Made by a program: the position numbers and the translations under genes
The notes under the pieces: generated by a model
Database searches by the model: none
The model's input: the letters and a program-made list of their open reading frames with translations, nothing else
What the model was told of the DNA's origin: nothing
Shown: in pieces, positions 1 through 64,000 of the stretch
How positions within the stretch are numbered: position 1 is the first letter of the stretch
How the letters are laid out: every line of letters starts with the position of its first letter
Assembly (NCBI RefSeq): GCF_001889005.1
Contig: NZ_CP018153.1
Coordinates: 2,914,890-2,978,889 of the forward strand
Origin: Christiangramia salexigens
Lineage (GTDB): Bacteria > Bacteroidota > Bacteroidia > Flavobacteriales > Flavobacteriaceae
DNA: 64,000 nt
Reading direction: 5' to 3'

Positions 1-432
1 CACTTCCTGGTAATGAGGCTTTAATTCTTTGATATCTGCAAGTAGCTGTTCCAGATTTTGTTCTTTAATAAGCTTGTCTTCAATACTGGGAGTTTCATCG
101 GCGATCTCATACACCCGCTCTTCATTCTGCATGCTTGTTCGGGATCTAATGGAGGCATTTTTTTTTCGGATCTGATCTACATGGATATTTTTTGAAATCG
201 CAATGAGCCAGGTGCTAAACGAATAATTTTCATCAAAGGTTTCGATCCTGTTAAAAGCTTTGGAAAAGGTTTGAATCGTAATATCTTCAGATTCATACTC
301 GTTTCTGGTCTTTTTAAATTGAAAACCATAAACGTCATTCCAAAAACTGTCAAGTAAATAATTGAAAGCAGACTGACTGCCTTTTTTGGCTTCCCTTATT
401 TTTTGTAAAAGTTGCTCGGGATTTATTTCCAA
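1..432 (-). CDS. ECF-type RNA polymerase sigma factor (partial, 3' end outside window)
   Basis: About 144 codons of a sigma-70 family protein run off the left edge. The visible part has the region 2 pattern: a helix with DVYGFQLKKTRNEYESEDI, then QTFSKAFNRIETFDENYSFSTWL and a following IAISKNIHVDQIRKK helix, which recognise the -10 element and bind core polymerase in this family. Region 4 (-35 recognition) would lie beyond position 1. No ATG fits; the best start is TTG at 432, overlapping the end of the upstream glycosyltransferase gene by 10 bases in another frame, so the two are probably translationally coupled. No anti-sigma gene is visible in this window. Confidence 0.85.
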   Translation of the reverse strand, partial: MEINPEQLLQKIREAKKGSQSAFNYLLDSFWNDVYGFQFKKTRNEYESEDITIQTFSKAFNRIETFDENYSFSTWLIAISKNIHVDQIRKKNASIRSRTSMQNEERVYEIADETPSIEDKLIKEQNLEQLLADIKELKPHYQEV

Positions 433-1529
433 TGCTTTGGTTTTGAAAAGAGGTTGGAGATAAAGATAACCAATTGCATAAATATTAAAAACACGTCCAG
501 AAAAGGAAATAGCCAGACAACATCGGTTTCACCTAATTTCCTTGCTGATTTGAAATATACGATTCCTTCTATAATAAGTTTAAATGCCAAAGCTCCAAGA
601 ACTACTTCCGGATAAACCTGTAGAAGAAGTAAAAGAGTGAATAAGATCCAGAACAGGATCCGAACCAGATAAAAACTGCTTAATAGAGCCTGGTGTATAG
701 GTTTGTATTCACCTGCTACCGAGATATGTCGTTTCTTCTGATGAAACCATTCTGAAAACTTCTTTTTTGGAATGCTTCGGGTAATCGAATCCTTGCTAAA
801 ACAGATGGCAGTATTAGAATTTGTAGCGGCTTCATTTACAAATAGGTCATCATCTCCAGATCTAAGATGTAAATGGCTAGCAAAGCCTTTAAGATCATAA
901 AATAATTTAGAAGTATAGGATAGATTTCTGCCTACACCCATATAAGGTGATCCCAGACGCGCATATGAAAAATACTGAATAGCCGTGAGCAGGGTTTCGA
1001 ATCTTATCAATTTATTTAAGAGTGAACCCGTATTTTTAAAATAGCCTCCATAGCCCAATACGATCGAAATATTTGGCTGAAAATTGGAAGACATTTCCGT
1101 GATCCAGTTTTTAGATTGAGGAACACAGTCGGCATCTGTAAACAATAAATGTTGATTTTTTGCCTTTTTTATCCCCAGGGTAAGAGCATATTTTTTATTG
1201 GCCCAAAAGGCTTCATTATTTTGTACATCCACCATTTTTACCCGTGGGTCACTGTCTCTAAATTCTTCGATGACTTCACCTGTGTTATCGGCTGAGGCAT
1301 CATTAATAACGATGACTTCAAAATCGGGATAATCCTGATCAAGAATAGCTGGTAAAAAGTTTTTTAGATTTTCCGCTTCATTTTTAGCGCAAATAATGAT
1401 AGAAACCGGAAATTTTTGAGGAAAAGACTGCTTAGGTGCCGCAGTAGCAAATGAGAAAAAGGAGAAAAAATAGATGAGGTTAACTAAGGTGAATAACAGG
1501 AATAATCCTAATAAAATAGTTCCCATCAA
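423..1529 (-). CDS. Membrane-anchored family 2 glycosyltransferase
   Basis: A 368-residue GT2-type glycosyltransferase. An N-terminal membrane segment (residues 5-30) precedes the GT-A domain: PVSIIICAKNEAENL at 41-55 is the nucleotide-sugar binding strand, VINDASADNT around 74-83 is the typical second motif, and TDADC (131-135) is the metal-binding DXD. QKKRHIS near residue 265 may be the acceptor-side motif. Hydrophobic stretches from about 288 to 355 anchor the C-terminus. Family knowledge suggests transfer of an activated sugar to a lipid or polysaccharide at the inner membrane; the substrate cannot be read. It follows a small membrane protein by 5 bases and overlaps the ECF sigma gene. 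Confidence 0.88.
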   Translation of the reverse strand: MMGTILLGLFLLFTLVNLIYFFSFFSFATAAPKQSFPQKFPVSIIICAKNEAENLKNFLPAILDQDYPDFEVIVINDASADNTGEVIEEFRDSDPRVKMVDVQNNEAFWANKKYALTLGIKKAKNQHLLFTDADCVPQSKNWITEMSSNFQPNISIVLGYGGYFKNTGSLLNKLIRFETLLTAIQYFSYARLGSPYMGVGRNLSYTSKLFYDLKGFASHLHLRSGDDDLFVNEAATNSNTAICFSKDSITRSIPKKKFSEWFHQKKRHISVAGEYKPIHQALLSSFYLVRILFWILFTLLLLLQVYPEVVLGALAFKLIIEGIVYFKSARKLGETDVVWLFPFLDVFLIFMQLVIFISNLFSKPKHWK

Positions 1530-1534
1530 TTAGA

Positions 1535-1738
1535 TTAGGCCTTAGAAGTTTCGGAACAATTCTCTATTTCGTCGGGTAATTTACCGCAAAAGCTACAAGG
1601 CTCTCCAGATTTGTTTAAATATGGATTTTGACTCGCACATGTTCCGGCGAACTTACCATCTTTCTTGCCCCATATTTTGATCGCTATACCTGCAAATGCA
1701 AGCCCCAGCAAAATAATACTAATTATTAATACTTTCAT
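1535..1738 (-). CDS. Small membrane protein with Cys-rich tail
   Basis: A 67-residue protein with one N-terminal hydrophobic helix (residues 2-23), then a polar tail with four cysteines, three of them in CASQNPYLNKSGEPCSFCGK (residues 34-53), and a final NCSE. The CxFC spacing could bind a metal or form disulfides; that is inference. I do not recognise an assigned function, though similar short proteins are common in Flavobacteriaceae. It is the first gene of an apparent operon with the glycosyltransferase (5-base gap) and ECF sigma gene. A TATTTTTG promoter box lies at 1764-1757 on this strand, 18 bases before the ATG. Confidence 0.7.
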   Translation of the reverse strand: MKVLIISIILLGLAFAGIAIKIWGKKDGKFAGTCASQNPYLNKSGEPCSFCGKLPDEIENCSETSKA

Positions 1739-1903
1739 TTTTCTGAAATTCTACTGCAAAAATAACAATAAAAACGACCATGTGAAAACCACGATCGTCA
1801 TTAGTATAATATTTACACTATTTAACTTAACTTTAGTTGTAAAAGCTGTTTTAAGTCTCTTTTGCTCAATACCTTGCATAGTTAATTAACAAAAACTGCA
1901 ATT

Positions 1904-2524
1904 ATGAAAATTAAAATGTTTATTACAATGTTTGCGCTATTCGCAATCGTACTTACTTCTTGTGAAGACAATAAGAAAAAGGAACAGGAAGAAAACGAAA
2001 GAATTGAGCAAATGGAAGCCGAAAGAGAGGCTCAAATGCAGGCTGAAAAAGAGAAAATGGAGCGTGAAGCTAATAGTATAGCTGCTAAGGCAATGGAGAC
2101 AGATACCTTGAGTACTTTGGTTTCTGCGCTTGAATCTGCAGATATGGCCGAAATGTTTATGGTAAAGGAAGGTCCGTTTACTGTATTTGCACCTAATAAT
2201 GCTGCTTTTGATAAGGTAGATGATGCAACTCTTGAAAGTCTAATGAAAAAAGAAAATCAAGATAAGTTAGGTGAGTTATTGAAGTATCACGTTGTACAAG
2301 GTGAGATTACTTCTGAAAAATTAGTTGGACTTATCAATGATAATGATGGTAAATATACTTTCTCTACCGTAGTTGGAGCAGATCTAACTGCCAGTCTTGA
2401 TGGTGAAAAAGTAATCCTTACAGATGAGGCAGGAAATAAGGTGACTGTTGTACAGGCCGATGTTGACGCTTCAAACGGAGTAGTTCATATTATTGATGGA
2501 GTAGTTATGAGAAAAGCCTCATAA
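1904..2524 (+). CDS. Fasciclin (FAS1) domain lipoprotein
   Basis: A 206-residue protein with a lipoprotein signal ending in LTSC (Cys20). Residues 23-64 are rich in Glu, Lys and Gln and should form a coiled coil. A single FAS1 domain follows (about 68-204), shown by TLSTLVSALE, GPFTVFAPNNAAFDKV, LLKYHVVQGEI and the ending NGVVHIIDGVVM. FAS1 domains mediate adhesion or protein-protein contacts; here the protein is probably anchored in the envelope. It is monocistronic and closed by the hairpin at 2549-2584. The preceding 165 bases hold no other gene. Confidence 0.93.
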   Translation: MKIKMFITMFALFAIVLTSCEDNKKKEQEENERIEQMEAEREAQMQAEKEKMEREANSIAAKAMETDTLSTLVSALESADMAEMFMVKEGPFTVFAPNNAAFDKVDDATLESLMKKENQDKLGELLKYHVVQGEITSEKLVGLINDNDGKYTFSTVVGADLTASLDGEKVILTDEAGNKVTVVQADVDASNGVVHIIDGVVMRKAS

Positions 2525-2548
2525 TTCTTAAATAAATACATTTAATAA

Positions 2549-2584
2549 AAAAAGGGAATCAGTTTTGAATTGATTCCCTTTTTT
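2549..2584. terminator. Bidirectional rho-independent terminator
   Basis: Arms AAAGGGAATCA and TGATTCCCTTT enclose a 9-base loop and are flanked by A-run and T-run, so the hairpin can end both the fasciclin gene (+) and murB (-), which converge here. Confidence 0.85.
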
Positions 2585-2587
2585 GAA

Positions 2588-3601
2588 TTAGATGATATTC
2601 ACTTCAGGTTCTAAAGGGATCCCAAATTTTTCATGAACAGTAGCCTGAACTTTGTGGGCCAGATCAAGAATATCTTTTCCTGTTGCTTCTCCATAATTTA
2701 CCAGAACCAATGCTTGATTCTTATGGACTCCGGCGTCTCCCTCGCGATAGGCTTTTAAACCTGCCTTGTCTATTAGCCATCCAGCAGGGACTTTTAGCAG
2801 CTCTGTAGAGACTTGATATGAGGGCATTTCAGGGTATTCAAGTTTAAGTTTTTCAAACTGATCCCGCCCTATCACAGGGTTTTTAAAGAAACTTCCGCTG
2901 TTTCCTAATTCTTTCGGGTCTGGCAGTTTAGATTGTCTTATTCTGATTACCGCATCAGAAATATCTTTAATACCGGGCTTCTCTATCTTTTGCTTTTCCA
3001 ATTCCACATTAATAGAGCCGTACTCCGTATGAAGTGAATGGTCCTTTTTAGTTAATTTGAAATTAACTGAAGTGATGATGTATCTTCCCTTCAGGGAATT
3101 CTTGAAAATGGAATTTCGATAACCAAATTCACAATCTTCAAGTTTAAACTCTTTTTCTTCAAGAGTTTGCACATTCATCGCCTTGCAGCTGCTAAAAACA
3201 TCTTTAAGTTCCACCCCATAAGCGCCAATATTCTGAATGGGTGCCGTACCAACATTCCCTGGAATAAGCGAAAGGTTCTCAAGACCACCGTAATTATTAT
3301 CCAGCGCCCACAGTACAAATTCATGCCAGTTTTCACCAGCCTTGGCCTGTATAATTACCTCATCGTCGTTTTGAGAAATTATCTGTTTACCCTTAAGGCC
3401 AATATGGATAACCGTTTTGCGAATGTCCTTGGTTAATAGCATGTTGCTTCCACCACCAAGCACAAATATTTCTGCTGCATAGGTCTTTCGCAAAATACTT
3501 CTCAGTTCTTCGGTATTCTTAACCGAAATAAAACGTTCTGCCTTAGCGTCTATGCCAAAGCTATTGTACTGTTTTAGAGAAAAATTTTGCTGGATCTGCA
3601 T
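2588..3601 (-). CDS. murB: UDP-N-acetylenolpyruvoylglucosamine reductase MurB
   Basis: 337 residues. MurB reduces UDP-GlcNAc-enolpyruvate to UDP-MurNAc with NADPH and FAD, a cytosolic step of peptidoglycan synthesis. Visible motifs: YNSFGIDAKAE near the start, the FAD-binding LGGGSNML, SLIPGNVGTAPIQNIGAYG, the RNSIFKN segment and GNSGSFFKNP, which holds the catalytic serine, then PAGWLID and HKNQALVLVN near the end. This is the longer E. coli-like type I arrangement. Its ATG overlaps the stop codon of the aminotransferase gene as TAATG, suggesting translational coupling. Confidence 0.97.
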   Translation of the reverse strand: MQIQQNFSLKQYNSFGIDAKAERFISVKNTEELRSILRKTYAAEIFVLGGGSNMLLTKDIRKTVIHIGLKGKQIISQNDDEVIIQAKAGENWHEFVLWALDNNYGGLENLSLIPGNVGTAPIQNIGAYGVELKDVFSSCKAMNVQTLEEKEFKLEDCEFGYRNSIFKNSLKGRYIITSVNFKLTKKDHSLHTEYGSINVELEKQKIEKPGIKDISDAVIRIRQSKLPDPKELGNSGSFFKNPVIGRDQFEKLKLEYPEMPSYQVSTELLKVPAGWLIDKAGLKAYREGDAGVHKNQALVLVNYGEATGKDILDLAHKVQATVHEKFGIPLEPEVNII

Positions 3602-4797
3602 TAATTCTGAAGCTTATATTCTTTCAGGGCTTTTTCAAGAATTACGATAGCTCTTTCAAGATTTTCTTTTTTCAGGACATATGCAATCCTAACCTGATTT
3701 TTACCGGTGTTTGGTGTAGAATAGAAACCTGCTGCTGGAGCTACCATGATAGTTTCGTTGTTGTCATCGAAACTTTCAAGAAGCCATCTTGCAAAATCGT
3801 CGGCATCTTCTACCGGTAGTTCTGCGATGCAATAAAATGCTCCTTTTGGTTTTGCAACTTTAACACCTTCAATCTTTTCAAGTCCTTCCACTAGCAAATT
3901 TCTGCGGTAAGAGTATTCTTCTATTACTTCATCGAAATATTCCTGTGGAGTGTCAAGAGCTGCTTCGCTGGCGATCTGTGCAAAAGTTGGCGGACTAAGT
4001 CTTGCCTGAGCGAATTTCATAGCCGTTGCCATTACTTCTTTATTTTTTGATGCAAGGCAACCAATTCTCGCACCGCACATGCTGTAACGCTTGGAAACTG
4101 AATCTACCATAATGGCATTTTCGGCTATTTCTGGAAGGCTCATTATAGAATGGTGGGTAGCGCCATCATATGCAAATTCTCTGTATACTTCATCAGCAAC
4201 AATAAACAGATCATGCTTTAATGCAAGGTCGGCTAATTGTTTTACTTCTTCCTTGGTGTATAGATATCCGGTTGGGTTCCCCGGATTACATATAAGAATT
4301 GCTTTGGTCTTTTCAGATATTAGTTTTTCGAATTCTGAAATAGGAGGTAAGGCAAATCCATTATCTATACTTGCCTTAATAGGCTTGATGTTTACACCAG
4401 AAGCCGTTGCAAATCCATTATAGTTAGCATAAAAAGGTTCGGGGATGATTACCTCATCTCCTGGGTCGGTAATGCTTCCCATTGCAAATAGCAAGGCTTC
4501 AGAACCACCAGTGGTAATAATGATATCGTCCTTTTCAACAGGAATTGAAGAGTTTTGATAATATTTAGCCAGTTTTTCCCTGTAGCTTTCAAATCCAGCC
4601 GAGTGGCTATAAGATAGTACAGAAATATCGTGATTTTTAACCGCATTTAAAGCTCCTTCCGGAGTTTTAATGTCGGGCTGACCAATATTTAACTGATATA
4701 TTTTTTTCCCCTTTTTCGTTGCAGCTTCAGCAAAAGGAACGAGTTTTCTTATCGGAGATTCAGGCATTTGCAGCCCTTTATTTGAAATCTTAGGCAT
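3601..4797 (-). CDS. Class I/II pyridoxal-phosphate aminotransferase (AspAT-like)
   Basis: 398 residues from the ATG at 4797, which gives MPKISNKGLQMPESPIRKL. An in-frame ATG at 4845 would add 16 residues, but a TAATTTTG promoter box at 4832-4825 lies downstream of it, so the shorter start is favoured. Fold-type I motifs: NIGQPDI, TTGGSEALLFAMG, CNPGNPTGYLY (substrate-side Asn), ADEVYREF, and SVSKRYSMCGARIG with the Schiff-base lysine at about residue 236. It probably transfers an amino group between aspartate or another amino acid and 2-oxoglutarate; the exact substrate is not readable. Co-transcribed with murB through a one-base overlap. Confidence 0.92.
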   Translation of the reverse strand: MPKISNKGLQMPESPIRKLVPFAEAATKKGKKIYQLNIGQPDIKTPEGALNAVKNHDISVLSYSHSAGFESYREKLAKYYQNSSIPVEKDDIIITTGGSEALLFAMGSITDPGDEVIIPEPFYANYNGFATASGVNIKPIKASIDNGFALPPISEFEKLISEKTKAILICNPGNPTGYLYTKEEVKQLADLALKHDLFIVADEVYREFAYDGATHHSIMSLPEIAENAIMVDSVSKRYSMCGARIGCLASKNKEVMATAMKFAQARLSPPTFAQIASEAALDTPQEYFDEVIEEYSYRRNLLVEGLEKIEGVKVAKPKGAFYCIAELPVEDADDFARWLLESFDDNNETIMVAPAAGFYSTPNTGKNQVRIAYVLKKENLERAIVILEKALKEYKLQN

Positions 4798-4824
4798 AGC
4801 TTTTTGTTTGTGAGTGCAAAATTG

Positions 4825-4832
4825 CAAAATTA
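4825..4832 (-). promoter_or_regulatory. Promoter -7 box of the aminotransferase-murB operon
   Basis: TAATTTTG on the minus strand matches the Bacteroidota TAnnTTTG box and ends 27 bases before the chosen ATG at 4797. It excludes the longer upstream start. Confidence 0.6.
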
Positions 4833-4889
4833 TGACATTAATCAATAATTATAAGAGGGATTTATAGCCTAATTTTCGTAAATTAAGAT

Positions 4890-6236
4890 ATGTTGTGGTC
4901 TAAGTGGAGAATAGTGTTCCTTTTGACTTTTATCAGCATTTTTAATTTTTCCGAAAGTTTTTCTCAAAATGTATTTGATATCGAAAATGAAAAGGGTGAG
5001 TACAGGCAAAAATTTGAGCTGGTTAATGGTCTTGTAATCATTCCCGTTGAAGTGAATGGTAGGGAATTGTCATTTTTACTTGATACAGGCGTAGATTCTA
5101 CAATTTTATTCAGTTTTGCTGAAGAAGATTCTATACAGCTAAAGAACCCAAGCGTGATCTACCTTAAAGGGCTTGGTGAAGGAGAGCCTCTTCGGGCTCT
5201 AAAGTCTACACATAACACAATAAAGATGGGAGATGTTATTGGTCGTAACCAGAGTATTTATATTCTGGAAGGGGGAGTGCTTAATATTTCGAACAGGTTA
5301 GGGGTCGCGATAAATGGAATTATTGGATATGAGTTCTTTAAGGATTTTGTAGTAAAATTTAATTATGACCGGGAGGTCATGGATATATACCAAAATTGGC
5401 GATATGATTATAAAAAATGTAAAAGGTGTGTTGAGCTTCCTTTAAGTTTTTATAAGAATAAACCTTATATAAGTGTAGAAATAGAGCTTGAAAATTCAGC
5501 CCCTCAAATGGTAAATATGCTCCTGGACAGCGGTTCGGGAGATGCGGTTTGGCTATTGGAAAATCCTGAGAAAAATATAAATATTCCAAATGAATCTTTT
5601 AATGATTTTCTTGGGTTTGGAATTAGCGGTAGTGTTTATGGACAACGTAGCCGAATAAATAAATTATCTGTTGGGAAATTTGATTTAAACCAAGTCACGG
5701 TTAGTTTTCCTGACAGTCTGTACACTCAGAATACTGAAACTGATGAATACAGGGATGGGAGTATCGGTTCCCAGGTCTTAGAAAGATTTCATTCAATTTT
5801 TGATTATAGTCGAAGGAAGTTGATCTTAAAACCGAATAGGAATTTTAGGAAAGCTTTTGAATATAATATGAGTGGAGTGGTCCTGGAGCATAGTGGTTAT
5901 AATATTGTAAAATCGGAAAATATCAATAGCATCCCATTCGAACTTGAATCTGATAACGGAGATGCGTTAACCCTATATCAAAGTAAAAGGCAGGTAGAAT
6001 ATGTGTTGGAGGCAAGTTATTCTGTAGCAGAAATCAGACCTGGTTCTCCTGCCGAGATCGCAGGATTAAAGGTAGGAGATGAAATTTTAAGATTAAATCG
6101 CAGGCCGGTTTATAAATATAATCTGCAAAAGCTCGCTCAAATATTTTCCTCTAAGGAAGGTAAAAGGATAAAACTGGAAATAATGAGGGGCGAGATATTT
6201 ATGGAAATCGAGTTTAAGCTAAAAAGGATCCTATAA
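4890..6236 (+). CDS. Secreted retropepsin-like aspartic protease with PDZ domain
   Basis: 448 residues with an N-terminal signal-like hydrophobic stretch (6-25). Two pepsin-type half motifs are seen: SFLLDTGVDSTILF (Asp65-Thr-Gly) and NMLLDSGSGDAVWL (Asp213-Ser-Gly), so one chain carries two potential catalytic aspartates, as in a fused retropepsin dimer. A C-terminal PDZ domain (about 370-445) shows AEIRPGSPAEIAGLKVGDEI. Probably periplasmic or exported. The domain pair is known in Bacteroidota proteins of mostly unknown substrate. It stands alone between a divergent aminotransferase operon and a convergent DUF1573 gene. Confidence 0.88.
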   Translation: MLWSKWRIVFLLTFISIFNFSESFSQNVFDIENEKGEYRQKFELVNGLVIIPVEVNGRELSFLLDTGVDSTILFSFAEEDSIQLKNPSVIYLKGLGEGEPLRALKSTHNTIKMGDVIGRNQSIYILEGGVLNISNRLGVAINGIIGYEFFKDFVVKFNYDREVMDIYQNWRYDYKKCKRCVELPLSFYKNKPYISVEIELENSAPQMVNMLLDSGSGDAVWLLENPEKNINIPNESFNDFLGFGISGSVYGQRSRINKLSVGKFDLNQVTVSFPDSLYTQNTETDEYRDGSIGSQVLERFHSIFDYSRRKLILKPNRNFRKAFEYNMSGVVLEHSGYNIVKSENINSIPFELESDNGDALTLYQSKRQVEYVLEASYSVAEIRPGSPAEIAGLKVGDEILRLNRRPVYKYNLQKLAQIFSSKEGKRIKLEIMRGEIFMEIEFKLKRIL

Positions 6237-6237
6237 A

Positions 6238-6265
6238 AAAAACCTTCCCGTTTGGGAAGGTTTTC
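6238..6265. terminator. Bidirectional rho-independent terminator
   Basis: AAACCTTCCC and GGGAAGGTTT arms with a 3-4 base loop, flanked by A8 on the left and T4 on the right. It can serve the retropepsin gene (+) and the DUF1573 gene (-). Confidence 0.85.
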
Positions 6266-6284
6266 TACCTTTTAATATGCTATT

Positions 6285-6671
6285 CTAACTATCGGTATCC
6301 TCTAAAACTGTGCCTTTAATTTTTAAAGCTTTTACAGGTTCTTCAGCATTGGAGTACACAGTCACGGTCTTTCTGATTGGTCCAAGACGTTTGGTGTCAT
6401 ATTTAACCTCGATCTCACCTGTTTTACCAGGCATAATTGGATTCTCAGGCTTTTTAGGAACGGTGCACCCGCATGTGGATCTAACATCCTCAATTACAAG
6501 TGGAGCGTCTCCGGTATTGGTGAACTGGAATACTCTCAATCCGTCACTACCTTTTTTTATCTCACCATAATCGATCGTTTCAGACTTAAATTCCATCTTT
6601 GCGACCTTCTGTGCCTGTGCAGTTGCCATACCGGCAACAACGAATATAGCAATGGCTATTATTTTTTTCAT
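6285..6671 (-). CDS. DUF1573 domain protein
   Basis: 128 residues from the ATG at 6671 (MKKIIAIAIFVVAG, a clear signal peptide ending near AQAQ). An ATG 36 bases further upstream is in frame but would bury the signal peptide. The body shows the DUF1573 pattern: IDYGEIKKGSDGLRVFQFTN, TGDAPLVIEDVRSTCGCTVP and GKTGEIEVKYDT, an immunoglobulin-like fold. The CGC motif is typical of the family. Exported; function unknown. A TAAATTTG box at 6684-6677 lies only 5 bases before the ATG, so the mRNA could be near-leaderless. Confidence 0.9.
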   Translation of the reverse strand: MKKIIAIAIFVVAGMATAQAQKVAKMEFKSETIDYGEIKKGSDGLRVFQFTNTGDAPLVIEDVRSTCGCTVPKKPENPIMPGKTGEIEVKYDTKRLGPIRKTVTVYSNAEEPVKALKIKGTVLEDTDS

Positions 6672-6771
6672 AATTTCAAATTTATAAGAGGATAAGTAAA
6701 TATACACTGAAATGCTTCAATTCTCAAAATTTTAATCATTTCAGTAGCTTTCATAATCCTTCATTAATAAT

Positions 6772-6779
6772 TACTTTTG
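6772..6779 (+). promoter_or_regulatory. Promoter -7 box of valS
   Basis: TACTTTTG, 27 bases before the ATG at 6807. A TTG codon that could extend the valS frame (6777) lies inside this box, which argues against that longer start. Confidence 0.55.
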
Positions 6780-6806
6780 CCATTATTTCAAAAATCAGAC
6801 CAACAA

Positions 6807-9437
6807 ATGGCAATTGCTTCACAATATAATGCAAAAAAAGTAGAGGATAAGTGGTACGACTACTGGATGAAGAATAATTATTTTCATTCGGAAGTAGATG
6901 AGAGAGAGCCTTATACAATTGTAATACCTCCGCCTAATGTAACAGGTGTGTTGCATATGGGGCATATGCTTAATAATACAATACAGGATGTTCTCGTGAG
7001 AAGAGCGCGCCTTAAAGGTTATAATGCTTGTTGGGTACCCGGGACAGATCATGCTTCCATTGCAACTGAGGCAAAGGTGGTGGCCAAGCTTAAAGCTGAG
7101 GGTATTGATAAAAGCGAGTTAAGTCGTGAGGAATTTCTACAACACGCCTGGGATTGGACACATAAGCATGGTGGTATTATCCTGCAACAGCTAAAGAAGC
7201 TAGGAGCTTCCTGTGATTGGGAACGTACCAAGTTTACCATGGACGATAAAATGTCTGAGTCAGTAATAAAGGTGTTTGTAGATCTTTATGAAAAAGGGCT
7301 TATTTATAGGGGTTACAGAATGGTTAACTGGGATCCTGAAGCGAAAACTACTTTATCTGATGAGGAGGTAAACCACGAAGAAAGAAACGGAAAATTATAT
7401 TATCTAAAATATAAAATTGAAGGTAGCGACGATTTTCTAACCATCGCTACAACCAGACCCGAAACTATTTTGGGTGATACGGCCATCTGCATAAACCCAA
7501 ATGACGAGAGATTTCATCATTTAAAAGGGAAAAAGGCTATTGTGCCTATTTGTAACAGAAGTATCCCAATCATTGAGGATGAGTATGTGGATATGGAATT
7601 TGGGACCGGTTGTTTAAAGGTAACTCCTGCTCATGACGAGAACGATAAGAATCTTGGAGATAAGCATGGTCTTGAAGTTATAGATATTTTTAATGATGAT
7701 GCGACATTAAATCATCATGGTTTGCATTATGAAGGTAAAGATCGATTCGTAGTTCGTGAAGAAATAGTAAAGGAGCTTGAAGAAGTAGAAAGCCTTTCTA
7801 AAATTGAAGATCACCTGAATAAGGTGGGAACCAGTGAACGTACAGGAGCTGTGATAGAACCTAAACTGAGCGATCAATGGTTTCTAAAGATGAAAGAAAT
7901 GGCTAAACCTGCATTGGAGGCTGTTATAGGTGATGATATTAATCTTGTTCCGGATAAATTCCTGAATACTTACCGTCATTGGATGGAAAATGTTCGTGAC
8001 TGGAATATATCCCGTCAATTATGGTGGGGACACCAGATCCCGGCTTATTATTACGGGAAGGAAAAAGATGAATTCGTAGTTGCCGAAAATGCTGAAGAAG
8101 CACTTGAGAAAGCACGTAAAGCTTCCGGAAATTCAGATCTTCAGGCTGGAGATCTTGTACAGGATAAAGATGCTTTGGATACCTGGTTCTCATCCTGGTT
8201 GTGGCCAATGAGTGTCTTCAACGGAATCTTAGAGCCTGAAAATAAAGAGATACAATATTATTATCCTACTAATGACCTGGTTACTGCTCCCGAAATTCTA
8301 TTCTTCTGGGTGGCTAGAATGATCATGGCGGGTTATGAATATCGTGGAGAGAGACCATTTAAGAATGTATATCTAACAGGGATCGTAAGGGATAAGCAGC
8401 GACGAAAAATGTCTAAATCCCTTGGAAACTCACCAGATCCTCTTGGTCTTATAGATCAGTATGGTGCTGATGGAGTTAGGGTAGGAATGCTTTTGAGTTC
8501 TCCTGCAGGAAATGACCTTATGTTTGATGAGGACCTTTGCAAACAGGGAAGCGGCTTTTCAAATAAAATATGGAATGCTTTCCGTCTTGTGAAAGGATGG
8601 GAAATTTCTGATGAAATCGCTCAACCGGAAACTGCAAAAATGGCGATCGAATGGTATGAGTCTAAATTCCAGAAGAGCATTAGAGAGATAGAAGATCATT
8701 ATTCAAAATACAGAATTAGTGATGCACTAATGTCTACGTATAAATTGATTTGGGATGATTACTGCAGTTGGTTCCTGGAAATGGTTAAACCTTCCTATGG
8801 AGAGCCAATAGATCGTAAAACTTTTGATGCGGTGATCGGGATACTTGAGGATAATCTTAAGATTTTACATCCTTTCATGCCATTTGTTACTGAAGAGATC
8901 TGGCAGGAAATTACCGAAAGGACTCCGGAAGAAGCTCTTATTGTTTCTAAATGGCCTGAGGAAAAAGATTTTAATGAAAAGCTCATTAAAGACTTTTCTC
9001 ATGCTGCCGAAGTGATTGCTGGCGTTAGAAAAATTAGAAAGGACAAGAATATTTCATTTAAGAATGAAATAGATCTTAGTGTGATGAATAATGAGAATAC
9101 TTCGGCCAACCTGGATCCAATCGTTTGCAAGATGGGTAATATTGCTCAGCTTAATTATGTGGATGCGGCTGTAGATGGAGCACTGTCCTTTAGAGTTAAA
9201 TCTAATGAATATTATATTCCTATTGCGGGAGCCATTGATGTTGAGGCTGAAAAGCTGAAAATAGAAGAGGAACTTGCATATACCGAAGGATTTTTGAAGT
9301 CTGTAGATAAGAAGCTTTCTAACGAAAGATTTGTGAATAACGCACCAGAGAAGGTTGTGGCAATTGAAAAGGCTAAGAAAGCTGATGCTGAAGCTAAAAT
9401 AGAGGCCTTGAAAAGTCGTTTGAGCAACTTGGGTTAA
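6807..9437 (+). CDS. valS: Valine--tRNA ligase
   Basis: 876 residues from ATG 6807 ([20 protein letters not shown]). Class I synthetase that charges tRNA-Val in the cytosol. Motifs: [15 protein letters not shown] with the HIGH-type HMGH at residues 50-53, [13 protein letters not shown], the CP1 editing region with [13 protein letters not shown], and KMSKS at 534-538. The C-terminal segment (about 800-876) is a coiled coil with [17 protein letters not shown], typical of ValRS. Full length, single gene, ended by the hairpin at 9460. Confidence 0.98.
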
Positions 9438-9459
9438 TAATATATACTCAACTTATTAC

Positions 9460-9501
9460 AAAACTAAAAAAGGCGCTTTTAAAGCGCCTTTTTTAGTTTT
9501 T
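9460..9501. terminator. Bidirectional rho-independent terminator
   Basis: A long, nearly perfect hairpin: AAAACTAAAAAAGGCGC pairs with GCGCCTTTTTTAGTTTT. It separates valS (+) from the acyl-CoA-binding protein gene (-). Confidence 0.88.
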
Positions 9502-9512
9502 GATCATTATCA

Positions 9513-18854: not shown

Positions 18855-21143
18855 TTGATAAAGAGCCTCGCTATTGTTTTAATCGCTATAAGCAGTATTT
18901 CACAAATAAATGCACAAAACCTTGAAGGGGAAGTATCGGCAGCTAATGGCAAAAGTCTGGAGAACGTAAAAATAGAGGAGCTTGCAAGCGGTAGAATAAT
19001 ATTTTCAGGAGTGAACGGAAAATTTCAATTTTCTGATCTTCAGTTTCCGGCCAAGCTTCGTTTTAGTTTATTGGGCTATGCTTCAAAAGTTGCAGTTTTT
19101 CAGAATTATAAAGAAGCTCTTGAAATTATTATGGAGGAAGAAGCAGCGCAGCTTTCCGAAATTATTCTACGAGGTTCCAACATTCCAAAATCTATAAGGA
19201 GAACACCTTCAGCTGTGGGGCTAATAAGTAAGGATGACCTAAAAAAGAGTGATAATTTTAATCTTGTCCAGAATTTCAATTTTGTACCGGGAGTATTTGT
19301 AAGTCAGGGAGCCTTAAATACGAACAAGATCAATATTCGCGGGATTGGTTCTCGTTCTCAATACAGCACTAACCGGATAAAGGCTTATATAAATGGTATT
19401 CCTCTAACCACGGCTGAAGGTGAGCTGACTCTGGATGACTTTGATCCCGAATTACTTGAGCGTATAGAAATTTATAAAGGTCCGGTTTCGTCCAGTTTTG
19501 GTGCAGGTCTTGGAGGCTCTATTAATCTTTATACTCCCAGATTGAGGAATGAACAAAAATCGGTTGTTGGAACATATACTTACGGAAGTTTCGATTCCAG
19601 GAAATATCGTGTAAACCTGAATTATGTAAAAGACAGTCTCGATCTTTCTATTGCTTATAATAATATTGAAAGCGAGGGTTTTCGTCAAAATGGGAATTAT
19701 GATCGTATCTCCATGACAGGAACCGCTGGTTACCTCAATAAAAGTGGGAATTACTGGTCTTTGTTCTTTTCTTATTCAAGTCTAAAAGCATATATACCGA
19801 GTTCCTTAAGCGAAACAGATTTTAAGAACAGTCCGGATAAGGCGGCCTTTACCTGGTTTCAGTCTGCCGGGTATGAGTCTTACGAAAGAAATGTATTTGG
19901 CGTTTCTTATGATCATAAATTCTCTGAAAACTTTAGAAGTGAAACTTCTGTATTCTTTAATTCCAGAGATGCTTATGAGCCAAGACCTTTTAATATTCTG
20001 GATGAGGATATGCATTCTGTTGGATTAAGAACTAAATTCAATTTAAATACTTCAGTTTTTGGGAAAACATCTGAGCTGAGCTTTGGTGCAGAGACCATGA
20101 TGGAATGGTATGAAACCAGTACATTTCAAAATCTATATGAAGACTTTGAAGCGAGGGAAAGTGTTGGTGGAGCGCGATTAAGTCAAAATTTTCAGGATAG
20201 AAAATATCTGAATCTATTTGCTGAAATTAATGCCGAACTTTCAGATGACTTACTTTTTGAAGCCGGGCTAAATTTTAATCTTACCGGCTATGAATTGGAG
20301 GATAGATTTAATGCAAATGAGAATGACCAATCTGGTGCATATAGCTTTGAGCCCGTGCTTTCTCCGAGAATAGGATTAAATTATGAGGCATTTACTGGAA
20401 AGAATTTCTATGCTTCCGCTAGTTATGGGTTCTCAACGCCTACGGTTTCTCAAACCCTTACTCCCGAAGGAAATATTAATACAGATCTAAAAACTGAAAC
20501 GGGAGTGAACTATGAAATAGGTTTTAAGGGGAACTGGTTGAAGAATAAACTTTATACAGAACTCAATCTATATTCCATTCAAACTAGAAACCTTCTTGTT
20601 GCCAGACGTGTCGGGCCAGATCAGTTTGTTGGTGTTAATGCGGGAAAGGCAGATCACAAAGGGGTTGAATTCAGTAGTGTTTTTAAAAGTCAGTTGACAG
20701 AAATGGTCAATATTAACTGGTTTTTAAATTCAAATATTAACTTCTATGAGTTTGATAAATTTGTTGATCTGGGGGAGAATTATTCAGGAAACGAATTACC
20801 CGGTATACCTAAATACATGGTCTCTCCGGGAATTGAGGTTTTAGTTCAGGATTTTACTGCAAGACTGAATTATCAGGCATTCGGAGAAATGGCGTTAAAC
20901 GATGCCAATTCAAAATATACGGATCCCTATGAATTACTCAATTTGAAATTGAATTATGATATTAGGTTATCTCGTTATTTTCAAGCCGGTGTAAACTTTG
21001 GTATAAATAATATCCTGAATGAACATTATGCTGCAAGTGTTGTGACAAATGCTGTAGGTTTTGGTAATTCTGAACCTCGTTATTATTACCCCGGGAACCC
21101 TAGGAATTATTATGGAGGTCTTCAGGTCAAATATAGTCTATAA
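18855..21143 (+). CDS. TonB-dependent outer-membrane receptor
   Basis: 762 residues. Signal peptide (1-20, ending INAQ), a short carboxypeptidase-regulatory-like domain (22-92), a plug domain (RRTPSAVGLISKDDLKK, FVPGVFVSQGALNTNKINIRG, IEIYKGPVSSSFGAG) and a 22-strand barrel ending in a final YSL. Such receptors import siderophores, vitamins or glycans with TonB energy; the substrate is not readable and no SusD partner is adjacent. No ATG is available: TTG at 18855 or ATT just before it must start translation. The preceding 170 bases hold no gene. Confidence 0.93.
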   Translation: MIKSLAIVLIAISSISQINAQNLEGEVSAANGKSLENVKIEELASGRIIFSGVNGKFQFSDLQFPAKLRFSLLGYASKVAVFQNYKEALEIIMEEEAAQLSEIILRGSNIPKSIRRTPSAVGLISKDDLKKSDNFNLVQNFNFVPGVFVSQGALNTNKINIRGIGSRSQYSTNRIKAYINGIPLTTAEGELTLDDFDPELLERIEIYKGPVSSSFGAGLGGSINLYTPRLRNEQKSVVGTYTYGSFDSRKYRVNLNYVKDSLDLSIAYNNIESEGFRQNGNYDRISMTGTAGYLNKSGNYWSLFFSYSSLKAYIPSSLSETDFKNSPDKAAFTWFQSAGYESYERNVFGVSYDHKFSENFRSETSVFFNSRDAYEPRPFNILDEDMHSVGLRTKFNLNTSVFGKTSELSFGAETMMEWYETSTFQNLYEDFEARESVGGARLSQNFQDRKYLNLFAEINAELSDDLLFEAGLNFNLTGYELEDRFNANENDQSGAYSFEPVLSPRIGLNYEAFTGKNFYASASYGFSTPTVSQTLTPEGNINTDLKTETGVNYEIGFKGNWLKNKLYTELNLYSIQTRNLLVARRVGPDQFVGVNAGKADHKGVEFSSVFKSQLTEMVNINWFLNSNINFYEFDKFVDLGENYSGNELPGIPKYMVSPGIEVLVQDFTARLNYQAFGEMALNDANSKYTDPYELLNLKLNYDIRLSRYFQAGVNFGINNILNEHYAASVVTNAVGFGNSEPRYYYPGNPRNYYGGLQVKYSL

Positions 21144-21166
21144 GGGGTATTGTAAAACCTGGTGAT

Positions 21167-21619
21167 TTATTTTCTAACTACATCCGGTACCATAAACTCA
21201 TAATTGCCACCATGTTTAATAACATCGCGAACTACAGTAGATGAAATATGAGCTTTGCCGGAACTAGCGATCAAAAAAATACTTTCTATACCAGACATTT
21301 TAAAATTGGTCTGTCCGATGGCTTTTTCAAATTCTAGATCCTGCCCGTTTCTCAACCCCCTCAATATAAAAGCCGCATCTTGGGATTTACAGAAATCCAC
21401 GGTGAGTCCCGTATAGGTCTCTACCTTGATCTTTGGCTCTTTCTCATAGGTCTTTTGTAAAAAGCCTAGACGCTCCTCAAGACTAAACATGTATTTCTTA
21501 CTAGAATTTGTGCCTATTGCGAGAATGATCTCATCAAATAATGGCAGTGCCCTATCTATGATATCGGTATGTCCTAGAGTTAGAGGGTCGAATGATCCGG
21601 GGAATACTGCTTTTCTCAT
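21167..21619 (-). CDS. coaD: Phosphopantetheine adenylyltransferase
   Basis: 150 residues. Fourth step of coenzyme A synthesis (4'-phosphopantetheine + ATP). The start AVFPGSFDPLTLGHTDII contains the T/HxGH nucleotidyltransferase motif, and ISSTVVRD near the end is the ISSTxxR motif. FILRGLRNGQDLEFE is also conserved. It lies 51 bases downstream of ddl on the same strand. Confidence 0.97.
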   Translation of the reverse strand: MRKAVFPGSFDPLTLGHTDIIDRALPLFDEIILAIGTNSSKKYMFSLEERLGFLQKTYEKEPKIKVETYTGLTVDFCKSQDAAFILRGLRNGQDLEFEKAIGQTNFKMSGIESIFLIASSGKAHISSTVVRDVIKHGGNYEFMVPDVVRK

Positions 21620-21670
21620 CAGTCGTTTTTATTGAGTTATTGGGATATAAGATAATTAGAAAATCTGTGT

Positions 21671-22654
21671 TTAGGATTTTATTGCGGCTTCAATGGCACT
21701 TCCAAACAATTCCGTTAGGCTGATTCCTGCTTTTTCTGCCTGCTGAGGGAGTATACTCGCCTGGCTTAATCCGGGTGTTGTATTCATTTCGATAAAGTGA
21801 GGTTCACCATTATGGAAAATAAATTCTGAACGTGTATAGCCGCTCATCTTTAATTTTTTATAGATCATCTTTGCGATCTCCTGAACCTTCTGGGTATCTT
21901 CTTCCGAAATTCTAGCCGGGGTGATCTCCTGTGATTTCCCTAAATATTTGGCCTCATAATCGAAGAATTCGTTTTCCGAAACAATTTCGGTTACCGGCAA
22001 GGCGAGGATCTCGCCTTTATAGGTGATAACGCCAACCGAAACCTCGGTGCCATCCAGAAAAGATTCAATGATAGCTTCGTTATCTTCAGTAAAGGCTGTC
22101 TTCGCCGCTGGAATAAGTTCTTCTTCCAGTTTTACCTTGGTTATACCAAAACTGCTTCCGGCACGATTAGCTTTAACAAAACATGGAAGACCTACTTTAT
22201 TGACAATTTCTGAGGTATTGATTTCTTCATCTTTATTGAGGAAATAATTTACCGCAGTTTTTACACCATATGGCTTTAAAACACTAATAAGATCCCTCTT
22301 GTTAAATGTAAGTGCCGCCTGATAGTAACCGCAGCTGGTTTGAGGAATTCCAACGAGGTCCAGATAAGCCTGAAGAAGCCCATTTTCACCCGGGGTTCCA
22401 TGTATGGTATTAAAGACACAGTCAAAACTAATGAGCTGGTCATTAATGGTAACCGTGAAATTACTTTTGTTAATTGGATATGGTGTATCATCATCTGCGA
22501 TCACAAACCATTCGCTTTGCAGAATATGTACCCGATATGGCTCGTAGAGCTCACTATCAAGATTTTTGTAAACTATGTTTCCACTATTTATAGAGATGCG
22601 GTATTCACTGGAATATCCGCCCATTGCGATCGCAATTTTTTTCTTCATATTCAA
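21671..22654 (-). CDS. ddl: D-alanine--D-alanine ligase
   Basis: 327 residues, ATP-grasp enzyme that makes the D-Ala-D-Ala dipeptide for peptidoglycan. Motifs: IAMGGYSSEYRISINSG at the start, NTIHGTPGENGLLQAYLDLVGIP, VKANRAGSSFGITKV (ATP-side Lys), EVSVGVITYKGEILALPVTEI, the omega-loop region and FIEMNTTPGLSQASILPQQA with the Mg-binding Glu and Asn. A second ATG 6 bases downstream (MKKKIAIAMGG) may be the real start. TATTTTTG at 22686-22679 is a likely promoter box. Confidence 0.97.
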   Translation of the reverse strand: MNMKKKIAIAMGGYSSEYRISINSGNIVYKNLDSELYEPYRVHILQSEWFVIADDDTPYPINKSNFTVTINDQLISFDCVFNTIHGTPGENGLLQAYLDLVGIPQTSCGYYQAALTFNKRDLISVLKPYGVKTAVNYFLNKDEEINTSEIVNKVGLPCFVKANRAGSSFGITKVKLEEELIPAAKTAFTEDNEAIIESFLDGTEVSVGVITYKGEILALPVTEIVSENEFFDYEAKYLGKSQEITPARISEEDTQKVQEIAKMIYKKLKMSGYTRSEFIFHNGEPHFIEMNTTPGLSQASILPQQAEKAGISLTELFGSAIEAAIKS

Positions 22655-22724
22655 TATATACGGTTAGAAGTCGTTAAACAAAAATATCACTTAAAAGGGC
22701 AGTCACCAAAACCAAAGGGTTTTA

Positions 22725-22732
22725 TATCTTTG
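22725..22732 (+). promoter_or_regulatory. Promoter -7 box of the PASTA-rluA operon
   Basis: TATCTTTG 17 bases before the ATG at 22750, an exact TAnnTTTG match. Confidence 0.6.
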
Positions 22733-22749
22733 CCCATTATAATAAGACT

Positions 22750-23367
22750 ATGGGATTATTTCGATTTATTTTTAGCAAGACCTTTTTAATACAGCTGGTT
22801 CTGGCTGTAATAATTTTGATCGTACTGGCATTTTTTGCAATGCAGTGGCTGGATTATTCTACCAATCAGGATCAAAGAATTGAGGTGCCGGATCTTGCAA
22901 AATTAAATCTTGATGTGGTGGAAGATAAGCTTGACGAACTGGAACTGGATTATGAAATTCTGGATTCAGCAAATTTTAATCCGGACTATCCAAGATATTC
23001 GGTAATAGATCAGGTGCCGGCCCCGGGGAAATTTGTAAAGGAAGATCGTAAAATATATCTCACTCTAAATCCATCTGGTTACCGAAAGATCAAGATTCCG
23101 GAAAATCTTATCCGAAAGACCAGAAGGCAGGTAGAACCTACATTGCGTTCTCTTGGATTCAAGATAGGCGAGATCTCTTATAAACCGGATATTGCCCAGG
23201 ATGCAGTACTGGAATTACGTCATAATGGCAAAACCGTAAATGCCGGTGATGAATTGATGAAAACTTCTACCATAGATCTTATCCTGGGAGATGATTCAGG
23301 GAAATACACCAAAAAGAACGAAGATCCTGATAACCAAAATACCGAAAGCGAAATTGATGAATTCTAA
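22750..23367 (+). CDS. PASTA-domain membrane protein
   Basis: 205 residues. One membrane helix (about 8-30) then PASTA repeats: IEVPDLAKLNLDVVEDKLDELELDYEI with PGKFVKEDRKIYLTLN, and a second IKIPENLIRKTRRQVEPTLRSLGFKIG. PASTA domains bind peptidoglycan fragments or help kinases and penicillin-binding proteins dock on cell wall, but here no kinase or transpeptidase domain is attached. The 3' end overlaps the RluA-type gene by 11 bases. It neighbours ddl, which may point to cell-wall work. Confidence 0.88.
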   Translation: MGLFRFIFSKTFLIQLVLAVIILIVLAFFAMQWLDYSTNQDQRIEVPDLAKLNLDVVEDKLDELELDYEILDSANFNPDYPRYSVIDQVPAPGKFVKEDRKIYLTLNPSGYRKIKIPENLIRKTRRQVEPTLRSLGFKIGEISYKPDIAQDAVLELRHNGKTVNAGDELMKTSTIDLILGDDSGKYTKKNEDPDNQNTESEIDEF

Positions 23368-24415
23368 TAAAGACCAGAAAGAGGAACTAGAGGAGCAAGA
23401 CCAGGAAGAGAGTCTTTACGAACACCATAAATTTACAGCTGAGGTTGGTCAAAAACCGCTGCGATTAGATAAATATTTGATGAATTTTATTGAGAACGCT
23501 ACGCGTAATAAGATTCAGAAAGCCGCAAAAAGCGGTAATATTTATGTGAATAATGAAACAGTAAAACAGAATTACAAAGTAAAGGGAGGCGATGTTATTC
23601 AGGTGATGTTCGAGCATCCACCTTATGAGTACCTTCTGGTTCCCGAAGATATTCCATTGGATATCGTTTATGAGGATGATACTTTACTTGTGGTAAATAA
23701 ACCAGCAGGAATGGTCGTGCATCCGGGCCATGGAAATTACAGCGGAACTCTTATCAACGCACTTGTACATCACTTTGAAAATCTTCCAGTAAACAGTAGT
23801 GAACGTCCGGGGCTTGTACATCGTATAGATAAAGATACCAGTGGTCTGCTTGTGATCGCCAAGACGGAAGAGGCAATGGCCCATCTGTCAAAACAGTTTT
23901 TTGATAAATCCAGCGAACGCGAATACGTAGCTATTGTGTGGGGTAATGTTGAAGAAGATGAGGGGACTATTGAAGGTAATATAGGAAGAAACCCAAAAAA
24001 CCGTTTACAGAACATGGTGTATACCGGGGATGAATCCGATAATGGCAAGCCTGCAGTCACTCATTTCAAGGTTATTGAGCGACTGGGTTATGTTACACTG
24101 GTTTCATGTAAACTTGAAACAGGAAGAACGCACCAGATACGTGTGCATATGAAGTATATAGGCCATACTCTTTTTAATGATGAAAGATATGGAGGGGACA
24201 GGATCCTAAAGGGGACTACTTTTACCAAATACAAGCAATTTGTGGAAAATTGTTTCAAAATACTTCCAAGACAAGCCTTACATGCAAAAACACTTGGATT
24301 TGTTCATCCCGCTACCGGAAAATGGATGAGTTTTAATACCGATATACCTCAGGATATGCTGGATTGTATAGAAAAGTGGAGGGCTTATGCCAAGAATCAG
24401 CTTGAAGGTCTTTAG
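23357..24415 (+). CDS. RluA-family 23S rRNA pseudouridine synthase (RluD-like)
   Basis: 352 residues from ATG 23357. An acidic N-terminus is followed by an S4 RNA-binding domain (about 35-85, RLDKYLMNFIENATRNKIQKA) and the catalytic domain with HRIDKDTSGLLVIAK, which holds the catalytic Asp, plus GRTHQIRVHMKYIGHTL. The 352-residue length and S4 domain fit RluD or RluC rather than RluA itself; I leave the symbol open. Overlaps the PASTA gene by 11 bases. Confidence 0.92.
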   Translation: MNSNKDQKEELEEQDQEESLYEHHKFTAEVGQKPLRLDKYLMNFIENATRNKIQKAAKSGNIYVNNETVKQNYKVKGGDVIQVMFEHPPYEYLLVPEDIPLDIVYEDDTLLVVNKPAGMVVHPGHGNYSGTLINALVHHFENLPVNSSERPGLVHRIDKDTSGLLVIAKTEEAMAHLSKQFFDKSSEREYVAIVWGNVEEDEGTIEGNIGRNPKNRLQNMVYTGDESDNGKPAVTHFKVIERLGYVTLVSCKLETGRTHQIRVHMKYIGHTLFNDERYGGDRILKGTTFTKYKQFVENCFKILPRQALHAKTLGFVHPATGKWMSFNTDIPQDMLDCIEKWRAYAKNQLEGL

Positions 24416-24483
24416 GATAGGGGGCTTCTATCGCTGCATAAGAAACAAGTTTCGGGTATATTTCGGGTTTTACGGCTATATTT

Positions 24484-24491
24484 TATCTTTG
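24484..24491 (+). promoter_or_regulatory. Promoter -7 box of yaaA
   Basis: TATCTTTG, 22 bases upstream of the ATG at 24514. The upstream TTTC at 24461 may serve as a weak -33 element. Confidence 0.55.
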
Positions 24492-24513
24492 GTAAAAAAT
24501 TAAGAGAAAAGAA

Positions 24514-25275
24514 ATGAAAATTGTTGTTTCTCCGGCTAAAACGCTGGATTATGAATCTGACTTACCAACCTCCAGAGGTACTCAACCCGAATTTCTTGAG
24601 ACTGCAGCAAAGATAAATAAGAAATTAGCCAGACAGTCCAGGAAGGATATTTCAGATCTTATGGGTATTAGTGATAAACTAGCAGAGCTTAATTACTCAA
24701 GATATCAGGAATTCGAGGAGGATCACAATAAGAAAAATTCAAGACCTGCGATGTATGCTTTCAATGGTGATGTATATACAGGTCTTGATGCATATAGTAT
24801 AGACACGGAAAAACTGGATAAAGTTCAGAATACCCTCAGAATTTTATCCGGGATGTATGGGATTTTAAGGCCATTGGATCTTATCCAGCCTTATCGCCTC
24901 GAAATGGGGACTTCCTTTGGTATAGAACGTAAAAAGAATCTTTATGAGGTCTGGCAGGATAAGTTGACAACTTATCTCAATAATGAATTGGAGGACGACG
25001 AATTATTCCTAAATCTTGCCAGTAACGAATATTTCAAGGCTGTAAATTCTAAGAAACTTAAGGTTGATGTGGTGTCACCTATTTTTAAGGATTTTAAGAA
25101 CGGTAAGCTTAAAGTTATCAGCTTCTTTGCCAAGAAGGCCAGAGGAGCTATGGTGCGTTATATCCTAGACAATGATTGTAGAAATCTGGATGATGTCAAA
25201 GGATTTGATGTGGATGGATACAGATTTAGTGAGGAACATACCGTTAAGGAAAATGAACCAACCTTTATAAGATAA
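24514..25275 (+). CDS. yaaA: Peroxide stress protein YaaA (DUF328)
   Basis: 253 residues, full length. The start [14 protein letters not shown], the [17 protein letters not shown] segment, [24 protein letters not shown] and the late [29 protein letters not shown] are the family motifs. In E. coli YaaA limits free iron during hydrogen peroxide stress and binds DNA. It is followed 5 bases later by a uracil-DNA-glycosylase-like gene, which fits a link with oxidative DNA damage (inference). Confidence 0.95.
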
Positions 25276-25280
25276 ACTCT

Positions 25281-25946
25281 TTGGAACTTTTTCATCATAA
25301 ACATCCCTTTCCTCCCTTTATACCCGATAATGCGACAAAGCTAATTGTTGGAACTCTCCCACCGCCCAGATTTACTAAAAGGCAATTAAAGGAAGATGAT
25401 GTCGATTTTTGTTATGGAAGCCGGGATGGATTATTATGGATTATTCTTGACAGGATCTTTGATTTAAACCTTAAGTTCGAGAATACTGAAGAAGCTGTGG
25501 AGCAAAGAAAGGAATTTCTAATATCCAGAAATATCGGTATCTGTGATGTAGTGGAGAGCAGCCGGAGAGTAAAAGTGGATGCTTCAGATCTCGGCATGCA
25601 AAAGGTGGAATTAAGAGATATGATAGGTATCCTGAAAAACCATCCAAAAGTTGAAACACTCATATTCACCGGTGGAAATTCTAAAAATGGTCCGGAATAT
25701 TTTTTCAGGAAATATTTAAAGGAATCAGATCACGAGATCAGCTTAAAAGTGATCTCCTCCAAAACACCGAGAATTCATCAATTTGTGCTGGACGGACGGC
25801 TCATTAAGACAGTTTCACTAACAGCTCCTTCAGGCGCGGCTAATATTGCGGTAGGTAGTTCGCAATTATATAAGGAACTTAAAAAGAAGAACCCTGAATT
25901 CAATACTATTGATTTCAGGGTTCTTCAGTATAAGGAATTCTTTTAA
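25281..25946 (+). CDS. Uracil-DNA glycosylase superfamily-like protein
   Basis: 221 residues starting at TTG 25281, 5 bases after yaaA; no ATG is near. KLIVGTLPPPRF near residue 20 resembles the first UDG motif, IGICDVVESSRR follows, VETLIFTGGNSKNG is a central strand-loop, and SLTAPSGAANIAVGS near the end sits where the second UDG motif is expected. I am fairly sure of the fold, not of base specificity. The last codons contain a 13-base perfect inverted repeat that looks like the terminator of the convergent THX gene. Confidence 0.65.
   Translation: MELFHHKHPFPPFIPDNATKLIVGTLPPPRFTKRQLKEDDVDFCYGSRDGLLWIILDRIFDLNLKFENTEEAVEQRKEFLISRNIGICDVVESSRRVKVDASDLGMQKVELRDMIGILKNHPKVETLIFTGGNSKNGPEYFFRKYLKESDHEISLKVISSKTPRIHQFVLDGRLIKTVSLTAPSGAANIAVGSSQLYKELKKKNPEFNTIDFRVLQYKEFF
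25881..25926 (-). terminator. Terminator of the THX gene, lying inside the UDG-like coding sequence
   Basis: GAAGAACCCTGAA (25886-25898) and TTCAGGGTTCTTC (25914-25926) are perfect reverse complements with a 15-base loop. On the minus strand the hairpin is followed by five T, the form of a rho-independent terminator for the gene ending at 25956. It lies wholly within the last 21 codons of the plus-strand gene. Confidence 0.65.
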
Positions 25947-25955
25947 TTTACTTTG

Positions 25956-26090
25956 CTACTGTAATTCTTTTTTATCCTGGTTGGCCAGAGTAGTAGGTTT
26001 GATCTTAAACTTTCTACGTTTAGGTCTTAATTTACCACTTGTGCCTATAGCGATTTTACCGCGTTTGGTTTTTTTATCACCTTTTCCCAT
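25956..26090 (-). CDS. 30S ribosomal protein THX
   Basis: A 44-residue, very basic protein: MGKGDKKTKRGKIAIGTSG followed by KLRPKRRKFKIK and ending KELQ. The pattern GD.KT.RGKI..GT.GK.RP. is that of the small ribosomal protein Thx of Thermus and its Bacteroidota homologues, which sits at the head of the 30S subunit and stabilises it. It is too short for usual length cut-offs. The ATG is at 26090, and the gene is followed by a hairpin-T5 terminator inside the neighbouring gene. It lies 3 bases after another tiny gene on the same strand. Confidence 0.88.
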   Translation of the reverse strand: MGKGDKKTKRGKIAIGTSGKLRPKRRKFKIKPTTLANQDKKELQ

Positions 26091-26093
26091 GAA

Positions 26094-26237
26094 TTACTGT
26101 TTATTTTGTTGGTCTTTGATGGTTTTTTCATCAATATCCACTTCATTCGTCTTTTCATTTCTATTACCGGTAGGATTCGTTGGATTTTTTTGATCCTTAC
26201 TTCTTTCCCGGTGATTATCTTTAATAGGTCCTCCCAT
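26094..26237 (-). CDS. Short hydrophilic protein of unknown function
   Basis: A 47-residue open frame from ATG 26237 to TAA: MGGPIKDNHRERSKDQKNPT, then NPTGNRNEKTNEVDIDEKT and DQQNKQ. It is charged, Asn/Lys/Asp-rich and probably disordered, with no motif I recognise. It ends 3 bases before the THX start on the same strand and begins with a standard ATG, so the two are likely co-transcribed. Coding status rests on this arrangement only. Confidence 0.5.
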   Translation of the reverse strand: MGGPIKDNHRERSKDQKNPTNPTGNRNEKTNEVDIDEKTIKDQQNKQ

Positions 26238-26308
26238 AATAATTATTTTTAAGATTCAATCTAAGATAGGCAGAACTAAGCTAAAAAGCTGCTAAAGGCC
26301 TGTTACAA

Positions 26309-27079
26309 TTAGGTTAAAGCTTTAACATTTGCAACGAATTTATCTGTCTTTTCCAAGCCATGTTCGTTAATATGCTTAATAAAGGCACTTCCAATTATTG
26401 CTCCTTTGGCATATTGTGTAGCCTGATTAAAAGTGTCTTTATCTTTGATCCCAAAACCAACGATCTGTGGATTATTGAGGTTAAGCTCGTGAATTCTTTT
26501 GAAGTAGTCTCTGGTTTCATCGCTAAATCCTGATGTAGATCCTGTAACACTCGCGCTGCTTACCATATATATGAAACCATCTGAAACCGAGTCTATAAAT
26601 TTTATCCTTTCATCTGAAGTTTGTGGGGTAATGAGAAAGACGTTGATAAGGCCATATTTCTCAAATAATGACTGATATTTTTCGTGATATACATCTACGG
26701 GAAGATCGGGAATGATCAGTCCGTCAATACCGGCATTTTGGCACTTTTGGCAAAACTTTTCAACACCGTACTGAAGTATTGGATTAAAATAACCCATAAT
26801 GATCAATGGAATTTCTACCTCATTGCGGATTCCTTCAAGTTGTGCGAATAATTTTTGGGTTGTCATTCCATTTTTTAAAGCTTTAGTAGAGCTTTCCTGG
26901 ATAGTTGGTCCATCTGCTAAAGGATCGCTGAATGGGAGGCCAATTTCAATAAAATCAACGCCATTAGTTTCCAGATCTTTAATGATTCTGGTTGTATCAT
27001 TTATTTCCGGGTAACCCGCAGTGAAATATATTGAAAGCAATTTTTTATCTGCCTGTAACTTCTTCTTGATTCGGTTCAT
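26309..27079 (-). CDS. trpA: Tryptophan synthase alpha subunit
   Basis: 256 residues. Cleaves indole-3-glycerol phosphate to indole and glyceraldehyde 3-phosphate, channelling indole to TrpB. Motifs: YFTAGYPEINDT, DFIEIGLPFSDPLADGPTIQ with the catalytic Glu, IMGYFNPILQYG, GLIIPDLPVD with the catalytic Asp, and VGFGIKD. Last gene of the trpEGDCFBA operon, 66 bases after trpB. Confidence 0.98.
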   Translation of the reverse strand: MNRIKKKLQADKKLLSIYFTAGYPEINDTTRIIKDLETNGVDFIEIGLPFSDPLADGPTIQESSTKALKNGMTTQKLFAQLEGIRNEVEIPLIIMGYFNPILQYGVEKFCQKCQNAGIDGLIIPDLPVDVYHEKYQSLFEKYGLINVFLITPQTSDERIKFIDSVSDGFIYMVSSASVTGSTSGFSDETRDYFKRIHELNLNNPQIVGFGIKDKDTFNQATQYAKGAIIGSAFIKHINEHGLEKTDKFVANVKALT

Positions 27080-27145
27080 TATAATGAATCTTTAAAATGC
27101 CTGCTGATGCTATTGATTTCAAAAGAATTTAATCAGCAGATTATA

Positions 27146-28327
27146 TTACAAATTAAAATAGTCGATATAGGTATTAAGGTCTTTATCTCCGCGTCCTGAA
27201 AGGTTGATAACTACAATATCATCTTCCTTGAATTTGCGGTCTTCAAAGATCGCTAAAGCGTGTGAGGTTTCTATTGCCGGAATGATTCCCTCTAACTTAG
27301 CAAGTTCCAGTCCTGCTTTCATAGCGGCCTCATCTGTGATACTGATGAATTCGCCTCGTCCACTTGTAAAGAGGTTTGCGTGCATTGGCCCTACACCCGG
27401 ATAATCAAGACCTGCAGAGATCGAATAAGGTTCTGTGATCTGGCCGTCACCGGTTTGCATCAATAAAGTTTTACTTCCGTGAATAATACCTGCATTTCCA
27501 AGTGCTGAGGTTGCTGCACTTTCTCCCGAATCAATTCCCTTTCCTGCAGCCTCTACAGCAATAATCCCAACTTTCGGGTTATCCAAATAGTGATAATAAG
27601 CTCCCGCAGCATTGCTTCCGCCGCCCACGCAGGCTACGACATAATCTGGATCTTCTTTGCCTTCTTTTTCCTTTAACTGATATTTGATCTCTTCTGAGAT
27701 TACACTTTGAAATCTGGCAACCATATCGGGGTAAGGATGTGGCCCCACTACAGATCCAATAATATAATGCGTATCTACCGGATTATTGATCCAATCCCTT
27801 ATAGCTTCATTGGTAGCGTCCTTTAGTGTTTTACTTCCCGATTTTGCGGGAACCACCTTTGCACCAAGCATTTTCATTCTCGCAACATTTGGAGCCTGTC
27901 TTTCTATATCTATTTCTCCCATATATACGATACACTCCATGCCCATTAGTGCGCAAACCGTAGCGGTTGCAACACCATGCTGGCCGGCACCCGTTTCGGC
28001 AATGATCCTTTTCTTGCCCAACTTTTGAGCCATCAGGATCTGGCCAATGGTATTATTCACTTTATGTGCGCCTGTATGACAAAGATCTTCTCTTTTTAAG
28101 TAAACCTTAGTGCCGTATTTTTCACTAAATCGTTTAGCATAATATAAAGGAGTTGGCCTGCCAACATATTCTCTTAGCAGATCCTTGAACTCTTTTTGAA
28201 AAGACTCTTCCTGCATTATTTTTAAATAGCGGGAACGTAATTCTTCTACATTAGGATATAGCATTTCTGGGATGTAAGCACCTCCAAATTCACCATAATA
28301 CCCTTTTTCATCAACCTGATAGCTCAT
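27146..28327 (-). CDS. trpB: Tryptophan synthase beta subunit
   Basis: 393 residues, PLP enzyme joining indole and serine. [12 protein letters not shown] at the start, [17 protein letters not shown] with the PLP lysine, [27 protein letters not shown] for phosphate binding, and [16 protein letters not shown]. Ordinary TrpB1 length and motifs. One base separates it from trpF. Confidence 0.99.
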
Positions 28328-28328
28328 C

Positions 28329-29042
28329 TTAGGAATTTATCTGTGTTTTGAATTCTTTCAATTCTTTAATTTTCTTAAGTCCTGGTTTTAATTCGAACTT
28401 ACTATTTACATCAACTGCATAAAGCAGTCCCGGTTTGCCTATTTTTAAAAAGTGACTTTTAAGATTAGAAATGGCTCTTCCATGCTCCGGGCCAATTCCT
28501 CCGCTCAGGAAAAAAGGTGTGTTGGATGGATAATTTTTTAAAATATCCCAGTCAAATTCTTCGCCATTGCCTCCTCTTAGGACCCCTTTAGTGTCAAACA
28601 AAAAATAATCAACTATGCCTTCATATGCCTTGATCTCCTGGAAATTGAAATCATCACCTACAGAAAAAACCTTTATAAGCTCAGGGGTATTTCCTAATTT
28701 TTGTAGGTCGGTTTTGAGATCCTTGCAGAATTCTGCCGTTTCATCCCCGTGAAGCTGAATAGCATTAAGAGAATAATTTTCAATTTTTTCCAGAATATTT
28801 TCTGCTGTTTCGTTTACAAAAACACCTGCTTTCTTGATTTTTGAAGAGATCTCAGGAAGATCATCTTTAAAATATCTCGGGGATTTTTCATAAAAAATGA
28901 ATCCCATATAATCGGGTTCGATCTCGGAGATCTGAATCATGTTACCGGGCTGTTGCATCCCGCAAACTTTAAGACTTAGACCAGAGCTTTTTCCTGAAGC
29001 AGGAGTGATCATAGATTTTTCTTGCATGCTTTTCTGATTCAT
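28329..29042 (-). CDS. trpF: Phosphoribosylanthranilate isomerase
   Basis: 237 residues, somewhat long for TrpF because 24 residues precede the usual start motif [36 protein letters not shown] and [11 protein letters not shown] are the family motifs, with the catalytic Cys in KVCGM. The ATG at 29042 directly abuts the trpC stop codon. The extra N-terminal residues may be real or translation may start at an internal ATG. Confidence 0.96.
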
Positions 29043-29834
29043 TTATTTGTGCGATTTTAATTCGGAAATAAATTTTATGGCGGCGCTTGCGGGATCATTG
29101 GTCTTCATGAAATTCTCACCAATTAGGAATCCTTTATATCCATACTCTCTGAGATCTGTTATGGCTTTAATATTGCTGATCCCACTTTCAGAAACTTTGA
29201 TAAATTCTGAGGGAATTAGTGGCGAAAGATTCTTACTGTTCTGAATATCTACCTCAAAGGTTTTAAGATTACGGTTGTTAACGCCAATCATATCTGCTTT
29301 TACTCTTAAAGACTTTTCTAATTCTTCTCTATTGTGAACTTCTAAGAGGACATCCAAGCCAAGATCTTTGGCAAATTTGGCAAAATATTCCAGTTGTTTC
29401 TTGGTGAGTACGGCCGCAATAAGAAGTATCGCATCTGCCCCATAAGCTTTGGCTTCAAGGATCTGATATTCATCTATCATAAAATCCTTCCTTAAAATTG
29501 GAGTCTTAACAGAGGCCCTTGCATAAAGCAGGTCATCCAGCGAGCCTCCAAAGTATTTTCCATCGGTTAATACAGAAATTCCTGAGGCCTCGGCTTTGGC
29601 GTATCCGGTAACTACATCCTGCACATTCTGGTCCTGATTAATTACAGATTTGGAAGGACTTCTTCTCTTATGTTCTGCTATGATTCCAGTTTCTGAATGC
29701 TTTATATTTTCAGCCAGTGAAATTATGCTTCTATTAAATAATGCTGATTTTTCCAATTGAGATTGAGGAACTATAGATTTCTTTAGTTCTACCTCCTTGA
29801 ATTTATCAGCTATGATCTTATCCAGTATATTCAT
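29043..29834 (-). CDS. trpC: Indole-3-glycerol phosphate synthase
   Basis: 263 residues, stand-alone enzyme (not fused to TrpF). IIAEHKRRSPSKSVIN contains the substrate-binding Lys, VLTDGKYFGGSLDDL, ILRKDFMIDEYQI, LLEVHNREEL and VNNRNLKTFEVD, and the late VSESGISN are conserved. It sits 6 bases after trpD and abuts trpF. Confidence 0.98.
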   Translation of the reverse strand: MNILDKIIADKFKEVELKKSIVPQSQLEKSALFNRSIISLAENIKHSETGIIAEHKRRSPSKSVINQDQNVQDVVTGYAKAEASGISVLTDGKYFGGSLDDLLYARASVKTPILRKDFMIDEYQILEAKAYGADAILLIAAVLTKKQLEYFAKFAKDLGLDVLLEVHNREELEKSLRVKADMIGVNNRNLKTFEVDIQNSKNLSPLIPSEFIKVSESGISNIKAITDLREYGYKGFLIGENFMKTNDPASAAIKFISELKSHK

Positions 29835-29840
29835 TTTATA

Positions 29841-30842
29841 CTAATTTGTTGCTTGGCTTAAATCGCGTAATTTTTTAAAACTTTCATAGGCTTTTCCTGA
29901 CTGAAGGGACTCCTTTGCCTTTTCAAATCCTTCAATAGGACTAAGATCCAATGAGGTGGCGATCGCCATTCCTGCGTTGGCACAGACCACATTGCGTTGA
30001 GCCTCCGTTCCATCTCCTTTTAAAATACCGGTAAGGATCTCTGCCGAACTTTCAATCGAGCCACCTCCTGCGATTTCTGCTGACTTCAATTGAGGAATTC
30101 CAAAATCTTCGGCCTTCAAAACTCTTTCAGAATTATTGCTAATGCTCTTTGTTTCACCGGTTAATGAGATTTCATCATATCCATCTAAAGCATGTAATAT
30201 GGTATAGTTTTTATCGGTATTTTGATAAAGATAAGCATACATTCGGGCTAATTCAAGGCTGAACACACCAACCAGCTGATTTTTAGGGAAAGCCGGATTA
30301 ACCATTGGCCCCAACATATTAAAGAATGTTTTTACTGCCAGACTCGTTCTTACTGGAGCTACATTTTTCATCGCCGGATGGAATAGGGGAGCATGTAAAA
30401 TACAAATATTGGCTTCTTCGATACATTTTTTTAAAAAGCCTTCGTCATTGCTAAACTTAATTCCAAGATGCTCCATTACATTAGAACTACCGCTAATAGA
30501 AGATACTCCATAATTTCCATGCTTTGCCACTTTTACACCGGCACCAGCAGTAACAAAAGAGGAAGTCGTAGAAATATTAAAGGTATCCTTACCATCACCT
30601 CCGGTTCCACATAGGTCAACCGCATTATAATCTTTAAGGTCTACTTTGATACATAGTTCCAACAGAGCATCTCTGAAGCCTTCAAGCTCCTGTATCGTAA
30701 TGCTTCTCATCATGTAGACCGTTAAAAAAGCTGCGATCTGTGTATCATTATACTTCCCTTCAGAAATATTGAATATGACCTGTTTGGCCTCTTCTGTACT
30801 TATGGTTTCATGACTAATAAGCCTATTGAGTAATTCTTTCAT
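29841..30842 (-). CDS. trpD: Anthranilate phosphoribosyltransferase
   Basis: 333 residues. Transfers phosphoribosyl from PRPP to anthranilate. Motifs: DLCGTGGDGKDTFNIST, KHGNYGVSSISGSSNVMEHLG, LHAPLFHPAMKNVAPVR and LGPMVNPA. It is separate from TrpG, unlike the fused enterobacterial TrpGD. Twenty bases separate it from trpG. Confidence 0.98.
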   Translation of the reverse strand: MKELLNRLISHETISTEEAKQVIFNISEGKYNDTQIAAFLTVYMMRSITIQELEGFRDALLELCIKVDLKDYNAVDLCGTGGDGKDTFNISTTSSFVTAGAGVKVAKHGNYGVSSISGSSNVMEHLGIKFSNDEGFLKKCIEEANICILHAPLFHPAMKNVAPVRTSLAVKTFFNMLGPMVNPAFPKNQLVGVFSLELARMYAYLYQNTDKNYTILHALDGYDEISLTGETKSISNNSERVLKAEDFGIPQLKSAEIAGGGSIESSAEILTGILKGDGTEAQRNVVCANAGMAIATSLDLSPIEGFEKAKESLQSGKAYESFKKLRDLSQATN

Positions 30843-30862
30843 CTTAAGTGCTCCTTCCTGTT

Positions 30863-31489
30863 TTAAATTTCAACTTTCGAATTTTCATTGGATGGGTCAT
30901 TCGTCACTTCTTCAGAATATTCTACCCAATTTCTGATCATTTGTTTACCATCTGGCGTTAAAACCGACTCCGGATGAAATTGAACTCCGCGCACATCATA
31001 GGTATTATGCCTTACAGACATGACCTCTCCCTTTTCATCATAACTGGTTGCCTGTAAGCATTCTGGTAATCTTTTATTTACTACCCAGGAATGATAGCGA
31101 CCTACCGGAAATTCATTATCAAGACCTTTAAAAAGGTATTCATCGTCTACAAATAATTTGATGTTCGTGGCTACACCGTGGTAAACCTCATCCAGATTGT
31201 CCAGGGTTCCACCGAAAACTTCGCCAATAGCCTGCATTCCAAGACAAACACCTAGAATTCTTTTTGAATCGGCATATTTTTGAATAATAGGTTTTAATAG
31301 TCCCGCTTCATCCGGTATACCCGGCCCTGGGGATAATAAAATGCAATCATAAGCATCAACCTCCTCAAGGCTTAACTGGTCGTTTCTTTTAACCACAACT
31401 TCACAATCAAGTTCCTCGAGATAGTGAACAAGGTTGTAAACAAAGGAATCATAATTATCTATTACCAGTATTTTTTTCATTTCTCTCAT
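30863..31489 (-). CDS. trpG: Anthranilate synthase glutamine amidotransferase subunit
   Basis: 208 residues, class I glutaminase giving ammonia to TrpE. ILVIDNYDSFVYNLVHYLEE at the start, LLSPGPGIPDEAG, LGVCLGMQAIGEVFGG with the nucleophile Cys, and VQFHPESVLTP with the catalytic His-Glu. An ATG 9 bases inside (MKKILVID) may be the true start. Could also act in folate synthesis as PabA, but its place between trpE and trpD points to tryptophan. Confidence 0.97.
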   Translation of the reverse strand: MREMKKILVIDNYDSFVYNLVHYLEELDCEVVVKRNDQLSLEEVDAYDCILLSPGPGIPDEAGLLKPIIQKYADSKRILGVCLGMQAIGEVFGGTLDNLDEVYHGVATNIKLFVDDEYLFKGLDNEFPVGRYHSWVVNKRLPECLQATSYDEKGEVMSVRHNTYDVRGVQFHPESVLTPDGKQMIRNWVEYSEEVTNDPSNENSKVEI

Positions 31490-31495
31490 TATGAT

Positions 31496-32890
31496 TTAGA
31501 TTTCTTCCGCAATTTCAAGGGCCTTAGTCAAAGCTCCGAGTTTATTGTAGACTTCCTGTAATTCGTTTTCTGGTTTTGACTCTGAAACTATTCCTGCACC
31601 GGCCTGATAATGAAGTTCATGATTTTTACTTACAAAAGACCGAATGATTATCGCGTGGTTAAAGTTGCCTTCAAAATCCATAAATCCTATGGCGCCTCCA
31701 TATGCACTTCTGTTAACATTCTCAAATTTTTCAATAAGTCGAAGAGCCATGGGTTTTGGAGCGCCGCTTAAGGTTCCTGCTGGGAAAGTGTCGGCCACAA
31801 TTTGAGGAGTAGAAATATTTGCATCCTTTTTACCTGTGACCTTGCTCACTAAATGGATCACATGACTAAAGAACTGAATCTCCCGATAGTTCTCAACTTT
31901 TACATCGCTACCGTGTCTGCTAAGATCATTTCTGGCCAGATCTACCAGCATAACGTGCTCGGCATTCTCTTTTTCATCTGCAGCAAGTTCTTTAGCGATC
32001 TCCGCATCCTTTTCATCGTTGCCGGTTCTTTTGAAGGTTCCGGCAATCGGGTGTATCTCTGCCCGGCCTTTATTCACAACCAATTGAGCTTCGGGAGAAC
32101 TTCCAAAGATCTTGAAATTGCCATAATCAAAATAAAACAGGTAAGGGGATGGGTTTACATTGCGAAGGGCCCTGTATACATTAAATTCATCACCTTTGAA
32201 TTTCTGAGAAAATCTTCTTGAGAGCACGAGTTGAAAAACGTCACCCCTGTGACAGTGTTCCTTTGCCGCATCTACTACCGCTCTATAATCTTCATCGCTG
32301 AGATTTGACTCAGGAGCTTTATCTCTGGAAAAATTATATGTCGCGAAATTCTTGACTTTCAATAATTGTTCGATCTCCTCGATCCTGCTTTCTGAATTAT
32401 AGCTATGGTCAAATATATATGCCTCATTCTTAAAGTGATTTATGGCGATTATATTCTGATAGACCGCGTAATAAATATCCGGGATCTGGAGATCTTTTTC
32501 TTTTCGTTTAATGTCTACATTCTCGAAATATCTTACGGAGTCGTAAGCTATATAACCGAAAAGTCCATTATTGATGAATTTAAATTCGGCAGAATTTGCT
32601 TTAAACTTATTTGAAAAGTCTTGAATCGCTTTTGGGATGGAGATAGATGTATCTATATCTGTATTGGAGATGCTGCCGTCTGGAAAATGTTCTGTAATAA
32701 CTTCATTTTGAACTTTAAATGAAGCTATTGGATTACAGCATATATAGGAAAAGCTGTTATCGCTGGCGTGATAGTCGCTACTCTCCAATAATAAACTATT
32801 GGGGTATTTATCTCTGAGCTTTAGGTAAATGCTTACAGGTGTTATAGTATCTGCAAGAATCTTCTTGTATTTGGTATTTAATTTGAACAT
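31496..32890 (-). CDS. trpE: Anthranilate synthase component I
   Basis: 464 residues from ATG 32890 (MFKLNTKYKKILADT). An upstream in-frame ATG at 32935 lies within the attenuator hairpin, so the shorter start is preferred. LLESSDYH near the start corresponds to the Trp-binding LLES element of feedback-inhibited TrpE. The C-terminal chorismate domain shows FQLVLSRRFS, NPSPYLFYFDYG, HPIAGTFKRTGN, DEKENAEHVMLVDLARNDL, GTLSGAPKPMAL and GAGIVSESKPENE. First structural gene of the operon. Confidence 0.98.
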   Translation of the reverse strand: MFKLNTKYKKILADTITPVSIYLKLRDKYPNSLLLESSDYHASDNSFSYICCNPIASFKVQNEVITEHFPDGSISNTDIDTSISIPKAIQDFSNKFKANSAEFKFINNGLFGYIAYDSVRYFENVDIKRKEKDLQIPDIYYAVYQNIIAINHFKNEAYIFDHSYNSESRIEEIEQLLKVKNFATYNFSRDKAPESNLSDEDYRAVVDAAKEHCHRGDVFQLVLSRRFSQKFKGDEFNVYRALRNVNPSPYLFYFDYGNFKIFGSSPEAQLVVNKGRAEIHPIAGTFKRTGNDEKDAEIAKELAADEKENAEHVMLVDLARNDLSRHGSDVKVENYREIQFFSHVIHLVSKVTGKKDANISTPQIVADTFPAGTLSGAPKPMALRLIEKFENVNRSAYGGAIGFMDFEGNFNHAIIIRSFVSKNHELHYQAGAGIVSESKPENELQEVYNKLGALTKALEIAEEI

Positions 32891-32910
32891 TAAATCTTTA
32901 AATTTTGAAA

Positions 32911-32940
32911 TAAAAAAAGGCTTGTCGTGAGACAAGCCTT
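32911..32940 (-). terminator. trp attenuator terminator
   Basis: On the minus strand AAGGCTTGTC and GACAAGCCTT pair perfectly around a TCAC loop and are followed by T7, just 20 bases before the trpE ATG and after the Trp-rich leader peptide. It would stop transcription before trpE when the leader is fully translated. Confidence 0.88.
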
Positions 32941-32970
32941 ATAGTTTATATAATTGAATGGCAGGTTAGC

Positions 32971-33027
32971 TCACGAATTTCGACGTAAGTTATTCCACCA
33001 CCAGTTATTTAATTTCATTGAAAACAT
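32971..33027 (-). CDS. trpL: trp operon leader peptide (three tandem Trp codons)
   Basis: An 18-codon frame, MFSMKLNNWWWNNLRRNS then TGA, with TGG TGG TGG at codons 9-11. Three consecutive Trp in such a short frame, directly upstream of a strong terminator hairpin and trpE, is the hallmark of ribosome-mediated attenuation. The -7 box ends 5 bases before the first ATG, so translation may start at the second ATG (33018, 15 residues) or on a leaderless message. UGGUGG of the Trp codons can pair with CCUGCCA at 32965-32959, and GUGAG overlapping the stop codon (32974-32970) can pair with CUCAC in the terminator (32931-32927). Confidence 0.85.
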   Translation of the reverse strand: MFSMKLNNWWWNNLRRNS

Positions 33028-33032
33028 GGTCT

Positions 33033-33063
33033 CAAAGATAGAAACGAAATTATTCTAAACAAA
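33033..33063 (-). promoter_or_regulatory. trp operon promoter
   Basis: Minus-strand TTTG (33063-33060), a 19-base spacer, then TATCTTTG (33040-33033). This is an exact match to the Bacteroidota -33/-7 consensus. Transcription should begin at about 33029-33026, right at the leader peptide. Confidence 0.8.
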
Positions 33064-33074
33064 GGTTTTTAAAA

Positions 33075-33106
33075 GAAAAATCCTGAAGTAAATTCACTTC
33101 AGGATT
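33075..33106 (-). terminator. Terminator of the marR-nitroreductase-yceI operon
   Basis: AATCCTGAAGTG and ACTTCAGGATT arms followed by T5 on the minus strand, 6 bases after the yceI stop. Confidence 0.8.
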
Positions 33107-33111
33107 AATCC

Positions 33112-33681
33112 TTAAAACTTAAGATTAACGTCAAGTTCAAAGTTGTCATAAATGGTTTTGTCTCCCAGATTGTCAAAGAAACTTCCTGAACCATATCTAA
33201 CATCATATTTAGATCTGTCAATTGTCAAGTGAGTTGAAGCTGAATCTCCAACCATCTTAAGATCGAAAGTTATTGGATGAGTTTTCTCTTTAATAGTAAG
33301 GTCGGCAACTATACCGTAAGAGCCGGTTCCTTTCTTAGCAGCACTGGTTATTACCAATTTTGCATTCGGATATTTTTCAACCCCGAAAAAATCTTCAGAT
33401 TTCAAGTGTCCTTCAAGTTTACCTTTGCTCTCGCCTGTTAAGTCTGTTACGGTTATTGTACTCATATCCATTACAAATTCACCACCGACGATCTTTTCAT
33501 CCTCCATCATAAGGTGACCGCTTTTCAGCTTAATTGTTCCATTATGTGAACCGGTAACTTTTTCCCCTGTCCAGGTAATAGTACTTGCATCAACATTCAC
33601 TTCTTGTTTGGTGTTTGTAAAAGCGACAGTAATTAAAAGCACTAATACCGCGATTCCTCCTTTAAATAATTGATTTTTCAT
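33112..33681 (-). CDS. YceI-family periplasmic lipid-binding protein
   Basis: 189 residues. A signal peptide (about 1-24) then a YceI lipocalin-like barrel: VDASTITWTGEKVTGSHNGTIKL, GGEFVMDMSTITVTDL, LEGHLKSEDFFGVEKYPNAKLVI and DLTIKEKTHPITFDL. Family members bind polyprenoids or fatty amides; in this group YceI often follows a nitroreductase. It is the third gene of a unit starting with marR, 19 bases after the nitroreductase. Confidence 0.93.
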   Translation of the reverse strand: MKNQLFKGGIAVLVLLITVAFTNTKQEVNVDASTITWTGEKVTGSHNGTIKLKSGHLMMEDEKIVGGEFVMDMSTITVTDLTGESKGKLEGHLKSEDFFGVEKYPNAKLVITSAAKKGTGSYGIVADLTIKEKTHPITFDLKMVGDSASTHLTIDRSKYDVRYGSGSFFDNLGDKTIYDNFELDVNLKF

Positions 33682-33700
33682 TTTCTTTAATTTTTAAAAT

Positions 33701-34351
33701 TTATAATATGTGAAATAATTCCTGTTTAGATTTTCTAACCTTTTCCAGATGTTGCATGGGATCTTTATCACTTCTGTACCCTACAGTTGCTACTACTGAA
33801 GCACTCAGATTTTTTTCCTCTAAATTTAGAATTTCATCAAACTGTGCGCTGTTAAAGCCTTCCATAGGGCAGGTGTCAATTTTGAATTCTGCAGCTGCAG
33901 CCAGTAAATTACCAAGAGCTATATAGGTCTGTTTTGAAGCCCAGATTTGTTGCTCTTCTTCTGTGAAATTCAGAACGGTATTTTTAAGCATATCTTCCAT
34001 GCCTTTGAGGTCTTCTCTGGAAAGATTTCGAGTTTCTGCAATATTGTTCAGATAATCGTCAATATGGGAGGCATCTATCTTTTTAAAATTTGCAAAAACA
34101 AAAATATGAGATGCATCTGTAAGCTGTGGCTGATTCCATGCCGCAGCCTTTAGCTTTTCTTTTATTTCAGGATTTTCAATCACGATTACTTCATAAGGCT
34201 GAAGGCCATATGAAGATGCAGAAAGTCTTACGCTTTCAATCAATTTCTCTAATTCTGTTTCTTTCAAATTTTTAGTGGCGTCAAATTTTTTAGTTGCATA
34301 ACGCCAGTTTAAATTCTCGATATAATTTTCTTCTCTAACTTCTAAGTTCAT
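33701..34351 (-). CDS. NAD(P)H-dependent nitroreductase-family oxidoreductase
   Basis: 216 residues, FMN-dependent fold. NWRYATKKFDATKNL at the start, RLSASSYGLQPYEVIVIENPE (FMN and substrate side), a central helical part, KQTYIALGNLLAAAAEFKIDTCPMEGF and VATVGYRSDKDP are typical of NfnB-like enzymes that reduce nitro compounds and quinones. The 5' end overlaps marR by 17 bases, implying coupled expression under MarR control. Confidence 0.92.
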   Translation of the reverse strand: MNLEVREENYIENLNWRYATKKFDATKNLKETELEKLIESVRLSASSYGLQPYEVIVIENPEIKEKLKAAAWNQPQLTDASHIFVFANFKKIDASHIDDYLNNIAETRNLSREDLKGMEDMLKNTVLNFTEEEQQIWASKQTYIALGNLLAAAAEFKIDTCPMEGFNSAQFDEILNLEEKNLSASVVATVGYRSDKDPMQHLEKVRKSKQELFHIL

Positions 34352-34787
34352 TTAAATTGTAATTTAAGGATTCTAAATCTTTAGGATTTATTTTTTCTGA
34401 AAACCGGCTTTCTACCGCATCGATAACAGGATCGATCTCGGATAATAATAAAAGACCTTTTTCAGTAATTTTAATCTCCACCTTTCTTCGGTTGGAGGGA
34501 CATATAATTCTTTCGCTAAGCCCTTTGTCAATCAACTTGTCCACCAATCTGGTAGTATTACTCATTTTGCTAACCATTCTTTCCTGAATTGTGCTCAGAT
34601 TCGCTGGCTTACCTTTTTGCCCTCTTAAAATCCGAAGAACATTAAATTGCTGCATGCTAATTCCATATGGTTTTAGAGCATCAGAAAGTTTCTCGCTGAT
34701 ATGATTAGCGGTTACAATAATGTTCAAAACCAATTTGCGGGATTCAGGCAATTTGTTGGTGGTTTTTAAAAGCTCTTCAATTTTCAT
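34335..34787 (-). CDS. MarR-family transcriptional regulator
   Basis: 150 residues. The winged-helix core shows QQFNVLRILRGQKGKPANLSTIQERMVSKMSNTTRLVDKLIDKGL (positions 45-89) and the wing RIICPSNRRKVEIKITEKG. Dimeric MarR proteins repress stress or detoxification genes and are released by small ligands or thiol oxidation. It controls, by inference, its own operon with the nitroreductase and YceI through the palindrome at 34801-34816. Confidence 0.93.
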   Translation of the reverse strand: MKIEELLKTTNKLPESRKLVLNIIVTANHISEKLSDALKPYGISMQQFNVLRILRGQKGKPANLSTIQERMVSKMSNTTRLVDKLIDKGLSERIICPSNRRKVEIKITEKGLLLLSEIDPVIDAVESRFSEKINPKDLESLNYNLNELRS

Positions 34788-34800
34788 TTGTCGTTACAAC

Positions 34801-34819
34801 ATTTGTATGTACAAATATA
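34801..34819 (-). promoter_or_regulatory. Candidate MarR operator overlapping a -7 box
   Basis: ATTTGTA-TG-TACAAAT (34801-34816) is a perfect 7-base inverted repeat located 13 bases before the marR ATG. TATATTTG on the minus strand (34819-34812) overlaps its right arm, so a bound dimer would cover the promoter. Confidence 0.65.
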
Positions 34820-34939
34820 GGTTTTAGTTTAAGTACTCTAATTAATATTCTGTTAAAATTTAGAGTGCTTAGTTTGGCTTGGAATCAGAAAAAAAATTCG
34901 GTTATATTTACACTGGTATAAATAAAATTTAATAGCGAT

Positions 34940-35254
34940 ATGAAAGATTTAACTCAGGAGGAATGGCAGGAAAAGCTTCAAAATGACAAGGAAGCTATTA
35001 TTCTGGATGTCCGAACAGATGAGGAAGTAGAGGATGGGTATATTCCTAATATGAAACATATAGATATATATAAAGGTCAAGGCTTTATTAACGAAGTTGA
35101 AAAGCTGGATAAATCCAAGCACTATTATATTTACTGCAGATCTGGCAAACGAAGTGCTCAGGCTTGTACCTTATTGGATCAAATGGGGTTTAGGGAAACT
35201 AATAACTTATTGGGCGGTTTCTCTGAATGGACGGGGGAGACTTCGGAAGATTAA
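34940..35254 (+). CDS. Rhodanese-like domain protein
   Basis: 104 residues, one rhodanese domain. ILDVRTDEEVEDGYIPNMKHIDI is the first motif, YYIYCRSGKRSAQAC holds the active-site Cys in CRSGKR, and NLLGGFSEW ends it. A stand-alone sulfur carrier or persulfide enzyme in the cytosol (no signal peptide). Role and partner unknown. Single gene with its own terminator. Confidence 0.93.
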   Translation: MKDLTQEEWQEKLQNDKEAIILDVRTDEEVEDGYIPNMKHIDIYKGQGFINEVEKLDKSKHYYIYCRSGKRSAQACTLLDQMGFRETNNLLGGFSEWTGETSED

Positions 35255-35273
35255 AATTATCAAAGGTTATTTT

Positions 35274-35300
35274 AGCCGTTCTTTAAGAGCGGCTTTTTTT
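35274..35300 (+). terminator. Terminator after the rhodanese gene
   Basis: AGCCG and CGGCT arms with an additional TCTT/AAGA pairing inside, followed by eight T. Confidence 0.75.
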
Positions 35301-35401
35301 TGCAAAATTATTAACTTTAAGAAAAAAATATTTGCAAATAGTCTATTAAACATTAGTTTTAATCGATCTATTAACTCTTTTTAACCAAAAACTTAAATTA
35401 A

Positions 35402-36637
35402 ATGAAATTAAAAAACCTCAAAACACTGGGTGTGGCAGCGCTAACGGCCACCTTCCTGTTCTCTTGTAATCAGGATACTAATGTTCCTGCAGAGAATATG
35501 GATTCCCAAATGGCAGCTCCATCTCAATCACAGGTAATACCTGGGCAATATATAGTTGTCTTTAACAAAGATGTATCAGGTGATCAGGGAAGGGCTATGC
35601 AGTCTTATCAAAAATCTCAGGATGCTGTAAAAGCTCAGACCCTAAAATTAATGTCCGATTCAGGTATTAAAGGAGAAGTATTAAATGTATATAGTAGAAC
35701 TATTAGCGGAGCTACTTTAAAAATTAGTGCTGCAGATGCTGAACAATTAAGAAATACGAAAGGTGTTTCTTACGTAGAAGAAGATCGTGTAGTAATTTTC
35801 GCACCTCCTTGTGGAACACCTAATGGGGCTCCATGTGATGGTGGAGGCGATGGTGGTGGATCCGGTGCTCAGGAGACTCCATACGGAATTACTCGTGTAA
35901 ACGGCGGTGTTAACTATACTGGCTCTGCTGTAGCTTGGGTAGTAGATACTGGGATCGACCTTGATCATGAAGATCTTAATGTAGATGCTTCCCGTGGATT
36001 TAATGCTTTTACCTCAGGTAAGGATGGAAAATCCTTAGATGATGGTAATGGTCATGGAACACATGTGGCCGGAACAATTGGCGCTTTGGATAACAGCGTT
36101 GGAGTAATTGGTGTTGCTGCTGGTGCTACGGTAATTCCTGTAAAGGTTTTGGATAGTAGAGGTAGCGGATCTTATTCCGGTGTTATCGCAGGTGTAGATC
36201 ACGTTGGTGCAAACGGAAACAGTGGTGACGTAGCTAATATGTCTTTAGGAGGACCGGTTTCACAGGCTCTTGATGATGCAGTGGTTGCAGCTTCTCAGAA
36301 TGGAATTAAATTTGCCCTTGCTGCAGGAAATGAGACCGACGATGCTAATAACCACTCTCCAGCCAGAGTAAATGGATCTAATATCGTAACTATTTCTGCA
36401 ATGAATAGCAGCGATTCCTGGGCTTCTTTCTCAAATTTTGGGAACCCACCTGTAGATTACGCAGCTCCGGGAGTTGGAATTAAATCTACCTGGAAAGGTG
36501 GAGGCTATAATACCATTAGTGGTACATCAATGGCTTCTCCACATGCAGCTGGTATTTTACTGCTTGGAAACCCATCTACTGACGGAACAGTTAGTGGAGA
36601 TCCAGACGGGAATCCAGACCCCATTATTGTACACTAA
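35402..36637 (+). CDS. Subtilisin-like S8 serine protease, predicted lipoprotein
   Basis: 411 residues. Lipoprotein signal ending FLFSC (Cys22), an I9-type propeptide (about 45-135, PGQYIVVFNKDV to YVEEDRVV), a Gly/Asp linker (146-158) and the S8 domain with catalytic Asp182 in VVDTGID, His218 in GHGTHVAG, oxyanion Asn310 in AAGN and Ser376 in GTSMASPHAAG. All catalytic residues are present. It lacks the C-terminal type IX sorting domain common in secreted Bacteroidota proteases, consistent with membrane anchoring instead. Confidence 0.94.
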   Translation: MKLKNLKTLGVAALTATFLFSCNQDTNVPAENMDSQMAAPSQSQVIPGQYIVVFNKDVSGDQGRAMQSYQKSQDAVKAQTLKLMSDSGIKGEVLNVYSRTISGATLKISAADAEQLRNTKGVSYVEEDRVVIFAPPCGTPNGAPCDGGGDGGGSGAQETPYGITRVNGGVNYTGSAVAWVVDTGIDLDHEDLNVDASRGFNAFTSGKDGKSLDDGNGHGTHVAGTIGALDNSVGVIGVAAGATVIPVKVLDSRGSGSYSGVIAGVDHVGANGNSGDVANMSLGGPVSQALDDAVVAASQNGIKFALAAGNETDDANNHSPARVNGSNIVTISAMNSSDSWASFSNFGNPPVDYAAPGVGIKSTWKGGGYNTISGTSMASPHAAGILLLGNPSTDGTVSGDPDGNPDPIIVH

Positions 36638-36658
36638 AATTTTATTAAATATAGATCT

Positions 36659-36688
36659 GAAAAAGCACCATTTTATGGTGCTTTTTTA
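36659..36688 (+). terminator. Terminator after the S8 protease gene
   Basis: AAAAAGCACCAT and ATGGTGCTTTTTT arms with a TTT loop. Confidence 0.85.
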
Positions 36689-36802
36689 ATTTTGGATACT
36701 CTGAAACCAATTTTTACGTTAAAAACATATAGCGGACTATTTGATTAGTTTATTTAATTGATATATTTAACCCCGAATGTTCGAGTTATTATTTCACAGA
36801 TT

Positions 36803-37486
36803 ATGAACAAGACACTTTATCTACTTGTATTATCACTTTTTTGTTTCTCAGTATCTCAGGCCCAGGAGTTTAGTTTTGGGATAAAAGGAGGTGCCAACTA
36901 TGTGATGGGAGGTCAGATCACCGGGAACACTTCCAATGGCCTATACTTTGGTGGTACCGTAGAAGCAGAACCGCAAATAGGATTTCACGGAGGAGCTTTT
37001 TTTGAAGTTAGATTTAATAAATTTTTGATAAGGCCTGAATTCGTTTTTAGCAAAATGGAGACCGAATTTCCTTTTCCTACTGCACCTTCAACTTATGCAG
37101 TAGATAAAATTAGTGTACCGATTTTAATAGGATATAATGTATGGGGGCCTATAGACTTATATGCCGGTCCGGCATACCAGAATATTCTGGATGCATCTCT
37201 TGAAGGTACAGAGCCACCTAATCAGGTGATTGTTGTGCAAAACACACCCTTAGCTGCGCAAGTTGGAGTAAAAGCTGATCTTGGAAGGTTTGAGATTGAT
37301 TTGAGATATGATAGAACGCTATCTACCAAAGAGCCTATGGATTTAGACCTCGTGAATAGTGATTATGGAATCAATCGGGCAACTTTTGATGATACCCGCT
37401 TAAATCAAATTTTATTGAGTTTAAGCTTTAAAATATTTGATAGTTCGGCCGATCCTGGCAGAAGAAAAGGTGGTTGTTACTTCTAA
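36803..37486 (+). CDS. Outer-membrane beta-barrel protein (PorT/OmpW-like fold)
   Basis: 227 residues from ATG 36803, where a clean signal peptide begins (MNKTLYLLVLSLFCFSVSQAQ, 20 residues plus Q). An upstream in-frame ATG (36758) would bury it. The rest alternates short strands, starting FSFGIKGGANYVMGG and FHGGAFFEVRFNKFLIRPEFVFS, the pattern of small eight-strand barrels in Bacteroidota. Function unknown. The last residues, GRRKGGCYF, end in Phe. Confidence 0.8.
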   Translation: MNKTLYLLVLSLFCFSVSQAQEFSFGIKGGANYVMGGQITGNTSNGLYFGGTVEAEPQIGFHGGAFFEVRFNKFLIRPEFVFSKMETEFPFPTAPSTYAVDKISVPILIGYNVWGPIDLYAGPAYQNILDASLEGTEPPNQVIVVQNTPLAAQVGVKADLGRFEIDLRYDRTLSTKEPMDLDLVNSDYGINRATFDDTRLNQILLSLSFKIFDSSADPGRRKGGCYF

Positions 37487-37500
37487 ACGAAAAAAATATT

Positions 37501-37538
37501 AAACAAAAAACGCTCTCCAATGGAGAGCGTTTTTTGTT
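37501..37538. terminator. Bidirectional terminator
   Basis: CGCTCTCC and GGAGAGCG around a 3-base loop, flanked by A6 and T6, between converging genes. Confidence 0.85.
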
Positions 37539-37609
37539 TATGAACATTGAATGTTCCTGATAGTATTAATACATATTTAATTCGTGCTAAAATAACGGAA
37601 CTTCATGAT

Positions 37610-38620
37610 TTACTTATTTCTTATAGCTGCAGGCTGTCTGAAGTTTTCTTTAAGACTTAAAAATCTTTTTTCAAATAGGTGATAAGAGGTAAACGATATT
37701 ATGAATATGCATAACAGCTCAAGCAGGGTCTGCAATAAGAATTGTTCAAATACTTGAAATGTATTGAAAATTATAATTACAAATCCGCTGTATAGATATA
37801 GGCCGTAAGTATACTGTCCTAAAAAATTAAAAATTTTGAGGACTTTATAATTACCGGTTTTGACTGAGAATTGATGTGTCGCAAAAATTATCGATACAAA
37901 CCATAAAGACAGATTAATATTGAAAATCATTGAAGCTGGATCGATATAGGCGAGAAATATCGAAGTGAGGCTTAAGAGAATTAGAATTCCTACCATGGAA
38001 TATTTTTTATTATAAAACACCCAACCTCCAGCCATTCCAATAGCAAAATTGGGGAAATGATAGAATAGATTTTTATAATGTGCCCATCCGTAAAATTCAT
38101 TAGCGTAATAGTATAGCAGATAAATAAGCAGTAAGCCACCTATAACATGCCAGATATTGTTTCTAAAGTAAATGCTCAGAAAAAGAAATAAAAGGTAAAA
38201 TTGCTCCTCTACCGCAATTGACCAAAGGAATTTAAGTGGAAGGAGGTATGCACTGTCATCAAAATTTGATAGAAATATCCAAAAAAGATATTGATTTTCC
38301 GGCAGGCTTATTTCTAGCTTAATAAATTGGGCGACCAAGGGTAAAAGAATAAAACTGAAGAATAATATCAGATAATACAGAGGGAAAATTCTTAATACCC
38401 TTCTCATAAAAAAATTCTTCTTGGAAAAGCTTCCAAAACTGTTCATTTCTTTAAGTGCGAGAAAGGTTAATAAAAAACTGGAGAGAACAAAAAAGAAATC
38501 AACCCCTAAAAAACCGAAATAAAAGAGATCGGAACTATGAAACAGGAAAACCATTAGAAAAGCAAAAAACCTAAGGCTGTCTATACCCTCAATTTTAGCA
38601 ACCTTAAAATTTTCAATCAT
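37610..38620 (-). CDS. Membrane acyltransferase (family 3, OafA/YrhL type)
   Basis: 336 residues with about ten hydrophobic helices. The N-terminal IEGIDSLRFFAFLMVFLFHSS holds the conserved Arg and His of acyltransferase family 3, then FFVLSSFLLTFL and KNFFMRRVLRIFPLYYLI (basic loop), and WSIAVEEQFYLLFLF. These enzymes transfer acetyl or other acyl groups onto sugars of surface glycans or peptidoglycan. The target is unknown. The gene is AT-rich and isolated from other polysaccharide genes. Confidence 0.9.
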   Translation of the reverse strand: MIENFKVAKIEGIDSLRFFAFLMVFLFHSSDLFYFGFLGVDFFFVLSSFLLTFLALKEMNSFGSFSKKNFFMRRVLRIFPLYYLILFFSFILLPLVAQFIKLEISLPENQYLFWIFLSNFDDSAYLLPLKFLWSIAVEEQFYLLFLFLSIYFRNNIWHVIGGLLLIYLLYYYANEFYGWAHYKNLFYHFPNFAIGMAGGWVFYNKKYSMVGILILLSLTSIFLAYIDPASMIFNINLSLWFVSIIFATHQFSVKTGNYKVLKIFNFLGQYTYGLYLYSGFVIIIFNTFQVFEQFLLQTLLELLCIFIISFTSYHLFEKRFLSLKENFRQPAAIRNK

Positions 38621-38742
38621 TTTCTATTATGTAATTTTATTAGCTATTTAATCCTGGGTGCTTACCCGCACTATATTGGAAATCGTGTGGCTTAATGCAA
38701 TATAAAAACCATATTTATATATTGGAAAGAAAAGTCATAAAA

Positions 38743-38781
38743 CAAAAAAATCCCGTTCAAATAAATTTGACGGGATTTTTC
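38743..38781 (-). terminator. Terminator of tmRNA
   Basis: On the minus strand ATCCCGTCAAATTTATTTGA leads into ACGGGAT and a T7 run, about 30 bases after the tmRNA CCA end. Confidence 0.8.
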
Positions 38782-38812
38782 CTTTTTTGATCTGCAGCAT
38801 AACTGCATTTAA

Positions 38813-39211
38813 TGGTGGAGTCGGAGGGGTTCGAACCCTCGTCCAAACAAGCAATTCAGAAGCTTTCTACACGTTTAGTCTTCGTTTAATTGTCGATGCA
38901 AAGCCGGCCGAAAACCACCAACTTTACACGTATCCTCACTTAGATTTCGCAACCGCATCAAGGCCCTGCGGGTACTATATTTACTTTATCGGTGCCTCTA
39001 ATGTGGACGCCGTAAATCAAGGCTTCCACGAGACATCTTGGCTCCCTGCCTTGCAGGGACTAAGTATAACCTACTATGATTCGGTTACGCAGCCAAGGCG
39101 TAGTTATTCTCGCCGTTTAAAAAGTCTGAAATATGATATTTACGAGCTATATCCCAGCGCTCGACGTGCTTACAACTCAATTAGACTCGCTGTCAAAACC
39201 AAGTCGACCCC
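38813..39211 (-). ncRNA. ssrA: tmRNA (transfer-messenger RNA)
   Basis: 399 bases, minus strand. The 5' end GGGGTCGACTTGG pairs with the 3' end CGACTCCACCA to form the acceptor stem; the T arm contains GGTTCGAACCC. The tag frame (39114-39085) reads GGC GAG AAT AAC TAC GCC TTG GCT GCG TAA, giving GENNYALAA, the typical Bacteroidota tag for degradation. The CCA is encoded. tmRNA with SmpB frees stalled ribosomes; smpB is not in this window. Confidence 0.97.
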
Positions 39212-39256
39212 AAAATTTCAATGAACACTTAAAACTTTTTTAGCCTTAAGCGATTT

Positions 39257-39284
39257 CAAAGATACATAATATATTATATCTTTG
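39257..39284. promoter_or_regulatory. Mirror-image divergent promoters of ssrA and the dehydrogenase gene
   Basis: CAAAGATA (39257-39264) and TATCTTTG (39277-39284) are perfect reverse complements 12 bases apart. Each is an exact -7 box: one for tmRNA on the minus strand, one for the gene at 39320 on the plus strand. Confidence 0.65.
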
Positions 39285-39319
39285 AGACACTTCATAATGA
39301 TTCAAAACCCATACCAAAA

Positions 39320-40549
39320 ATGATAAAATTTGCCCTTATCAAAGAGCGAAAAACTCCACCGGATAGAAGAGTGGTCTTTTCTCCCGAAATGCTTAAAAAG
39401 GCCAAGGCTAAATATCCCGATGCAGAATTCAAGGTGGAAAGCTCTGATATCAGGGTTTTCAACGATGATGAATATCGTGCAGCCGGTTTTGAAGTAAGTG
39501 AGGATATATCAGATTGTGATGTGTTATTAGGCGTAAAAGAAGTGCCTATTCCGGCTCTGATCCCGGATAAAAAATATTTCTTTTTCTCACATACCATTAA
39601 AAAACAGCCATATAACCGAGATCTGTTAAGGGAAATTATTGCAAGAAATATAGAGTTGTACGATCATGAAGTGATTGTAAATGAGAAGTCTGCTAGATTA
39701 ATTGGTTTTGGCAGATACGCAGGTCTTGTTGGGGCTTATAACATTATTAGAGCAATTGGTATGCGGGAAAATAGTTTCGACCTGCCTAAAGCAGAAAATC
39801 TGCCAGACCTTAATGCCATGCTGTCAGAACTGGATAATGTTAATTTACCTGCATTTAAATTCGTTCTAACCGGCAGTGGAAAAGTTGCCCGTGGGGCAAA
39901 AGAAATTCTGGATCATCTGGAAATTCAGCAGGTGAGTCCGGAAGATTATCTTAACAGAGAGTTTGACAATCCCGTTTTCTGTCATATCGATGTTCTCGAC
40001 TATTCCAAAAAAGTAGATAACTCTGAAGCCACAAGGCGCGAGTATTATAATCATCCTGAGAATTTTGAATCAGATTTCTACAAGTTTGCCAAGTCCAGTG
40101 ATGTATTTGTAGCCGGACACTTCTACGGACAAGGTAGCCCGGTATTCTTCACGGCAGAAGAGGCAAAATCTGAAGATTTTAGAATTAAGTATGTCGCAGA
40201 TATATCTTGTGATATTGCAGGACCTGTTGCATCTACGATCAGGCCATCCACCATAGCGGAGCCGCTTTATGGTTATGATCCCAAATTGGAAATTGAAACA
40301 GATTATCGTGAACCGGGTTCAATTGTAGTAATGGCAGTAGATAACCTTCCCTGTGAATTGCCTAAAGATGCGAGTGAAGGATTTGGTGAAATGTTTCTAA
40401 AATGGGTTGTTCCCGCATTTTTCGACAATGATAAAAATGGAATTCTTGAAAGGGCTAGAATGACGCAAAATGGTAAACTTACCGAGCGTTTTAATTATTT
40501 GGAAGACTATGTAGAAGGTAAGATTCATGAACATGAAGGACATGAATAA
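39320..40549 (+). CDS. Saccharopine/alanine dehydrogenase-like NAD(P)-dependent oxidoreductase
   Basis: 409 residues. The N-terminal part (KFALIKERKTPPDRRVVFSPEML, VLLGVKEVPIPALIPDKKYFFFSHT) matches the alanine-dehydrogenase/transhydrogenase N domain, and FKFVLTGSGKVARGAKEIL (about 180-198) is the NAD-binding Rossmann fold with a G-x-G-x-x-A. YVADISCDIAGPVASTIRPSTIA follows. This resembles lysine-forming saccharopine dehydrogenase and its Bacteroidota relatives. Whether it works on saccharopine is not shown; no other lysine pathway gene is nearby. It overlaps the next gene by 8 bases. Confidence 0.82.
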   Translation: MIKFALIKERKTPPDRRVVFSPEMLKKAKAKYPDAEFKVESSDIRVFNDDEYRAAGFEVSEDISDCDVLLGVKEVPIPALIPDKKYFFFSHTIKKQPYNRDLLREIIARNIELYDHEVIVNEKSARLIGFGRYAGLVGAYNIIRAIGMRENSFDLPKAENLPDLNAMLSELDNVNLPAFKFVLTGSGKVARGAKEILDHLEIQQVSPEDYLNREFDNPVFCHIDVLDYSKKVDNSEATRREYYNHPENFESDFYKFAKSSDVFVAGHFYGQGSPVFFTAEEAKSEDFRIKYVADISCDIAGPVASTIRPSTIAEPLYGYDPKLEIETDYREPGSIVVMAVDNLPCELPKDASEGFGEMFLKWVVPAFFDNDKNGILERARMTQNGKLTERFNYLEDYVEGKIHEHEGHE

Positions 40550-41369
40550 ATTCATTTATTTTTTAAGTCTTTTTATCTGCTTACAGAGTTCTTCACAGGA
40601 ACTTGAGATAATGAGCTATAATATTAAATATGCCAACGAAAATGACGGGGAGAATAGTTGGTCAAAAAGGAAAGATTTTCTCACTAACCAGTTGAAATAT
40701 TACGAACCAGACATTATTGGAATACAGGAAGCAGTTATAGGTCAATTGAAGCATATTACATCAGAAATAGATACTTACGCTTATGTAGGAGTAGGTCGGG
40801 ATGATGGAAAGCAAAAGGGTGAGTATAGTGCAATTTTATATAACACCCGGAAATTTAAAGTTCTTGATTCCAAGACCTTTTGGTTATCGGAAACACCGGA
40901 AAAGGTAAGTGTAGGATGGGATGCCGCAATGGAAAGAATCTGTACCTATGCGTTGTTCATAGATGAAAAAACAGACAGGGAATTCTGGGTGTTCAATACT
41001 CATTTTGATCATATTGGAGAAGAAGCCAGAGCCCAAAGTACTAAGCTGATTCTTAAAAAGATCTCTGAAATAAATTCTCATAAACTCCCAGTTGTGCTTA
41101 CCGGTGATTTTAATCTGGAGCCAGATAGTGATCCGATCTTAGATTTAAAAAGATCCCTTAAAGATTCCCGTACATCTGCTACTCAGGTGAGTTTTGGGAG
41201 TGAGGGAACCTTTAATGGATTTAATTTCGGAGCTCAGGTAACGAGGAGGATCGATTATATTTTTGTGAGCCCTGAAGTGAAAGTTTTAAAATACGGGGCA
41301 TTGAGTGATTCCAAGGATCTAAAATATCCTTCAGATCATTTCCCGATAATTAGCTTAATTAGCTTCTGA
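40542..41369 (+). CDS. Secreted endonuclease/exonuclease/phosphatase family hydrolase
   Basis: 275 residues from ATG 40542 (MNKFIYFLSLFICLQSSSQ, a signal peptide). The EEP fold is shown by IMSYNIKYANENDG, DIIGIQEA with the catalytic Glu, WVFNTHFDHIG, PVVLTGDFNLEPDSDPI and the late RRIDYIFVS plus SDHFPIIS. Metal-dependent phosphodiesterase or phosphatase, possibly extracytoplasmic. A longer reading from 40527 would bury the signal peptide. Confidence 0.92.
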   Translation: MNKFIYFLSLFICLQSSSQELEIMSYNIKYANENDGENSWSKRKDFLTNQLKYYEPDIIGIQEAVIGQLKHITSEIDTYAYVGVGRDDGKQKGEYSAILYNTRKFKVLDSKTFWLSETPEKVSVGWDAAMERICTYALFIDEKTDREFWVFNTHFDHIGEEARAQSTKLILKKISEINSHKLPVVLTGDFNLEPDSDPILDLKRSLKDSRTSATQVSFGSEGTFNGFNFGAQVTRRIDYIFVSPEVKVLKYGALSDSKDLKYPSDHFPIISLISF

Positions 41370-41389
41370 TTAATCTTTTAGTCTTAAAA

Positions 41390-42244
41390 CTATTTCACCA
41401 CCCAGAGTGGTAGATTAACCCTGTTATTAAAAAGCTCGTCTGTAACACTTCCCACCAGTAAAGAGGAAAAAAGGTTTCCTCCTTTATCTCCAACTATGAG
41501 AATATTAGCTTTCGATTTTTCTGCTTCGGAGGCTAGTCTTTCGGCAACACTAACTTCACGTCCACGGATGATCCTTCTCTGAACGCTTTTTAGATTAAAT
41601 TGACTAAGGAATTTATCAAACTTTTCGTTCTTATGCTTTTCAATTCTTGGCACCATCTCTTCTTTAGCCAGATAAGGTGAAAACTGAATTGGGACACTAT
41701 AAATATGAGCCGCTGTAATTTGGGATGAATTCTTTTCTTCTAGAAATTCAGCAAGATGAAACACCTTGCGGGATTCCTTAGAAAAATCGGTTCCAGCCCA
41801 CACATTTTCAAGACTTAGAGTTGGATGTTGAGGAATAGACATAACATCACATTTAAGCAGCCTCAGTAATTTATCGGTAATAACTCCAGTACCGGAATCA
41901 TTATTTTTATTGCCGACCATGACAAGGTTAATACTGTATTTATGCACCACGTAATTAATTAGGGATTCTGTATAAGGATCTTCTGAAATAAGCACCTCCC
42001 ATTTGCAGTTGGAAGAAAAATTTTCAGATACTTTTTCATCAATTTCCTCGCTGATTATTTTATCAAGATTGATATCCTTCAGCTGCTCCTCAAATAACTC
42101 AGATATTTCATACTTTTTAATATTATGGACAAAATAAACTTTATCTGCTCCTAATTTTTCAGAAATAAAGGAAGCATACCTTATCAAGGTGGTATCCATT
42201 TCAGAAAGATCGAGAGCTACCAGTATGTTGTTGAATGAATTCAT
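41390..42244 (-). CDS. Universal stress protein (tandem UspA domains)
   Basis: 284 residues made of two Usp folds. Domain 1 (1-135) starts NNILVALDLSEMDTTLIRYA; domain 2 (about 146-284) starts NVWAGTDFSKESRKVFHLA and ends with the nucleotide-binding-like IVGDKGGNLFSSLLVGSVTDELFNN, near the G-2x-G-9x-G(S/T) motif of ATP-binding Usp. Cytosolic. It follows the BCCT transporter gene by 6 bases and probably responds to, or modulates, that transporter. Confidence 0.93.
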   Translation of the reverse strand: MNSFNNILVALDLSEMDTTLIRYASFISEKLGADKVYFVHNIKKYEISELFEEQLKDINLDKIISEEIDEKVSENFSSNCKWEVLISEDPYTESLINYVVHKYSINLVMVGNKNNDSGTGVITDKLLRLLKCDVMSIPQHPTLSLENVWAGTDFSKESRKVFHLAEFLEEKNSSQITAAHIYSVPIQFSPYLAKEEMVPRIEKHKNEKFDKFLSQFNLKSVQRRIIRGREVSVAERLASEAEKSKANILIVGDKGGNLFSSLLVGSVTDELFNNRVNLPLWVVK

Positions 42245-42250
42245 ATTAGT

Positions 42251-43873
42251 TTATTTTTTTTGATCACTTTTTAAATTCCTTTTACTAACGATATTGGAAA
42301 CGATCTCTTCGTAATTGTCCAATTGTTTTTGAGATCTCTTTTCCTCCAGCTTTTTAAGGTCTTCATTTAATCCTTTATAAAGTGAATAGCACATTATGAG
42401 AAGGATGACGGCAAAGGGAAGGCCTGTGACAATGGTTGCGGTCTGTAAGGCTTGCAAACCACCGCCAACTAGTAGTACAGCGGCTACTGATCCTTCGGTT
42501 ACGGCCCAGAATATTCTTTGTCCTACTGGTGCATCTATCTTTCCTCCTGAGGTAAGGCTGTCAATAACGAGTGAACCTGAATCTGAAGATGTCACAAAGA
42601 ATCCGGCAATTAATATCACAGCAACAATATTGATAACCATTGATAAAGGATAATCCTGAAAGAACACGAATAAAGCAGTTGCGATATCGCTGTTAACGGC
42701 ATCAACAATTACATTATCACCTCCCATGGTTTGCTGAATAGCTGAACTTCCGAAAGTTGACATCCAAAAGAAGGTTACCAGTGAGGGAACCAATAATACA
42801 CCAAGAATAAATTCTCTGATTGTTCTTCCCTTAGAAATTCGGGCGATGAACATACCTACGAAAGGAGACCATCCAATCCACCAGCCCCAGTAGAATACTG
42901 TCCATGCATTTTGCCAGGAGCCACCAGTATAGGTTTCACTCCAGGTGGAAATTTCAAGAAAATTATATAAATAGCTTCCTGTATTCTCTACAAAAGACCT
43001 GAAAATAAATATAGTAGGGCCAAGGATCAATGCCAGTAATAATAAGATTACGGCAACTCTCATGTTCCATTCACTAAGTACTTTTACACCTTTATCTACA
43101 CCTAATACTACAGAAGTTGTAGCTATTAATGTGATCCCGGCGATTAATAAGATTTGTGTGGTTAAGCCATCTGCAAGCCCAAAAACATGATTTAGACCAG
43201 AAGCTATTTGTTGTACACCAAACCCTAGAGAAGTTGCCAGGCCAAAAAGAGTAGCGAGAACCGCAAAAATATCGATGAGATCCCCAATTTTTCCATAGAT
43301 CCTGTCTCCTAAGAACGGATAGAAAATAGATCTGATAGTAAGGGGTAATCCACGGGAATATGTAAAATAAGACAAGGATAATCCTACCAGGGCATATACA
43401 GCCCAGGGGTGGAATCCCCAGTGAAGAAAGGTGAAGTTCATAGCCTCTGTGGCAGCGGCGGCTGTACCTGCTTCTGCCATAGGTGGATTATTAAAATGCA
43501 TGATTGGTTCTCCAACCCCAAAAAACAGTAATCCAATTCCCATCCCGGCGCTAAACAACATTGCGAACCAGGACATGGTCTTAAATTCAGGTTTCGCATT
43601 TTGTCCTCCAATTCGAAGTTTTCCGAATTTACTAAGAGCGAGGTAGATTAGGAAAATCAGGAATACATTCACTGAAAGTATAAAAAACCAGTCTGCCTTT
43701 TGAGCTACCGCGGTTTGAAGTTCTGAAAAGTATTGTTCTGCCCCTTCCTTAAATATAAGAGTAAGAGCTATACTTAGTATGATAATAAAAGACGAAATAA
43801 AGAATACCGGACCATTGACTTCCAGACCGAATATTGATTTTTTTTCGTCGCTTCTTGTAACTTTTTCTGCCAT
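42251..43873 (-). CDS. BCCT-family (betaine/carnitine/choline) transporter
   Basis: 540 residues with twelve expected membrane helices. The family signature WTVFYWGWWIGWSPFVGMFIARISKGRTIREF is at about residues 320-351, and the N-terminal GMGIGLLFFGVGEPIMHFNNPP segment (about residue 100) is also typical. BCCT carriers take up glycine betaine, choline or carnitine with Na+ or H+. The C-terminus is a charged coiled-coil tail (EDLKKLEEKRSQKQLDN), where osmosensing sits in characterised members. Third of four genes in a minus-strand operon. Confidence 0.96.
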   Translation of the reverse strand: MAEKVTRSDEKKSIFGLEVNGPVFFISSFIIILSIALTLIFKEGAEQYFSELQTAVAQKADWFFILSVNVFLIFLIYLALSKFGKLRIGGQNAKPEFKTMSWFAMLFSAGMGIGLLFFGVGEPIMHFNNPPMAEAGTAAAATEAMNFTFLHWGFHPWAVYALVGLSLSYFTYSRGLPLTIRSIFYPFLGDRIYGKIGDLIDIFAVLATLFGLATSLGFGVQQIASGLNHVFGLADGLTTQILLIAGITLIATTSVVLGVDKGVKVLSEWNMRVAVILLLLALILGPTIFIFRSFVENTGSYLYNFLEISTWSETYTGGSWQNAWTVFYWGWWIGWSPFVGMFIARISKGRTIREFILGVLLVPSLVTFFWMSTFGSSAIQQTMGGDNVIVDAVNSDIATALFVFFQDYPLSMVINIVAVILIAGFFVTSSDSGSLVIDSLTSGGKIDAPVGQRIFWAVTEGSVAAVLLVGGGLQALQTATIVTGLPFAVILLIMCYSLYKGLNEDLKKLEEKRSQKQLDNYEEIVSNIVSKRNLKSDQKK

Positions 43874-43894
43874 AAGATTTTAATTCTTTATTGT

Positions 43895-45049
43895 TTAGAA
43901 ATAGTAACCAAAATTGATATTAAATCGCGCTTCCCATTTAGCATCGGGATTTCCCTTTGCAAAATCATCCACAAAATTGCCTCCCAGCCAGGAATGGTTA
44001 TATCCTGCTGCATAATCGATATAAGTGTATAACTGACCTGCAGTTATCAAAACGCCAGTCACATTCATAAAAGAATCCTCAAAGCGATCTACTTTCTTAT
44101 CCATGTAGCCAAAATCGTTGTAGAATTGAAGGTTGGATATAGGTCCTAATTCTACAGGGATATTTCTGGAGACTGCAAGGGAATAAATATTGAAATCTGC
44201 TGCTATTGAATATGGAAACCCATAGGCGCCCATTTGAAGTGTCTCCCTTGATTCCCCAGGAAGGTTTTCAGGATTGTGAGCCACATTCATCGCCTGAGCT
44301 TTCAAATTCCAGCGACCCCAATTACGTTCATAATGCAGTGCTATTCCGTGATGGTCACCCGTTTTTTCAGTATCTAGATTATAAAGGCCACCATATTGAG
44401 CCGACACTCCAAGGCGGTTTATTGACTTCTCTCCAAACTTATAGATCAATTTTCCATTTACCTGGTTGATCTCTTTGTTACGTCCAACTACATCATAGGA
44501 ATATCTGTTAGGTGAGGACTCGGTAGTGCCTCCAAATTGAAGCTCCTCAGAATTCTTATAAAATGCCAGTTGATATTCAAAATCATCACCTACGTGAAGA
44601 AATTTAACTCCCATATCATGGTCATCTTCCAATCCCATATAATAGGTGAGATTAAAGAACCAATTATGTGAATTGTATTGTTGGATCCCAAACGGAACCT
44701 GACTTAAACCTAACTGAACTTCGTCTTCTTCATTAATTCGGTAACCCATCCATCCCTGCTTGAGGAATCCGCCCCCGAATGCCTGTGAATATAATCTGTA
44801 TTCAGCATTAAGATAAATGTCTTTCCACGAAGCATCAAAATTCACTCGGAACATATCATATCCAAAGTCACCGCCTCGTTTCTTTTGTCCATCTTTCCAG
44901 GAAGAAAGATTGTAATTGAATCTAAGAGCTCCGCCAACATTAATTTGGGGTTCCTCTTGAGCCTTAACCGGACTAAAACTAAAAAATATAAGTCCTGCAA
45001 TAATGAGATTAAAGAAACTAAGTTTTGGTAGGGTATTTTCTCTTTTCAT
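43895..45049 (-). CDS. Outer-membrane porin-like protein, paralogue A
   Basis: 384 residues with a signal peptide ending near VKAQ. The mature protein starts EEPQINVGGALRFNYN and ends INFGYYF, the C-terminal Phe of barrel proteins. The body is a series of amphipathic strands. It is clearly homologous over its whole length to its neighbour at 45120 (for example GGDFGYDMFRVN against GGDFGYDLFRLN, and GYNHSWLGGNF in both). Probably a diffusion channel or substrate-selective porin for the adjacent BCCT substrate (inference). Confidence 0.8.
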   Translation of the reverse strand: MKRENTLPKLSFFNLIIAGLIFFSFSPVKAQEEPQINVGGALRFNYNLSSWKDGQKKRGGDFGYDMFRVNFDASWKDIYLNAEYRLYSQAFGGGFLKQGWMGYRINEEDEVQLGLSQVPFGIQQYNSHNWFFNLTYYMGLEDDHDMGVKFLHVGDDFEYQLAFYKNSEELQFGGTTESSPNRYSYDVVGRNKEINQVNGKLIYKFGEKSINRLGVSAQYGGLYNLDTEKTGDHHGIALHYERNWGRWNLKAQAMNVAHNPENLPGESRETLQMGAYGFPYSIAADFNIYSLAVSRNIPVELGPISNLQFYNDFGYMDKKVDRFEDSFMNVTGVLITAGQLYTYIDYAAGYNHSWLGGNFVDDFAKGNPDAKWEARFNINFGYYF

Positions 45050-45119
45050 TTATCGTTTCGGTTTTTTGGTTTTGTAATAAAATCTAGCCTTTAATTCAGC
45101 CTGTAGAGGTCTAATTAGA

Positions 45120-46265
45120 TTAGAAATAGTAACCTACATTGATATTGAAACGGGCCTCCCATTTAGCGTCGGGATTTCCAGCTGCAAAATCGTCTTCAAA
45201 ATTACCACCCAACCATGAGTGGTTGTAGCCTGCAGCATAATCTATATAAGTATAAATGAAACCTGAGTTTATAAGAATTCCAGTGACATTCATAAATGAA
45301 TTTTCAAATCCGGGAGTTCTTTTATTCATAAAGCCGAAATCATTATACAGTTCTATATGTTTTACAAGACGGGTGTCCGCTTCAAAAATTCTTGAAATCC
45401 CAACATTATAGATCTCAAAATTTGATGCTACTTCGTAAGGAACGCCATAAGCCCCCATTTTAATAATATTTCTGGTTTGACCTTGAGCATTTTCAGGATT
45501 GAAACCGGCTTTGAGCGCCTGCGCTTTTATGAACCAGTCCTCAGTTTTATATTCATAATGTACGGCAAAGGCATAACGATCTCCGTTCTCTTCTGTATCA
45601 AGATTATAAAGCCCACCATATTTTGCTGAAGCGCCTATTTTGTGTTTTGGGGTGTTATCTGGTTTGAAAAGGATCTTTCCGTTAACTTGATTGATCTCTT
45701 TATTTCGTCCTACGATATCATAAGAATATCTTAGCGATGAGGCTTCAGTGTTGCTTCCAAACCTTAGTTCTTCAGCATTTTTAAAGAATCCAAAATGATA
45801 TTCGAACCTATCGCCATTATAGGTGTAGGTGATTCCCATGTCATGATCGTCCTCCAGACCTACATAGTAAGGGAGATTTAGAAAGAAATTATGTGAATTA
45901 TAGCGCTCAATTCCAAATGGAACTTTAGCAAGTCCCACTTCAACTTTACGTTTTTCGTCAATATTATATCCAAAAACTCCATGCTTCAAAAAATCTCCTC
46001 CAAAACCTCTGGAGTAGAATCGGTATTCTGCATCTATATAAATTCCCTGATAAGAGCCATTCACATTTAATCGGAAAAGGTCATAACCAAAATCGCCACC
46101 ACGGTTTTTTTGACCTTCCTTCCAGGATGAATAATTATAGTTAAAACGAAGAGCGCCACCCACAGAAAGTTCCGGATCTTCCTGAGCGTTTAGTTTAGTA
46201 AACAGCATCAGAAAAAAAGATGAAATTAAAATGCAATTGGAGATTAGACGTAATGTTCTTTGCAT
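45120..46265 (-). CDS. Outer-membrane porin-like protein, paralogue B
   Basis: 381 residues with signal peptide ending near LNAQ; mature start EDPELSVGGALRFNYN, end INVGYYF. Tandem paralogue of the gene at 43895 with conserved blocks such as PFGIERYNSHNFF, GLEDDHDMGITY, SYDIVGRNKEINQVNGK and NPDAKWEARFNIN. It is the first gene of the porin-porin-BCCT-USP run, with 70 bases between the two paralogues. No exact family name can be given. Confidence 0.8.
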   Translation of the reverse strand: MQRTLRLISNCILISSFFLMLFTKLNAQEDPELSVGGALRFNYNYSSWKEGQKNRGGDFGYDLFRLNVNGSYQGIYIDAEYRFYSRGFGGDFLKHGVFGYNIDEKRKVEVGLAKVPFGIERYNSHNFFLNLPYYVGLEDDHDMGITYTYNGDRFEYHFGFFKNAEELRFGSNTEASSLRYSYDIVGRNKEINQVNGKILFKPDNTPKHKIGASAKYGGLYNLDTEENGDRYAFAVHYEYKTEDWFIKAQALKAGFNPENAQGQTRNIIKMGAYGVPYEVASNFEIYNVGISRIFEADTRLVKHIELYNDFGFMNKRTPGFENSFMNVTGILINSGFIYTYIDYAAGYNHSWLGGNFEDDFAAGNPDAKWEARFNINVGYYF

Positions 46266-46438
46266 ATGGGTAGGGTTATAGACGAAAATGCAAATTACAG
46301 TAGAAATCAGTGCGATAAAATAGGTAGGGGTGGCTTTTAGGAATACTTTAAATTATTAGCCCCTATAATGCAGTGTAATAACAAAATTTTTAGAAAAACC
46401 AGAAGTGAAAATTAACCTAATTTTTCGATTTTTTGTTT

Positions 46439-46466
46439 AAAAAAAGCTCCATACAATGGAGCCTTA
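46439..46466 (-). terminator. Terminator of kdsA
   Basis: GGCTCCAT and ATGGAGC arms with a 3-base loop, then T7 on the minus strand. Confidence 0.8.
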
Positions 46467-46497
46467 GGTGATTCGTAAATTAATATTCTCTTAAACC

Positions 46498-47316
46498 TTA
46501 CAAAGAATTAACGGTTTTTCTGATGGCGGTAAGGTTGGTCAATAATTTTTTCAAATGTGCAAGATCGAGCATATTTGCTCCATCACTTTTGGCATTTGCC
46601 GGATCAAAATGAGTTTCAATAAATAAGCCGTCTACATTGTTCACTATACCTGCACGGGCTATGGTTTCGATCATGTCGGGACGACCACCGGTCACTCCAC
46701 TGCTTTGATTGGGCTGTTGAAGTGAATGTGTAACATCAAGTACAGTAGGAGCAAATTCTCTCATCGTTGGAATTCCTCTAAAATCCACAATTAAATCCTG
46801 ATAGCCGAACATGGTGCCTCGATCGGTAACCATTACCTGATCATTATTGCAATCGGTCACTTTGGTGACTGCATGTTGCATGCTTTCCGGACTCATAAAC
46901 TGTCCCTTTTTAAGGTTCACTACCTTGCCGGTTTCGGCTGCAGCGACCACCAGGTCGGTTTGTCTAACAAGGAATGCTGGTATTTGCAGAACATCTACAT
47001 ACTCTGCAGCCATACGAGCATCTTCAATTTCATGTATATCTGTAACGGTAGGAATATCGAAGGTTTCCGAAACCTTCCTAAGGATCTTTAATGCTTTTTC
47101 ATTTCCAATTCCTGTAAAACTATCAATTCGGCTTCTATTAGCTTTTTTGAAAGATCCTTTAAAGATGTATGGGATCTCAAGCTTATCTGTGATCTTAAGA
47201 ACTTTTTCGGCAATTCTAAGAGCCATATCTTCACCTTCTATGGCGCAAGGACCTGATAAAAGAAAGAAGTTATTGCTTTTTGTATGTTTTATCTTGGGTA
47301 TTTTATCCAGTTTCAT
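46498..47316 (-). CDS. kdsA: 3-deoxy-8-phosphooctulonate synthase (KDO-8-P synthase)
   Basis: 272 residues from ATG 47316. An in-frame TTG at 47325 would sit at the likely transcription start. Makes KDO-8-phosphate from arabinose 5-phosphate and PEP for lipopolysaccharide. Motifs: LLSGPCAIEGED, FKGSFKKANRSRIDSF, VTDIHEI, KGQFMSPESM, DRGTMFGYQDLIVDFRG and ETHFDPANAKSDGANML. A TATCTTTG box (47340-47333) with TTG 20 bases upstream precedes it. Confidence 0.97.
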   Translation of the reverse strand: MKLDKIPKIKHTKSNNFFLLSGPCAIEGEDMALRIAEKVLKITDKLEIPYIFKGSFKKANRSRIDSFTGIGNEKALKILRKVSETFDIPTVTDIHEIEDARMAAEYVDVLQIPAFLVRQTDLVVAAAETGKVVNLKKGQFMSPESMQHAVTKVTDCNNDQVMVTDRGTMFGYQDLIVDFRGIPTMREFAPTVLDVTHSLQQPNQSSGVTGGRPDMIETIARAGIVNNVDGLFIETHFDPANAKSDGANMLDLAHLKKLLTNLTAIRKTVNSL

Positions 47317-47332
47317 CGAGTTCAATTTGATA

Positions 47333-47363
47333 CAAAGATAATTGAATTAATGGCGCATCACAA
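47333..47363 (-). promoter_or_regulatory. kdsA promoter
   Basis: Minus-strand TTG (47363-47361), 20-base spacer, TATCTTTG (47340-47333); 16 bases to the ATG. Confidence 0.65.
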
Positions 47364-47443
47364 TCGCTTAATTTTAGCGATTATCGAATAGACGATTTAA
47401 TTTTATTGTAAATTAGAGTCTTACATACTTAAAGACCAAAAAG

Positions 47444-47929
47444 ATGAAGATCAGTGAATTTTTGATTCCCCAGCTTCAACAGGAAGTAGCCTTAACCGAA
47501 AAATTTCTTCAACGTATTCCAACGGATAAATTAGACTATAAACCTCATGAAAGATCCATGACGATAAGGCAAATTGCAAATCATCTTTCTGAAATTCCCG
47601 TATGGATTACGGGAACCATGGAGGCTGAATCATTGGATGTCGCCGGATATAAATCTCCCGATAATTCCACAGTTGAGGATATTATAAAAGAATTGAAGAA
47701 GAATACCACTGCTGCCGAGACCTCGCTGAAAAAATCAGATAAAGAATTTGAAAGATCATGGAAAATGATCAAGGATGGAGAGACCCTGTTCGAAATGCCT
47801 AAATTCAATGTATTGCAATCTATGGTGATGAATCAGTTTCCGCATCACAGGGCGCAACTGGGAGTTTATTTTAGATTGCTGGATATTTCCGTTCCTGCAA
47901 CCTATGGTCCTTCTGCAGATGAATCATAA
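47444..47929 (+). CDS. DinB-family metal-binding four-helix protein
   Basis: 161 residues. Four-helix bundle of the DinB/YfiT type: FLQRIPTDKLDYKPHERSMTIRQIANHLSEIP with the first metal His, a central helical pair, and MVMNQFPHHRAQLGVYFRLLDI near the end with the HHRAQ His ligands. Family members bind a divalent metal; many are thiol transferases using bacillithiol or mycothiol, which is not shown here. Ended by the terminator at 47930. Confidence 0.88.
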   Translation: MKISEFLIPQLQQEVALTEKFLQRIPTDKLDYKPHERSMTIRQIANHLSEIPVWITGTMEAESLDVAGYKSPDNSTVEDIIKELKKNTTAAETSLKKSDKEFERSWKMIKDGETLFEMPKFNVLQSMVMNQFPHHRAQLGVYFRLLDISVPATYGPSADES

Positions 47930-47957
47930 AAAAACCACCCTTTTGAGGTGGCTTTAA
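47930..47957 (+). terminator. Terminator after the DinB gene
   Basis: AACCACC and GGTGGCTTT arms with a 7-base loop; moderate strength. Confidence 0.65.
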
Positions 47958-47982
47958 TTTTTGGTTGTGGTTAGTTAACTTA

Positions 47983-48531
47983 TTAAAATATGCTGAATTC
48001 ACCGCAAGCTACAGGAATTGTGGCTACATAAGATCCATCATTATTGAGACCATGCAATACGATCACCCTTTTCTCTATATTAGCAAGCTCCTCCTTGGTT
48101 GGATTACCGTTTTCCCCTAATTTAAAGGTTCTTTCGTAACTTATATTTCCATTTTCATCTGCTGTTGGAAAATCGTCAAGGGGAAGTAACACCTCTCCAT
48201 AAAACGGAGCTCCTTCAGGAATGGTAATTATACCGTCTTCATCAGTATCTGCAGAAGCCGGAGGGCAGGTAGCATTTTTAGAGCTATCACTTAATCCATG
48301 AATGTGTTGTGGATGAGCCATATTTGGCTCCATGCCCTGAGCTTCAACTACTACAGATAGTACATTGTCGTTAATACTAATTGCAGCAGTTCCGCTTACT
48401 CCGGAATCATTTAATTGAGATAGCTGAGCAGAATAGGTGTCAAATTCTTCAACTTCAACATCATCATCGTCACTACAGCTGGTTAATCCTAGGAGGGCTA
48501 ATGAGAAAAATAATCCTTTAATAATTTTCAT
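47983..48531 (-). CDS. CHRD-like envelope lipoprotein
   Basis: 182 residues. Lipoprotein signal ending LTSC (Cys19) followed by an acidic Asp stretch, as in surface-exposed Bacteroidota lipoproteins. SAQLSQLNDSGVSGTAAISINDNVLSVVVEAQGM (positions 35-68), then AHPQHIHG and the late RVIVLHGLNND resemble the CHRD domain, a beta fold with conserved His residues that could bind metal. Function unknown. TAGTTTTG at 48561-48554 is the probable promoter box, 22 bases before the ATG. Confidence 0.65.
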   Translation of the reverse strand: MKIIKGLFFSLALLGLTSCSDDDDVEVEEFDTYSAQLSQLNDSGVSGTAAISINDNVLSVVVEAQGMEPNMAHPQHIHGLSDSSKNATCPPASADTDEDGIITIPEGAPFYGEVLLPLDDFPTADENGNISYERTFKLGENGNPTKEELANIEKRVIVLHGLNNDGSYVATIPVACGEFSIF

Positions 48532-48874
48532 AGTAATTTTTATTGGTTCGTGTCAAAACTAGAAAGCACGAAAAAGTTGCTCAAGAAAATTAAAATTGTT
48601 TAACAGACCTCTGCTTGGGTTTTTAACAGTAGACTTTTGCCTGTTTGAATGCAATAGGTTAAAGTTGAGGTGTATGGCAGTATTTATTGGGATTATGATC
48701 TGAAAAGACCTTAACCTTTTTTGGGTAATTTTAGAGTTTTAGTGAGTTAAGGACTATTTCTAAATTAGTGAAAGCATATTTTTATGTTGAAACTATATAA
48801 AAACGATTGATTTACAGTTATTTAAATATATTTTAAAACATCGATGGTTTCGCGAAAAATAGCTGTACATTTGC
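48532..48874. other. Intergenic region between two divergent genes
   Basis: About 340 bases of AT-rich sequence. It contains the lipoprotein promoter box (48561-48554, minus) and the typA box TACATTTG (48866-48873, plus). I see no open frame, RNA gene or long repeat in the rest. Confidence 0.5.
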
Positions 48875-48892
48875 AGCCTTAAAATTAAGGCT
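48866..48892 (+). promoter_or_regulatory. typA promoter box and 5'-UTR palindrome
   Basis: TACATTTG (48866-48873) followed at once by AGCCTTAA-AA-TTAAGGCT (48875-48892), a perfect 8-base inverted repeat that ends 2 bases before the typA ATG. In the mRNA it would form a hairpin next to the start codon. Confidence 0.5.
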
Positions 48893-48894
48893 AA

Positions 48895-50697
48895 ATGACA
48901 GCTATTAGAAATATCGCGATTATCGCACACGTTGACCACGGTAAAACTACCTTGGTTGATAAAATTATGCATCACTGTGAATTGTTCCGTGATAACGAAT
49001 CTACAGGTGAACTTATCCTGGATAATAATGATCTTGAAAGAGAGCGTGGAATTACTATTACTTCCAAAAACGTTTCTGTAACCTATAAGGATACAAAGGT
49101 TAATATTATTGATACTCCTGGTCACGCCGATTTTGGTGGCGAAGTAGAAAGAGTATTGAACATGGCCGATGGTGTATTACTATTGGTTGATGCCTTTGAA
49201 GGGCCTATGCCACAAACACGTTTCGTTCTTCAAAAAGCGATCGATCTTGGTCTTAAACCATGTGTGGTTGTAAATAAAGTAGATAAGGAAAACTGTACTC
49301 CGGAAGAAGTTCACGAAAAGGTATTTGACCTTATGTTCGAACTTGGAGCAGAAGAATGGCAGTTAGACTTCCCAACCGTTTATGGTTCGGCGAAGAATAA
49401 CTGGATGAGTGAAGACTGGAATAATCAGACTGAGAATATTGAGCCTTTGCTTGATATGGTTATTGAACATATTCCTGCTCCAAAGGTAGATTTGGAAGGA
49501 ACTCCACAAATGCTTATTACTTCATTAGACTTTTCTTCCTTTACGGGAAGGATCGCTATTGGGCGTCTTCAAAGAGGAACTCTGAAAGAAAATCAGCAGG
49601 TTTCTCTTGTTAAGAGAGATGGAAGCATCAAAAAAACAAGAATTAAAGAACTACATACCTTCGAAGGTCTTGGAAGAAGAAAGATCGAAGAAGTACAGGC
49701 AGGAGATATCTGTGCGATAGTTGGACTTGAAGGCTTTGAAATTGGAGACACTGTTGCCGATTTTGAAAACCCTGAAGGACTTAAGACTATCCGTATTGAT
49801 GAGCCTACTATGAGTATGCTTTTCACAATTAACGACTCACCATTCTTCGGTAAAGACGGAAAATTTGTGACATCAAGACATATCAAGGAGCGTTTGATGA
49901 AGGAGCTTGAGAAAAACCTTGCTCTTCGTGTAAACGAAACCGATAGTGCCGATAAATTTCTGGTTTACGGTCGTGGTGTACTTCACTTATCTGTTTTGAT
50001 TGAAACAATGAGACGTGAAGGTTACGAACTTCAGATTGGACAGCCACAGGTTATTATCAAGGAAATTGATGGAGTAAAATGTGAGCCGGTAGAAGAGCTT
50101 ACTATAGATCTTCCGGAAGATGTTTCAGGTAAAGCCGTGGAAATGGTGACCATGAGAAAAGGTGAAATGCTTAGCATGGAAGCCAAAGGTGAGCGTATGA
50201 ATATTCAGTTCCTTATTCCTTCAAGAGGAATTATCGGACTAAGAAACCAATTGCTTACTGCTACTGCTGGTGAAGCGATCATGGCTCACAGATATAAGGA
50301 ATACCAGCCGTTAAAAGGTGGAATTCCAGAAAGACAGAACGGTTCTTTGGTATCTATGGAAAAAGGAAAAGCAATTCCTTATTCTATTGATAAATTACAG
50401 GATAGAGGAAAGTTCTTCGTGGATCCGGGTGAGGATATTTATGAAGGTCAGGTAATTGGTGAGAACTCACGTCAGGATGATATGGTGGTAAATATTACCA
50501 AAACCAAAAAGCTTTCTAACGTACGTTCTTCTGGAGCAGATGATAAAGCTAAGATCGTACCTGCAATTAAATTTTCACTGGAAGAAGCTTTGGAATATAT
50601 TCAGAAAGATGAATATGTTGAGGTTACTCCAAATCACTTAAGGTTGAGAAAAGTTCTTCTAACCGAGAATGAGAGAAAAAGATCTAAGGCGATCTAA
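48895..50697 (+). CDS. typA: Translational GTPase TypA/BipA
   Basis: 600 residues, full length. P-loop [10 protein letters not shown] (11-20), [10 protein letters not shown] switch [15 protein letters not shown] (switch II), NKVDKE and an EF-G-like domain series follow; the C-terminal part with [18 protein letters not shown] and [18 protein letters not shown] is the BipA-specific domain. It binds 70S ribosomes and aids 50S assembly and growth in stress or cold. Single gene with a hairpin near its start codon and a terminator after it. Confidence 0.98.
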
Positions 50698-50717
50698 TTA
50701 AATATTATAGATTTGAG

Positions 50718-50745
50718 AAAGCCTGCCATTGGGCGGGCTTTTTTA
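50718..50745 (+). terminator. Terminator after typA
   Basis: AAGCCTGCC and GGCGGGCTT arms then a T6 run. Confidence 0.8.
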
Positions 50746-50768
50746 TGGATTATACTTAAATAAAAATT

Positions 50769-51017
50769 ATGACTGAATTTTTAGGAATATCTGTCACCGA
50801 ATGGATTGGATATTTAGCTTCTTTCTTTGTGTTGCTTTCTTTTTTAATGAGGAATATTGTCACCTTAAGATATGTGAACAGTGTGGGGTGCATTTTCTTT
50901 GTGGTCTATGGTTTCCTTCTGGATTCCTGGCCTATCATAATAACCAATCTTGCAATAGTAAGCGTGAACTTTTTTTACCTGTTCATTAATAAGCGGAAAC
51001 CGGAGACGGCGGCATAA
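50769..51017 (+). CDS. Small inner-membrane protein (YgjV-like)
   Basis: 82 residues with three hydrophobic helices (about 12-30, 33-52 and 54-73). The pattern EWIGYLASFFVLLSFLMRNIVTLRYVNSVGC and FFVVYGFLLDSWPIIITN matches the YgjV/Imp family of half-PQ-loop-type membrane proteins. Function unknown. Follows typA by 71 bases after a terminator. Confidence 0.75.
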   Translation: MTEFLGISVTEWIGYLASFFVLLSFLMRNIVTLRYVNSVGCIFFVVYGFLLDSWPIIITNLAIVSVNFFYLFINKRKPETAA

Positions 51018-51021
51018 GCTT

Positions 51022-51768
51022 CTAGCCGCTGTATTTATTTTTTGCCGCGATTGCGGCTCCCATAATGCCCGAATTGTTTCTAAGCTGAGCCGGGATGACC
51101 TTGGTGTCTACTTTTAAAAAATCTACGAATTTATCCCAGTCATTGGAGATTCCTCCACCAACTATGATTACATCGGGATTAAGGATCTTAAAGATATAGT
51201 TCAGAAAAATATTAAAGCGGTATCCCCAGTCCTTATAACTAAGATTATCAATGTCTTTAACCGAAGCGGCTGCCCATTCTTCTATTTTCTGAAATTCTTT
51301 ATAGGGAATCTGTCCGAGTTCGAAATTAGGAATGAGTTCTCCATGCAGGTAAGCTCCGCTGCCCAGGCCGGTTCCGGCGGTTATCATAAGTATAAAACCT
51401 TCTTCATTCCTGCCGGCGCCAAATTGTACTTCTGCAAGGCCCGCTGCATCTGCATCATTAATTACCGTAAAATTAAGGCCGGTAGTCTGCTCAAAAAGAA
51501 GATCTACATCTACGCCAAGCCAATCCCGGCTTAGATTTCCAGGATCTTTGCAAATACCTTTTTTAACTATAGTGGGGAAGCCACATCCAACCGCACCTTT
51601 AAAGTTGAATTTTTCTGCCATTTGCTTTACAGCGTCTGCGATTTCCTGAGGCTTTCTGGAAGAAGGAGTAGTGATCCTTAAGGTTTCGGTAAGTAGCTCA
51701 CCTGTTTCAGCATTGACAATTGCACCTTTTAAACTTGAACCGCCTATATCTATTCCTAATATTTCCAT
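51022..51768 (-). CDS. ROK-family sugar kinase, likely polyphosphate glucokinase
   Basis: 248 residues. EILGIDIGGSSLKGAIVN is the phosphate-binding start, NDADAAGLAEVQFGAG holds the catalytic Asp, MITAGTGLGSGAYL and IIVGGGISNDW complete the ATPase fold. The length and the GAVGCGFPTIVKKG segment fit polyphosphate-dependent glucokinases more than ATP-dependent glucokinases, but the phosphate donor is not proven. Cytosolic. Confidence 0.85.
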   Translation of the reverse strand: MEILGIDIGGSSLKGAIVNAETGELLTETLRITTPSSRKPQEIADAVKQMAEKFNFKGAVGCGFPTIVKKGICKDPGNLSRDWLGVDVDLLFEQTTGLNFTVINDADAAGLAEVQFGAGRNEEGFILMITAGTGLGSGAYLHGELIPNFELGQIPYKEFQKIEEWAAASVKDIDNLSYKDWGYRFNIFLNYIFKILNPDVIIVGGGISNDWDKFVDFLKVDTKVIPAQLRNNSGIMGAAIAAKNKYSG

Positions 51769-51873
51769 TGGTTTGTTTGAAGAAGCTACAAGTTATCAAA
51801 AATGAATTTCACCCCGAAAAGAATTTTGGGGATTATTGATAAGTCAATTTTCGAATAATCTAAAAACTAAGCT

Positions 51874-52557
51874 TTAAACAGATTTTTGAACTACTTCGAA
51901 TACCCGCTGGCCATCACATTTAAGAGTTTTAGAAGGATACTTCAGAAGTAAGGCGTAATCATGCGTAGCCATTAAGATCGTATTCCCGTTTTTACTTATC
52001 TCTTGCAAAACTTCCATTACTTCAACTGAAGTCTGAGGGTCCAGGTTTCCAGTAGGCTCATCTGCAAGAATAAGTTCAGGGTCATTTAAAAGCGCACGGG
52101 CAATGGCCACCCTCTGTTGCTCCCCTCCGGATAGTTGATAAGGATATTTGAAGCCTTTGGTCTTCATCCCAACTTTATCAAGCACTTCATCAATTTTGCT
52201 GTCCATAGCCTTTTTATCCTTCCAGCCGGTAGCCTTAAGCACAAATAACAGATTGTCTTTTATATTACGGTCTGTAAGCAATTTAAAATCCTGAAAAACA
52301 ACACCTAATTTTCTTCTTAGATATGGAATGTCTTTTTCCTTTAGGCTTCTTAGATTATAATCTACAATATGACCTTCACCTTCAGTAAGGGGTAAGTCCC
52401 CGTAGAGGGTCTTCATAAAACTACTTTTTCCGGTACCGGTTTTTCCTATCAGATAAACGAAATCCCCTTTGTTTACAGTGACATCTACTTCAGACAAGAT
52501 GAGGCTTTCACGCTGATAGATTGCGGCGTTTTTTAATTCCAGTACGGTTTGAGACAT
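51874..52557 (-). CDS. FtsE-type ABC transporter ATP-binding protein
   Basis: 227 residues, one ABC ATPase: Walker [11 protein letters not shown] (38-47), Q-loop FQDFKLL, signature [15 protein letters not shown], Walker [14 protein letters not shown], and the switch His in MATHDYALL. This is the FtsE/LolD subgroup. In Flavobacteria the FtsE homologue is often encoded away from FtsX, and no permease is adjacent here. It would drive FtsX in cell-wall hydrolase activation, but assignment to FtsE is by likeness. TATATTTG (52602-52595) is its probable promoter box. Confidence 0.88.
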
Positions 52558-52687
52558 GAATTATAAAGATTGATTTGAATTGTGAACTCGATTTCAAATA
52601 TACATTTTTCAAAAAACGCTTACATACTTTTTTTTGTATTAACATAATTATAGAACTTAATCAGCGTTATAGAATCAAGCTTTAAAT

Positions 52688-52695
52688 TATCTTTG
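52688..52695 (+). promoter_or_regulatory. Promoter -7 box of the TPR-barrel gene pair
   Basis: TATCTTTG, 23 bases before the ATG at 52719. Confidence 0.6.
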
Positions 52696-52718
52696 AATAC
52701 CAATCTAAAACGCAATAA

Positions 52719-55700
52719 ATGACACTGAACAAAGCTTTACTGCTAGTTGTTTTTATATCATTCTCATTTTCCGCAAATTGTCAGCAATCCGCTGCATACA
52801 CCCACGAGTTAGTCGACTTTAACCGTGCGCTGGAATTATACAATAATGAACAATATTTGGCTGCCCAGAACCTCTTTGATGAGGTGAAGGATAAATCCAA
52901 GGATGAAAAGATCCAGGGAGATGCTGCCTACTATATTGCCAATGCTGCCGTTAGGTTGAATCAACCCGGAGCCGACAGGTTAATGGAGAATTTTGTGACA
53001 CGCTATCCAACCAGTACAAAAACGAATTCTGCCTATTTGGATGTGGCCGATTATTATTTTCAAACCGGTAAATATGCACTTGCCAGAAGATGGTATGACC
53101 GAGTGGATGAAAAGGCTATGAGTCGTAACGACCGTGAACGTTTTTACTTCAATAATGGATATGCATATTTTAGAGCGAATCAAATGGATGAAGCTCAGAC
53201 CTATTTTAATAGAGTAAGGGACTCCAAAGAATTTGGCGCTCAGGCAAAGTATTATCTGGGATATATAGCCTATGAGGGAGACGATTATGAAGAGGCCAAC
53301 GAATATTTTGAAGAAGTAAAGGGAAATGACAGGTATTCTGAAGACTTATCCTACTTCCAGGCCGATATGAATTTTAAGCTTGGAAATTTTGAAAAGGCTA
53401 TTGAGCAGGGACTGGAAAATTTACCTAAATCCAATATGCAGGAAAGATCTCAGCTTAATAAGATCATTGGGGAGAGTTATTTTAATCTTGGAAAATATCA
53501 GGACGCTATTCCTTATTTAAAGGAATATAAAGGAATGCGAGGTAAATGGAATAATACCGATTATTACCAATTAGGTTATGCTTATTACAAGCAAGGTAAT
53601 TATGAAGATGCCATAAATGAATTCAATAAAATAGTGGATGGTAAGAATGCTATTGCTCAAAATGCATATTATCATTTGGCACAATCCTATCTGGAACTGG
53701 AACAAAAACAGCAGGCCTTAAATGCTTTTAAAAATGCCAGTGAAATGGAGTTCGATGCAAAGCTTCGCCAGGATGCCTTGCTAAACTATGCCAAGTTGAG
53801 TTACGAAATTGGTAATTCCTATGAAAGTCCTTCTAGAGTATTGATGACCTACCTGGAAACCTATCCAAACTCAGAGCATAAGGCCGAAATGGAAACTCTC
53901 CTTATAGATTCTTTTATTACCTCAAAAAATTATGAGGAAGCTATGAAGTTGCTTGAGAATAATAGAAATTTCAGCGACAAACAGGCTTACCAGAAAGTTG
54001 CCTACTTCTACGGGCTTGAGCTTTTTGAAGAAGGAGATTATTACGCTGCCATCGAAAATTTTGATAAGGCGCTTAAAGAGCCAAGGGATCAAAATATTAC
54101 TGCAAGAGCTACATTCTGGAAAGCTGAAAGCGAATACAATATTAACAGGATGGACGATGCTATCCTTGGTTATCGTGAGTTTAAAGGTATGAGCGCGGCT
54201 AAACAAACCGAAGAATATGCAGATTTGGATTATAACATCGGTTATGCCTATTTCAAGAAGAATGATTATTCGCAGGCAGTTAATTATTTTAAGTCTTATA
54301 CTACTAATCCTAATGCCGGGGTTGTAAGAAAAAATGATGCATTTTTAAGACTTGGAGACACCTACTATGTGACCAGTCAATATTGGCCGGCAATGGAAGC
54401 TTACCAAACCGCAATCAATAATGGCGTGAGTAATAGTGATTATGCGGCTTTTCAGAAGGCTATCAGTTATGGATTTGTGGAAAGGAACGATACTAAAATT
54501 GAAGAGCTGAACAGTTTTCTTAATAAATACTCACGTTCATCTTATCGTGATGATGCGATGTTTGAACTTGGGAATACTTATGTTGCCGGAAACAACACCA
54601 GTCAGGCGATCCAGTCATACAACAGATTGATCAGGGACGTGCCCCAAAGTGCACTTGTGCCAAAGGCTATGTTGAGACAAGGGCTTATCTATTACAATCA
54701 GAATGAAAGCAATAAGGCTTTGGAAAGATTGAAAAAGTTAGTAGCTGAATTCCCAAATACTCCCGAAGCCAGACAGGCGGTCTCAACTGCAAGAAACGTG
54801 TATGTTGATCTTGGCAGAACCGATGAATATGCAAGCTGGGTTAGAAACATCGATTTTGTTGAGGTGACAGATAGTGATCTTGATAATACCACTTATGAAG
54901 CGGCAGAAAATCAATATTTAAAGAACAATACGCAACAGGCTATCGCAAATTTTGAAAAGTATATTCAAAACTTTCCGAATGGAATACATGCGATCAATGC
55001 TAATTTTTACCTGGCTCAGTTATATTATAAAAACGGGAAGACCGAGAAATCCATTCCTAATTATCGTTTTGTGACATCTAAACCTAGAAACGAGTTTAGT
55101 GAACAGGCACTTGCACGTTTATCTCAAATCTATCTTGAGAAAAAGGATTACTCACAGGCACTTCCTTTACTGGAGAAACTTGAGAAAGAAGCTGATAACG
55201 ACCAGAATGTAGTATTTGCTCAGTCTAACCTGATGAAGTCGTACTATGAGACCGGGAATTTTGGTAAAGCTAATGAGTATGCAGAGAAGGTACTGGCAAA
55301 TTCAAGTTCAGAAAAAGAAGCCAGAAATGATGCCCGAATCATGGTTGCAAGAGCTGCTATAAAAGCGGGGAATAATGAAAAAGCCCGCTCGGCTTATAAG
55401 GAAGTTCAGAAGAGCGCAACAGGAGAACTTGGAGCAGAAGCACTTTATTACGACGCTTATTTTAAGCATAGAGATGGAAATTACGAAGCTTCAAATGCAG
55501 CTGTACAGATCCTTGCCAAGGATTTTGCAGGGTATAAACTTTGGGGAGCAAAAGGATTGGTCTTAATGGCGAAAAACTTTTATGCTCTAAAAGACGCTTA
55601 TCAGGCCACTTATATACTTGAAAATGTGATCAAGAACTTTGGTAAATATCCTGATGTTGTTCAGGAGGCCAAAGCTGAACTGGCAAAGATCAAAGCTCAG

Positions 55701-55739
55701 GAGGCTAAAACCAATTCTTCAGTAGAAACAAAAAACTAA
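52719..55739 (+). CDS. Large exported tetratricopeptide-repeat protein
   Basis: 1006 residues. Signal peptide 1-21 (ending SANCQ). The rest is almost wholly TPR-like helix pairs, for example YYIANAAVRLNQPGADRLMENFVTRYP, YYLGYIAYEGDDYEEANEYFEEV, YQLGYAYYKQGNYEDAINEFNKIV and FYLAQLYYKNGKTEKSIPNYRFV: I count well over twenty units. TPR superhelices are protein scaffolds; this one is probably periplasmic or on the inner face of the outer membrane. It is followed 26 bases later by a beta-barrel protein, so the two likely form a complex. Similar pairs occur in Flavobacteria; the function is unknown to me. Confidence 0.85.
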   Translation: MTLNKALLLVVFISFSFSANCQQSAAYTHELVDFNRALELYNNEQYLAAQNLFDEVKDKSKDEKIQGDAAYYIANAAVRLNQPGADRLMENFVTRYPTSTKTNSAYLDVADYYFQTGKYALARRWYDRVDEKAMSRNDRERFYFNNGYAYFRANQMDEAQTYFNRVRDSKEFGAQAKYYLGYIAYEGDDYEEANEYFEEVKGNDRYSEDLSYFQADMNFKLGNFEKAIEQGLENLPKSNMQERSQLNKIIGESYFNLGKYQDAIPYLKEYKGMRGKWNNTDYYQLGYAYYKQGNYEDAINEFNKIVDGKNAIAQNAYYHLAQSYLELEQKQQALNAFKNASEMEFDAKLRQDALLNYAKLSYEIGNSYESPSRVLMTYLETYPNSEHKAEMETLLIDSFITSKNYEEAMKLLENNRNFSDKQAYQKVAYFYGLELFEEGDYYAAIENFDKALKEPRDQNITARATFWKAESEYNINRMDDAILGYREFKGMSAAKQTEEYADLDYNIGYAYFKKNDYSQAVNYFKSYTTNPNAGVVRKNDAFLRLGDTYYVTSQYWPAMEAYQTAINNGVSNSDYAAFQKAISYGFVERNDTKIEELNSFLNKYSRSSYRDDAMFELGNTYVAGNNTSQAIQSYNRLIRDVPQSALVPKAMLRQGLIYYNQNESNKALERLKKLVAEFPNTPEARQAVSTARNVYVDLGRTDEYASWVRNIDFVEVTDSDLDNTTYEAAENQYLKNNTQQAIANFEKYIQNFPNGIHAINANFYLAQLYYKNGKTEKSIPNYRFVTSKPRNEFSEQALARLSQIYLEKKDYSQALPLLEKLEKEADNDQNVVFAQSNLMKSYYETGNFGKANEYAEKVLANSSSEKEARNDARIMVARAAIKAGNNEKARSAYKEVQKSATGELGAEALYYDAYFKHRDGNYEASNAAVQILAKDFAGYKLWGAKGLVLMAKNFYALKDAYQATYILENVIKNFGKYPDVVQEAKAELAKIKAQEAKTNSSVETKN

Positions 55740-55765
55740 ACTTAACCTAATAGAGTTAACGCTAT

Positions 55766-57487
55766 ATGCAATTCAAATCGATCAAGAAAGCACTGTTCTT
55801 AAGTTTATTTATCTTCAGTGGTATCCTATATGCTCAGGATCCACTTGGAAGCGAGACCGTAACAGTAGTTAAACCATACACTCCTTCGGTTAAAGATGCG
55901 AGTAAGATTAAGGAAAGTCCGAACAGGAATGATTCTGTAAGCTTACAGAAAAAACCTGTCAAGTATTCAATTTTCTCAGTGCCAGTGGCATCAACATTTA
56001 CACCTACAAAGGGTCGTGCTACTGCTGTAGAAAAAGTGAGGCCTCCTAAGATCTATGATAATTATGCAACCCTTGGTTTTGGTAACTATTCCAACGTACT
56101 GGCTGAGTTTTACTCTAGTCTGGAATTAACCAGGAGTAGTAATTTCGGTATTTTCTTAAATCATAATTCTTCGCAGGGAGGCATAGATGGAGTTCAGCTT
56201 GATGATAAGTTTTATGATACTGAGTTGAACCTAAATTATAATACCCGTAATCGTGATCTATCCTGGATTGCTGAGGTTGGGGGAGAGCATCAACTTTTTA
56301 ACTGGTATGGATTGCCTGAAAGTTCAACTTTGAATGATGAGCAGTTAGATCAGATAGATCCGGCTCAGAATTATTACTCGGTATACCTGGGTAATGAAAT
56401 TGAACTTTACGATTCTTTCTTTGAAAGTGCTAAGGCAAAATTCAGGCATTCGGGTGATAGTTACAAAACTGCCGAAAACCATTTTACCGCTGAGGGACTT
56501 TTTGAATTGAATATTGCAGACGAGCTTATCACAACCGAGCTTAAAACGGATATCGTAAATGGAAGATTTGAACAGGATTATGTTTCTGGGGATTCTTATG
56601 ATTACACTTTCATGAATTTCAGTCTTAGTCCGAGCTTATTAATCCTACGTGATGATCTTAGTGTAAACCTTGGAGTAAATTTCGTGTACGGGATGGATCT
56701 GGAGATGAGCGATAATAATTTTTATATCTACCCGGCCGTAAAAGCGAGTTATAAACTCGCGGGAGATATGCTCACTGCTTATGCCGGTCTGGAAGGTGGT
56801 TTAGATCAGAATACATATTATGATTTCTATCAGGCAAACCCATACGTCTCTCCAACCTTACAAATTCAGCCTACAGATAATGAATACAATGGTTATATTG
56901 GAGGGAAAGGAAAGTTGAGCAATGCAATTTCTTATAATCTTAGAGGAAGCTATCAGTCTCAGTTCAATAAGGCTTTATTTAAAAGAAATTACGATGCGTC
57001 GGTACTGGAAGGTGAAAATTATACCTACGGTAATAGTTTTCAGGTAGTTTATGATGATGTTAATACTCTCTCTTTCTATGGAGAGCTTAATGTTGATGTG
57101 AATCGTGATTTTCGACTAGGCATTAACGCTCAATTCTTTGATTATAGCACGAATGACCAGGTTGAGGCCTGGAACCTGCCAAATATGAAGGCAAGCCTTA
57201 ATGCCGATTATCAGATCACAAAAAAATGGTATGCAGGTACAAATCTGTTTTATGTAGGAGAACGCAAGGACGAATTTAGATCTATTAGCCTTGTAGCTTC
57301 TGAGCCTGTGGTAACTCTGGATAGTTACTTTGATGCCAATGCTCACCTGGGATACAGATTCAATGAAAGGTTGTCGGCTTTTGTAAAAGGGAGTAACCTT
57401 TTAGGTAACAACTACCAGAAATGGATGGATTACCAGGTACAGGGGCTTCAGGTGCTTGGTGGTGCAACTTATAAATTCGACTTTTAA
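55766..57487 (+). CDS. Outer-membrane TonB-receptor-like beta-barrel without plug
   Basis: 573 residues. Signal peptide 1-23 (ending LYAQ). Mature start DPLGSETVTVVKPYTPSVKDASKIKE is a short conserved periplasmic segment, then strands such as NYATLGFGNYSNVLAEFYSSLEL and NFGIFLNHNSSQGGIDG run to the end GGATYKFDF, the terminal Phe of barrel proteins. No plug domain and no TonB box are visible, so it is not a normal receptor. It probably partners the TPR protein just upstream. Confidence 0.82.
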   Translation: MQFKSIKKALFLSLFIFSGILYAQDPLGSETVTVVKPYTPSVKDASKIKESPNRNDSVSLQKKPVKYSIFSVPVASTFTPTKGRATAVEKVRPPKIYDNYATLGFGNYSNVLAEFYSSLELTRSSNFGIFLNHNSSQGGIDGVQLDDKFYDTELNLNYNTRNRDLSWIAEVGGEHQLFNWYGLPESSTLNDEQLDQIDPAQNYYSVYLGNEIELYDSFFESAKAKFRHSGDSYKTAENHFTAEGLFELNIADELITTELKTDIVNGRFEQDYVSGDSYDYTFMNFSLSPSLLILRDDLSVNLGVNFVYGMDLEMSDNNFYIYPAVKASYKLAGDMLTAYAGLEGGLDQNTYYDFYQANPYVSPTLQIQPTDNEYNGYIGGKGKLSNAISYNLRGSYQSQFNKALFKRNYDASVLEGENYTYGNSFQVVYDDVNTLSFYGELNVDVNRDFRLGINAQFFDYSTNDQVEAWNLPNMKASLNADYQITKKWYAGTNLFYVGERKDEFRSISLVASEPVVTLDSYFDANAHLGYRFNERLSAFVKGSNLLGNNYQKWMDYQVQGLQVLGGATYKFDF

Positions 57488-57769
57488 CTTAGTAACTTTT
57501 TAGATAATTCAGACGGAGTATAAAGTTTGTTCTTTGGTAGAACGAATTTTATACTCCGTCTGTTTTTGGTATTCCCTTCAGCCATATCCGGTTATGTCAT
57601 GGTATTATATTCTCTTTGACCAAAAAAAGCCAGCACTTCCAACACCGGGGGGTAATGCAATTCAATTCTGGAAGCTTTCGGTTATATTTTCTAGGTTAAT
57701 TCTCAATAAATTCCAGAAACTGAGATTACTTGGAAGGCATTTTTTATTTTTACTCAAAATCCTATAAAA
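57488..57769. other. Intergenic region with long hairpin
   Basis: 282 bases. It holds the hairpin at 57511-57561 and is otherwise AT-rich; a 77-codon plus-strand frame here (57534-57767) overlaps the hairpin and has no family features, so I do not call it a gene. Confidence 0.5.
57511..57567 (+). terminator. Long hairpin after the barrel gene (probable terminator)
   Basis: AGACGGAGTATAAA (57511-57524) pairs with TTTATACTCCGTCT, and the inner GTTTGTTCT pairs with AGAACGAAT through two G-U pairs, giving about 23 pairs around a 5-base loop. GTTTTTGG follows. It is far longer than the other terminators in this window. Confidence 0.6.
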
Positions 57770-59404
57770 ATGAAAAAACTATTATTCTTATTCTGCTTAG
57801 TTCTAACCGGTATTTCATGCCAAACCAATGACAAAGAGAAAGTAGATTTGCTGGTTTACAATGCAGATGTATATACTGTAAATGATTCGTTTGAAAAGGC
57901 GGAAGCTTTCGCCGTTAAGGATGGAAAGTTTGTAGCCGTGGGTACTTCACAGGAGATAAGAGAGAAATATCAAGCTGCTGAAGTCCATGATGCTCAAGGT
58001 AAAGCTGTTTATCCGGGGTTTATTGATGCTCATGCACACTTTTACCGGCTAGGGTTACAACAACAACGTGTGGATCTAACCGGAACAAAGAGTTTTGATG
58101 AGGTGGTTTCCAGAATTGTTGAATTTCAAAAAGAAAGAAATGTAGATTTTATAACAGGAAGAGGTTGGGACCAAAATGATTGGGAAGTAAAAGAATTTCC
58201 GGTTAAAGACACCCTGGATAAATTATTTCCCGATACTCCCATAGCAATAACAAGAATAGACGGGCACGCCATGCTTGTAAATCAGGCTGCATTGGATAAG
58301 GCAAATATCACAACCGAAACAAAATTTGATGGAGGAGATATCGAGCAAAAAAATGGAAAACTCACCGGAATCCTTGTAGATAATCCAATGGAACTTGTTA
58401 GTAATACCATGGCAGCACCAGATATGGAGACTCAAACTCAGGCATTGATGGATGCTCAGAAAATTTCATTTGGCTATGGACTTACCACTGTAGATGATGC
58501 AGGTATAGATAAGGAAACAATTGAGCTAATGGATAGCCTTAATAATGCCGGGGAATTAAAGATCAGGATATATGCAATGCTAAGTAACAATAAAAAGAAT
58601 TTGGATCATTACCTAGATAAAGGACCATATAAGACTGAAAGACTAAATGTTAGGTCTGTTAAATTCTATGGTGACGGAGCCTTAGGTTCCAGAGGAGCAG
58701 CCTTGAAAAAACCTTATTCAGACCGTGATGGTCATTACGGAGCATTATTATCACCGGTTTCTGAATTTAAAAAAACCGCTGAGAGGGTCGCTAATTCTGA
58801 ATTTCAATTAAATACACATGCTATCGGTGACTCCGCGAATTATGTGGTTCTAAAAACCTACGATTCTCTTTTGGAAGCTTCAGCCGATAGGAGATGGAGA
58901 GTGGAGCATGCACAGGTCATAGATCAGAAAGATTTTAAATACTTTAGTAAGAATATCATTCCTTCCGTTCAGCCAACTCATGCCACCAGTGACATGTATT
59001 GGGCAGAAGACAGGTTGGGAGAAGAGAGAACAAAAGGAGCCTATGCTTATAAGAAGCTTTTGGATCAGGCCGGAATCGTGGCATTGGGAACAGACTTTCC
59101 TGTAGAACAGGTTAATCCATTTTTAACCTTTTATGCGGCAGTAGATCGCCAGGATACCGAAAATTATCCTGAAGGTGGCTTTATGAAAGAACAGGCGCTT
59201 AGCCGTGAAAACACCTTGAAAGGAATGACCATTTGGGCTGCATATTCCAATTTTGAAGAGCAAGAAAAGGGAAGTATAGAAACAGGAAAATTTGCCGATT
59301 TTATTATTCTGGACAGGGATATTATGAAGGTGGAAATAGACAGTGTTCCAAACACCAAGGTGCTTTCAACTTTTGTGAATGGGGAACAGGTATATAAAAA
59401 TTAA
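57770..59404 (+). CDS. Amidohydrolase-family lipoprotein (YtcJ-like)
   Basis: 544 residues. Lipoprotein signal ending GISC (Cys17). A beta-sandwich start (VDLLVYNADVYTVN, AVKDGKFVAVGT) precedes the amidohydrolase barrel with VYPGFIDAHAHF (HxH metal ligands), RGWDQNDWE, TTVDDAGID, NTHAIGDSANYVVL (metal His) and LGTDFPVEQVNPF (Asp). LDRDIMKVE near the end closes the sandwich. Members hydrolyse formamides, hydantoins or N-acyl amino acids; the substrate is unknown. Envelope location is unusual for the family but common in this phylum. Confidence 0.9.
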   Translation: MKKLLFLFCLVLTGISCQTNDKEKVDLLVYNADVYTVNDSFEKAEAFAVKDGKFVAVGTSQEIREKYQAAEVHDAQGKAVYPGFIDAHAHFYRLGLQQQRVDLTGTKSFDEVVSRIVEFQKERNVDFITGRGWDQNDWEVKEFPVKDTLDKLFPDTPIAITRIDGHAMLVNQAALDKANITTETKFDGGDIEQKNGKLTGILVDNPMELVSNTMAAPDMETQTQALMDAQKISFGYGLTTVDDAGIDKETIELMDSLNNAGELKIRIYAMLSNNKKNLDHYLDKGPYKTERLNVRSVKFYGDGALGSRGAALKKPYSDRDGHYGALLSPVSEFKKTAERVANSEFQLNTHAIGDSANYVVLKTYDSLLEASADRRWRVEHAQVIDQKDFKYFSKNIIPSVQPTHATSDMYWAEDRLGEERTKGAYAYKKLLDQAGIVALGTDFPVEQVNPFLTFYAAVDRQDTENYPEGGFMKEQALSRENTLKGMTIWAAYSNFEEQEKGSIETGKFADFIILDRDIMKVEIDSVPNTKVLSTFVNGEQVYKN

Positions 59405-59410
59405 TCTCGG

Positions 59411-59418
59411 TATCTTTG
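59411..59418 (+). promoter_or_regulatory. Promoter -7 box of the cyclophilin-FKBP gene
   Basis: TATCTTTG, 22 bases before the ATG at 59441. Confidence 0.6.
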
Positions 59419-59440
59419 CCAATTATCAAAAATCAATAAA

Positions 59441-60372
59441 ATGAACGACGGATTATATGCTAAATTCCATACATCTAAAGGGGAAATCCTGGCAGAACTG
59501 GAATATCAAAAAACTCCTGGTACAGTTGGAAATTTTGTAGGTCTGGCTGAAGGGAAAATAGAAAACAAAGCAAAATCACAGGGCGAACCTTACTACGACG
59601 GAATTAAATTCCACCGTGTAATTCCAGATTTTATGGTTCAGGGAGGAGATCCTCAGGGAACCGGTGTTGGAGGACCTGGTTATAAATTTGATGATGAGAT
59701 CCATCCCGATCTTAAACATGATGCCCCGGGAAAATTATCAATGGCCAATGCTGGACCGGGTACCAATGGGAGTCAGTTTTTCATCACACATGTAGAAACG
59801 CCTTGGTTAGACGGTAAACATACCGTTTTTGGTAGCGTTGTAGAAGGTCAGGAGATCGTAGATAAGATCGAGCAGGGAGATAAGATCGAAAAACTGGAGA
59901 TCATTAGAAAAGGTGAGGCTGCAGAAAACTTTGATGCCGCGGGTGCTTTTAAAGATTTTAATGCTGAAAAAGCTCAGCGTGAAGCTGAAGAAAAGAAGAA
60001 AGCAGAAGCAGAGCTTGATAAAATAGCAACAGGCTTCGAAAGAACTGAAAGCGGTCTTAGGTATAAGATCATCCAAAAGGGTGACGGTAAAAAGGCTGAA
60101 AAAGGAAACAGTGTTTCTGTACATTATAAAGGCCAGTTGGCAGACGGTACCGTTTTCGACTCGTCTTATAAGAGAAATAAACCATTGGAATTCCCAATTG
60201 GAGTTGGACATGTGATCCGGGATGGGATGAAGGGATCCAGCTTTTACAAGTTGGTGATAAAGCAAGAATGGTTATACCTTCACATTTAGCCTATGGTGAA
60301 AGAGGAGCAGGTGGAGTTATTCCTCCGAACGCTGTTCTTGTATTTGACGTTGAGCTAATGGATGTTAAGTAA
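59441..60372 (+). pseudogene. Cyclophilin-FKBP fusion peptidyl-prolyl isomerase, frameshifted
   Basis: The first frame codes a cyclophilin domain (1-165: [46 protein letters not shown]), a charged coiled-coil linker (170-195) and the start of an FKBP domain ([19 protein letters not shown]), then runs out of phase near 60217-60222 and stops at 60289. One frame over, the FKBP domain continues at once as [33 protein letters not shown] and VIPPNAVLVFDVELMDVK, ending at 60372. Restoring one base in the CCGGG stretch gives a normal 310-residue protein. Either a sequence error or a recent mutation. Both domains would catalyse proline isomerisation. Confidence 0.88.
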
Positions 60373-60390
60373 ACATAGAATTATATAATA

Positions 60391-60425
60391 CAAAAAGAGC
60401 AGAGAAAATTTCTCTGCTCTTTTTG
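60391..60425. terminator. Bidirectional terminator
   Basis: CAAAAAGAGCAGAGAAA and TTTCTCTGCTCTTTTTG arms: a symmetrical hairpin after the isomerase gene, in the minus-strand exit path of the thioredoxin-like gene. Confidence 0.85.
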
Positions 60426-60494
60426 TTTCTGATAGTTTTTTCGAATCACCCTATTCCGGAGTTTACTAGAAAATTAAAAAAACGCTTAATTGCT

Positions 60495-61052
60495 TTAATT
60501 CTTCCACTTAATATTACAACCAATACTGGGCTTTTGATCTTCAGATACCTTTCGGTTATTTAAAATGGCATCCATAGCTTCCCTTAGATTCCTTCCGTTA
60601 GGTTGAATCCCATTACCAGGCCTGCTATCATCTAGTTGTCCGCGGTAGACCAATTTTAGATCATCATCAAAAAGAAAAAAATCGGGAGTGCAGGCTGCAT
60701 CATAGGCTCTGGCTACTTCCTGAGTTCCGTCGAACAAATAAGGGAAGGAGTACTGGTGGTGCATGGCGTGTTCCTTCATCATTTCTGGCCTGTCCTGTGG
60801 ATAATTTTCAATATCATTGCTCATAATGCCAATAGTATTAAAACCCAGAGGGCGGTAATCATTCGCCAGGCGCACGATCTCATCATCAACATGCTTCACA
60901 AAAGGACAATGATTACAAATAAACATGATAAGCGTACCCTTCTCTCCCTTTAATTCCTGTAATTCTACCAGGTGATCTGTGATTGCATCCATCAGTCTGA
61001 AATCTGGAGCCTTGGTGCCCAACTTGAGCATATTGGAAGGAGTAAGTGACAT
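60495..61052 (-). CDS. Thioredoxin-fold peroxiredoxin-like protein
   Basis: 185 residues. KLGTKAPDFRLMDAI is an AhpC/Redoxin start; TLIMFICNHCPFVKHVDDEI holds the active-site CNHC, where a CxxC would be usual, and TPDFFLFDDDLKLVYRGQLDD is the cis-Pro region. This group is found as thioredoxin-family proteins of unknown substrate, likely thiol-disulfide exchange or peroxide reduction. No signal peptide. The spacing N-H-C between the cysteines (C-N-H-C) fits the CxxC redox motif. Confidence 0.88.
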   Translation of the reverse strand: MSLTPSNMLKLGTKAPDFRLMDAITDHLVELQELKGEKGTLIMFICNHCPFVKHVDDEIVRLANDYRPLGFNTIGIMSNDIENYPQDRPEMMKEHAMHHQYSFPYLFDGTQEVARAYDAACTPDFFLFDDDLKLVYRGQLDDSRPGNGIQPNGRNLREAMDAILNNRKVSEDQKPSIGCNIKWKN

Positions 61053-61127
61053 CTTTTTTATTTAAAATTAAAATATAAAGCGGGAATGAAACCTAAAATT
61101 TTTATTTTATGAAAATAAATTTAAGAT

Positions 61128-61466
61128 ATGGATGAAATTAACTGGAGCGATTTTGAAAAAGTAGAAATGAGAGTAGGAACTATAATTTCTGCTGAAGATT
61201 TTCCTGAAGCCCGAAAACCTGCCTATAAATTAAAGATTGATTTTGGAGAGAAATTGGGAAGCAAGGTGTCCTCTGCTCAAATAACAAAACGCTATAAGCC
61301 GGAAGAATTAATTGGAAAACAAATAATAGCCGTGGTCAATTTTCCTGTTAAACGCATTGCCGGTTTTAAAAGTGAATGTCTGGTAATGGGCGTAGTAGGC
61401 GAAAATAATGATGTAGTGCTTGTTGCAGCCGATAAGAAAATTCCTAATGGTTCACGAGTGGCTTAA
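61128..61466 (+). CDS. tRNA-binding/EMAP-domain protein (CsaA-like)
   Basis: 112 residues, one OB-fold EMAP II domain: VEMRVGTIISAEDFPEARKPAYKLKIDFG, SSAQITKRYKPEELIGKQIIAVVNFPVKRIAGFKSECLVMGV. This is the CsaA family, described as export-related chaperone or tRNA-binding protein. Short length rules out a MetRS C-domain fragment. Single gene, convergent with trkA. Confidence 0.92.
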   Translation: MDEINWSDFEKVEMRVGTIISAEDFPEARKPAYKLKIDFGEKLGSKVSSAQITKRYKPEELIGKQIIAVVNFPVKRIAGFKSECLVMGVVGENNDVVLVAADKKIPNGSRVA

Positions 61467-61468
61467 CA

Positions 61469-62175
61469 TTAAAGCCCATCTTTAAATTTTCTGTGTTCGT
61501 CCAGCAGGTTTTTAATATCCTTATTATGCCCGTAAAGAACCATAATCTCATCTTTATATAATTTGGTATCTGCCCTTGCAATTCCCTGAACGCTGGTTTT
61601 ATCTGTTTCGGTGCCCAGATCATTTTTTTCCTTGCTTACCGTCATAGTAGTAAGCACGATCACATTAAATTCTTCTTTGATCCCTATTTCCTTAACTGTT
61701 TTATCATGATATTCTTCAGGGATTCTTGTTTCTACTATACTGAAATTCCCATCCAGTTCAAAGCTGTCTACCACACCCTCAAGATTCAATTTCTTTGCCC
61801 ATCTATCGGCAGTTTCCTCTTCAGGATAGATGATCTCTTTTACTCCCATGGCTTCAAGAACCATTCTTTGTAGTGGATCCACAGCCCGACTTATGATTCG
61901 TTTTACCTTCATTTGCTTCAGTAAGGCGGCGGTCATTATATTAGCACTTTTATCCTCTCCTATAGCGACGATCACGATATCTGTATCTGATAAAGGTAAG
62001 TTCTTCACTGCTTCGATATCGGTTGCATCAAGATTTATACTATGAGTAAGCTTTTCTTTTATACTTTCTACCTTGCTCATTCTAATATCAACACCAATCA
62101 CTTCATTGCCCATTTCTGTAGTTTCTCTGCCAGTGAGGCTCCAAATTTTCCTAAACCGATTACAATATATTTCAT
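61469..62175 (-). pseudogene. trkA: TrkA-type potassium uptake regulatory protein (RCK), frameshifted at its 5' end
   Basis: The intact frame 61469-62113 codes a 214-residue RCK protein lacking the nucleotide-binding start. In another frame, ATG 62175 gives KYIVIGLGKFGASLAEKLQK, the missing glycine-rich GxGxFG motif, which stops shortly after. Adding one base at about 62113-62122 joins them into 235 residues: NAD-binding TrkA-N (1-135) and TrkA-C (about 150-235). TrkA gates TrkH according to nucleotide and ion state. Divided from trkH by about 60 bases on the same strand. Sequence error or decay. Confidence 0.85.
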
Positions 62176-62238
62176 GATATCTAATTTAATTTTAATACCT
62201 CATCCTTGGGATAGCGGTAATTCATATATCTAATTTTC

Positions 62239-63972
62239 TTAAAGCATGGCTATCATTATTGTTAGCATACTTACCCGCCCTATGAACATCGTAAATATAA
62301 TTACGATCTTGGAGGCCGATGAGAGTTCCCCGGTTATACCGGTTGTTAATCCTACGGTGCTGTAAGCCGAGAAGGATTCAAAAGCAATGCTCAAAAGGCT
62401 TTTATCCTCATCAAAGATTGAAATGAGAAAGATAGAAGTTCCAATTACCATAATTGAAAGAGAAATAATGGCAAACGCTCTTCTAATAGTGGCTTCTGAA
62501 ACTTCTCTTTTATATACTTCGATCCTGTTCTTCCCTTTTGCAAGGCTAATAAAATTAAGTACTGCCACTGCTATAGTACTGGTTTTTATCCGCCTCCTGT
62601 TGAAGCTGGTGAAGCACCAACCCACATCAAGAAAAATAAGATCATCAAAGTGCTGAAGTTTAATGCTCCAGTGTCTACAGTATTAAAACCTGCAGTTCTG
62701 GGTGTGGAAGCTCCAAAAAATGCGGTAACGATCTTTCCGAACCAATTATGCTCTGCAAGGGTATTATTGTATTCAAGGGCATAGAAGATCAGTGTTCCGC
62801 TAATCAAAAGAACCGTTGTGGTCACCAAAACGATACGTGTATTAAGATTGATGATCCATGGGGAATGCACTCGTTGTCTTCGTTGAGTTATTCTGAATAA
62901 TTTGTTCTTAATATTATATAGGGCATATCTGTAGATATTTAATAAAATAGGAAAACCAATACCACCAGGATGAATAAGAATGCGATCACCAAATGCAGAG
63001 GATAATTGAATCTAAAGGCGGGATCGTATAAACTATGTTCCAAAGTGGAAAAGCCGGCATTGCAAAAGCCGCTTACAGCATGGAAAATGGAGAAGAATAT
63101 TTGATCTCCAACTTGTGTGATTTCAGCTTTATTAAGGCTCAGGTAAATGAAAAAAAGCCAATGAATTCAACAAGAAATGTAATTAAAAGTATCTTTTTTA
63201 AAACATTGAAAACTTCCCCCAGTTTATCAGAATTTGTAACATCTTTTAGTAATAATTGATTTTCATAAGTGGTCTCTCCTCTGAAAAAAATAACTGAAAT
63301 AACTGGCGAAGGTCATTATACCAAGGCCGCCAAGCTGCATTAAAACTAAAATGATACTCTGGCCAAATGTAGTAAAATAAGAACCTGTGTCCACCACGAT
63401 AAGACCAGTAACACATACTGAACTGGTAGCTGTAAAAAGTGCATCGAGCAAACCAATTCCGTTATAAGTCGCTTTGGGTAATAGAAGCAGGAGTGTACCT
63501 ATGATAATAATTCCCAAAAAACTAGCGATGAACAACTGCGCCGGGTTTAAACGTGTGTGCCCGGGGTTAAATTTCAGGGTTGAGAATTCCCTGATAAAGT
63601 AAATAAGGGAAGCTGCATAAACATATGCCATCTTATTCAGGAATTCGAGAAGAGGTAGAATTTCTCTGATGGCATCTATACGCATTAAAACAAGGAAACC
63701 AAATAGAGACCCAAGTAAAAAATCAAAAATTCGGACCTTGAGTCTTATGTTAAGGTTAAAGATGTAATGTCGTACCAGAATAGCCAGAACACCTATGCCT
63801 AAGGCCGAAAAATAAAGATCATTAAGCAATTCTTTTTCTTCGCTGGCGTGTTTGAAACCCAGGTCGTAAACCACAATAAAAATATTGATGAGGCTTATGG
63901 TGAAAGAAAATAAGCTTAAATACCTTAAAACCTTTCATTCTGCAACCAAGATTTGAATCCTGAAAATTTCAC
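62239..63972 (-). pseudogene. trkH: TrkH-type potassium transporter, split by five frameshifts
   Basis: Start GTG 63972 ([12 protein letters not shown]) and stop at 62239. Pieces in three frames join in order: N-terminal helices, [17 protein letters not shown] (first pore loop), FHAVSGFCNAGFSTLEHS (second), FGASTPRTAGFNTVDTG (third) and FSAYSTVGLTTGITG (fourth). Breaks lie near 63930-63935, in the A7 run 63284-63290, in A7 63150-63156, near 62961-62972 and near 62583-62599: four missing bases and one extra. Corrected length is 1737 bases, exactly 579 codons. Membrane K+ channel-like subunit that pairs with TrkA. Confidence 0.85.
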
Positions 63973-64000
63973 TGGTGTTAGGTTTTAGTATTACAGGAAG

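Follow-up and report, generated by a model that had tools for sequence, protein, structure and literature searches.

A predicted ribosome-mediated transcription attenuator before the trpEGDCFBA operon of Christiangramia salexigens: membership in the Bacteroid-trp family, range across Bacteroidota and a putative almost leaderless leader transcript

Background

The E. coli scheme of trp attenuation combines a leader with tryptophan codons and competing 1:2, 2:3 and 3:4 helices, and the enterobacterial trp leader is read from a Shine-Dalgarno site. Bacteroidota are, to our knowledge, a phylum without Shine-Dalgarno sites. A trp leader of this phylum, Bacteroid-trp (Rfam RF01692), has been in print since 2010, when it was listed in Table 1 of PMC2864571. 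According to the available text of PMC6414381 (2019), Bacteroid-trp is like the E. coli leader and is conserved upstream of the trp operon of F. psychrophilum, which bears out the suspicion, voiced in an earlier note on the DNA studied here, that attenuators had already been predicted in relatives. Structured RNAs at 5' ends in F. psychrophilum, a member of the same bacterial family as C. salexigens, were described in PMC9723704 (2021), where leader-peptide attenuation is proposed from clues upstream of amino-acid operons, as far as the available text goes; trp, as a word or the start of one, is absent from its main text. The name Bacteroid-trp also occurs in the available text of PMC4977773, on tsetse iron metabolism, and the parts of PMC2965389 and PMC4833913 that were available contain no Bacteroidota trp leader. 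In another phylum, the S. meliloti trpL leader (rnTrpL) is a tryptophan attenuator with the 5' end of its transcript at the leader ATG, as stated in the accessible part of PMC7298713.

In this work, comparative genomics and computed RNA folding were applied to a window of 64,000 nt of the C. salexigens genome (the whole stretch of DNA analyzed), in which positions 32912-33063 of the minus strand form a trp attenuator region directly before trpEGDCFBA. From its sequence and modeled folds, this region is very probably a ribosome-mediated transcription attenuator of trpEGDCFBA and a member of Rfam Bacteroid-trp. The element as such is already known; the extended antiterminator, the range of the system and the predicted leaderless start are refinements.

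Results and discussion

The trp locus and the parts of its leader

The operon and the sequence preceding its promoter comprise the following features:

26309-27079, minus strand: trpA (TIGR00262, 240 bits, cut-off 102)
27146-28327, minus strand: trpB (TIGR00263, 587 bits, cut-off 392)
28329-29042, minus strand: trpF (NF002298, 130 bits, below the cut-off of 215; assigned also by operon position)
29043-29834, minus strand: trpC (NF001377, 302 bits, cut-off 260)
29841-30842, minus strand: trpD (TIGR01245, 322 bits, cut-off 199)
30863-31489, minus strand: trpG (TIGR00566, trpG_papA, 184.6 bits, cut-off 121)
31496-32890, minus strand: trpE, anthranilate synthase component I (best-matching model TIGR00564 with 427 bits, short of its curated cut-off of 517.7; assigned also by the context of trpGDCFBA)
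33106-33079, minus strand: strong terminator-like hairpin after the upstream YceI-domain gene, directly before the trp promoter

The 11 closest TrpE proteins are 87-90% identical and all come from genomes named Christiangramia or Gramella. Elsewhere in the window, a tmRNA gene lies at 38813-39211 on the minus strand (RF00023, 137.9 bits). Between the trp promoter and trpE, the leader is made up as follows:

33060-33063, minus strand: -33 promoter element TTTG, read directly
33033-33040, minus strand: -7 promoter element TATCTTTG (TAnnTTTG), read directly
32971-33027, minus strand: leader peptide frame MFSMKLNNWWWNNLRRNS, 18 codons (ATG at 33027, stop TGA at 32973-32971)
32995-33003, minus strand: three Trp codons TGGTGGTGG, read directly and conserved in relatives
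32984-32989, minus strand: strand 1, CTTACG, which sequesters CGTGAG when no ribosome is present (minimum free energy fold, pairing probability 0.91)
32970-32976, minus strand: strand 2, TCGTGAG, the antiterminator strand, which overlaps the leader stop codon and contains GTGAG (32974-32970)
32959-32965, minus strand: CCTGCCA, which pairs with the Trp codons in an outer, pause-like hairpin in computed folds
32925-32940, minus strand: strand 3, AAGGCTTGTCTCACGA, the partner of strand 2: terminator 5' arm, loop and first 2 nt of the 3' arm
32917-32940, minus strand: intrinsic terminator hairpin, a perfect 10 bp (32940-32931 with 32926-32917) with the 4-nt loop TCAC
32912-32916, minus strand: terminator T tail, T5, read directly

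The T tail is separated by 21 nt from the trpE ATG at 32890, and the two promoter elements by a 19-nt spacer. Several of these parts had been pointed out in the earlier note, which gave no strand; all of them are read on the minus strand. The promoter TTTG-N19-TATCTTTG (33063-33033), the 18-codon frame with its three Trp codons (from the ATG to the TGA ending at 32971) and the pairing of the Trp codons with CCTGCCA (32965-32959) are all present as proposed. The perfect 10-pair terminator before trpE likewise stands; of the T7 counted there (32918-32912), two T belong to the stem and the unpaired tail is T5. The proposed antiterminator between GUGAG and CUCAC (32931-32927, in the terminator) exists and had been understated, since its core is a helix of 7 bp, TCGTGAG with CTCACGA, and it extends in the computed folds to GGC of the terminator 5' arm. 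There, GCC of CCTGCCA finds a second partner in that arm. The leader folds with a z-score of -4.05 (0/200 shuffles were equally stable), and the terminator palindrome is a single site in the 2.98-Mb genome. A sigma-70 promoter scan was set aside, being unsuited to Bacteroidota promoters.

A known RNA family described by a fragment of the element

The leader matches RF01692 with 57.1 bits against a cut-off of 49, over model positions 1-131 of 131; in agreement with this family, it is situated before tryptophan biosynthesis genes, at the same site before trpE, and contains the short frame with Trp codons and the same Trp-codon hairpin. The matched stretch covers 33047-32931, while the working element reaches 32912 on one side and its promoter 33063 on the other: the last model positions correspond to GGCUUGUC, within the 5' arm of the terminator, so that neither the terminator nor the antiterminator is included. 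Its range is similarly restricted. Of 198 Bacteroidota genomes searched at E<=0.01, with filters that lose some weak matches, 21 contained RF01692, in 16 cases above the cut-off; the 21 are made up of 19 genomes of the same family as C. salexigens, its own included, and 2 others. No genome of the family was among the 20 misses listed by kinship, with 157 further misses. In a set of 14 control genomes, a match over the cut-off was obtained in Bacteroides ihuae. The catalogued RF01692 model is therefore a fragment of the working element and is narrow in range.

The only other Rfam match at gathering level in the whole window is the tmRNA. The enterobacterial trp attenuator (RF00513, Trp_leader) shares the logic of the element, but the window is no sequence member of it (17 bits against a cut-off of 41). 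No T-box was detected at gathering level in the window, nor among the 25 matches up to E 10 in 32850-33130.

Proposed mechanism and the switch computed on nascent RNA

We propose the following course of events. Transcription would begin about 1 nt upstream of the leader ATG, with a ribosome translating the 18-codon leader behind RNA polymerase. With sufficient Trp-tRNA, the ribosome would reach the stop codon (32973-32971) and cover TCGTGAG, so that the terminator (32940-32917) would form and transcription would stop before trpE. When Trp-tRNA is short, the ribosome would stall on the Trp codons and break the outer hairpin; strand 2 would then be available for pairing with CTCACGA and the nascent terminator 5' arm, and RNA polymerase would read through. 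In the RNA of the window, CTTACG would hold strand 2 when no ribosome is present, and the terminator would again form.

Folding was computed for nascent RNA that ended within the first bases of the 3' arm of the terminator, with the ribosome placed position by position and assumed to hide everything up to 11 nt past the A site. In the window, stalling at any one of the three Trp codons gives the antiterminator a probability of 0.98, versus 0.08 in ribosome-free RNA, in which strand 2 is bound by CTTACG at 0.91; a ribosome on the stop codon hides strand 2, and the antiterminator is then impossible by construction. The state-by-state folding thus gives the outcome anticipated earlier, that a ribosome stalled on the Trp codons frees GUGAG and one at the stop codon covers it. 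The same computation was applied to the 80 assessable loci described below. Stalling at Trp codon 2 or 3 gives an antiterminator probability of >0.5 in 80/80 loci, at Trp codon 3 it lies above the free state in 80/80, and GGC of the terminator 5' arm is mostly paired upstream under stalling in 76/80. Under the assumed footprint, a mutually exclusive antiterminator and terminator, switched by ribosome position, are accordingly seen in the computed folds of nascent RNA, and the short leader frame carries codons for the amino acid made by the operon.

Once the 3' arm is complete, equilibrium folding favors the terminator in every ribosome state. Since the finished RNA forms the terminator regardless, antitermination must be kinetic, with the choice made during transcription and the antiterminator presumably trapped there. 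The default-off hairpin, i.e., the sequestration of strand 2 by strand 1, is not universal: free nascent RNA already favors the antiterminator in 26/80 loci, and strand 2 is held upstream at >0.5 in 49/80 only.

Conservation among flavobacterial relatives

The close comparison comprised 81 loci from named genomes (the window and the best 80 of at least 586 TrpE loci), all of them flavobacteria and relatives at the family level. Three Trp codons (WWW, TGGTGGTGG) lie upstream of trpE in 80 of the 81, the exception being L074, whose contig ends 35 nt upstream of trpE and which leaves 80 assessable loci. An ATG stands exactly 8 codons before WWW in 75 of these and at 7 codons in 2, while in the remaining 3 (L054, L064, L079) the codon at the start position is TTG instead. 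A pattern search found the terminator hairpin in 80/80, and all 80 have CGTGA near the end of the frame, whose pairing partner is TCACG, located in the loop and 3' arm of the terminator. These counts agree with the central claim of the earlier note, a ribosome-mediated trp attenuator, in which the Trp codons, the CGTGA strand and the terminator belong together.

CGTGA supplies the in-frame stop codon in 59/80 loci; 21 were scored otherwise, and two of these frames (L043 and L048) end at a second copy of CGTGA, which leaves 19 real cases of a CGTGA kept though it is not the stop codon. The motif therefore appears to be kept as RNA. In those 19 loci, the first base of the stop codon is at most 8 nt away, on either side, from the first base of CGTGA, and a terminating ribosome would therefore still cover the motif.

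An alignment of the regions upstream of trpE had been suggested as a check of conserved Trp codons and of a covarying hairpin, and its result is divided. It contains 51 of the 80 leaders (the window row is 3 nt short and lacks the leader ATG). Trp codons and hairpin are conserved, and RNAalifold returns the terminator alone, with 3/10 pairs changed on both sides. In the antiterminator core, no pair changed on both sides among the 51 leaders; within the family this helix hardly varies and its lack of covariation is uninformative there. The terminator sequence is conserved beyond the need of a hairpin. A covarying neighbor pair (the base after CGTGA and the base before TCAC) is able to pair in just 31/76 loci and is not claimed.

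If the hairpin were merely a constitutive terminator or that of the upstream gene, the short frame would have arisen by chance. TGGTGGTGG is indeed common, with 53 copies in the genome versus 44 of the reversed pattern, a count that is uninformative alone. The YceI-domain gene, however, has its own terminator-like hairpin before the trp promoter, so that the trp transcript looks like a separate unit, and the leader frame, CGTGA and the hairpin are kept together in 80/80 assessable loci, against no match in the controls described below. We regard this explanation as extremely improbable and retain ribosome-mediated attenuation.

In two loci, a small gene with a GIY-YIG domain (Pfam PF01541) lies between the trp attenuator and trpE (L018:1143-1439 and L066:1159-1449). 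Similar short frames occur in L020, L021, L027, L038, L050 and L057; PF01541 was scored for L018 and L066.

Range across the phylum

Out of 148 genomes drawn from the phylum, 129 had a TrpE match at E<=1e-60, the genome of C. salexigens included. Regions upstream of trpE were analyzed for 69 of the other 128: the 29 best matches and 40 of the remaining 99, hand-chosen over many families. A leader was defined as a frame of at most 60 codons with WW or WxW, followed by a terminator. By this rule, a Trp-rich leader with a terminator precedes trpE in 53/69 genomes (14/14 within the family and 39/55 outside it), spread over 17/25 families, whereas the controls yielded 0/69 reverse complements, 0/69 reversed sequences and 0/29 downstream flanks. 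The combination was not found in 16/69 genomes. These include two (L146 and L153) with a WWW frame and no terminator by the rule, all sampled genomes of three families (f16, 4/4; f27, 3/3; f14, 2/2), and the single genomes sampled from f11, f17, f25 and f29.

The complementarity of each leader end, counted from the end of the Trp cluster, to its own terminator was compared with dinucleotide shuffles for 54 leaders, including that of the window. It reached p<=0.05 in 34/54 and p<=0.01 in 20/54; outside the family the numbers were 22/39 and 12/39, and the median by family was p<=0.05 in 8 of the 17. Counted from the last Trp of the peptide instead, 37/54 leaders had p<=0.05. From this latter point (mis-set in L140 and L155) a swap test was also carried out, in which the own terminator was strictly the best against foreign ones in 25/54 and the own leader in 18/54. 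Terminator sequences differ between families, yet complementarity between a leader end and its own terminator is frequent: the antiterminator pairing is conserved overall, and weakly or not visibly so in some families. In L138, a leader from another family, the end is similar to the 5' arm of the terminator, and its partners would instead be the loop and the 3' arm; read by eye, this is a different route to blocking the terminator, with p 0.53 in the shuffle test.

These comparisons bear on the possibility that tryptophan is sensed otherwise, by a small-molecule riboswitch, a T-box or an RNA-binding protein, the Trp codons being incidental. The excess conservation of the terminator among flavobacteria could also be caused by a trans-acting factor. 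Pairing with strand 2 already explains that conservation, however, and beyond the family many leaders retain complementarity in spite of sequence change. Moreover, the window holds no further Rfam family at cut-off except the tmRNA, and T-boxes were present in 0/7 Bacteroidetes/Chlorobi genomes according to the available text of PMC2494555. Sensing by such means is accordingly highly improbable compared with sensing by the translating ribosome.

Promoter position and the predicted transcript start

The promoter found before the leader has a further consequence, on which the earlier note was silent: the predicted 5' end of the transcript falls about 1 nt upstream of the leader ATG. In the map of F. 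psychrophilum transcription starts, the TAnnTTTG box lies at -12 to -5 (PMC9723704, in the text available). In the window, TATCTTTG ends 5 nt before the leader ATG, and the same rule predicts a start at 33028. The trp leader transcript may therefore be almost leaderless, as judged from promoter position. In this it would differ from the enterobacterial leader with its Shine-Dalgarno site and would resemble S. meliloti trpL as described.

Among the 80 loci, the distance from box to start is exactly 5 nt in 40, 5-9 nt in 55 and 14-22 nt in 21; no box was found within 40 nt in 4/80 (the contig of L011 starts 4 nt upstream; in L020 and L021, two of the four, a box is placed 38 nt upstream). For the 76 loci with a box, the -33 element located 18-20 nt from it reads TTTG in 46 and TTG alone in 24, and TTTG stands exactly 19 nt before the -7 box in 43. 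Such short distances are rare in the background. Over 400 kb of the C. salexigens genome, 62 of 308 frames have a box at <=100 nt, of which 5/62 are within 9 nt and none at 5 (1/25 within 9 nt when the -33 element is also present); in the window, 2 of 21 box-bearing frames are within 9 nt, both at 5. In the phylum sample, distances were taken to whichever candidate ATG lay nearest and the box was relaxed to TAnnTT[TC]G, so that the values lean towards short distances. Here the box is at <=10 nt in 5/14 leaders of the family and at 16-20 nt in 9/14, which for these nine speaks against a leaderless reading; outside the family, 22/39 leaders have a box, within 10 nt of an ATG in 19.

Leaderless mRNAs make up 5.5% of those mapped in F. 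psychrophilum, and about 3.7% of 5' UTRs in B. thetaiotaomicron are <10 nt (PMC9723704 and PMC7366714, respectively, both as far as available). A literature search judged by titles and abstract openings, with most of the subscription literature outside it, gave, among the papers listed, no apparent description of a leaderless trp leader in Bacteroidota. Given the leaderless leader of S. meliloti, such a start would be new for the phylum at most.

The S. meliloti system also suggests by analogy an attenuator whose main output acts in trans, through the released leader RNA or peptide, as described for rnTrpL and peTrpL in the accessible part of PMC7298713. The product of termination would indeed be a leader RNA of about 117 nt (33028-32912) with its 5' end near the ATG. 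Nothing seen points to a trans target, though, and the reading is compatible with attenuation itself; as an account of the main output we hold it to be highly unlikely, and attenuation of trpEGDCFBA in cis remains our interpretation.

Conclusions

Taken together, we think it rather probable that tryptophan attenuation is widespread in the phylum beyond the Rfam model and employs leaderless or nearly leaderless leaders in many clades, that of C. salexigens included, with turnover of terminator and antiterminator sequences under kept complementarity of strands 2 and 3. RF01692, being incomplete and narrow, can be rebuilt. The GIY-YIG-type gene 3' of the attenuator in several flavobacteria would be under its control. 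By sequence, the logic of enterobacterial attenuation appears in many families of Bacteroidota with different initiation signals, and the predicted leaderless start provides a concrete case for ribosome loading on a leader peptide without Shine-Dalgarno sites, bearing on the regulatory use of leaderless initiation. If the prediction is true, the first leader codon is at the RNA 5' end and the sensing ribosome would be loaded directly behind RNA polymerase; other clades of the family, with a predicted 5' UTR of about 10-18 nt, would then indicate that the start has shifted within one attenuator lineage.
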